Source of the DNA: Longimicrobium sp.
GTDB taxonomy: Bacteria > Gemmatimonadota > Gemmatimonadetes > Longimicrobiales > Longimicrobiaceae
DNA length: 33,367 bases
Direction: 5' to 3'
NCBI GenBank assembly: GCA_036387335.1
Contig: DASVTZ010000118.1
Coordinates: 1 to 33,367 of the forward strand
Part shown: positions 1 through 33,367 of the stretch, piece after piece
How positions within the stretch are numbered: the first letter of the stretch is position 1
How the letters are laid out: each line of letters begins with the position of its first letter
Notes under the pieces: model-generated
Database searches by the model: none
What the model saw: the letters and a program-made list of their open reading frames with translations, nothing else
Told to the model about the DNA's origin: nothing
Position numbers and translations under genes: made by a program

Positions 1-1077
1 GCGAACCGCAGTCTGCTTGCGCGGGTCGCCCTCGTCCTGCGCCTCCACCCAGAAGAGGGTGGCCGGCGCATCCGACCGCCACTCCACCTGGCGCGGGCCG
101 GTGGCGACGGCGTCGAAGGCGGTGGGGATGTCGTCGGTCAGCGGGACGTCGGCGATGCGCTTCACCTCGCGCCCGGTCATGTCCAGCACCTGGATGCGGT
201 TGGGGAAGCGGTTCGCGGGAGCCACGAAGCTGTACGGCTTCTCGATCCTCGTCACCAGCACGTACCGACCGTCCGGCGACACGCTGGCGCCGGCGATGAC
301 CCCCGGCTGACCGATCGGCATGGGCGCGCCGCCGGAGAGCGGCACCCGCACCAGCTGCAGGGTGAAGTAGTAGTCGAAGAGGCGCTCGTCGTGCGGCGTC
401 TGCAGCAGGTCCTGGTAGGTGCGCCCCGGCGAGGTGCGCCCCAGGTTCTCCTGCACCAGCGGGCCCGTGGGCGCGCGCGGCGCCTGCGGAACCGCGCCGC
501 GACCGGCCGGCACCTGCTTGGCGATGAAGCCCGATCCGTCCGGCAGCCACTGGAAGGGGGCGCCGATGGTGGCGTTCAGCGTGGCGGGAAGGATGCGCCG
601 CGCCGTCGCCGAGGCCACGTCGGCCACCCACAGCTCCATTCCGCCCTCGCCCGCGGCCGCGAAGGCCAGGCGCCCGCCGTCCGGCGACCACTGCGTGTAG
701 CCGATGCGCGTGCCGGCCGGGAGCCGCACCGGGCGCTGCGCCCCCGTGGCGAGGTCCTGGAAGGTGATCCCCGTGATCCACGACGTGCGCCCCGCCGCCG
801 GGCCGTTGATGCGCGGCGAGATGCGGAAGCCGGCCAGCCGCAGCTCCGGCTCCGCCAGCTCGGCGATGCCCGGAAGGTTCTCGCGCTCCAGCAGCGCCAG
901 CGTCCTGCGGTCGCGCGACACGCTCACGCCGGGCGTGGGCGGCGCGTTCAGGATCTGCGGGATCGGCGCGGGAGGCGTCAGGTAGCCGGCTCCGGTGGCC
1001 GGCTGCTGCGCCGCGGCGGGCAGCGCCAGGAGCGCCGATGCCGCCAGGGCGCGGAGCAGGGGGGTACGGGATTGCAT
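1..1077 (-). CDS. Secreted S9-family peptidase, N-terminal part (glutamyl endopeptidase-like, S9D type)
   Basis: The frame is open from an ATG at 1077 to the window edge (359 codons), so the catalytic C-terminal alpha/beta-hydrolase domain lies outside. The first ~24 residues form a signal peptide (MQSRTPLLRALAAS..., Ala-rich core, AAA-QQ cleavage region), implying export. The mature N-terminus contains IPQILNAPPTPGVSVS and a following LPGIAELAEPELRLAGFRI stretch; this reads like the start of plant chloroplast glutamyl endopeptidase and its bacterial S9D relatives. The rest holds beta-propeller blade signatures such as WSPDGGRLAF and VSPDGRYVL. AGGCGAGAA precedes the ATG by about 6 bases. Family placement comes from the propeller and N-terminal motif only; the Ser/Asp/His triad cannot be examined. 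Divergent from the acyl-CoA ligase gene. Confidence 0.85.
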   Translation of the reverse strand, partial: MQSRTPLLRALAASALLALPAAAQQPATGAGYLTPPAPIPQILNAPPTPGVSVSRDRRTLALLERENLPGIAELAEPELRLAGFRISPRINGPAAGRTSWITGITFQDLATGAQRPVRLPAGTRIGYTQWSPDGGRLAFAAAGEGGMELWVADVASATARRILPATLNATIGAPFQWLPDGSGFIAKQVPAGRGAVPQAPRAPTGPLVQENLGRTSPGRTYQDLLQTPHDERLFDYYFTLQLVRVPLSGGAPMPIGQPGVIAGASVSPDGRYVLVTRIEKPYSFVAPANRFPNRIQVLDMTGREVKRIADVPLTDDIPTAFDAVATGPRQVEWRSDAPATLFWVEAQDEGDPRKQTAVR

Positions 1078-1206
1078 ACGCGTTCTCGCCTGGGGATGGG
1101 CGGTTCCGGCGTCCGCGGGGAGCGGCGCGCCGGGGTGCGGTTTTGTTAGCATCCCGAAACATCGTGCGGCGCGGCGCGCGGAGCAAGGACCGGTTCGCTC
1201 CGCACC

Positions 1207-1236
1207 TTGTGCCACGGCGGGGCGCCGGATCATTAT
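1207..1236 (+). promoter_or_regulatory. Possible promoter for the acyl-CoA ligase gene
   Basis: TTGTGC at 1207-1212 and CATTAT at 1231-1236 are separated by 18 bases and lie 44 bases before the ATG at 1280. CATTAT is one of the few AT-rich spots in the divergent gap. This is a weak match to sigma-70 hexamers and is only a candidate. Confidence 0.25.
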
Positions 1237-1279
1237 TCGCGCGCCGTCCGCTTCCATCCCCCCGCAGCCCTCCGCAGAG

Positions 1280-3133
1280 ATGCCAGCCACCCCCGCCTTC
1301 CGCGCGCAGCACACGCCGGTCCCGCTCGGCCCGGTGGAGCGCGACACCATCCCGCGCCTCTTCCTGGGCGGCGTGGACCGCTTCGCCCACCCCGCCGCCC
1401 TGCGCCGCAAGGTGGACGGCGCGTGGCGCGAGTGGCCCGCGCGCGAGGTGGAGGCGCAGGCAGCGCGGCTGGCCGCGGCACTGGAGCTGGCGGGCGTCGG
1501 CCCGGGCGACCGCGTGGCGCTCCTCTCCGAGAACCGCCCGGAGTGGGCGATCACCGACTTCGCCGTCACGGGAATGGGCGCCATCGACGTCCCCATCTAC
1601 CCGACCCTCCCCGCCGCCCAGATCGCCTACATCCTGCGCGACTGCGGTGCGCGGGCCATCATGGTCTCCACCCGCGCGCAGCTCGCCAAGATCCAGGGGA
1701 TCCGCTCCGGCCTTCCCGACCTGCGCCTGGTGGTGGCCTTCGACGACCCCGCCGAGACCCCCGACGTGCGCCGCTGGGAAGAGGTGCAGGAGGAGGGCCG
1801 GCGGCTGGTCGAGGAGGGTCGCGCGGGGAGCTTCCGCGAGCGCGCCCTCGCCGTCGGGCGCGATGAGGTCGCGACACTGATCTACACATCGGGGACGACG
1901 GGCGACCCCAAGGGGGTGATGCTCACCCACTTCAACCTCTGCTCCAACGTCGCGGGGAGCCAGCAGCACGGCCTCTCCGACGTCATTCTCAGCGGCGACC
2001 GCACGCTCTCCTTCCTCCCGCTGAGCCACGTCTTCGAGCGGATGGTGGACTACCTGTACTGGGACGTGGGCGCGTCCATCTCGTACGCCGAGAGCTTCGA
2101 AAAGGTGGTCGACAACATGGGCGAAGTGGCGCCGAACATCGCCGTGGCGGTGCCGCGCCTTTTCGAAAAGATCTACTCCCGCGTAACCGGCGCCACCGGG
2201 ATCAAGAAGGCGCTCGTCGGATGGGCGCTCGGCGTCGGCACCCGCGTCGCCGATCTGCGTCTCGCCGGCGCGCAGCCCTCCGGCGCGCTCGCCATCCAGT
2301 ACCGCCTCGCGGACCGGCTGGTCTTCTCCAAGCTGCGCGCGCGCACCGGCGGCCGCGTGCGCAACTTCGTCAGCGGCGGCGCGCCCCTTTCCGAGGACGT
2401 GGCCAAGTTCTTCTTCGCCGCGGGGCTGCCGGTGTACGAGGGCTACGGCCTCACCGAAACCTCGCCCGTGATCGCGGTGAACAAGCCCGGCAAGGTAAAG
2501 CTGGGTACCGTCGGCGCCATCATCCCCGGCGTCGAAGTGGCGATCGCGGAGGAGACGGGCGAGATCCTGACCCGCGGACCGCACGTGATGAAGGGCTACT
2601 GGAACCGCCCCGACGCCACCGCCGAGGCCATCGGCGCGGACGGCTGGTTCCACACGGGCGACATCGGCGAGATCACGCCGGACGGCTTCCTGCGCATCAC
2701 GGACCGCCTCAAGAACATCATCGTGACCGCGGGCGGCAAGAACGTGGCGCCGCAGCCGATGGAGAACGTCGCGCTCCTCTCCCCCTTCGTCGCGCAGATC
2801 GTGATGCTGGGCGACCGCCGCCCGTTCACCACCTTTCTGATCGTCCCCGAATGGGAGACGCTGGAGCCGTGGGCCGCGCAGCAGTCCATCCCCGGCGACC
2901 GCGCCACCCTCTGCGCCGACCGCCGCGTCACGGAGCTGCTGGAGCGCGAGACGATCGGCCGCCTCAAGGGCTTCGCGCGCTACGAGATCCCCAAGCGCGT
3001 CCTCCTGATCCACGAGGAGTTCACCATCGACGCCGGCCTCCTGACCCCCAAGCTCAGCATCAAGCGCAAAGCCGTCGAACAGCGCTACCGCGCCCAGATC
3101 GAGGAGCTGTACAGCGGCCACACCGTCGAGTAA
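1280..3133 (+). CDS. Long-chain fatty acid--CoA ligase (AMP-binding, ANL superfamily)
   Basis: 617 aa. It should activate fatty acids to acyl-CoA through an acyl-adenylate. Visible motifs: P-loop LIYTSGTTGDPKG at about residues 200-212, YEGYGLTETSP at ~386-396, GWFHTGDIGEITPDG at ~455, and the hinge region RLKNIIVTAGGKNVAPQPMEN. Length and the long insertion between P-loop and YGLTE motif fit the COG1022 long-chain ligases of about 600 aa. The ATG at 1280 is chosen because the protein then begins just before the conserved N-terminal region; the open frame extends upstream to 995 but overlaps the divergent gene. There is no strong Shine-Dalgarno. No fatty-acid degradation genes adjoin it, so whether it serves catabolism or lipid synthesis is unclear. 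Confidence 0.93.
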   Translation: MPATPAFRAQHTPVPLGPVERDTIPRLFLGGVDRFAHPAALRRKVDGAWREWPAREVEAQAARLAAALELAGVGPGDRVALLSENRPEWAITDFAVTGMGAIDVPIYPTLPAAQIAYILRDCGARAIMVSTRAQLAKIQGIRSGLPDLRLVVAFDDPAETPDVRRWEEVQEEGRRLVEEGRAGSFRERALAVGRDEVATLIYTSGTTGDPKGVMLTHFNLCSNVAGSQQHGLSDVILSGDRTLSFLPLSHVFERMVDYLYWDVGASISYAESFEKVVDNMGEVAPNIAVAVPRLFEKIYSRVTGATGIKKALVGWALGVGTRVADLRLAGAQPSGALAIQYRLADRLVFSKLRARTGGRVRNFVSGGAPLSEDVAKFFFAAGLPVYEGYGLTETSPVIAVNKPGKVKLGTVGAIIPGVEVAIAEETGEILTRGPHVMKGYWNRPDATAEAIGADGWFHTGDIGEITPDGFLRITDRLKNIIVTAGGKNVAPQPMENVALLSPFVAQIVMLGDRRPFTTFLIVPEWETLEPWAAQQSIPGDRATLCADRRVTELLERETIGRLKGFARYEIPKRVLLIHEEFTIDAGLLTPKLSIKRKAVEQRYRAQIEELYSGHTVE

Positions 3134-3219
3134 GCCTGGCCCCCGCTCCCCTCGCGCCCGCGTGCGGACTCGCCCGGTATTTGCCTCCTGAAGCGGGCAC
3201 CTACCCACCGGGAGATCTC

Positions 3220-3519
3220 ATGAAGTTCATCAGCATCGACGGCCCGCAGGACCGATGGGATGAGATCCGCGAAGCCGTCACCGAAGACACCATCGCGCTG
3301 ACATCTGGCGGCGAGCCGTTCGCGTTGGCCGTCGATCTCAAGGACTTCGAAGATCCCGCCGAGCTCGACATCGCCATCCGGCAGCTCCGCGTCCAGCATG
3401 CGATCGCACGTGTTCGGGAGGACGCGCGCAGAAACGGGACGGATCAGCTTACGATGGATGACATTGATGCGGAGATCCGTGCGGCCAGAGCGGAACGGCG
3501 GCGATCAGGGCCGTCCTAA
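3220..3519 (+). CDS. Small antitoxin-like protein (Phd/YefM-like N-terminus)
   Basis: 99 aa, preceded by GGGAG at 3210-3214. The N-terminal half contains TIALTSGGEPFALAV, which resembles the VVLTRHGRPVAVLV-type segment of Phd/YefM antitoxin DNA-binding domains. The C-terminal tail AIARVREDARRNGTDQLTMD followed by DIDAEIRAARAERR is a charged helix of the kind seen in antitoxins that bind PIN-domain toxins. No PIN or RelE/ParE toxin frame follows; the next gene is another antitoxin-like protein. It could be an orphan antitoxin or a stand-alone regulator. The assignment rests on motif resemblance only. Confidence 0.6.
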   Translation: MKFISIDGPQDRWDEIREAVTEDTIALTSGGEPFALAVDLKDFEDPAELDIAIRQLRVQHAIARVREDARRNGTDQLTMDDIDAEIRAARAERRRSGPS

Positions 3520-3551
3520 CCCTGCTTCGCCCCGATCTGACACAAGGTGCC

Positions 3552-3791
3552 ATGTCTCGAATAACGCGGAAACTGGCGCTGGATTCGGCCGCGCTAAGAC
3601 GCGGTGAGAGATTCTGCGAGTTGCATGGAACGACCCTCTCAAAACTGGTCAACGACTTCTTACTCCAGCTTCCCACTGATGGAGAAGAGGCCGATCTCAC
3701 TCCGGCAGTTCGCCGCCTCAGGGGAATCGCCAGCGGTGACGTGGATGAGGCGGATTACCATCGTCATCTGACGGAGAAGTACGGTTTCTGA
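3552..3791 (+). CDS. DUF6364-like small protein (putative ribbon-helix-helix antitoxin)
   Basis: 79 aa; AAGGTG lies just before the ATG at 3552. The layout fits the DUF6364 family: an N-terminal beta strand (RITRKLALDSAAL), a helix-turn-helix-like LHGTTLSKLVNDFLLQL, a TPAVRRLRGIASG segment, and a terminal DEADYHRHLTEKYGF. Members usually precede a PIN-domain toxin gene. Here the 500 bases downstream contain no credible reading frame, only repeats, so the expected toxin is absent. Lower GC and codon use than neighbours may hint at transfer, but the gene is too short to be sure. Confidence 0.65.
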   Translation: MSRITRKLALDSAALRRGERFCELHGTTLSKLVNDFLLQLPTDGEEADLTPAVRRLRGIASGDVDEADYHRHLTEKYGF

Positions 3792-4296
3792 ACGCGATCA
3801 GCGCTCTGTCGGATGCACGCAGACGAGCGCGGTTCCACACAGGGAACCTCTGTAACGCACCGTAGCTGGCGGCGCACGAGCCGGCTTCAGCCGCCTTCGC
3901 GTAGTTCCAGCCGGGGGATTCATCCCCCGGCGCCCCGCCGCCGCACCGACGCTTGCCTCCCGCACCGGTTCCCCGCCGCCGCACCGGTGTCCGCGCTGGC
4001 ACCGATCACCCCCGCACCACCGCCCCCGTAGCCTGCGAAGGCAGGCTTCCCGCAGTCGTTGAAGCGGTTTCAACCGCCGGGCGAGGGGCCTCCCCCCCGC
4101 CCCGGAAACACTTGCCGTCCCACCTCCCCGCAAACAGATTTCCAATCCCTCCCTCCCACACCGCCCGCCACTCCGCGGCCGGTGCTCCCCCGCTGTACGA
4201 GCTCCCTCCCCATGACGCACCCGTTTAAACCATCGCGCCCCGGGCGGCATCCTATCCCCGAAGGCAGGAAGCCCCACCCCTCCCCGGTGCGATTGG
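3792..4296. other. 500-base intergenic region with hairpin repeats, no gene
   Basis: No supported coding frame. Two dispersed hairpin repeats are visible. At 3880-3934, GCCGGCTTCAGCCGCCTTC is followed by CCGGGGGATTCATCCCCCGG; a close relative lies at 9676-9730. At 4030-4084, GCCTGCGAAGGCAGGC is followed by CTTCCCGCAGTCGTTG and GCGGTTTCAACCGC; relatives lie at 11385-11510. The remainder is C-rich. The promoter of the sigma-factor gene should be at the right end, but no clear hexamers were found. Confidence 0.7.
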
Positions 4297-4854
4297 ATGA
4301 TCGCGATGCAGGCTGAGCCGACGGTACTCGCCCCCACGGCGAGCCTTGCCGTGCGGCGCGCACAACAGGGCGACGTAGCCGCGTTCGAGCAGCTGTACCG
4401 CGAGAACCTGGGGCGGGTGTACGCGCTCTGCATGCGGCTGTGCGGCGACCCCGGCCGCGCCGAGGAGCTCACGCAGGACGTCTTCGTGCGGGCGTGGGAG
4501 AAGATCGGGTCGTTCGAGGGGAAGAGCGCCTTCAGCACCTGGCTGCACCGGCTGGCCGTGAACGTGGTGCTGGGCGACCGCCGGTCGGAGAAGGTGAGGG
4601 TGGCGAAGGTGTTGGTGACCGACGATCTGGAATCATACGAAACTCCGTCGCGCAGCCACGACCCGTGCGACGCGATCGACCTGGAGCGGGCAATCGCGGC
4701 GCTGCCGCCGGGCGCACGCGCGGTGCTGGTCCTCCACGACGTGGAAGGGTACAAGCACGAGGAGATCGCGGAGATGCAGGGAACCGCGGTGGGCACGTGC
4801 AAGGCACAGCTCCACCGGGCGCGCAGGCTTCTGCGGGAGATGCTTGGAAGATGA
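4297..4854 (+). CDS. ECF-type RNA polymerase sigma factor
   Basis: 185 aa. Region 2 covers about residues 25-95 (AFEQLYRENLGRVYALCMRL, then ELTQDVFVRAWEKIGSFEG and STWLHRLAVNVVL). Region 4 covers ~128-180 with LPPGARAVLVLHDVEGYKHE and the recognition helix VGTCKAQLHRARRLLREML. No region 1 or 3 is present, as expected for an ECF factor. ATG 4297 and ATG 4306 are in frame; GGATGA sits just before the second, so either may be used. The stop overlaps the next gene's start (ATGA at 4851), so sigma and anti-sigma are translationally coupled. Targets are unknown; the downstream surface-protein genes are natural candidates. Confidence 0.93.
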   Translation: MIAMQAEPTVLAPTASLAVRRAQQGDVAAFEQLYRENLGRVYALCMRLCGDPGRAEELTQDVFVRAWEKIGSFEGKSAFSTWLHRLAVNVVLGDRRSEKVRVAKVLVTDDLESYETPSRSHDPCDAIDLERAIAALPPGARAVLVLHDVEGYKHEEIAEMQGTAVGTCKAQLHRARRLLREMLGR

Positions 4855-5534
4855 ATCACGAATACGTGCTGGAGCGGCTGGACGACTGGGCGGCCAACGA
4901 GCTTCCCGACGACGATCGCCAGGCGGTGGAGTTCCACCTGGCCGTCTGCGGCGACTGCCGCGCCGAGGCGGAGGCGCTCCGCTCGCTGGTGGAAGACGTC
5001 GCCACCCTGCCGCTGGAAATGACTCCGGGCCGCGACCTGTGGGCTGGGATCGCCGCCCGCATCGAGCCGCGGACGGACGTGGTGTCCATCACCAGCGCGC
5101 GCCGCTGGCAGGCGCCGCGCTGGCTCACCATGGCCGCGACCATCGTGGGCGTGGCGGTCTCATCGTCGCTCATCACCCTCAAGGTGATGGAGAAGCGAGA
5201 GCCTGCCGTCAGTGCGCCGGTCGCGAGCGCCCCGGTGCAGAGCGTGGCCGCGCCGTCCACCGCCACGCCGACGGCGCTGGTCGCCTTCAAGCCCGCGGAG
5301 CAGGACTACGAAGTCGCCATCGCGGACTTGGAGCGCGTCCTCACGGCCCGGCGCGCCACCCTCGCGCCCGAGACGGTGAAGACGCTGGAGACCAACCTGC
5401 GCATCATCGACGAGGCGATCCGCCAGTCGCGCGAGGCGCTGGTAAAGGACCCCAACAGCCGCGAGCTGACCGACATGCTCGCCGACGCCTACGGGCAGAA
5501 GCTGAACGTGTTGCAGCAGGCGGTCGAACTGTAG
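4851..5534 (+). CDS. Zinc-finger anti-sigma factor (ZAS type) with one membrane segment
   Basis: 227 aa. The N-terminal anti-sigma domain has the zinc-binding pattern H29-x3-C33-x2-C36 (EFHLAVCGDC). A hydrophobic segment at about residues 88-110 (WLTMAATIVGVAVSSSLITL) predicts one transmembrane helix. The outer part is Ala/Pro-rich, then helical and charged (DYEVAIADLERVLTARRATL..., ending LNVLQQAVEL), possibly a coiled-coil sensor. It overlaps the sigma gene by four bases. It should hold the sigma factor at the membrane until an envelope signal arrives. Whether release is proteolytic or redox-driven cannot be told; the CxxC could also be redox-sensitive. Confidence 0.9.
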   Translation: MNHEYVLERLDDWAANELPDDDRQAVEFHLAVCGDCRAEAEALRSLVEDVATLPLEMTPGRDLWAGIAARIEPRTDVVSITSARRWQAPRWLTMAATIVGVAVSSSLITLKVMEKREPAVSAPVASAPVQSVAAPSTATPTALVAFKPAEQDYEVAIADLERVLTARRATLAPETVKTLETNLRIIDEAIRQSREALVKDPNSRELTDMLADAYGQKLNVLQQAVEL

Positions 5535-5540
5535 AACGGA

Positions 5541-5653
5541 AGTGCGTTAGTGCGTGAGTGCGGAAGTGCGTTGGATTACGGCGCGGCCGCCATCCGCCAG
5601 CACAGCACCGCATGGCTTTTAAACGCACTCACGCACTAACGCACTAACGCACT
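5541..5653. repeat. Inverted pair of octamer arrays (AGTGCGTT)n / (AACGCACT)n
   Basis: Four tandem octamers of AGTGCGTT type at 5541-5572 face four complementary AACGCACT octamers at 5622-5653 across a 49-base spacer, so the transcript can form a long interrupted hairpin. The left array starts six bases after the anti-sigma stop codon. A related four-copy array starts in the same way after the DUF5916 stop at 9361. It could act as a transcript-end structure. Confidence 0.85.
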
Positions 5654-5692
5654 ATCACAACAGCCAGTCATCCTCACAGAACCATACATCCC

Positions 5693-6673
5693 ATGAAGCC
5701 CGGATTCGCCACCGCCGCCCTGATCGCGGCTTGCATCGTAACGCCGGCGTGCGCGCAGCAGCACGTGGACCAGCGGCGCGCCACGGGGCCGGGCGGCACC
5801 GTGGACATCACCCTCGTCTCCGGAAGCGTGCGCGTGGTGGCGTGGAACAGGAACGAGGTGCACGTCACCGGGGAGCTCGGGCGCGGCGTCGAGCGGCTGG
5901 ACCTGCGCACCGAGGGCGACCGCACCTACGTACAGGTCGTCATGCCCCGCAGCCATCGCAACTCCAGCGGGTCGGACATTGAGGTCCGCATCCCCGCCCG
6001 CAAGACGCTCGTCGTCCGCACCACCTCCGCCGATGCGGACGTGCGGGGGATGACGGGGTCCACCACCGTGAACACCGTCAGCGGCAACGTGCAGGTGGGC
6101 GGACGTCCCGCCGACCTGGAGGTCAACACCCGCTCCGGCGAGGTGGAGATCGACGTGGTCACCGACCGCGTGCGCGCCCAGTCCATCAGCGGCGACCTGC
6201 GGCTCGGCGGCGACGTGCGCACCGAGGTGGAGGCGCAGACGGTAAGCGGCGACATCGGCGTCTCGGCGCGGGCGGGGAGCCTGCGCGCGCAGTCGGTGAG
6301 CGGCACCGTGACCGCGCCCACCATCGGTGGACGCGCGGAGGTGCAGACGGTGAGCGGCGACATCCGGGTGGAGGGGCAGCGGCTGCGGGGCGACTTCGAG
6401 ACGGTGTCCGGCGACGTGACCATCGCGGGCGCACTGGAGCGCGGCGGCACCACCACCGTCAGCACCCACAGCGGCGAGATCGAGATGCGGCTCCCCCGCG
6501 GCACCGGCGCGGAGGTGGAGTTCACCACCTTCAGCGGCGACATGGAGCTGGCGGTCGCCGGGGCGCGCGTGACCCGCAGCTCGAAGCGCGAGCGCGAGGT
6601 GCTGCTGGGGCGGGGCGGGGCGCGCGTGGAGCTTCGCACCTTCAGCGGAAGCGTGAAACTGGCCGACCGCTGA
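5693..6673 (+). CDS. DUF4097-family secreted beta-repeat protein
   Basis: 326 aa with a signal peptide (MKPGFATAALIAACIVTPACAQQ). The mature chain is a run of short beta-repeats, each with a T[VF]SG[DNS][VIM] core: NTVSGNVQV, QSISGDLRL, QTVSGDIGV, QSVSGTVTA, QTVSGDIRV, ETVSGDVTI, STHSGEIEM, TTFSGDMEL, RTFSGSVKL. This is the hallmark of DUF4097/adhesin-like right-handed beta-solenoids. The cysteine near the signal cleavage (TPACAQQ) could be a lipobox, though the residues around it suit signal peptidase I. The biochemical role of the family is unknown. It follows the sigma/anti-sigma pair, a common association in soil bacteria. No Shine-Dalgarno is visible before this ATG. Confidence 0.88.
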   Translation: MKPGFATAALIAACIVTPACAQQHVDQRRATGPGGTVDITLVSGSVRVVAWNRNEVHVTGELGRGVERLDLRTEGDRTYVQVVMPRSHRNSSGSDIEVRIPARKTLVVRTTSADADVRGMTGSTTVNTVSGNVQVGGRPADLEVNTRSGEVEIDVVTDRVRAQSISGDLRLGGDVRTEVEAQTVSGDIGVSARAGSLRAQSVSGTVTAPTIGGRAEVQTVSGDIRVEGQRLRGDFETVSGDVTIAGALERGGTTTVSTHSGEIEMRLPRGTGAEVEFTTFSGDMELAVAGARVTRSSKREREVLLGRGGARVELRTFSGSVKLADR

Positions 6674-6748
6674 TCCCGTAGCAGACCCCCACCAAGGTGA
6701 GCCGCGCCTCACCGTCTCCATAGACCTGCACACGCAGGAGCACCTCAT

Positions 6749-9355
6749 ATGCTGGGCACCCTTCTCCTGGCCGGCGCCGTTGCCCTGGCGGCGCCGGCCT
6801 CGGACAGCACGAACGCCGTCCGCCAGGTAGCCGCGTACCGCCTCACCCCCACCGCCGGAGCCCCCACCCTCGACGGCCGCCTGGACGACGCCGTCTGGAT
6901 GGCCGCGGACACCATCGGCGGCTTCACGCAGCGCGAGCCCAAGGAGGGCGAGCCCTCCCGCTTCCGCACGGTGATGCGGGTGGCGTTCGACAACGAAGCC
7001 GTCTACGTGGCGGCCCGCGCCTACGATCCCGAGCCCAACAAGATCTCCGCGCAGCTCACCCGCCGCGACGAGGACTCCTCCAGCGACTGGCTGATGGTGG
7101 GCTTCGACTCCCGCCACGACCGGCGCACGGCGTACATCTTCGCCGTGAACCCGGCGGGCGTGAAGCGCGACATGACCATCGCCGACGGCGCCAACGACGA
7201 CACCGGGTGGGACGCGGTATGGTCCGTGGCGGTATCGCGCGACTCGCTGGGGTGGACGGCGGAGTACCGCATCCCCCTCTCGGCGCTGCGTTTCGCGACA
7301 GGCGGCGACGGCGTGTGGGGCTTCCAGGCGCTGCGCGTGGTGCAGCGCGAAAACGAGCAGTCGTACTGGTCGCCCGTCAAGCGCGACGAGCCGCGCCAGG
7401 TGGCCCGGTTCGGCGAGCTGCGCGGGCTGAGCAACCTCCCCGCGCCGCGCCGGCTGGAGCTGCTTCCGTACACCGTCTCCGGCGTCACCCGCGCGCCCGG
7501 CGACGAGGCGAACCCGTTCTACTCGTCCAGCGAGATCCGCGGCTCGGTGGGGCTGGACGTGAAGTACGGCGTCACCTCCAACCTGACGCTCGACGCCACC
7601 TTCAACCCCGACTTCGGGCAGGTGGAGGCCGATCCGTCCGAAGTGAACCTCAGCGCCTTCGAGACCTTTCTCTCCGAACGCCGCCCCTTCTTCACCGAGG
7701 GCGCGGACATCTTTCGCTTCGGCATCGGCCTGGGCGATGGGGACGGCGGCAACGAGTCGCTCTTCTACTCACGCCGGGTAGGCCGCGCTCCGCGTGGCGG
7801 CGTGGACGTGCCCGAGGGCGGCTACGCGGACCAGCCGGGGCAGACGCACATCCTGGGCGCCGCCAAGCTGAGCGGCCAGATCGGGCGCGGCTGGTCGATC
7901 GGCGTGATGAACGCCCTCACCGCCGAGGAGCGCGCCACCGTGCTGGACGCCGGCGGCGCGCGCAGCGACCAGGTGGTGGAGCCGATGACCAACTACAGCG
8001 TCATCCGCGCCCGCCGCGAGCTGAACGGCGGCAAGACGCAGTTCGGCGCGGTGACCACGGGCGTCATCCGGCGGCTGGACGGCACGGGGATGGACTGGCT
8101 CCGCTCGCGCGCCTTCGCCGGCGGCGCGGACGCGCAGCACCGCTGGGGCAACGACACGTACTCCGCCCGCCTGTGGGTGCTGGGCTCGCGCATCGAGGGG
8201 AGCACCGAGGCGATCGGGAACGCGCAGGGCTCCAGCGCGCGCTACTTCCAGCGTCCCGGCCAGAGCTACCTCCGCTTCGACTCGTCGGCTACCTCGCTGG
8301 CGGGGTGGGCGGGGAGCTACGACGTGGCCAAGGTGAAGGGAAAGTGGCAGGGCGGCTTCCTGGGCTCCATCCGCTCCCCCGGCTTCGAGACCAACGACCT
8401 GGGCTTCCAGCGCGCGGCGGACGAGATCGTGAACGTCTTCTGGATGCGGCACATCCATCACACGCCGGGGAAGGTGTTCCGCGACTGGAACCTGGGCGGC
8501 AACGCCTGGGAGGCGCGCAACTTCGGGTGGGAGCGCGCCGGGCGGGCGCTGAACGTGAACGGCTCCGCGCGCTTCCTCAACTACTGGAACGCGTGGGGCG
8601 GCGTGGAGCGCTCCTTTGGCGGATGGGACACGCGCGCGCTGCGCGGCGGCGCCGCCATCCTGGAGCCGGGCGGCCTCAGCGGGTGGATGGGCGGGAGCTC
8701 GGACGACCGTAAGCGCCTCACGGGCGAGGCCGGCTTCAACTGGGGCCTGCGCGACGAGGACTCCGGCTGGCGCTACAGCGTCTCCGCCGGCCTGGGATGG
8801 CGCCCGACGCCCTCGCTGCGCTTCTCCGCGTCGCCGTTCTACTCGCGCTACAACACGGCGTGGCAGTACGTGGATGCGCCGGAGGTGGCGGGCACGACGC
8901 GCTACGTCTTCGGCGAGCTGGACCAGCGCACGTTCGGGATGTCGGCGCGGGTGAACAAGACCTTTTCGCCCACGTTCTCGCTGCAGCTCTACGCGCAGCC
9001 GTTCATGAGCGCGGGCAGGTACGGCGGCTTCCGCGAGCCCACCGCGCCGGGTGCCGGGCGCTTCGCGGACCGCTTCACCCCGCTCACCGTCACGCGAGAC
9101 GACGACGGCTACGATGCGGGCGCCTTCCGCTTCGGCAACCCGGACTTCAGCGTGCGCGACTTCAACCTGAACGCGGTGGCGCGCTGGGAGTACCGGCCGG
9201 GCTCCACGCTCTTCCTGGCCTGGTCGCACTCCCGCGGCGGCTCGGACGACGTCACCGACGGCCAGTTCCGCTTCCGCCGCAACCTCGACGCGCTCTGGAA
9301 CACCGAGGCGTCGAACGTGGTGATGCTGAAGGCGAACTGGTGGGTGAGTTTCTGA
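6749..9355 (+). CDS. DUF5916 protein: CBM9-like domain plus predicted outer-membrane barrel
   Basis: 868 aa; AGGAG at 6736-6740 sets the ATG at 6749. A short, uncharged signal-like N-terminus (MLGTLLLAGAVALAAP) precedes a family-9 carbohydrate-binding-like domain at ~30-220 (PTLDGRLDDAVWMAA...GGFTQREPKEGEPSRFRT, then AVYVAARAYDP and WTAEYRIPLSALRF). DUF5916 follows: LDVKYGVTSNLTLDATFNPD, FGQVEADPSEVNLSAFETF, LSERRPFFTEGADIF. The C-terminal half alternates aromatic and polar residues and ends WWVSF, a terminal Phe typical of BAM-inserted barrels. Function of the family is not established; uptake or binding of glycans is a guess from the CBM9-like fold. It is 75 bases after the DUF4097 gene, so probably within the same unit. 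Confidence 0.9.
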   Translation: MLGTLLLAGAVALAAPASDSTNAVRQVAAYRLTPTAGAPTLDGRLDDAVWMAADTIGGFTQREPKEGEPSRFRTVMRVAFDNEAVYVAARAYDPEPNKISAQLTRRDEDSSSDWLMVGFDSRHDRRTAYIFAVNPAGVKRDMTIADGANDDTGWDAVWSVAVSRDSLGWTAEYRIPLSALRFATGGDGVWGFQALRVVQRENEQSYWSPVKRDEPRQVARFGELRGLSNLPAPRRLELLPYTVSGVTRAPGDEANPFYSSSEIRGSVGLDVKYGVTSNLTLDATFNPDFGQVEADPSEVNLSAFETFLSERRPFFTEGADIFRFGIGLGDGDGGNESLFYSRRVGRAPRGGVDVPEGGYADQPGQTHILGAAKLSGQIGRGWSIGVMNALTAEERATVLDAGGARSDQVVEPMTNYSVIRARRELNGGKTQFGAVTTGVIRRLDGTGMDWLRSRAFAGGADAQHRWGNDTYSARLWVLGSRIEGSTEAIGNAQGSSARYFQRPGQSYLRFDSSATSLAGWAGSYDVAKVKGKWQGGFLGSIRSPGFETNDLGFQRAADEIVNVFWMRHIHHTPGKVFRDWNLGGNAWEARNFGWERAGRALNVNGSARFLNYWNAWGGVERSFGGWDTRALRGGAAILEPGGLSGWMGGSSDDRKRLTGEAGFNWGLRDEDSGWRYSVSAGLGWRPTPSLRFSASPFYSRYNTAWQYVDAPEVAGTTRYVFGELDQRTFGMSARVNKTFSPTFSLQLYAQPFMSAGRYGGFREPTAPGAGRFADRFTPLTVTRDDDGYDAGAFRFGNPDFSVRDFNLNAVARWEYRPGSTLFLAWSHSRGGSDDVTDGQFRFRRNLDALWNTEASNVVMLKANWWVSF

Positions 9356-9360
9356 ACGGA

Positions 9361-9392
9361 AGTGCGTGAGTGCGTTAGTGCGTGAGTGCGTG
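9361..9392. repeat. Four tandem AGTGCGT(G/T) octamers after a stop codon
   Basis: AGTGCGTG, AGTGCGTT, AGTGCGTG, AGTGCGTG in direct succession, starting six bases after the DUF5916 stop. The junction AACGGAAGTGCGT is the same as after the anti-sigma stop at 5534, so the two arrays share their left boundary. The complementary half seen at 5622-5653 is missing here. Confidence 0.85.
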
Positions 9393-9455
9393 AGGGGGAC
9401 GGGCCAGGGCGGCGGACAGGGGACGGGAACAGCAGGCTGGACGTCACCTACAATT

Positions 9456-9648
9456 TGTCATCCTAAGAGAGCCGCCTCTCCGACGCCTGCTGGGCACTGA
9501 GCACTGCGCGGCGAACGAAGGATCTAGCCGGCGAGGCACGAGGACAGCGGGTCATCGCGAGCCCCTCGTCACGCGCGGTAGATCCTTCGCTCCGCGCCAC
9601 AGTCTGGAGCACGGGAAAGGGCGGTGACGCGCGTCGCTCAGGATGACA
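9456..9648. repeat. MITE-like element, copy 1
   Basis: 193 bases bounded by imperfect inverted ends: TGTCATCCTAAGAG (9456-9469) and CTCAGGATGACA (9637-9648). Inside lie conserved blocks GAAGGATCTAGCCGGCGAGG (from 9517) and TAGATCCTTCGCTCCGCG (from 9579), themselves inverted around GAAGGATCTA. A second copy, in opposite orientation, is at 24414-24598. There is no coding frame. No clear target-site duplication was found. Motifs of the GTCATCCTGAG...GATCCTTCG type are widespread dispersed repeats in unrelated bacteria. Confidence 0.8.
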
Positions 9649-9675
9649 AAGGTTGGGGGATGCCGTGATTCCCGA

Positions 9676-9730
9676 GACGGCTTCAGCCGTCTTCCCGTCG
9701 TACCAGCCGGGGGCTTCAGCCCCCGGCGCC
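9676..9730. repeat. CTTCAG double-hairpin repeat
   Basis: ACGGCTTCAGCCGTCTTC, then CCGGGGGCTTCAGCCCCCGG: two adjacent short stems. It matches 3880-3934 in order, spacing and orientation, with compensatory stem changes (GGCTTCAGCC kept; GGGGATTCATCCCC against GGGGCTTCAGCCCC). Paired changes suggest the RNA or DNA hairpin is what is conserved. Confidence 0.75.
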
Positions 9731-9757
9731 GGCCCCTGCGCCGGCCCCGGACCGTCC

Positions 9758-9797
9758 GCACCAACGCACCAACGCACCAACGCACCAACGCACCACC
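9758..9797. repeat. Five tandem GCACCAAC octamers
   Basis: Four exact copies of GCACCAAC from 9758 to 9789 and one variant (GCACCACC) at 9790-9797. The unit differs from the AGTGCGTT arrays but has the same period of eight. No function is evident. Confidence 0.9.
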
Positions 9798-9800
9798 ATG

Positions 9801-9827
9801 GGGCACGGAGATTAAGTCTCCGTGCCC
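9801..9827. other. Perfect 11-bp hairpin upstream of selO
   Basis: GGGCACGGAGA and TCTCCGTGCCC pair around a TTAAG loop. The sequence after it (TATGTGTCTTTGTGG) is T-rich but lacks an uninterrupted U tract, so termination is possible but not certain. It lies 80 bases before the selO start and could also be in its leader. Confidence 0.6.
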
Positions 9828-9906
9828 TATGTGTCTTTGTGGCCTGGCGGGCGTGGGTTGTGCGAGGGAGGTGCTCCACACCCAAGCATGACCGGAGCTC
9901 CAGACC

Positions 9907-11367
9907 ATGGTTCAACCTCCTTTCGACAACAGCTACGCGCGGCTTCCCGACCGCTTCTTCGCCCGCGTGGCGCCCACGCCGGTTGCGGCGCCGCGGCTGA
10001 TCAAGGTCAACGCGCCGCTGGCGGCCGAGCTGGGCCTGGATCCGGACTGGCTCGCCAGCGACGAAGGCGTGCAGGTGCTGGCCGGCAACCTCGTGCCCGC
10101 GACCTCCGAGCCGATCGCGACCGCGTACGCAGGGCACCAGTTCGGCGGGTTCGTGCCCCAGCTGGGGGACGGCCGCGCGATCCTCCTCGGCGAGGTGATT
10201 GACAGCCGCGGGGTGCGCCGCGACGTGCAGCTCAAGGGCGCCGGCCCCACGCCCTACTCGCGGCGCGGCGATGGAAGGGCCGCGCTGGGGCCGGTGTTGC
10301 GCGAATACCTGGTGAGCGAGGCGATGGCGGCGCTCGGCATCCCCACCACGCGCGCGCTCGCAGCGGTGATCACCGGCGAAAGGGTCAGGCGGGAGACGAT
10401 GCTTCCCGGCGCGGTGTTCGCCCGCGTCGCCTCCAGCCACATCCGCGTGGGCACCTTTCAGTTCTTCGCCAGCCGCGGCGATGTGGAGGGGCTGCGTGCG
10501 CTCGCGGACCACGTCATCGCCCGGCACTACCCGGACGCGGCCGGCGCGGAGCGGCCGTACAAGGCGTTCCTGGCCGCCGTCGCGCGGGCGCAGGCCGAGC
10601 TCATCGCCCAGTGGCTGCTGGTGGGGTTCATCCACGGCGTGATGAACACGGACAACATGTCGGTCGCCGGCGAGACGATCGACTACGGGCCCTGCGCCTT
10701 CATGGACGAGTACGACCCGGGCGCCGTCTTCAGCTCCATCGACGTCCAGGGCCGCTACGCCTACGCCAACCAGCCGTCGATCGCGCAGTGGAACCTGGTG
10801 CGGCTGGCGGAGTGCCTCCTCCCCCTGCTCGCCGACACGAACGAGGCCGCGGCGGACGAGGCGAACGAGGCGCTGGACGCCTTCGCGCCGGTCTTCGAGC
10901 GGGCCTACCACGCGGGACTCGCGCGCAAGCTGGGCCTGCTCACGCAACGCGAGGGCGACCCGGAGCTCGCGCGCGACCTGCTGGAGGCGATGGCAAGCGG
11001 GATGGCGGACTTCACCCTCACCTTTCGACGGCTCAGCGAGGGCGACGACGAGGGCGTGCGCAGCCTCTTCGGCGTCCCCGCCGCCTTCGACGAATGGGCG
11101 CAGCGCTGGCGTCGGCGCCTGGAGGAGGAGCCGGGTGACGAGGAGACGCGCCGCGCCGCCATGCTCGCCGCCAACCCCGCCTTCATCCCGCGCAACCATC
11201 GCGTGGAGGCGGTGATCCGCGCGGCCGTGGACCGCGACGACTTCGCGCCCTTTGAGGAGTTGCTCGCGGTGCTGGCGAAGCCATTCGAGTCGCAGCCGGG
11301 CTTCGAGCATTACATGGAGCCGCCGGCCGCGCACGAACGGGTGCACGCGACGTTCTGCGGAACGTAG
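9907..11367 (+). CDS. selO: Protein adenylyltransferase SelO (YdiU/UPF0061 family)
   Basis: 486 aa pseudokinase-fold enzyme that transfers AMP from ATP to Ser/Thr/Tyr of target proteins, linked to redox stress. Visible signatures: [39 protein letters not shown] with the nucleotide-binding Lys110, and [20 protein letters not shown] with catalytic-type Asp249/Asn250 and metal-binding Asp259. The protein ends FCGT, keeping the near-terminal Cys that replaces the selenocysteine of eukaryotic SelO. GGAG at 9894-9897 supports the ATG at 9907. Length is normal for bacterial members. Flanked on both sides by repeat-rich gaps, so likely transcribed alone. Confidence 0.95.
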
Positions 11368-11384
11368 GCGGGCGCCTTGTTGCG

Positions 11385-11510
11385 GGCGACTGAAGTCGCT
11401 GCAACGAAAGCACAAAGTCCGCCTGCGCGGACTCGAATCCGAGGATCAGCCGCGGCCGCGTAGTCCCCGCAGGGAGACTTCCCGCGGTTGTTGCCGCGAC
11501 TTCAGTCGCC
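11385..11510. repeat. Inverted pair of GCGACTTCAGTCGCC-type repeats
   Basis: Left unit 11385-11433 begins GGCGACTGAAGTCGCTGCAA and ends AGTCCGCCTGCGCGGACT; right unit 11461-11510 contains CTTCCCGCGGTTGTTGCCGC and ends GACTTCAGTCGCC. They are the same repeat in opposite orientations, starting 17 bases after the selO stop. A further relative is at 4030-4084. The pair would give a large secondary structure at the transcript end. Confidence 0.75.
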
Positions 11511-11587
11511 AGGCGCCAGGCAGCGCACGGCACTTGCAACGACCGCGGCCCGCTGTTCAACGGGTACGCGAGCCAGGGAGAAGGTCT

Positions 11588-13117
11588 ATGAGATCATCGG
11601 AAAGGTCCGTGTCGGTGTGGGAGACGACCAACCCGCAGCCGGAGTTCCCCCCGCTGCGCGGCGAGGCGGAGGCGGACGTGTGCGTGGTGGGCGCGGGGCT
11701 GGCCGGGATGACGACCGCGTACCTACTGGCCCGCGAAGGGAAAAAAGTCGTGGTCCTTGACGACAACGGGATCGGCGGGGGGGAGACGGGGCAGACGACG
11801 GCACACCTGGCCAGCGCCCAGGACGACTACTACCACGTCCTCGAAAAGGTGCACGGCGAGGAGGGCGCGAAGCTCATCTACCAGAGCCACCAGGCCGCCG
11901 TCGACCGCATCGGCGAGATCGCCACGGCGGAAGGGATCGAGTGCGACTACCAGCACGTGGACGGCTACTTCTTCCTGGCGCCCAACGAGACCCCCGACTT
12001 CCTGCAGACCGAGCTGGACGCCGCCCGCCGCGCCGGCGCGACCGTGGAGATCGTGGAGAAACTCCCCGTCCCGTTCGACAGCGGGCCGGGACTCCGCTTC
12101 TCGCGGCAGGGGGAGTTCCATCCGCTCAAGTACCTTGAGGGGCTCGCCCGCTGCATCCAGCGCGACGGGGGACGCATCCACACGCGGAACCACGTGCTTG
12201 AGGTGGAGGGCGGCGACCGGCCGGCGGCGCGCGGCGAAGGGTTCGAGGTGCGCGCGGGGGCGGTGGTGGTGGCCACCAACTCGCCGATCAACGACCGGCT
12301 TACCATCCACACGAAGCAGGCGCCCTACCGCACCTACGTCATCGGCGCGCGCATCCCCACGGGCTCGGTGCAGCACGGGCTCTACTGGGACACGCTGGAG
12401 CACTACCACTACGTGCGCCTCGCCCGCATCCCCGGCGACCTGACGCACGAGATGCTCGTGGTGGGCGGCGAGGACCACAAGACGGGGCACGAGAACGACA
12501 TGCAGATCCGCTTCGACCGGCTGGAGGCGTGGACGCGCGAGCGCTTCCCCATCGAGCAGGTGACGCTGCGCTGGAGCGGGCAGGTGCTGGAGCCGATGGA
12601 CTTCATCGGGTTCATCGGGCGCGACCCCGGCGGCCAGAAGAACGTGTACATCGCCACCGGCGACAGCGGGCAGGGGATGACGCACTCCACCATCGCGGGC
12701 ATCCTGATCTCGGACCTGGTGCTGGGGCGCCCCAACCCGTGGGAGAAGCTCTACGATCCGAAGCGGAAGACGATCTCCACCGACTCCGTGAAGGAGTTCG
12801 CGATGGAGAACGCGGACGTGGCCATCCAGTACACCGACCTGCTGCCGCTGGGCGGCGACGTGAAGTCGGCCGACGACATCGCGCCGGGGACGGGGGCGGT
12901 GCTGCAGCGCGGCCTGCACAAGGTGGCCGCCTATCGCGACGAGAGCGGCCAACTGCACGAGCACTCCGCCATCTGCACGCACCTGGGATGCGTGGTGCAG
13001 TGGAACGGGCTGGAGCGGAGCTGGGACTGTCCCTGCCACGGCTCGCGCTTTGCCACCGACGGCGCGGTCCTGAACGGGCCTGCTCCACACCCCCTCAAGA
13101 AGCTGGAAGGCGAATGA
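11588..13117 (+). CDS. FAD-dependent oxidoreductase (DAO fold) fused to a C-terminal Rieske domain
   Basis: 509 aa. The FAD-binding Rossmann motif VCVVGAGLAGMTTAYLLARE lies at ~34-53, followed by GIGGGETGQTTAHL. The middle is a D-amino-acid-oxidase/GlpO-like domain. A second nucleotide-contact motif (NVYIATGDSGQGMTHSTIAG) precedes the C-terminal Rieske [2Fe-2S] domain with C463-T-H465-LGC and C481-P-C483-H484-GSRF; both Cys/His pairs are intact. No signal peptide, so cytoplasmic. The substrate is unknown; relatives are annotated only as glycine/D-amino-acid oxidases with Rieske centre. GGGAGAAGG at 11576-11584 supports the start. It overlaps the HAD gene by ATGA, so the two are coupled. Confidence 0.92.
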   Translation: MRSSERSVSVWETTNPQPEFPPLRGEAEADVCVVGAGLAGMTTAYLLAREGKKVVVLDDNGIGGGETGQTTAHLASAQDDYYHVLEKVHGEEGAKLIYQSHQAAVDRIGEIATAEGIECDYQHVDGYFFLAPNETPDFLQTELDAARRAGATVEIVEKLPVPFDSGPGLRFSRQGEFHPLKYLEGLARCIQRDGGRIHTRNHVLEVEGGDRPAARGEGFEVRAGAVVVATNSPINDRLTIHTKQAPYRTYVIGARIPTGSVQHGLYWDTLEHYHYVRLARIPGDLTHEMLVVGGEDHKTGHENDMQIRFDRLEAWTRERFPIEQVTLRWSGQVLEPMDFIGFIGRDPGGQKNVYIATGDSGQGMTHSTIAGILISDLVLGRPNPWEKLYDPKRKTISTDSVKEFAMENADVAIQYTDLLPLGGDVKSADDIAPGTGAVLQRGLHKVAAYRDESGQLHEHSAICTHLGCVVQWNGLERSWDCPCHGSRFATDGAVLNGPAPHPLKKLEGE

Positions 13118-13776
13118 CGGTACGCGCGGCGATCCTGGACATCGACGGGACCCTGATCGACAGCAACGATGCCCACGCCCAGGCCTGGGTGGACGTGGGG
13201 AAGGAGATGGGCTTCGACATCGAATTCGGCCACGTGCGCCGCCTGATCGGGATGGGCGGCGACAAGGTCCTCCCCGAGCTCACCGGGCTCGAGGACGATT
13301 CCGACGAGGCGGAGAAGGTGAAGAAGCGCCGCGGCGAGATCTTCCGGGAGCGCTACCTCCCCTCGCTGCAGCCCTTCCCGCAGGCACGCGAGCTTCTGGA
13401 GCGCTTCCAGGCGGACGGGATGGTGCTGGTGGTGGCCACGTCGGCCAGCAAGGACGACATGGGGAAGCTGCTGGAGAAGGCGGGGATCAAGGACCTCATC
13501 GAGGAGAAGACCTCGCAGTCCGACGTGGAGGCCTCGAAGCCCGACCCCGACGTCATCGAGGCCGCCGTGGAGAAGGCGGGGTGCAAGCCTTCCGAGGCGG
13601 TGATGCTGGGCGACACGCCGTACGACGTGGAGGCCGCGCGGCGTGCGGGCGTCCCCTGCGTGGCCCTGCGCTGCGGCGGCTGGGACGACGAGGAGCTCAG
13701 CGACGCCGTAGCCATCTACGACGACCCCGCGGACCTGCTGGCGAACTACGCGGAGTCCCCGTACTCGCGCGGCTGA
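13114..13776 (+). CDS. HAD-superfamily phosphatase (phosphoglycolate phosphatase-like)
   Basis: 220 aa. All four HAD motifs are present: I, AAILDIDGTLIDSND with nucleophile Asp9 and Asp11; II, VVATSAS; III, EASKPDPDV with Lys; IV, MLGDTPYDV. A helical cap sits between motifs I and II, as in subclass I enzymes such as phosphoglycolate or beta-phosphoglucomutase-type phosphatases. The substrate cannot be read from sequence. The start overlaps the upstream oxidoreductase stop (ATGA at 13114), implying stoichiometric expression and perhaps a linked pathway. Confidence 0.92.
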   Translation: MTVRAAILDIDGTLIDSNDAHAQAWVDVGKEMGFDIEFGHVRRLIGMGGDKVLPELTGLEDDSDEAEKVKKRRGEIFRERYLPSLQPFPQARELLERFQADGMVLVVATSASKDDMGKLLEKAGIKDLIEEKTSQSDVEASKPDPDVIEAAVEKAGCKPSEAVMLGDTPYDVEAARRAGVPCVALRCGGWDDEELSDAVAIYDDPADLLANYAESPYSRG

Positions 13777-13840
13777 ACAGCAGTCTCACGCGGAGGCGCG
13801 GAGAATGCGGAGAGAAGCACTCCCACGAAGCTTCAAGGCG

Positions 13841-14065
13841 ATGACCCAAGAGCCGGTCGTACACAGTCATCCCGAGATCCTGGGCGGCACGCCGGTGTTC
13901 GTCGGGACGCGGGTGCCGGTCCAGGCGCTGCTGGACTACCTGGAGGAGGGGGACACCATCGACAGCTTCCTCGATGCGTTCCCGACCGTGGCGCGCGAGC
14001 AGCCGGTCAGCTTCCTCCGTCAGGCGACACAGGCGCTCCTGGAGCGTTCTGGAGAGCCGGAGTAG
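13841..14065 (+). CDS. DUF433-family protein
   Basis: 74 aa from ATG 13841, or 86 aa from an in-frame ATG at 13805. DUF433 signatures: HPEILGGTPVFVGTRVPVQA, LLDYLEEGDTIDSFLDAFPT. The fold is a small winged-helix; members are often antitoxin-like partners of PIN or DUF5615 toxins. No such toxin adjoins: the gene sits between a HAD phosphatase and a hairpin terminator. The shorter start is preferred because family members begin a few residues before the His-Pro-Glu motif; AAGG lies close upstream of it. Confidence 0.8.
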   Translation: MTQEPVVHSHPEILGGTPVFVGTRVPVQALLDYLEEGDTIDSFLDAFPTVAREQPVSFLRQATQALLERSGEPE

Positions 14066-14069
14066 GCGT

Positions 14070-14075
14070 TACATT
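14070..14075 (+). promoter_or_regulatory. Possible -10 element (TACATT) ahead of the EamA gene
   Basis: TACATTCC lies five bases after the DUF433 stop. The same TACATT occurs before polA (23246-23251, minus) and TATCTT occurs before the M1 peptidase gene (15162). If real, the hairpin at 14097-14123 would be in the EamA leader, making it a possible attenuator. No good -35 is visible. Confidence 0.22.
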
Positions 14076-14096
14076 CCAGCGAGATGCGCTTGGTGA

Positions 14097-14134
14097 GAGG
14101 GGAAGAGGCCAGCTCTTCCCCTCGTTCGTTTTAC
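14097..14134 (+). terminator. Rho-independent terminator hairpin
   Basis: GAGGGGAAGAG and CTCTTCCCCTC form a perfect 11-bp stem around a GCCAG loop, followed by GTTCGTTTTA. It lies 31 bases after the DUF433 stop and 28 bases before the EamA ATG. It most simply ends the oxidoreductase-HAD-DUF433 transcript. Confidence 0.75.
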
Positions 14135-14151
14135 GATGAAGGGCGGATCGG

Positions 14152-15084
14152 ATGGCGACGACGCGGCGGGAGATCGAGGCGGGGCTGGGGGCGGAGGCCA
14201 CGGGGCCGGTGCCGGGGTGGGGGTGGACCGAGAGCGCGCTGGCGATGATGGTGCTCGTGTGGGGCGTCAACTTCGCCGTGGTCAAGAGCGCGCTGGCCGT
14301 CTTCGAGCCGCTCGCCTTCAACGCGATGCGCTTCGTGGTTGCGTCGGTGTTCGTGGGGATCGTGCTGCGCGTGCAGGGCGCGCTCGTGCTCCCCGAGCGG
14401 CGGCACCTGGCGCGCATCGTGGCGCTGGGGCTGCTGGGGAACGTGGCCTACCAGATGTGCTTCATCCTGGGCCTGGCGCGCACCCGCGCGGGGAGCGCCG
14501 CGCTGATCCTGGCGCTCACGCCCATCCTGACGGCCTTCTTCTCGATGCTCACCGGGCACGAGCGCCCGGGGTGGCGCACCTGGGCCGGCGCCGCGCTCTC
14601 CGTGCTGGGGATCGGGCTGGTGACGGGGGCCGGCGCGCTGCTGGAAGGGCACGCCGCGCTCGTAGGGAACCTGATCCTCGTGGTCGCGGCGGCGGTGTGG
14701 GCGCTCTACACCGTGGGCGCGCGGCCCATCGTGGATCGCTACGGCTCCATCCAGACCACCGCGTGGACGCTGTGGGTGGGGACCATCGGCCTGGTGGCGC
14801 TCGGGACGCCCGCCCTCCTGTGCCAGCGGTGGGAAGTGGTCGGCGCGAAGGCGTGGGGCGGGCTCTTCTTCTCCGCCCTGTTCGCAATCGGGCTCGCGTA
14901 TCTCATCTGGTACCGGGGCGTGGAGCGGATCGGGAACACGCGGACGGCCATCTTCTCCAACCTGACGCCCGTGGTCGCCATGATCGCGGCCGCGGTGCTG
15001 CTGAAGGAGAGCCCGACCGGCTGGGCCGTGCTCGGCGCCGTGCTCACGCTGGGGGGCGTGATGGTGGTGCGGGCGGACCACTAG
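14152..15084 (+). CDS. EamA/DMT-superfamily exporter (10-TM)
   Basis: 310 aa. Two tandem EamA domains of about five hydrophobic helices each are visible: the first from ALAMMVLVWGVNFAVVKSAL to about residue 160, the second from GNLILVVAAAVWALYTVGA to the C-terminus. Typical motifs include WGVNFAVVKSAL near the start, ARTRAGSAALILALTPILTA at the end of repeat one, and RIGNTRTAIFSNLTPVVAMI in repeat two, both matching the duplicated drug/metabolite exporter pattern. Substrate unknown; related proteins export amino acids or metabolites. The long charged N-terminal tail (~25 aa) before helix 1 is unusual but there is no better later start. Confidence 0.92.
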   Translation: MATTRREIEAGLGAEATGPVPGWGWTESALAMMVLVWGVNFAVVKSALAVFEPLAFNAMRFVVASVFVGIVLRVQGALVLPERRHLARIVALGLLGNVAYQMCFILGLARTRAGSAALILALTPILTAFFSMLTGHERPGWRTWAGAALSVLGIGLVTGAGALLEGHAALVGNLILVVAAAVWALYTVGARPIVDRYGSIQTTAWTLWVGTIGLVALGTPALLCQRWEVVGAKAWGGLFFSALFAIGLAYLIWYRGVERIGNTRTAIFSNLTPVVAMIAAAVLLKESPTGWAVLGAVLTLGGVMVVRADH

Positions 15085-15161
15085 CACGGCGGGCCCGACG
15101 CTGCCGTCGAGGTGCGCCCGCCGCGGCGAACGCTCGTCTGGCGGGCCCCGCACGCGAGGCG

Positions 15162-15167
15162 TATCTT
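15162..15167 (+). promoter_or_regulatory. Possible -10 element (TATCTT) for the M1 peptidase gene
   Basis: GTATCTTGC stands out in a very GC-rich gap, 47 bases before the ATG at 15214. TTG-ending TAnnTT boxes also appear before polA. No convincing -35 was seen, so this is a candidate only. Confidence 0.3.
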
Positions 15168-15213
15168 GCGCGCACCGAACACCTTGCAAACCCAGACGAC
15201 CCCACGTGTGACC

Positions 15214-17109
15214 ATGAAGGGAATCATCGCATTGCTGGGAGCCGCGGTGCTGGCCGCGGCGCCGTCGGCGGCGCAGAGCATGGCGGGGGCGGGGACGGAC
15301 ACCTCCGTCTTCCGGCCGCTCGACCTGCCCGCCGCGAACCTCTTCCGCACCGCCAGCGGCGCGCCCGGCCCGCGCTACTGGCAGCAGCGCGCCGACTACC
15401 GCATCGAGGCGTCGCTGGACACCGCGGCCGAGGTCCTCTCGGGGAGCGAGACGATTACCTACCGCAACAACTCGCCGGACACGCTCCGCTTCGTCTGGCT
15501 GCAGGTGGATCAGAACCTCTACCGGCCGGGGAGCCTCGGCTCGTTCCAGAACCCGTCCGACTCGCGCTGGGGCGCGCGCAACTTCCAGGGCGGCATCGAC
15601 CTGATGAACGTGCGCGCCGGGGGCGCGGCCGTCACGCCGTACATCTACGACACGATGGCGCGGCTGGACCTTCCCGCGCCGCTGGCGCCGGGGGCGAGCA
15701 CCACGTTCAGCATGTCGTGGCGCTTCCGAATTCCGGAGTACGGCTCCGACCGGCTGGCGCGGCAGGGCGACCTGTACGAGATCGCGCAGTGGTACCCGCG
15801 CATGGCCGTCTACGACGACGTGCGCGGGTGGAACACGCAGCCGTACCTGGGACAGGGCGAGTTCTACCGCGAGTTCGGCGACTACGACGTGGCCGTGACG
15901 CTCCCCGCCAGCTACGTGATGGCATCCACGGGGACGCTGCAGAACCCGTTGGAGGTGCTCACCGCCACGCAGCGCGAGCGCCTCGCCCGCGCCGCGCGCG
16001 ACACGGCGCAGGTGGCCATCATCTCGGCCGCCGAGGTGGGGACGGCCGCCACCCGCCCGCGCACCACGGGCACGCTCACCTGGCGCTTTCAGGCACGCAA
16101 CGTTCCCGACTTCGCCTGGAGCGCATCGCCGCGGTTCCGGTGGGACTCGGAAAGCACCCGTGGCGTGCAGTGCCACGCGTACTACCAGCCGGACGCCACC
16201 GCGTGGGTGACGGCCGCGGACATGACCTGCTTCTCGATCCGCGAGTTCTCCGACCGCTGGTTCCCGTACCCCTGGCCCCAGGCCACCAGCGTCGCCGGGC
16301 CGGTGGGGGGGATGGAGTACCCGATGTTCGTGATGGTGCACTCCACGGGCGACGTGCAGGGCGTCTTCGGCACGATCGCGCATGAGCACGGGCACGAGTG
16401 GTTCCCCATGATCGTGCACAACCACGAGCGCCTCTTCGCGTGGATGGACGAAGGGTTCAACACCTTCATCGACACCTGGGCGAACGACCGCCGGTTCCCC
16501 GGCACCGACACGCGCACCTTCTACCGGCGGCAGGTGGAGCGCTTCCGCGACAGCGTGGGCGTGGTGCCGCTGATGACGCCGGCGGACCGCATTCCGCGCA
16601 ACCTCCTGGGGATCACCGGCTACCGCAAGCCGGCGTACGCGCTGCACCTGCTGCGCGACGAGGTGATCGGGCCGGAGGCGTTCGACCGCGGCTTCCGCGA
16701 GTACATCCGCCGCTGGGCGTACAAGCACCCGATGCCGGCCGACTTCTTCCGCACCATGGAGGACGTATCGGGCCGCAAGCTGGACTGGTTCTGGCGCGGC
16801 TGGTTCTACGGCACGGCGCCGCTGGACCTGGCGGTGGAGCGCGTGACGAACGCCGCCGCGGAGGGCGGGCAGGGCACCACGGCCACCATTCGCGTGGCGG
16901 CGCGGTCCGAAGTGGTGATGCCGGCCACCCTTCGCGTCACGATGGCCAACGGCCAGACGCGCGAGGTGCGCCTTCCCGAGTCCGTGTTTTTCGGCGGCAG
17001 CGGCTACGACGCCGTCCTGACGCTCCCCTCGGAGGTCACGCGCGCCGAGATCGACCCGGCGAACCGCCTTCCGGACCGGGACCGCACCAACAACGTCTGG
17101 ACGCGTTAG
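15214..17109 (+). CDS. Secreted M1-family zinc metallopeptidase
   Basis: 631 aa. Signal peptide MKGIIALLGAAVLAAAPSAAQ implies export. The gluzincin site is complete: H390-E391-HG-H394, then Glu413 in WMDEG after the expected 18-residue gap. The exopeptidase-type GxMEN motif appears as GGMEYPMF, with Tyr replacing Asn. The N-terminal beta domain is visible (SETITYRNNSPDTLRFVWLQ); after the catalytic domain come ~120 residues including a beta-rich domain ending NRLPDRDRTNNVW. M1 relatives of this length in Gemmatimonadota and Bacteroidota are mostly uncharacterised. No Shine-Dalgarno precedes the ATG; the start is fixed by the signal peptide. Confidence 0.92.
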   Translation: MKGIIALLGAAVLAAAPSAAQSMAGAGTDTSVFRPLDLPAANLFRTASGAPGPRYWQQRADYRIEASLDTAAEVLSGSETITYRNNSPDTLRFVWLQVDQNLYRPGSLGSFQNPSDSRWGARNFQGGIDLMNVRAGGAAVTPYIYDTMARLDLPAPLAPGASTTFSMSWRFRIPEYGSDRLARQGDLYEIAQWYPRMAVYDDVRGWNTQPYLGQGEFYREFGDYDVAVTLPASYVMASTGTLQNPLEVLTATQRERLARAARDTAQVAIISAAEVGTAATRPRTTGTLTWRFQARNVPDFAWSASPRFRWDSESTRGVQCHAYYQPDATAWVTAADMTCFSIREFSDRWFPYPWPQATSVAGPVGGMEYPMFVMVHSTGDVQGVFGTIAHEHGHEWFPMIVHNHERLFAWMDEGFNTFIDTWANDRRFPGTDTRTFYRRQVERFRDSVGVVPLMTPADRIPRNLLGITGYRKPAYALHLLRDEVIGPEAFDRGFREYIRRWAYKHPMPADFFRTMEDVSGRKLDWFWRGWFYGTAPLDLAVERVTNAAAEGGQGTTATIRVAARSEVVMPATLRVTMANGQTREVRLPESVFFGGSGYDAVLTLPSEVTRAEIDPANRLPDRDRTNNVWTR

Positions 17110-17127
17110 CCCCGGAGGAAAAGCCGT

Positions 17128-17586
17128 ATGGGATTGAAGCAGGGGTTCTTCCAGTGGGCCGGGCGGATGATGTTCGAGCGCCCGGTCCGCGGCCAGTCGG
17201 TCGTGGACCTGGCCTCCACCCTGAGCTCGTCGGGCGACGAGGTGCGCGAGCGGATCGCCGGCAAGGAGGGCACGCCGGCGAACGTGGCGCGGCTCCGCCA
17301 CATCATCGGCATCGAGCGCTGGGGCCAGCAGCGCCTGCGCGTCTTCCTCGGCGATCCCTTCGAGCCCGGCGGCCACCATCCGCACAAGCCCACCGACACG
17401 GACTGGCGCGCCCTCCAGACGGAGCTCGCCTCCACGCGCGCGGACACGGTGGCCCTCGCCGCCCAGCTCACCACCACCGACCTCGCGCGCACGGTGCCGC
17501 ACGACCAGTTCGGCCCGCTCACCGTGCGCGGCTGGCTGGCGTACCTGCAGCGCCACGCGCGGATGGAGTCGAAGCTGATGCGGTGA
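17128..17586 (+). CDS. DinB-like protein, small
   Basis: 152 aa; GGAGGA at 17114-17119 supports the ATG at 17128. The chain is mostly helical with LRHIIGIERWGQQRLRVFLG in the middle and a C-terminal LTVRGWLAYLQRHARMESKL, where His residues sit at positions typical of the DinB/YfiT metal-binding four-helix bundle. Such proteins are putative metal-dependent enzymes, some thiol transferases, but this one cannot be assigned a reaction. It follows the M1 gene by 18 bases, so is probably cotranscribed. A dispersed repeat starts right at its stop codon. Confidence 0.8.
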   Translation: MGLKQGFFQWAGRMMFERPVRGQSVVDLASTLSSSGDEVRERIAGKEGTPANVARLRHIIGIERWGQQRLRVFLGDPFEPGGHHPHKPTDTDWRALQTELASTRADTVALAAQLTTTDLARTVPHDQFGPLTVRGWLAYLQRHARMESKLMR

Positions 17587-17615
17587 GGGGCCCTCACCCC
17601 CGCTCGTTCCTCGCT

Positions 17616-17671
17616 GCCCCCTCTCCCGATAACAGGAGAGGGCTCCGCCCTCTGTTATCGAGAGAGGGGGC
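17616..17671. repeat. 56-base hairpin repeat, copy 1
   Basis: GCCCCCTCTCCCGATAACAG on the left pairs with CTGTTATCGAGAGAGGGGGC on the right around a GGC/TCC/GCC turn. Copies at 19187-19242 (inverted, identical) and 25915-25970 (one loop base different) have the same length. It follows CCCTCACCCCCGCTCGTTCC, which begins a few bases after the upstream stop codon. Likely a transcript-end structure or REP-like element. Confidence 0.9.
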
Positions 17672-17765
17672 GGGAAACAACGGCCCCCTCCCCCCGGCCC
17701 CCTCCCCCGCCTGCGGGGGCGCAGGGCGGGTGAGGGGGAGTTTCCGTTTGCGCCGCACAGGTCCC

Positions 17766-17924
17766 GTAGGGGCGCGATTTATCGCGCCCGTGCCCTCCCC
17801 CGCTCTGCCGCCCCCACCCACCGACGCCCGTAGGGGCAGACCTGCGTGTCTGCCCACCGCCTGCACCACGCAGACCCCCGCCCACGTACACCAATCCCGT
17901 AGGGGCCGCCCCACGTGGCTGCCC
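17766..17924. repeat. Three GTAGGGGC hairpin repeats
   Basis: 17766-17789: GTAGGGGCGCGA around TTTA, closing TCGCGCCC. 17830-17855: GTAGGGGCAGAC, closing GTCTGCCC. 17899-17924: GTAGGGGCCGCC, closing GGCTGCCC. Each starts with GTAGGGGC and ends with GCCC, with a different stem. Two of the three reappear in inverted orientation at 19064-19157, and one more lies at 33145-33168. No coding frame is supported from 17587 to 18031. Confidence 0.85.
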
Positions 17925-17975
17925 GTGCCCGCCTCCGGCGCGAATCCCTGCGGCGGGCACGGACACACGCAAACC

Positions 17976-18005
17976 GCCCCTCTCCCAGCGATTCGGGAGA
18001 GGGGC
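17976..18005 (-). terminator. Hairpin after the 4-TM gene
   Basis: GCCCCTCTCCC and GGGAGAGGGGC form an 11-bp stem about 27 bases after the stop of the minus-strand gene at 18032. The approach sequence (reverse of CGAGGAACGAGCGGGGAGAG) is the same CTCGTTCCTCG motif that precedes the hairpins at 17616 and 33090, showing a common post-stop element. There is no U tract. Confidence 0.55.
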
Positions 18006-18031
18006 GGCGAGGAACGAGCGGGGAGAGGACC

Positions 18032-18427
18032 CTATGCCCAGGGCCGCAGCGAGCGCGCGATCAGCCCGATGCCGCCCATCAGCAGCCCGAGCATCATCAG
18101 GGTGCTGAAGAGGGAGGTGGGCTGGAAGTAGACGTCCAGGTTCATCAGGATGCCGGCGAAGATGATGGCGACTCCCGCCACCGACAGGAGCCACCCCAGC
18201 GGGTTGCGCCCGTTGAAGAAGAGGAGCGCGACCCCCGCCATGAACGGGATCAGCGACATCCCGAACCCGCTCACCCCCCACAGGCGCCATCCCCCCGTCG
18301 TCACCACCACGCGGCTGGTGACGAGGTAGGCCCCGGCCGAGGCCATCGCCACACCCAGCAGGAAGGCGCCCACACCGCCCTCGGTGCCGCCCGCACCCCG
18401 GCCGCTCCCGGTGACATCTTCGCTCAT
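18032..18427 (-). CDS. Small four-helix membrane protein of unknown function
   Basis: 131 aa. After a Gly-rich N-terminus (~20 aa) four hydrophobic segments are visible: VGAFLLGVAMASAGAYLV, FGMSLIPFMAGVALLFF, GWLLSVAGVAIIFAGILM and FSTLMMLGLLMGGIGLIA. No catalytic motif is seen. AGGAGG lies eight bases before the ATG at 18427, a strong ribosome site. It follows the zinc-ribbon gene by 27 bases and must be cotranscribed with it. The family is not recognised; a membrane partner for the zinc-ribbon protein is an inference from context. Confidence 0.8.
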   Translation of the reverse strand: MSEDVTGSGRGAGGTEGGVGAFLLGVAMASAGAYLVTSRVVVTTGGWRLWGVSGFGMSLIPFMAGVALLFFNGRNPLGWLLSVAGVAIIFAGILMNLDVYFQPTSLFSTLMMLGLLMGGIGLIARSLRPWA

Positions 18428-18454
18428 CTCGACCTCCTGGAAGGGAAAGGGGCG

Positions 18455-19021
18455 CTACGCGGCCGCGCCGCACTGGGAACAGAACCGCGCGGACGCGGCC
18501 AGTACGGCGCCGCACCCCTTGCAGTTGCACGGCAGGTTCAGCGGCGCGCTGCACACGGGACAGAACCGCCCCCCGCTGACCGGCGTCCCGCACGCGCCGC
18601 ACTCCGGCACCTCGACGGCGGGCACCTCGGCCGCGGGCGCGGCGACCCTGGCCTCCGGCGCGACCGCGCACGGGGTGCACATCCGCGCGTCCTCGCTCCA
18701 GCAGGCGGCGCACACGTCGTCCGCGCAGCGCGTGCAGCGGTGGAGGTGACGGCGCGCCTCCCCGGCCGCGCGGGCGAGGGCCTCGTCGTGCCCGCGATCC
18801 CACGCGGGGCCGCGCGTCTCGTGAATCGCCGTGCGCGCCGCACCGAACATCCCGCCCAGCAGATCGTCCGCGGCCCCGAGCGCCCTGTCCAGCGTCAGCA
18901 CCGCGTGCCGCTCGAACTCCGATCTCCATTCCGCGCCGCATCGCGCGCACCGGAACGCGAACTGGAACCCCTGCGCGGTGGAGAAATCTTCGGAGGGCGT
19001 CGGGAGGCGCGGATCGGGCAT
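18455..19021 (-). CDS. Zinc-ribbon protein with several Cys knuckles
   Basis: 188 aa. CxxC pairs occur at CARCGAEW (~24), CTRCADDVCAACW (~95-107), CTPC (~115), CGACGTPVSGGRFCPVCSAP (~142), and CNCKGCGAVL...FCSQCG near the C-terminus. The last two are tandem zinc-ribbon domains of the double-ribbon type; the central block resembles a B-box-like knuckle. A helical stretch at ~40-90 has a Gly-rich segment (GALGAADDLLGGMFGAARTA). No enzymatic motif. It may scaffold or sense at the membrane with the downstream 4-TM protein; this is inferred only from gene order. Upstream and downstream gaps are mirror-image repeats. Confidence 0.8.
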   Translation of the reverse strand: MPDPRLPTPSEDFSTAQGFQFAFRCARCGAEWRSEFERHAVLTLDRALGAADDLLGGMFGAARTAIHETRGPAWDRGHDEALARAAGEARRHLHRCTRCADDVCAACWSEDARMCTPCAVAPEARVAAPAAEVPAVEVPECGACGTPVSGGRFCPVCSAPLNLPCNCKGCGAVLAASARFCSQCGAAA

Positions 19022-19063
19022 GCGGAGGGCGCGGGGAGCGGGCGTCGGTGCGGCGGAGAGGGC

Positions 19064-19157
19064 GGGCAGACACGCAGGTCTGCCCCTACCGAAATCGGCG
19101 TGCGGGGGCGGGCGACGGAGCAGTCCGTGACACGGGCGCGATAAATCGCGCCCCTAC
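19064..19157. repeat. Two GTAGGGGC hairpin repeats, inverted copies of 17766-17855
   Basis: 19064-19089 is the reverse complement of the GTAGGGGCAGAC hairpin and 19134-19157 that of the GTAGGGGCGCGA hairpin. Their order mirrors the left cluster. Confidence 0.85.
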
Positions 19158-19186
19158 GGCATCCGGTGTCGCGCCACGGTACCCAC

Positions 19187-19242
19187 GCCCCCTCTCTCGA
19201 TAACAGAGGGCGGAGCCCTCTCCTGTTATCGGGAGAGGGGGC
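19187..19242. repeat. 56-base hairpin repeat, copy 2 (inverted)
   Basis: Reverse complement of 17616-17671 with no differences. On its minus-strand upstream side GGGGCCCTCACCCCC abuts the stop codon of the kinase gene, just as in copy 1 after the DinB-like gene. Confidence 0.9.
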
Positions 19243-19275
19243 AGGCGAGTGTAACGAGCCGGGGGTGAGGGCCCC

Positions 19276-20196
19276 TCACGCCGCCTCCACCGCCGGTTGC
19301 CGCAGGTGCTGGGCGAGGGCGGCGACCAGGACCTGCGAGAAGGCCAGCGGGCGGAGGCGCGTCATCTCGCCCTCGGCGCCCATGTGGCGGCCGACCAGCT
19401 CGGGGCGGTAGGTGTCGGGGAAGCGCTCGCCGGCCCAGGCGTCCAGCGCCTCGCCGGCCAGGCCGCTCTCCACGTGCAGCACCACGCCATCCGCTTCCTC
19501 CTCCACCCGCACGTGCCCGCCGAAGCGCTCCAGCTTCCCCTGGCCGCGGATCACGTCGGCGGCGTGGCGGCGGAGGAGGACGGAGGCGCGCACCTCGCTG
19601 TCGGGGGCGTCCCACTCGGGTACCTCGTAGCGCACCACCACGTCCGCGCGCTCGGCCTGGGGCAGGACGTACTCCTTGCTGTCCAGCAGGTGCTGCGCGA
19701 TGTGCTTGAGGACCTGCGCCTCGGTGTAGCCGCGCGTCCTGACGTCGCGCCGGAGCTTCCAGCGGAAGAGGAGCTCCGGCTCGGGGTAGAGGAAGACGGC
19801 CAGGTCGTACATCTCGCGCAGGTCGTCCGTGGGAAAGCCCAGCAGCCCGCGGACGATCACGACCTCGTTGGGCTCCAGCACGCGCTGGGCGCCAAAGGTG
19901 CCGTCGCTGTGGTCGTACGCGCGGTTGCGGATGGGGCGGCCGCGGCGGAAGAGCGCCAGGTGCTCCCTCACCAGCCCCAGGTTGTGCACGGATGGGTGGA
20001 GCGCGGTGAGCCCCATCTCCTCGCGCTCGGCGCGGGTGAAGCGGTGGTAGTCGTCCAGCTCCAGGGTGGCGACGCGCTCCGGCCCCAGCAGCTCGCGGAC
20101 GCCCTGCGCCACCGTGTTCTTGCCGCTCCCGGAGTCGCCGCTGATCCCCACGATGAAGGGGCGCGGCGCGGTGTCCGTCGGTGTGCCGTCCGTCAT
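19276..20196 (-). CDS. Phosphoribulokinase/uridine-kinase family protein with altered Walker A
   Basis: 306 aa P-loop kinase. The N-terminal IVGISGDSGSGKNTVAQGV matches the family P-loop, but residue 27 is Asn where Ser or Thr normally coordinates magnesium (Thr28 follows). LELDDYHRFTRAEREEMGLTA, then LHPSVHNLGLVREHLALFRRG and NRAYDHSDGTFG closely follow the class II phosphoribulokinase pattern of cyanobacteria and plants (LDDYH, TALDP..NNFDL, Y.H..G). VVIVRGLLGFPTDDLREMYD takes the place of the VVVEGLHPLYD motif, losing the Glu; RWKLRRDVRTRGYT is kept. No RuBisCO gene is near. It may be a divergent PRK, another sugar kinase, or catalytically changed. Confidence 0.8.
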   Translation of the reverse strand: MTDGTPTDTAPRPFIVGISGDSGSGKNTVAQGVRELLGPERVATLELDDYHRFTRAEREEMGLTALHPSVHNLGLVREHLALFRRGRPIRNRAYDHSDGTFGAQRVLEPNEVVIVRGLLGFPTDDLREMYDLAVFLYPEPELLFRWKLRRDVRTRGYTEAQVLKHIAQHLLDSKEYVLPQAERADVVVRYEVPEWDAPDSEVRASVLLRRHAADVIRGQGKLERFGGHVRVEEEADGVVLHVESGLAGEALDAWAGERFPDTYRPELVGRHMGAEGEMTRLRPLAFSQVLVAALAQHLRQPAVEAA

Positions 20197-20275
20197 GGAC
20201 GGGCGCCCGGGGCGCTCAGTGCGCGAATGCCGGCCATGGCGTGGACCTCGTGCTTGGGTGTGGGGATGGGCTTAC

Positions 20276-20281
20276 AGGATA
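20276..20281 (-). promoter_or_regulatory. Possible -10 element (TATCCT) for the kinase gene
   Basis: Reading leftwards, GCTATCCTGTAAG lies 80 bases before the ATG at 20196, directly beside the heptamer array. No -35 match. Weak candidate. Confidence 0.2.
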
Positions 20282-20291
20282 GCGACCGGAG

Positions 20292-20429
20292 GGGGAATGG
20301 GGAATGGGGAATGGGGAATGGGGAATGGGGAATCGAACGATCCGCCGACGCCCCAACCCGGCGAATGCACCCGGCACCCCGCCCGGCGCGGATCCACCCA
20401 TTCCCCATTCCCCCTATTCCCCATTCCCC
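20292..20429. repeat. Inverted GGGGAAT / ATTCCCC heptamer arrays without a gene inside
   Basis: Six exact GGGGAAT units at 20292-20333 face four ATTCCCC units at 20400-20429 (one with an extra CT) across 66 bases that hold no gene. The right array touches the polA stop codon (20429-20431). The same pair of arrays, same orientation, brackets the S23-type gene at 29271-29636. Confidence 0.9.
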
Positions 20430-23200
20430 TACTTGGTTTCCAGCCAATTCGTTCCCGTTCCGCTCTCCACCCGCAGCGGCACGTCCAGCTGCATCGCGTT
20501 CTCCATGTGGTCGCGCACGCGGGCCAGCAGGGCGTCGGCGCCGGATTGGGGGACTTCGAAGAGGAGCTCGTCGTGCACCTGCAGCAGCATGCGGGCGCCG
20601 CCGGAGTCGCGCTTCAGCTCTTCGTGGATGCGGATCATGGCGATCTTGATCAGGTCCGCGGAGGAGCCCTGGATGGGGGCGTTGGTCGCCGCGCGCTCGC
20701 CGAAGGCGCGCACGTTGAAGTTGCGCGAGGTGATCTCCGGGATGTAGCGGCGGCGGCCCGTAATCGTCTCCACGTAGCCGTGCGTGCGCCCGAACTCGAT
20801 CTGCTCGTCCAGGTAGCGGCGCACGCCGGGGAAGCGCTCGAAGTACTGCTCGATGAACGTCTTCGCCTCCGCCTGCGTGATGCCCAGGCGGCCGGCGAGC
20901 GAGAAGGGGCCGATGCCGTAGATGATGGCGAAGTTGGTGGTCTTCGCCCGGTCGCGCATCTCCTTCGTCACCTCCTCCGGCGCCACGCCGAAGATGAGGG
21001 CCGCGGTCTGGCGGTGGATGTCCGCGCCGGAGCGGAAGGCCTCCACGAACGCGGGATCGCCGGAGTAGTGCGCCAGGATGCGCAGCTCGATCTGCGAGTA
21101 GTCCGCCGACACGAAGACGTTCCCCTCCGCCGGGATGAAGCCGCGGCGGATCTCGGCGCCCATCTCCGTGCGGATGGGGATGTTCTGCAGGTTCGGATCG
21201 GTGGAGGAGAGGCGCCCCGTGGCCGCCACCGTCTGGTTGAACGAGGTGTGGATGCGCCCCGTCTCCGGGTTCACCATTACCGGCAGCGCCTCCACGTAGG
21301 TGCCGCGCAGCTTCTCCAGCTGGCGGTACTTCATGAGCAGCGTGGGAAGGGTGTGCCCCTGCGCAGCCAGAGCCTGCAGCACGTCCACGTCGGTGGAGGC
21401 GCCCGTCTTGGTGCGCTTGATGATGGGGAGCCCCAGCCGCACGAAGAGGATCTCGCGGAGCTGCAGGTTGCTGCCGATGTTGAACTCCGTCCCCGCCTCC
21501 GCGTAGATCTCGCGCTCCACCTCGCGCAGCTTGACGACCAGCTCCTCGTTCATCCGCGCGAAGAAGGGCTCGTCGATGCGGATGCCGGCCCACTCCATGT
21601 CCGCCAGCACCTCGATCAGCGGCATCTCGATGTCGCGGAAGAGCGGCTCCAGGTGCAGCCGCTCCAGCTCCGGCCCGAACCGCTCGGCCAGCTGCAGCGC
21701 GACGTCGGTGTCCTCGCAGGCGTAGTCGCGCGCGGCCTCCAGCTCCACCTCGGCAAAGGGGATCTGCGCCTTTCCCTTGCCCGTGACCTCGTCGTAGGTG
21801 GTGGTCTTGTAGTCCAGGTGCTGCAGGGCGAGCGAGTCCAGCCCGTGCTCGCGGCGCCCCGGCTCCAGCAGGTAGCTCGCGATCATCGTGTCGAAGTCGA
21901 CCCCCCTGAGGTCGATCCCGGCGCGGCGGAAGACCAGGAAGTCGTACTTCAGGTTCTGCCCCACCTTGCGGACAGTCGGGTCTTCCAGCAGACGCACCAG
22001 CGGCTCCACCTCGTCTGAGTGCAGCGGCGGCAGGTTGCGCACGGTCTCCGGCGGCACGTCGCCCACCTCCAGCTCCCCCTGGGACCGCGTGCGGTGGCCG
22101 AAGGGGAGGTAGAACCCCTCGCCCGGGACGATGGAGATCGAGATCCCCGCCAGGTCGGCGCGCATGGGGTCGGTGCTGCTCGTCTCCGTGTCCACCGCGA
22201 AGCGGCCGGCCGCGCGGGCGGCCTCCACCAGGGCGTGCAGCTCGCTGACCTCCTGCACGAGCTGGTAGTCGGCCACGGGGCGCGGCTCCTCCGCCTGCTC
22301 GGGGGCGGGGCCGGCCCAGTCGCGCACCAGCGAGTGGAACTCCAGCGCCAGCATCAGCTCCTTGAGCGCCGGGCGGTCGGGCTCCTTGCGGCGCAGCGCC
22401 TCCACGTCCAGCTCCACCGGCAGGTCGCGGCGGATGGTGACGAGCTGCTTGGAGAGGAGCGCCGCGTCGCGGCAGGCGATGAGGGCCTCGCGGGCGCGCT
22501 TCGCCTTGATCTCGTCCACGTGCTCCAGGATGCGGTCCATCCCGCCGTACTGCTCGATGAGCTGCACCGCCGTCTTGGGCCCGATCCCCTGCACCCCCGG
22601 CACGTTGTCCGACGCATCGCCGATCAGCCCCAGGTAGTCCGTCACGTGCTCGGGAGAGACGCCCAGCCGCTCGTGCGCGTTGCGGGTGTCCACCCACTCC
22701 TCGTCCACCGCCTGCGGGCCGCCGCGACCGGGGTTCAGCAGGCACACGCCGGGGCGGATCAGCTGATAGAAGTCCTTGTCGCCGGACACGATGACCGTCT
22801 CCAGCTCCGCCGCGCACGCCTGCTCGGCCAGCGTGCCGATCACGTCGTCCGCCTCGTAGCCGGGAAGCTCCAGGATGGGGATGCGGAACGCCTCCACGAT
22901 CTGCCGGATGCGCGCCAGCGAGCTCTCCAGCTCGCTCGGCATCTTTTCGCGCGTGGCCTTGTAGTCCGGGTAGATGACGTGGCGGTCCGAGGTGCCGGCG
23001 TCGAACACCATCCCCAGGTAGTCGGGCTCGTGCTGCTCGATCACCTTGATGAGGAACTTGGTGACCCCCCACGCCGCCGAGGTGTTCTCCCCCCTGGACG
23101 AGATCAGCGGGCGCGAGATCAGGGCGAAAAAGGCGCGGTAGATCAGCGCATAGCCGTCGATCAGGTAGAGGCGGGGGCGGGTCTTTTCGGGCTTGTCCAC
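20429..23200 (-). CDS. polA: DNA polymerase I
   Basis: 923 aa. The 5' nuclease domain spans ~1-300 (LYLIDGYALIYRAFFAL, GYEADDVIGTLA, VSGDKDFYQL, GDASDNVPGVQGIGPKTA). The proofreading domain looks active: FAVDTETSS (Exo I), GQNLKYDFLVF (Exo II) and YACEDTDVAL (Exo III). Polymerase motifs: A, VSADYSQIELRILAH; B, RDRAKTTNFAIIYGIG with Phe at the dideoxy-discriminating position; C, LLQVHDELLFEVP. The frame opens far upstream, but homology begins at VDKPEKTRPRLYLIDG, so the GTG at 23200 is taken as start; no ATG lies close. It repairs gaps and removes Okazaki primers. Divergent from the lipoprotein gene. Confidence 0.97.
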   Translation of the reverse strand: MDKPEKTRPRLYLIDGYALIYRAFFALISRPLISSRGENTSAAWGVTKFLIKVIEQHEPDYLGMVFDAGTSDRHVIYPDYKATREKMPSELESSLARIRQIVEAFRIPILELPGYEADDVIGTLAEQACAAELETVIVSGDKDFYQLIRPGVCLLNPGRGGPQAVDEEWVDTRNAHERLGVSPEHVTDYLGLIGDASDNVPGVQGIGPKTAVQLIEQYGGMDRILEHVDEIKAKRAREALIACRDAALLSKQLVTIRRDLPVELDVEALRRKEPDRPALKELMLALEFHSLVRDWAGPAPEQAEEPRPVADYQLVQEVSELHALVEAARAAGRFAVDTETSSTDPMRADLAGISISIVPGEGFYLPFGHRTRSQGELEVGDVPPETVRNLPPLHSDEVEPLVRLLEDPTVRKVGQNLKYDFLVFRRAGIDLRGVDFDTMIASYLLEPGRREHGLDSLALQHLDYKTTTYDEVTGKGKAQIPFAEVELEAARDYACEDTDVALQLAERFGPELERLHLEPLFRDIEMPLIEVLADMEWAGIRIDEPFFARMNEELVVKLREVEREIYAEAGTEFNIGSNLQLREILFVRLGLPIIKRTKTGASTDVDVLQALAAQGHTLPTLLMKYRQLEKLRGTYVEALPVMVNPETGRIHTSFNQTVAATGRLSSTDPNLQNIPIRTEMGAEIRRGFIPAEGNVFVSADYSQIELRILAHYSGDPAFVEAFRSGADIHRQTAALIFGVAPEEVTKEMRDRAKTTNFAIIYGIGPFSLAGRLGITQAEAKTFIEQYFERFPGVRRYLDEQIEFGRTHGYVETITGRRRYIPEITSRNFNVRAFGERAATNAPIQGSSADLIKIAMIRIHEELKRDSGGARMLLQVHDELLFEVPQSGADALLARVRDHMENAMQLDVPLRVESGTGTNWLETK

Positions 23201-23245
23201 GGCGGGCCGGGGTCGGGATGTGCGGTTGGCGCGGTGCTGGGCGGC

Positions 23246-23251
23246 AATGTA
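23246..23251 (-). promoter_or_regulatory. Possible -10 element (TACATT) for polA
   Basis: Reading leftwards, GCGTACATTGCC lies about 45 bases before the GTG start. It is the only AT-rich hexamer in the 162-base divergent gap and matches the TACATT before the EamA gene. Confidence 0.3.
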
Positions 23252-23362
23252 CGCCGGGGGCCGGGCGGGGAAAAGCGCTGGCGTGCTTCCTGCCACCGGA
23301 GGCGCCGCCGCCTTGCGAGGCGGGCTACGGGCAACATCCACGCAGCACAGGAGGAAGGTACC

Positions 23363-23770
23363 ATGAAGAAGCAGATGCTGAGGCTCGCCCTCGTGCTGGC
23401 GATCGCGCCGGCCGCGTACGGCTGCCGCACCGCCGCCACGGTGGGCGCCGGTGCCGCCGCGGGCGCCGCCGCCGCCACGCAGGTCAACCAGAACGTCGAA
23501 GCCACCATCAACGCCCCCATCGCCACGGTGGACAGCCGCGCCCGCGCCGCCCTCCAGATCCGCGGCATGACGCTGACCGACGCCGAGTACGAGGACAACG
23601 CGACGGAGCGCGAGTACGAGGGCCGCCAGGGCGACAACGTGGCCCACATCAAGCTCGTGGCGAACGGCGCCAACAGCACGCGCGTGGCCGTCTCGTACCG
23701 CCGCGGCGCCGTGGACTACAGCAAGGACCAAGCGCAGCAGATCCTGCGCATCATCCAGAATACCCGGTAA
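23363..23770 (+). CDS. Small lipoprotein, DUF3568-like
   Basis: 135 aa. AGGAGGAAGG sits just before the ATG at 23363. A signal peptide with lipobox-like AAYGC (Cys21) suggests a lipid-anchored periplasmic protein. An Ala/Gly-rich linker (VGAGAAAGAAAATQ) is followed by a compact alpha/beta domain: EATINAPIATVDSRARAAL, GMTLTDAEYEDNATEREYEG, HIKLVANGANSTRVAVSYRR. This matches small lipoproteins of the DUF3568 type, whose function is unknown. It stands alone between polA and a convergent bacilliredoxin gene, with an inverted heptamer array after its stop. Confidence 0.8.
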   Translation: MKKQMLRLALVLAIAPAAYGCRTAATVGAGAAAGAAAATQVNQNVEATINAPIATVDSRARAALQIRGMTLTDAEYEDNATEREYEGRQGDNVAHIKLVANGANSTRVAVSYRRGAVDYSKDQAQQILRIIQNTR

Positions 23771-23832
23771 GACGCCAGGAAATCGGGGGACGCACCAGAT
23801 CCCTGGTGCGTCCCCCGCGCGTTGTCCCCGAG

Positions 23833-23905
23833 AGTGCTAAGTCCTAAGTGCTAAGTCCTTTCCAGCACTTAGCACTTAGCACTTAGCACTTGGCACTTGG
23901 CACTT
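23833..23905. repeat. Inverted (AGTGCTA)n / (CACTTAG)n heptamer arrays between convergent genes
   Basis: AGTGCTAAGTCCTAAGTGCT is followed, after a short TTTCC turn, by repeated AGCACTT units (three CTTAG and two CTTGG variants). The arms are complementary, forming a long stem in either transcript. It fills most of the gap between two convergent stop codons (23770 and 23911), suiting a bidirectional transcript end. Confidence 0.85.
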
Positions 23906-23910
23906 TCCCC

Positions 23911-24327
23911 TCAGCAGTACTGCTCGAACGCGTTCCTGAGGTCCGCCGCGATCTGGTCGGCGCTGCGCCCCTCGATCTGGTGGCGCTCCAGCATGAAGGC
24001 CACGTCGCCGTCCTTGAGCAGCGCGATGGAGGGCGACGACGGCGCGTAGCCGTGCAGGTACCCGCGGGCCACCTGGGTCGCCTCGGTGTCCTGCCCGGCG
24101 AACACGGTGGCGAGCTTGGCGGGCTTCTTGTCGCCCTGCAGCGCCATGGCGACTGCGGGGCGGGCGTTGCGCGCCGCGCATCCGCACACCGAGTTCACCA
24201 CCAGCAGCGTCGCCTCCTGCGTGTCGCCCAGCGTCTGCTCTACCTCCTGCGCCGTCTTCAGCTCCTGCACCCCCAGCCGCGTCAGCTCCGCGCGCATCGG
24301 CGCGACCAGCATCTCGGGATATGGCAT
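23911..24327 (-). CDS. BrxA/BrxB-family bacilliredoxin
   Basis: 138 aa. The active-site CGC motif (NSVC48GC50AARNARPA) and N-terminal MPYPEMLVAPMRAELTRLG identify the YphP/YqiW family, which removes bacillithiol from S-bacillithiolated proteins in Firmicutes. Later motifs TVFAGQDTEATQVARGYLHG and SIALLKDGDVAFMLERHQIE agree. The ATG at 24327 is chosen because GAGGAG lies seven bases before it; an earlier in-frame ATG at 24342 would overlap that site. Its presence implies bacillithiol or a similar thiol in this organism, but no thiol-synthesis gene is in the window. Likely induced by oxidative stress; no operator seen. Confidence 0.95.
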   Translation of the reverse strand: MPYPEMLVAPMRAELTRLGVQELKTAQEVEQTLGDTQEATLLVVNSVCGCAARNARPAVAMALQGDKKPAKLATVFAGQDTEATQVARGYLHGYAPSSPSIALLKDGDVAFMLERHQIEGRSADQIAADLRNAFEQYC

Positions 24328-24413
24328 CGTTTGACTCCTCATTGGACAGATGGTTCACCGCTGAACGAATATGATGCGGCCGAGCAGAATGCGCCAGGGG
24401 GTGCGACCCCTTA

Positions 24414-24598
24414 TGTCATCCTGAGCCCCGCGCCCCTCCGCCCTCGCTCGTGCTCCACCCTCTGGCGCGGAGCGAAGGATCTACTGTGCGGAATTGGTCG
24501 TTCGCCCAGGGCCTCCAGCCTCGCCGGCTAGATCCTTCGGCAGCCGCGGGAGTACGGCGGGCGGCAGGCATCCGTCGGGCGGCTCCCTCAGGATGACA
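24414..24598. repeat. MITE-like element, copy 2 (inverted relative to 9456-9648)
   Basis: 185 bases with ends TGTCATCCTGAG and CTCAGGATGACA, a perfect 12-base inverted repeat. Inside, TGGCGCGGAGCGAAGGATCT (from 24463) and CCTCGCCGGCTAGATCCTTC (to 24538) correspond, reversed, to the blocks of copy 1. The rest differs, so the conserved parts are the ends and the two GAAGGATCTA blocks. No gene lies in 24328-24622. Confidence 0.85.
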
Positions 24599-24622
24599 GA
24601 AAAAGGGGTGCGGGTCAGGTTG

Positions 24623-25192
24623 TCAGCGCGCGTTCGGCACCCACGGCACGTCCTCCACGCCCGCGCGGCGGTTGGCGAGGCGGGCGAGGGTGAAGAGGAG
24701 GTCGGAGAGGCGGTTGAGGTAGACGATGACGCCCTCTTCGATGGTCGCCGTGCGCGCGAGCGAGACGACGCGCCGCTCCGCCCGCCGGCAGACGGTGCGC
24801 GCCAGGTGCAGCACCGCGGCCGCGGGCGAGCCGCCGGGGAGGACGAAGCTCTTGAGCGGCTCCAGTTCCTCCTCCGCGCGGTCGATCCACGCCTCCATCT
24901 CCGCCACGCGCGCGGGATCGAGCTGGGGAATCCACGGGTTCTCGCGCCCGCCATCCTCCGCCGCGGGCGTCGCCAGCCTCGCGCCGAGGGTGAACAGGTC
25001 CGCCTGCACCAGCCGCAGCCCCGCCACCATCTCCGCGTCGTCCGATGCGGCCAACGCCATCCCCAGCACGGAGTTGAGCTCGTCCACGTCGCCGTAGGCC
25101 TCCACGCGGGCGTCGTCCTTGGCGACACGCATCCCGCCGAAGAGCCCCGTCTCGCCGCGGTCGCCGGTCTTCGTGTAGATCTTGAGCGTCAT
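24623..25192 (-). CDS. Cob(I)alamin adenosyltransferase, PduO type
   Basis: 189 aa. It adenosylates cob(I)alamin with ATP to give coenzyme B12. N-terminal KIYTKTGDRGETGLFGG binds ATP; VEAYGDVDELNSVLGMAL and VCRRAERRVVSLA are the other conserved blocks, and FVLPGGSPAAAVLHLART matches the family. Cytoplasmic, trimeric in relatives. The ATG at 25192 overlaps the upstream gene's stop (ATGA), so it is translated together with the HicB/DinB fusion protein. An upstream in-frame ATG at 25243 would lie inside that gene and adds a non-conserved tail. No other B12 gene is present. Confidence 0.95.
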   Translation of the reverse strand: MTLKIYTKTGDRGETGLFGGMRVAKDDARVEAYGDVDELNSVLGMALAASDDAEMVAGLRLVQADLFTLGARLATPAAEDGGRENPWIPQLDPARVAEMEAWIDRAEEELEPLKSFVLPGGSPAAAVLHLARTVCRRAERRVVSLARTATIEEGVIVYLNRLSDLLFTLARLANRRAGVEDVPWVPNAR

Positions 25193-25884
25193 GGAGATCG
25201 AGCCGGTTCGAGGGCCCAGAGCGCGGCGCGCCCGAGGCTCCATTCAAGCCACAGCAGGCGCCGAAGCACCTTGCGCGGGGTCCACTCCTCGCCCTCCAGC
25301 ACCAGCCGGGAGCCGCGCCGCTCCGGCGGCAGGTGCCCCAGGTGCTGAACGACCAGCGCCATCGCCGTGTCCAGCCGCGCGACGGTCAGCTCGGGCGTTT
25401 CCGCCATCGGCGTCGCGCCGAGGCGGCTGAGGAGCCACCACTGCGCGCGGGCCAGCTCGTCCAGGATCTGCCGCACCGTCCACCCGCCCTCCGCCGGCAC
25501 GTCCAGCTCCGCGTCCGGCCGCCTGCGGATGCGCGCCAGCAGCAGACCCCGCAACTCGCCCAGCCGGTGCACGCCGGACTGCAGCTCCGCCTCCCCGAGC
25601 GCCGGCAGGTCCGCCGCGAAGCAGGCGACGGTCTCCCCCTCGGCTACGCGAGCCTCGGTCTCCAGCCACTCGTCCACGGCCACCTCCAGCTCCGCATCGT
25701 CCGCGGGCACCGGCTCGCCGATGAACGCCAGGAACTGGAGCCACTGCTGGAGCGCCGCCGCGAAGTTCCCCACCGCCTCCTCCGCCGAGCTCCCCGGCGC
25801 CGCGCACCCCGGAAGGTTCAGCCCGTGCGCCAGGAATCCGCCATCCGCGCCCTCCTCCACCCCCACGGCGAAGCGTGCATCCAT
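25189..25884 (-). CDS. HicB-like domain fused to a DinB-like domain
   Basis: 231 aa. Residues ~1-60 (FAVGVEEGADGGFLAHGLNL PGCAAPGSS, then AEEAVGNFAAALQQWLQFL) look like the HicB antitoxin/partial RNase H fold: beta strand, Gly-rich turn, LPGC, and the AEEAxxN helix. Residues ~100-231 resemble a DinB/YfiT four-helix bundle (LGELRGLLLARIRRR, GWTVRQILDELARAQWWLLS, EEWTPRKVLRRLLWLEWSL). No HicA toxin adjoins. The gene overlaps the adenosyltransferase start, implying coupled expression. The repeat upstream ends GGGGGTGAGGGT directly against the ATG and probably supplies its ribosome-binding purines. The combined function is unknown. Confidence 0.75.
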   Translation of the reverse strand: MDARFAVGVEEGADGGFLAHGLNLPGCAAPGSSAEEAVGNFAAALQQWLQFLAFIGEPVPADDAELEVAVDEWLETEARVAEGETVACFAADLPALGEAELQSGVHRLGELRGLLLARIRRRPDAELDVPAEGGWTVRQILDELARAQWWLLSRLGATPMAETPELTVARLDTAMALVVQHLGHLPPERRGSRLVLEGEEWTPRKVLRRLLWLEWSLGRAALWALEPARSP

Positions 25885-25914
25885 ACCCTCACCCCCGTCT
25901 CGTTACACTCGACT

Positions 25915-25970
25915 GCCCCCTCTCCCGATAACAGGAGAGGGCTGCGCCCTCTGTTATCGAGAGAGGGGGC
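25915..25970. repeat. 56-base hairpin repeat, copy 3
   Basis: Same orientation as copy 1 and identical except for one loop base (TGC for TCC). The accompanying ACCCCCGTCTCGTTACACTC lies between it and the HicB/DinB start codon. Confidence 0.9.
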
Positions 25971-25998
25971 GGAACCACCGCCCACCGCCTCGAACCGC

Positions 25999-26050
25999 TC
26001 CCCCTCCCCCAGGCAGTTTTGGGGGAGGGGGATGCGTCGCGGAGCGACGC
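25999..26050 (-). terminator. Double hairpin after ldcA
   Basis: TCCCCCTCCCCCA pairs with TGGGGGAGGGGGA (13 bp) at 25999-26032; GCGTCGC pairs with GCGACGC at 26034-26050. They lie within 17-70 bases after the LD-carboxypeptidase stop, and the gap starts GGGGCCCCACCCCC, a variant of the post-stop motif seen elsewhere. No U tract, so factor-dependent or stabilising. Confidence 0.5.
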
Positions 26051-26066
26051 TGGGGGTGGGGCCCCC

Positions 26067-26990
26067 TCACACCACCGCCGCCTCCACCAGCTCCAGCGTC
26101 CCGGCGTCCGCATCCAGGCGCGCGCGGATGCCCATGGGGAGCGTCCAGTTGTCCGCGATGTGGCCGAAGGGGAACCCCATCGCAACCGGAACGCCCAGGC
26201 CGCCCAGCAGGTCGCGGATCACGTCGGTGGCGGTGGGGGTGTCGGGGCGGCCCGCGTCCGGCATCTCGCTGATGGCGCCGATCGCGATGCCGGCCACCCG
26301 GTCCAGCACCCCCGCCAGGCGCAGCTGCGACAGGAGCCGGTCCAGCTTGTACGCCGCCTCGCCGACCTCCTCCAGGAAGAGGATCGCGCCTTCGGGGCGG
26401 ATGGTGTACGCCGTGCCGGCCAGCGACGCGAGCAGCGACAGGTTCCCCCCCAGCAGCGGCCCCTCGGCGACACCGGGCGCGATCGTCTCCGCGCGGCCGG
26501 GGCCGGCGTCGGGGAAGGGGAGGGGGCCGGCCGGCGCGTCGTCCGAAAGGACGCGGAAGAGGGTGTCGCGCGAGAAGTCGTTGAAGATCTCGGTCGCGGG
26601 GTGCGGGCCGTGAAAGGAGACGAGCCCCAGGCGCTGGATGGCGAGGTGGATCGCGGTGTTGTCGCTGTAGCCGATCACCGGGCGCGGGCGGGCGGCGAGC
26701 GCATCGAAATCCAGCCGGTCCAGGATGCGCATGACGCCGTAGCCGCCGCGCAGCGCCCAGATCGCGTCGTTGGACGGATCGCGCAGGGCCGCGTTGAAGT
26801 CGGCGGCGCGCGCGTCGTCGTCGCCCGACAGGTAGCCGATGCGTCCGCGGGCATTTTCGCCGACGACGGGCTCCCATCCCCAGTCGGAAAGGCGATCGGC
26901 GGCGCGCTCCACGGCGCCGGGGGCGAGCGGGCCGGCGGGGGCCACGAGCGCCACCCGCGAGCGGGCGCGAAGGCGGGGCACGAGGATCAT
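26067..26990 (-). CDS. ldcA: LD-carboxypeptidase (S66 family, muramoyltetrapeptide carboxypeptidase-like)
   Basis: 307 aa. It should remove the terminal D-Ala from tetrapeptides during murein recycling. The S66 triad is visible: Ser109 in VIGYSDNTAIH, Glu207/208 in ILFLEEVGEAAYKLDR, and His277 in GFPFGHIADNWTLP. RGGYGVMRILDRLD upstream is also conserved. No signal peptide, so cytoplasmic. The start overlaps the MFS stop by four bases (ATGA at 26990), suggesting an MFS-LdcA operon and possibly muropeptide-related transport. Some S66 members instead cleave microcin C7 (MccF), giving immunity; an exporter beside it makes that alternative worth keeping. Confidence 0.92.
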   Translation of the reverse strand: MILVPRLRARSRVALVAPAGPLAPGAVERAADRLSDWGWEPVVGENARGRIGYLSGDDDARAADFNAALRDPSNDAIWALRGGYGVMRILDRLDFDALAARPRPVIGYSDNTAIHLAIQRLGLVSFHGPHPATEIFNDFSRDTLFRVLSDDAPAGPLPFPDAGPGRAETIAPGVAEGPLLGGNLSLLASLAGTAYTIRPEGAILFLEEVGEAAYKLDRLLSQLRLAGVLDRVAGIAIGAISEMPDAGRPDTPTATDVIRDLLGGLGVPVAMGFPFGHIADNWTLPMGIRARLDADAGTLELVEAAVV

Positions 26991-28219
26991 CGCGCGCCCT
27001 CCGCGAACGCGAGCACGCCCAGCGCCCCCGCGGCCAGGGCGGCTCCAGCCAGGTACGGCGCGGAGATCCCCAGGTGCGCGAAGGCGAACCCGCCGCCCAT
27101 AGGCCCCGCCACGCGGCCCAGCGCGCCCAGCGACTGGTACACGCCCAGCACCTTCCCCTGTTCGGCCGGCCCCGCCGCGCGCGACACCCACGACGACAGC
27201 GACGGCGACGCCGTTCCCTGCCCGAACGCCAGCGCGGCGAGCGCCACCCCGAGCGCCGCGAGTGACGGCGCCACGGCCAGCGCGCCCATCCCCGCGGCCA
27301 GCACCGCGAGGCCCAGGATCGCGGTGCGGCGCTCGCCCAGCCGCCTCGTCAGCCGCCCCACGCCCCACCCCTGCGCCAGCACGGAGATGAGTCCCAGGTA
27401 GGCGAAGAGGAACGCCACCTCGCGCGGCCCCATCCGCCAGCGCTGGTATGCCCAGAGCGAGAGCGTGGCCTCCGCGCCCGCGAAGGCGAGCGTCAGCAGG
27501 AGCGCGGCGGAGTAGGGCGCGCGCAGGCGGCGGTCCGTCCAGCCGCGCAGGCGTGCGGCGAGGCCGGGCGTGCGCGGCGCCGTGTCGCGCGCCTCGGGCG
27601 GGAGCGACTCGGGGAGCCACCAGAGCGCCAGCAGCGCGTTCCCCAGCGTCAGCGCCGCGGCGACGAAAAAGGGCACCGCCGTCCCGAACCCCGCCAGCGC
27701 CCCGCCGATCGCCGGCCCCAGGATGAAGCCCAGCCCGAACGCCGCCCCGATCATCCCCATCGCCTTCGCGCGCCGCTCGGGGGCGGAGACGTCGGCTACG
27801 TACGCCTGCGCCACGCCGACGTTGGCGCCCATCAGCCCGCCGAGCGCCCGCGCCGCCAGCAGCGCCGCCACGCTCCCCGCGAAGCCGCAGAGGAGGTACG
27901 AAAAGGCCGATCCGAAGAGGCCCACCAGCAGCACGGGCCGCCTCCCATACCTGTCCGAAAGGCGCCCCCAGCCCGGCGCGAAGAGGAATTGCATCGCCGA
28001 GTACACCGCCAGCAGCGACGCCACCGCCACCGCCCCGGCGCCGAACCCCTGCGCGTACAGCGGGAGGAGGGGAATGACGATCCCGAACCCCACCAGGTCC
28101 AGCAGTACGGTGACGAAGACGATGGCCAAGGGCGAGCGCCGGCCGCCCACCGCGGGGGGCACGGCGGGGCGCGCGCGGAGGCGGGGGCGGGAAGGCGCGG
28201 ATAGCACGGATCGGGTCAC
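26987..28219 (-). CDS. MFS transporter (DHA1, TetA-like)
   Basis: 410 aa from GTG 28219. Twelve hydrophobic segments are evident, with motif A as GRLSDRYGRRPVLLVGLF after TM2 and a motif C-like stretch GAAFGLGFILGPAIGGALAG in TM5, both marks of proton-driven antiporters of the TetA/DHA1 branch. The frame is open to 28459, but the extra residues are Pro/Arg-rich and run into the divergent gene region, so the GTG just before TRSVLSAPSR is preferred; 28207 GTG is another option. Substrate unknown. Coupled to the S66 peptidase gene by an ATGA overlap. Confidence 0.9.
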   Translation of the reverse strand: MTRSVLSAPSRPRLRARPAVPPAVGGRRSPLAIVFVTVLLDLVGFGIVIPLLPLYAQGFGAGAVAVASLLAVYSAMQFLFAPGWGRLSDRYGRRPVLLVGLFGSAFSYLLCGFAGSVAALLAARALGGLMGANVGVAQAYVADVSAPERRAKAMGMIGAAFGLGFILGPAIGGALAGFGTAVPFFVAAALTLGNALLALWWLPESLPPEARDTAPRTPGLAARLRGWTDRRLRAPYSAALLLTLAFAGAEATLSLWAYQRWRMGPREVAFLFAYLGLISVLAQGWGVGRLTRRLGERRTAILGLAVLAAGMGALAVAPSLAALGVALAALAFGQGTASPSLSSWVSRAAGPAEQGKVLGVYQSLGALGRVAGPMGGGFAFAHLGISAPYLAGAALAAGALGVLAFAEGAR

Positions 28220-28412
28220 GACCAGGGTTCCATCTCGCTGCGTGCGGCGGGGCCGCGGGTCCTTGGGCCTCCCGGCGGGAGGGGGAAAGCGGCCGGGAAG
28301 ATACCGCCCCGGGCGTGGCGAGACAACGACTTGCGGGGCCATGGGTGGCACGGGGCGTGCTGCGCGGCTACGTTCATCCATCGAACGATCCAGCCACACC
28401 GGGAGCGCTTTG

Positions 28413-28889
28413 ATGAACGACGTGATCGAGACCGCGGACGCCCTCCACGCGAGCGCCAACCGCCTCTACTGGCACAGCCGCGACTCCGTGGACGCCCTCG
28501 CCGCGCGGCTGGGGATGAGCCGCCACTCCTTCTACCAGTCGATCCGCCCGGAGCCCGCGGGCCGCGCCTGCGCAGCGTGCGGAGGCGAGCTGGAGTTCGC
28601 CAACCGCACCGCCCGCCAGACCTCGCGCGCGCGCTGCGCCGGCTGCGGCGCCACCGAGCGCGTGGCCCCGCCCGCCGTCCAATCGGTGGTGGTCGAGGAC
28701 GTGCTCCCCGCGCCGCCTCCGCCGCCTCCGAGCGCGCGCCCCAGCTTCCGCGGTTGGAACCTGTCCCGCTGGCGCCGCGAGCTGGCCGCCGTCCCCCGCG
28801 AGCGCGCCGCGATGGTGGGCGGCGCCGCGGCGCTGGGCGTGGCGGCCGGTGTGCTCGCCCTGGAGCTCCTCAACCCCTCGCGCTGGTGA
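28413..28889 (+). CDS. HTH / zinc-ribbon / single-TM protein
   Basis: 158 aa, GGGAG before the ATG at 28413. Residues ~10-48 look like a helix-turn-helix (DALAARLGMSRHSFYQSIRP). A zinc ribbon follows: CAACGGELEFANRT...RCAGCGATE, two CxxC pairs. A Pro-rich linker (APPPPPPSARP) leads to a terminal hydrophobic segment (AAMVGGAAALGVAAGVLALE). This order suggests a membrane-tethered DNA-binding protein, but no family was recognised. The stop overlaps the next gene by one base (TGATG), so the two are coupled. Confidence 0.78.
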   Translation: MNDVIETADALHASANRLYWHSRDSVDALAARLGMSRHSFYQSIRPEPAGRACAACGGELEFANRTARQTSRARCAGCGATERVAPPAVQSVVVEDVLPAPPPPPPSARPSFRGWNLSRWRRELAAVPRERAAMVGGAAALGVAAGVLALELLNPSRW

Positions 28890-29209
28890 TGCCGGTCGAC
28901 GCATCGCGCACGGATGCGCTGCGGAAGATGGCCGCCGCGCACCCCCAGGACCCGCGCCCCCGGTTCGGCCTGGCTCTGGAGTTCGAGCGCGCCGGCGACT
29001 GGGAGTCCGCCGCCGCCGAGCTCCGCGCCTACCTGAACCTCGCGGACGACGAGGGGAACGCCTTCGGCCGCCTGGGCCACGCCCTGCGCCAGCTCGGCCG
29101 CGACGACGAGGCCCGCGAAGCCTACCGCCAGGGCATCGCCGCCGCCGAGCGCCACGGACACCCCACGATGGCGATGGAGTTCGAGGAAGTGCTGGAGGAG
29201 ATGGGGTAG
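28889..29209 (+). CDS. Small TPR-repeat protein
   Basis: 106 aa, about three TPR units: DPRPRFGLALEFERAGDWES, AAAELRAYLNLADDEGNAFG, RLGHALRQLGRDDEAREAYR. TPR proteins mediate protein contacts; this one likely partners the upstream membrane-anchored HTH protein because the genes overlap. No signal peptide. The heptamer array begins three bases after its stop. Confidence 0.85.
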   Translation: MPVDASRTDALRKMAAAHPQDPRPRFGLALEFERAGDWESAAAELRAYLNLADDEGNAFGRLGHALRQLGRDDEAREAYRQGIAAAERHGHPTMAMEFEEVLEEMG

Positions 29210-29211
29210 TT

Positions 29212-29267
29212 GGGGAATGGGGAATGGGGAATGGGGAATGGGGAATGGGGAATGGGGAATGGAGAAT
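29212..29267. repeat. GGGGAAT heptamer array (seven exact units plus one variant)
   Basis: Seven exact GGGGAAT units then GGAGAAT. It ends four bases before the stop codon of the S23-type gene. Its inverted partner is at 29653-29687. Confidence 0.95.
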
Positions 29268-29270
29268 GGG

Positions 29271-29636
29271 CTAAGGGGCGAGGAGGCGTGCGCGCAGAGA
29301 GCGTAGCATCTTGCTGATGCGCGTCAGCAGGGCCAGCTCTGCGACGACCCGTTCCTCGGTGACATAGCCGAGCCGGATCGCGATCAGGAGAAAGGTCTCG
29401 ATCTCGGCGAGTGAGCCCTTTGCAACGGCGAGGAAGGCGGCGTAGTCCTTTCGAGTAGACCGCGAGTTGCCTTCCGCGATGTTTGCCGGAACAGACACGG
29501 CGGCTCGCCGGATCTGCGAGGTCAGGCCGAACCGCTCATCGGAGGGAAACGTCGCGGATACGCGGTAGATATCCACCACGAGATCCATCCCCAGCCGCCA
29601 GACATCCAGATCCCGGTGCGACGACACGCGGTTCAT
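29271..29636 (-). CDS. Four-helix bundle protein (S23 / rRNA intervening-sequence protein family)
   Basis: 121 aa. Family motifs: HRDLDVWRLGMDLVVDIYRV, FPSDERFGLTSQIRRAAVSV, PANIAEGNSRSTRKDYAAFL, AKGSLAEIETFLLIAIRLGY. This is the IVP/S23 fold, related to the Avd accessory protein of diversity-generating retroelements. GGAGGAG before the ATG at 29636 decides the start; an in-frame ATG at 29675 inside the upstream heptamer array would add MGNGEWGIDSGGE. Lower GC and less biased codons than its neighbours suggest transfer. The function of stand-alone members is unknown; no 23S rRNA or reverse transcriptase is near. It fills, with its arrays, the whole gap between two convergent genes. Confidence 0.93.
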   Translation of the reverse strand: MNRVSSHRDLDVWRLGMDLVVDIYRVSATFPSDERFGLTSQIRRAAVSVPANIAEGNSRSTRKDYAAFLAVAKGSLAEIETFLLIAIRLGYVTEERVVAELALLTRISKMLRSLRARLLAP

Positions 29637-29652
29637 CTCTCCTCCACTGTCG

Positions 29653-29687
29653 ATTCCCCATTCCCCATTCCCCATTCCCCATTCCCC
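29653..29687. repeat. ATTCCCC heptamer array (five exact units)
   Basis: Five exact ATTCCCC units, the reverse complement of the array at 29212-29267. It begins 17 bases upstream of the S23-type ATG and ends six bases from the shikimate-kinase stop. Confidence 0.95.
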
Positions 29688-29693
29688 CGCTGT

Positions 29694-30263
29694 TCACACC
29701 CCAGCCCCGCACCCCGCCCGCGTCCTCACCATCTGCTCGATCTCGAACGCGATCGACTCTACGGAGCGGGTGTCGGCGGGAATGGAGACGTCGGCCAGGC
29801 GGTAGAGGGGCTCGCGCTCTTCCATCATCTGCGCGATGATGGGGGCGGGGTCGTCCAGGTCGCGAAAGGGGCGGGGGATGGAGTCCTCGCGCAGGCGGCG
29901 GATGGTTTCGTCCACTGATACGCGCAGCCACACTCGCAGCGTCTCGGCGCCCAGGAGGCCCAGGAGCTCGGGGCGCGTGATCCAGCCGCCGCCGGGCGAC
30001 ATCACCAGGCGCCCCGCCGAAGCCGCCTCCCGGGTCAGCGCCGCCTCCCGCTCGCGGAAGCCTTCCTCGCCCACGTCGGCGATCAGCTCCTTGACGGTTC
30101 GCCCCTCGCGCTGTTCTATCTCCACGTCGAAGTCCAGGAAGCTCCACTCCAGCCGGCGCGCCAGCGCGGCGCCCACCGTGCTCTTCCCCGACGTCATGTA
30201 GCCCAGCAGCACCACGCGGTGCACGCCCGGAAAAGGGGGGATGTCGGACTCGCGTCTTCCCAT
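29694..30263 (-). CDS. aroK: Shikimate kinase
   Basis: 189 aa. It phosphorylates shikimate with ATP in aromatic amino-acid synthesis. Walker A is LLGYMTSGKSTVGAALARRL (~20-39); FLDFDVEIEQREGRTVKELI carries the DxD-E shikimate contacts; GEEGFREREAAL holds the substrate Arg; SPGGGWI is the Gly-rich Walker B-side motif; and RREDSIPRPF-type lid residues follow (LREDSIPRPF). GGAGG before ATG 30263 supports the start; the open frame extends far upstream only as antisense to gyrA. No other shikimate-pathway gene adjoins. Divergent from gyrA. Confidence 0.92.
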   Translation of the reverse strand: MGRRESDIPPFPGVHRVVLLGYMTSGKSTVGAALARRLEWSFLDFDVEIEQREGRTVKELIADVGEEGFREREAALTREAASAGRLVMSPGGGWITRPELLGLLGAETLRVWLRVSVDETIRRLREDSIPRPFRDLDDPAPIIAQMMEEREPLYRLADVSIPADTRSVESIAFEIEQMVRTRAGCGAGV

Positions 30264-30425
30264 GCTGCCTCCGTTCAGGGTCCGCGGCTCGCCCACGCAC
30301 GATGCAGACCCGCCGCGTGGCTTTTCCGAAGATTTGCCGAACCGAAAGAGCGCGCCGGGGTACAAGATGATAGGTTCCCGCTCGAATGCCGCCCCCCGCG
30401 GCCGGATGGATAGACACAGGCCCCG

Positions 30426-33047
30426 ATGATCGCCACCACCACGCAGCGCGACCGCATCCTCCCGCGGCTGATTGAAGACGAGATGCGCGAGTCGTTCATC
30501 GACTATTCGATGAGCGTCATCGTGCAGCGCGCCCTCCCCGACGTGCGCGACGGGCTGAAGCCGGTGCACCGCCGCATCCTCTTCGCCATGCACGAGGCGG
30601 GGCTCAGCCCCACTCGGCCCTACAAAAAGAGCGCGACCGTCGTGGGCGACGTGCTGGGCAAGTACCACCCGCACGGCGACACCGCGGTGTACGACTCGCT
30701 CGTGCGCATGGTGCAGGACTTCTCCCTCCGCTACCCGCTGGTGGACGGGCAGGGGAACTTCGGCTCCATCGACGGCGACGCGGCGGCCGCCTACCGCTAC
30801 ACCGAGGCGCGGCTGTCGCAGATCGCCACCGAGATGCTGGCGGACATCGACCGCGACACCGTCGACTTCGCCCCCAACTTCGACGACCGGCTCAAGGAGC
30901 CGCGCGTCCTCCCCGCGCGCCTCCCCAGCCTGCTGGTCAACGGCTCCAGCGGCATCGCGGTGGGGATGAGCACCAACATGCCGCCGCACAACATCGGCGA
31001 AGTGGTGCGCGCCGCCGTCCACCTCCTCGACAACCCCGAGTGCACCGTCGCGGAGCTGATGGAGCACGTCCCCGGCCCCGACTTCCCCACCGGCGGGCTG
31101 ATCGTGGGGAAGCAGGGGATTCGCGAGGCGTACGAAAAGGGGCGTGGTCGCGTGGTGATGCGCGCGCGCGTCTACAAGGAGCAGAAGCGGAGCGGCAAGG
31201 AACAGCTCGTCGTCACCGAGATCCCGTACGGCACCAACAAGTCGCGCATCATCGAGCAGATCGCGGAGCTCACGCGCGCCGGCAAGATCGGCGACATCTC
31301 CGACCTGCGCGACGAGAGCGACCGCGAGGGGATCCGCGTCGTCATCGAGATGAAGCGCGGCGCCGACGCGGCCAAGCTGATGGGCCAGCTCTACAAGTGG
31401 ACGGCGCTGCAGACGACGTTCGGCGTCATCTCGCTGGCGCTGGACAACGGCGTGCCGCGCGAGTTCTCGCTCAAGGAGATTTTGGAGCGCTACCGCGACC
31501 ACCGCATCCAGGTGGTCGTCCGGCGCTCCACCTGGGAGCTGGACAAGGCGCGCGACGAGGCGCACGTCCTCCGCGGCCTGCTGATCGCGCTCAAGCGCAT
31601 CGACGACGTGGTCGCCATCATCCGCGGCTCCCGCAACCGCGAGACGGCGGCGCGCAAGCTGGAGAAGGAGCTCAAGCTGGACGAGCGCCAGGCCGAAGCC
31701 ATCCTCAACATGCGCCTCTCGCGCCTCACGCAACTGGAAGGCAAGGAGCTGCGCGAGCGGATGGCCGAGCTGGAGACGCGCATGGCGCAGCTCGAGGAGC
31801 TCCTGGCCTCCCCCGCGCTCCAAACTGCCGAGGTGCGGGGCGAGCTGCTTAAGCTGGCCGAGGAGTACGGCGACCCCCGCCGCACGCACATCTTCGAGAA
31901 CGAAAAGGATGTGAAGCTGGAGGACCTGATCGCCGCCGAGGAGGTGGTGGTGACGGTCTCGCGCGAGGGGTACGTGCGGCAGATCCCGATGGCCGTCTAC
32001 CAGCGCGGCGCCAAGCGCGGCAAGGGGCTGTCGATGGACCGCTACGAGAACGACTACATCGAGCGCGCCTTCGTGGCCAGCACCGAGGACACGCTCCTCT
32101 TCCTGAGCACGGACGGGCGCGCCTTCGGCCTGGCCGTGCGCGACGTGCCGGAGAGCAGCGGGCGGGGCAAGGCGGTGAAGCAGCTCTTCGAGGGCGCGCG
32201 CAACGCCCGCATGGCCGCGGTGCACCGGGTGCCGGAGTTCCGCGCCGACCGCTTCGTCCTCTTCGCCACGGCGGAGGGCACGGTCAAGCGCACCTCGCTG
32301 GACCAGTACTCGCGCGCCCGCGGCGGCATCGAGGCGATCTCGCTCAAAGCCGGCGACCGCGTCGTCGACGCGCGCATCACGGACGGCGAGCACGAGGTGG
32401 TGCTGGCGGGCGCCGCCGGCCGCGTCATCCGCTTCGGCGAGGGCGAGGTCCCGCTGCAGGGGCGCGTCTCGCAGGGGGTGCGCGGGATCAAGCTGCGCGG
32501 GCAGGACCGGGTGGTCGGGATGGCGGCGCTGCGCCACGAGGGCGAAGTGGTCGCCGTCACGGAGCGCGGCTTCGCCAAGCGCGTCGCCCTCGCCGAGCTC
32601 GCGCTGCAGAAGCGCGACGGCCAGGGCAACGCCATCCACACCCCGGGCAAGGAGATGGGCACCCTCGCCGGCCTGCGCGACGTGCACGCGGGCGAGGACC
32701 TGATGGCGGTCACCGCCGTCGGCCGCACGTTGCGCATCAAGACCGACGCCGCCCCGCTCGGCACGCGCATGAGCGAGCCGGAGCGCACCATCACCGTCTC
32801 CGCCCACGACCGCGTCGTCGAGATCACCCTCCTCGCCGAGCGCGAGCCCAAAGCCGGCGACGACGACGGCGCCGGCCCCGAAGGCGCCGCGCCCCTCCTC
32901 GTCGACGGCGAGGACACCTCGCTCACCGGCCCCCTCCCCGACGACGAACCCGCCCCCGCGGACCCGGACGAATCCCCCGGCATCGTCCACCGCGTCGTGG
33001 ACCAGGTGACGGGCGCGGCGGCGAAGGTGCTGGACCTGTTCGGGTAG
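30426..33047 (+). CDS. gyrA: DNA gyrase subunit A (type IIA topoisomerase A subunit)
   Basis: 873 aa. The breakage-reunion domain includes [18 protein letters not shown] and the catalytic Tyr125 in [12 protein letters not shown]. Thr86 and Asp90 occupy the quinolone-contact positions (E. coli Ser83 and Asp87). A long coiled region (~370-480) leads to the C-terminal pinwheel with blades such as [20 protein letters not shown] and [20 protein letters not shown]. The GyrA box, normally QRRGGKG, is degenerate here: [12 protein letters not shown]. The tail is acidic and Pro-rich, then a short helix [20 protein letters not shown]. ParC identity cannot be excluded because of the box. The gyrB partner is not in the window. 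Confidence 0.92.
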
Positions 33048-33089
33048 CGGCGGGGCGGCGGGGGCCCCCTCCCCCGCTCGTTCCTCGCG

Positions 33090-33118
33090 GCCCCTCCCCC
33101 AAACCGCGGGGGAGGGGC
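33090..33118 (+). terminator. Hairpin after gyrA
   Basis: GCCCCTCCCCC and GGGGGAGGGGC form an 11-bp stem around AAACCGC, 43 bases after the stop. The approach CCCCCGCTCGTTCCTCGCGG is the shared post-stop motif. No U tract follows. Confidence 0.55.
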
Positions 33119-33144
33119 AAACGCGTAGATCCGTGCGCGTTCCC

Positions 33145-33168
33145 GTAGGGGCGTGATTCATCACGCCC
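33145..33168. repeat. GTAGGGGC hairpin repeat
   Basis: GTAGGGGCGTGA, loop TTCA, then TCACGCCC: the sixth copy of this family in the window, a G-to-T stem variant with the matching change on the other arm. Confidence 0.85.
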
Positions 33169-33183
33169 GTGCCCCGCCCCGCT

Positions 33184-33199
33184 CCCCCCCCCCCCCCCC
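33184..33199. repeat. Run of 16 C
   Basis: An unbroken run of 16 cytosines 15 bases before the end of the second gyrA-like gene. Such runs are unstable and error-prone; length should be treated as uncertain. Confidence 0.8.
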
Positions 33200-33210
33200 G
33201 CCGCCCGCCC

Positions 33211-33367
33211 CTACCCGACTAGGTCCAGCACCTTCGCCGCGGCGCCCGTGACCTGGTCCACGACGCGGTGGACGATGCCGGGGGATTCGTCCGGCTCGGC
33301 GGGGGAAGGTTCGTCTTCGGAGAGGGGGCCGGTGAGCGACGTGTCCTCGCCGTCGACGAGGAGGGGC
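33211..33367 (-). CDS. C-terminal end of a second gyrA-like gene (partial)
   Basis: Reading leftwards from the window edge, the frame encodes [20 protein letters not shown], then [20 protein letters not shown], then [11 protein letters not shown] and a TAG stop at 33211-33213. Against the gyrA tail this is 46 of 51 residues identical, with about 11 base differences in ~155, several synonymous. The gene faces gyrA tail to tail, 163 bases apart. It could be a gyrA/parC paralogue, a tract of gene conversion, or an assembly fold-back at a contig end. Only the tail is visible. Confidence 0.75.
   Translation of the reverse strand, partial: PLLVDGEDTSLTGPLSEDEPSPAEPDESPGIVHRVVDQVTGAAAKVLDLVG

Follow-up and report, generated by a model that had tools for sequence, protein, structure and literature searches.

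S23 genes lie between inverted short-tandem-repeat arrays in many phyla: a candidate mobile unit resembling rRNA intervening sequences

An S23 gene between inverted heptamer arrays

The window, i.e., the whole 33,367-nucleotide stretch of Longimicrobium DNA analysed here, contains a gap at positions 29210-29693 between two convergent host genes, encoding a TPR protein (28889-29209, plus strand; identified by profile match) and the shikimate kinase AroK (29694-30263, minus strand). This gap is filled by a GGGGAAT array, an S23 gene, and an inverted GGGGAAT array. The left arm (29212-29267, plus strand) begins 2 bases past the TPR stop codon, TAG (29207-29209), and comprises eight tandem units, seven perfect GGGGAAT copies (29212-29260) being followed by one GGAGAAT (29261-29267). 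The right arm (29653-29687, minus strand) consists of five GGGGAAT units, read as ATTCCCC on the plus strand, and its end lies 6 bases short of the stop codon of aroK (29694-29696). The 21-mer GGGGAATGGGGAATGGGGAAT occurs 12 times in the window and was absent from shuffled sequences. When folded as RNA, the two arrays pair into a stem of approximately 35 bp whose loop contains the gene (-242.7 kcal/mol, z -8.6).

The S23 (23S_rRNA_IVP) gene (29271-29636, minus strand; 121 aa) is the sole gene between the arms, where the profile search revealed no transposase gene. Its product scored above the curated cut-offs of both PF05635 and TIGR02436 (128.5 bits against 33.8 and 118.7 against 24, respectively; E 1.5e-37). 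PF05635 was the only domain matched, with neither an HUH Y1 transposase domain nor any recognised catalytic domain. The AlphaFold model (pLDDT 96) is a four-helix bundle, whose closest PDB structure is 2gsc (XCC0516 of Xanthomonas campestris; TMq 0.90), followed by 2rld and then by Avd of the Bordetella phage diversity-generating retroelement (DGR; 4dwl), with a match also in the DGR complex 8ube. The Avd profile itself matched only weakly, far under its cut-off. Rfam yielded zero matches across the whole window, and the unit is not inside an rRNA gene. The window gene had no match as an anti-phage defence protein in PADLOC, and a phage search for S23 was likewise without a match.

The sequence-only reading had proposed this array-gene-array layout, an S23-type gene within it, and an in-frame ATG extending the protein into the repeat. 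The layout held to the base (eight and five units, inverted, 2 and 6 bases from the stop codons), as did the assignment to the S23 type. The ATG inside the array exists, but a start there is doubtful. Translation probably begins at the ATG at 29636, with GGAGGAG immediately upstream as part of a ribosome-binding site (GGAGGAGAG; 29637-29645, minus strand) conserved in the orthologue of a related genome (G006). The array-encoded extension of that orthologue is not alike, and an N-terminal extension into the array was judged unlikely.

The fold raises the possibility that S23 assists, in the manner of Avd, a reverse transcriptase that spreads the hairpins through RNA, a reading favoured by the match to Avd in DGR complexes (4dwl, 8ube) and by the weak hit of the Avd model. 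We consider this very unlikely. RVT_1 was undetected in many S23-bearing genomes (G001, G004, G007, G012, G016, and most of family f2), some of which are incomplete drafts, and was present in many genomes of family f3 lacking S23. The window genome (G000) gave one weak RVT_1 hit, located on contig C105 and not on the window's contig. A reverse transcriptase partner was rejected, as RVT_1 occurrence does not track S23; as far as the drafts tell, S23 units probably do not need the enzyme.

Inverted arrays around S23 genes in other genomes

All three S23 genes of the window genome lie between inverted arrays, the arm words of the other two being AGTGCCT (contig C211) and AGTGCGTT (contig C87). 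The arrangement was quantified with a flank score, obtained by comparing the upstream flank with the reverse complement of the downstream flank, flanks taken from other loci serving as controls. Within the window's order, inverted-array flanks were found at p<0.05 (above the 95th percentile) for 44 of 51 S23 genes, whose mean score was 26.3 versus 9.4 for mismatched pairs (99th percentile 23.8). Beyond the order, 17 genomes of other phyla were analysed, including Gammaproteobacteria, Campylobacterota, Acidobacteriota, Planctomycetota, Bacteroidota, Bipolaricaulota, several CPR lineages, and others. There, 52 of 59 S23 genes passed a score that few controls met (0.9% when mismatched, 1.8% when shifted). 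Inverted arrays were also recorded at 17 of 19 cross-phylum S23 loci, a set overlapping with the 59 genes, and clear ones around 10 of 11 S23 copies on named plasmids (ten cyanobacterial, one from Gemmatirosa).

Array units around S23 genes span 6-10 bp, mostly 6-9 bp, and their word varies by locus (e.g., GGGAGTA, AGGAGTC, AAGTTTG, ATTGGTG, TAGTTAG, and CGGTTATC). In many phyla, S23 genes are ordinarily found inside an array-S23-array unit, and the window locus is one case of this general rule rather than a lone oddity. The upstream arm was purine-rich at 39 loci versus 12 (p=2e-4), with a mixed pattern in family f2; relatedness was not corrected for, and this bias is no more than a hint.

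At one locus (L092; G033:C124:11000-13314), two S23 genes lie approximately 760 bp apart with near-identical upstream arms, resembling a tandem duplication of the whole unit.

Presence and absence of the whole unit

The unit is present at some orthologous sites and missing as a whole from the same sites in relatives. On conjugative plasmids of Trichormus variabilis and Scytonema it lies between two genes, whereas the site is empty in Nostoc linckia, N. carneum, Microchaete, and Aulosira. The flanks of filled and empty plasmids are approximately 98% identical, and the empty site, AAAAAGTAATTAACAAATA, is array-free. The filled site consists of AAAAAGTAAT, the unit, and GTAATTAACAAATA, with a 5-bp duplication of GTAAT, the junction reading ...AAAAAGTAAT[unit]GTAATTAAC.... 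At the same plasmid spot, Nostoc C052 carries what appears by eye to be a decayed S23 remnant.

In the window's genus, the unit separates pdhA from pdhB in six species (G000, G001, G003, G005, G006, and G008). The site is empty in G004, G002, and G009, where pdhB begins 1-3 bases past the pdhA stop; PDH-beta of G004 is 99% identical. Relative to G004, a CTGAA duplication brackets the G005 unit, and G008 repeats the 13 bp GAGGAATCGCTGA. Filled and empty states were also paired at cas10-cmr3 (Picosynechococcus PCC 7003 and PCC 7002, respectively), at nrdB-nrdA (Nostoc edaphicum and Calothrix), and at a tra site (Nostoc C052 and C057), where Nostoc ATCC 53789 has inverted arrays without S23. Six species carry the unit at another site, next to a deoxyhypusine-synthase-like gene, where G000 and G002 have none. 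Comparison of cas6-cas4 between Anabaena 90 and Dolichospermum gives a less clean pair, since the intergenic regions differ throughout. The window's own site holds S23 in G000 and G006; G005 and G008 have S23-less inverted arrays of the CACAGAG and AGTGCGA type; no relative with a clean, array-free empty site was found there.

These comparisons show that the unit is gained or lost whole, most clearly where it is inserted at a site free of arrays with 5 bp of the target duplicated, although no movement was observed directly. Duplications of 5 bp were resolved at two filled/empty sites only. A general target duplication was not supported in the whole locus set, in which direct repeats outside the arms were not commoner than in mismatched controls.

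Some plasmid copies occupy particular surroundings. On plasmids 1 and 2 of Calothrix brevissima NIES-22 (L335, L336), one and the same S23 unit comes after a phage-integrase gene, within a 3.6-kb block common to both plasmids at 97.5% identity. Other S23 units lie inside type I-D and III-B cas operons of cyanobacterial plasmids (L337 and L345, cas6-S23-cas4; L340, cas10-S23-cmr3).

Array words and S23 clades

Of 61 genomes, only five (G000, G004, G006, G007, and G009) are rich in GGGAAT arrays, at 43-89 hits per strand, and the first four of these are exactly the genomes with GGGAAT-armed S23 genes. The agreement extends to variants of the word: in G007, dispersed arrays and S23 arms are both AGGGAAT. 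TATCGGY arrays are all TATCGGC in G010 and all TATCGGT in G011, with a few in G017, and the S23 arms of G010 and G011 match their own dispersed word to the letter. In a tree of 29 S23 domains, the 15 AGTSC-armed proteins group into a single clade (support 100/99), while GGG-armed and TATCGGY-armed proteins fall outside it in two groups with weaker support. Although both kinds of array coexist in the same genomes, clade I S23 genes never occur in AGTGC arrays, which are the more numerous, and clade II genes never in GGGAAT arrays. This lack of exchange has a chance probability of about 1 in 126 (independent sites 4 versus 5), uncorrected for descent.

The correspondence has exceptions. No matching S23 was found for the AGTGC arrays of G002 and G018 or the GGGAAT arrays of G009, in drafts that break at arrays, and G010 has AGTGC inverted pairs but no AGTGC-armed S23. 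A strict rule confining arrays to genomes with S23 was rejected, being broken by G002, G018, and G009, and by a single inverted GGGGAAT pair, its arms 516 bp apart, in G013, a genome lacking S23. Within the window's family, comparison shows that the S23 clade predicts the array word, and that S23-less arrays of this word are usually scattered through the genome, the link being imperfect.

The two arms of a unit resemble each other (identity 0.93-0.96 within a locus) more than either resembles the same arm at the same site in other species (0.61-0.78). Arms were chosen by best local alignment, which inflates the within-locus value. At one site, however, both arms changed word at once, from AGTGCGT to AGTCCTA, which the choice of arms cannot explain. 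The comparison thus shows that the two arms of a unit evolve together while orthologous arms diverge.

The association of arrays with S23 might instead reflect a regulatory hairpin, in which the arrays act as terminators, insulators, or RNase III sites that shield the neighbours from S23 expression or regulate S23, structure rather than mobility being selected. The strong RNA fold, the presence of S23-less pairs between convergent genes, and the cleavage of an S23-bearing stem by RNase III in Coxiella (PMC4990558) speak for it. Selection on pairing in the sense RNA would nonetheless be expected to leave an excess of G-U pairs on the sense strand, and none was found (40 versus 59 of the opposite kind). 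Selection at the RNA level through G-U wobble was rejected on this ground; copying or recognition at the DNA level is the likelier inference. The regulatory account also leaves unexplained the presence or absence of whole units and the genome-wide copies of the word, and we regard it as unlikely.

Arrays and inverted pairs without S23

Arrays far outnumber S23 genes: the window genome has approximately 80 hits per strand to GGGGAAT-type 21-mers versus three S23 genes. Sampled S23-bearing genomes of the family contained 31 inverted pairs in 717 kb, several of them overlapping and three lying around S23 genes. None were found in 285 kb from genomes of the family without S23 or in 320 kb from the S23-free family f3. 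Against a link with S23, 80 kb from S23-bearing genomes of family f2 contained none either. These densities rest on sampled 20-kb stretches and are confounded by phylogeny, as relatedness was not controlled. Within the window, an S23-less inverted GGGGAAT pair with a gap of approximately 63 bp (20292-20429, strand unassigned) is a candidate non-autonomous relative of the unit.

Further arrays were noted in passing. Two other S23-less inverted short-array hairpins of the window use different words (5541-5654, AGTGCGTT/AACGCACT; 23833-23905, AGTCCTA/AGCACTT). A second class of inverted arrays, with the words ACGCGGAG, CACAGAGG, and CGCGGAGGT (L226, L165, L233, L236, L240), is common in the genus and was not seen around any S23 gene. 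Elsewhere, inverted pairs spaced by 300-420 bp enclose other intergenic repeats and no S23 (L161 at 18393-18898, L245, L247, L037). Contigs of the window genome end inside GGGGAAT arrays (L040, end of C26; L041, end of C39; L001, start of C24); since assemblies break at arrays, counts of S23 units in drafts may be too low.

The excess of S23-less arrays leaves room for a landing-pad explanation, whereby inverted arrays multiply by some unrelated route (slippage, recombination, or a RAYT-type Y1/HUH transposase) and S23 inserts preferentially into them. Besides that excess, it is favoured by the other intergenic repeats found between inverted arrays (L161, L037, L245) and by array-bearing genomes without detected S23 (G002, G018). 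It is opposed by the several empty sites that are fully array-free, implying that arrays and gene arrived, or left, together, and by the fidelity of each S23 clade to its own words despite the coexistence of both. It remains possible.

The sequence-only reading had further inferred that the unit is mobile, had proposed testing whether tandem heptamers flank S23 genes in relatives, and had held that arrays spreading independently of S23 would refute it. Mobility is supported, close relatives lacking the whole unit at several orthologous sites. Inverted short arrays were found almost everywhere around S23 genes, but their unit is not always GGGGAAT, so the specificity for that heptamer had to be amended to a locus- and clade-specific word. 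The refutation is half met, because arrays outnumber S23 genes in the window genome and those of G005 and G008 at the window's site are S23-less: S23 needs arrays, whereas arrays do not need S23. A copy-number cassette, also suggested, was not shown. As for the unit being undescribed, the open-access literature searched yielded no report of a connection between S23 genes and short tandem arrays, most subscription journals not being covered.

Proposed mechanism

On balance, and with moderate confidence, we favour the interpretation of the unit as a small selfish element akin to rRNA intervening sequences (IVSs), with S23 in the loop of a hairpin, an organisation like that of a REPtron, and S23 as the cognate helper; the role of S23 and the enzyme involved are inferred. 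Under this model, the S23 protein would recognise, in DNA or RNA form, the hairpin built of its own word and direct its copying or insertion through a recruited host enzyme. The catalytic step is unidentified, and Y1/HUH transposases were not surveyed. S23 may also act in trans on S23-less arrays and pairs, by analogy to the presumed action of TnpA-REP (RAYT) on REPs and REPINs, and rRNA IVSs would be elements of this type lodged in 23S rRNA helices.

A bolder version would regard S23 proteins as word-specific mobilisers of short-tandem-repeat hairpins, which would make up a widespread class of bacterial mobile element operating with neither a transposase nor a reverse transcriptase. The word of 6-10 bp that forms the terminal arrays would co-evolve with the protein, S23-less STRR-like arrays would be seeded by it, and rRNA IVSs would represent a special case. 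The evidence falls slightly short of making this version the probable one.

Comparison with known systems

The favoured model ties S23/IVP proteins and intergenic heptamer arrays together in one element and groups rRNA IVSs with far more numerous elements located outside rRNA. The data suggest, by inference, that array spread may need S23 as a helper. The S23 units within cas operons may also explain the listing of 23S_rRNA_IVP among CRISPR-associated domains (PMC10910872).

G-rich heptamer arrays of the same kind as those in the window have been described as GGGAATC in Xanthomonas and GGGGA(C/T)T in Nostoc, with 70-75 inverted pairs per Xanthomonas genome (PMC4692102). That study reported no general association with mobile elements and did not mention S23, and the role of the arrays is unresolved (PMC4692102). 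Even so, it is XCC0516 of X. campestris that the window protein matches best in structure, and S23-in-array genes abound on Nostoc plasmids. Avd of diversity-generating retroelements is alike in fold, but the window S23 has no linked reverse transcriptase and falls far below the cut-off of the Avd model. Unlike an insertion sequence with terminal inverted repeats, the window unit has no transposase gene.

The REPtron combines TnpA-REP (RAYT) with REPs, BIMEs, and REPINs (PMC8266576; PMC3116915). It shares with the S23 unit a gene bordered by inverted short repeats, many gene-less inverted pairs dispersed in intergenic regions, and a cognate relation between gene and repeat. Membership fails, since S23 is a four-helix bundle without an HUH domain or catalytic tyrosine. 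Moreover, S23 arms are tandem 7-mers instead of single GTAG-tagged palindromes, and the unit is polymorphic in presence and absence, whereas mobility of TnpA-REP is not evident (PMC8266576).

The IVS of Coxiella burnetii is 428 nt long, carries S23 in the loop of a 28-bp stem, is cut by RNase III, and has been termed a selfish element, the role of such elements being unresolved (PMC4990558). The likeness extends to the same protein family, an element of approximately 430-480 bp, and an S23 open reading frame in the loop of a stem of approximately 28-35 bp formed by terminal inverted repeats. IVS membership fails in turn, as the window unit lies between the TPR gene and aroK and not in rRNA; its stems, in addition, are short tandem arrays of a word that differs between clades and recurs across the genome. 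By parts and size, then, the nearest relative of the unit is the Coxiella IVS, and by organisation it is the REPtron (PMC8266576).
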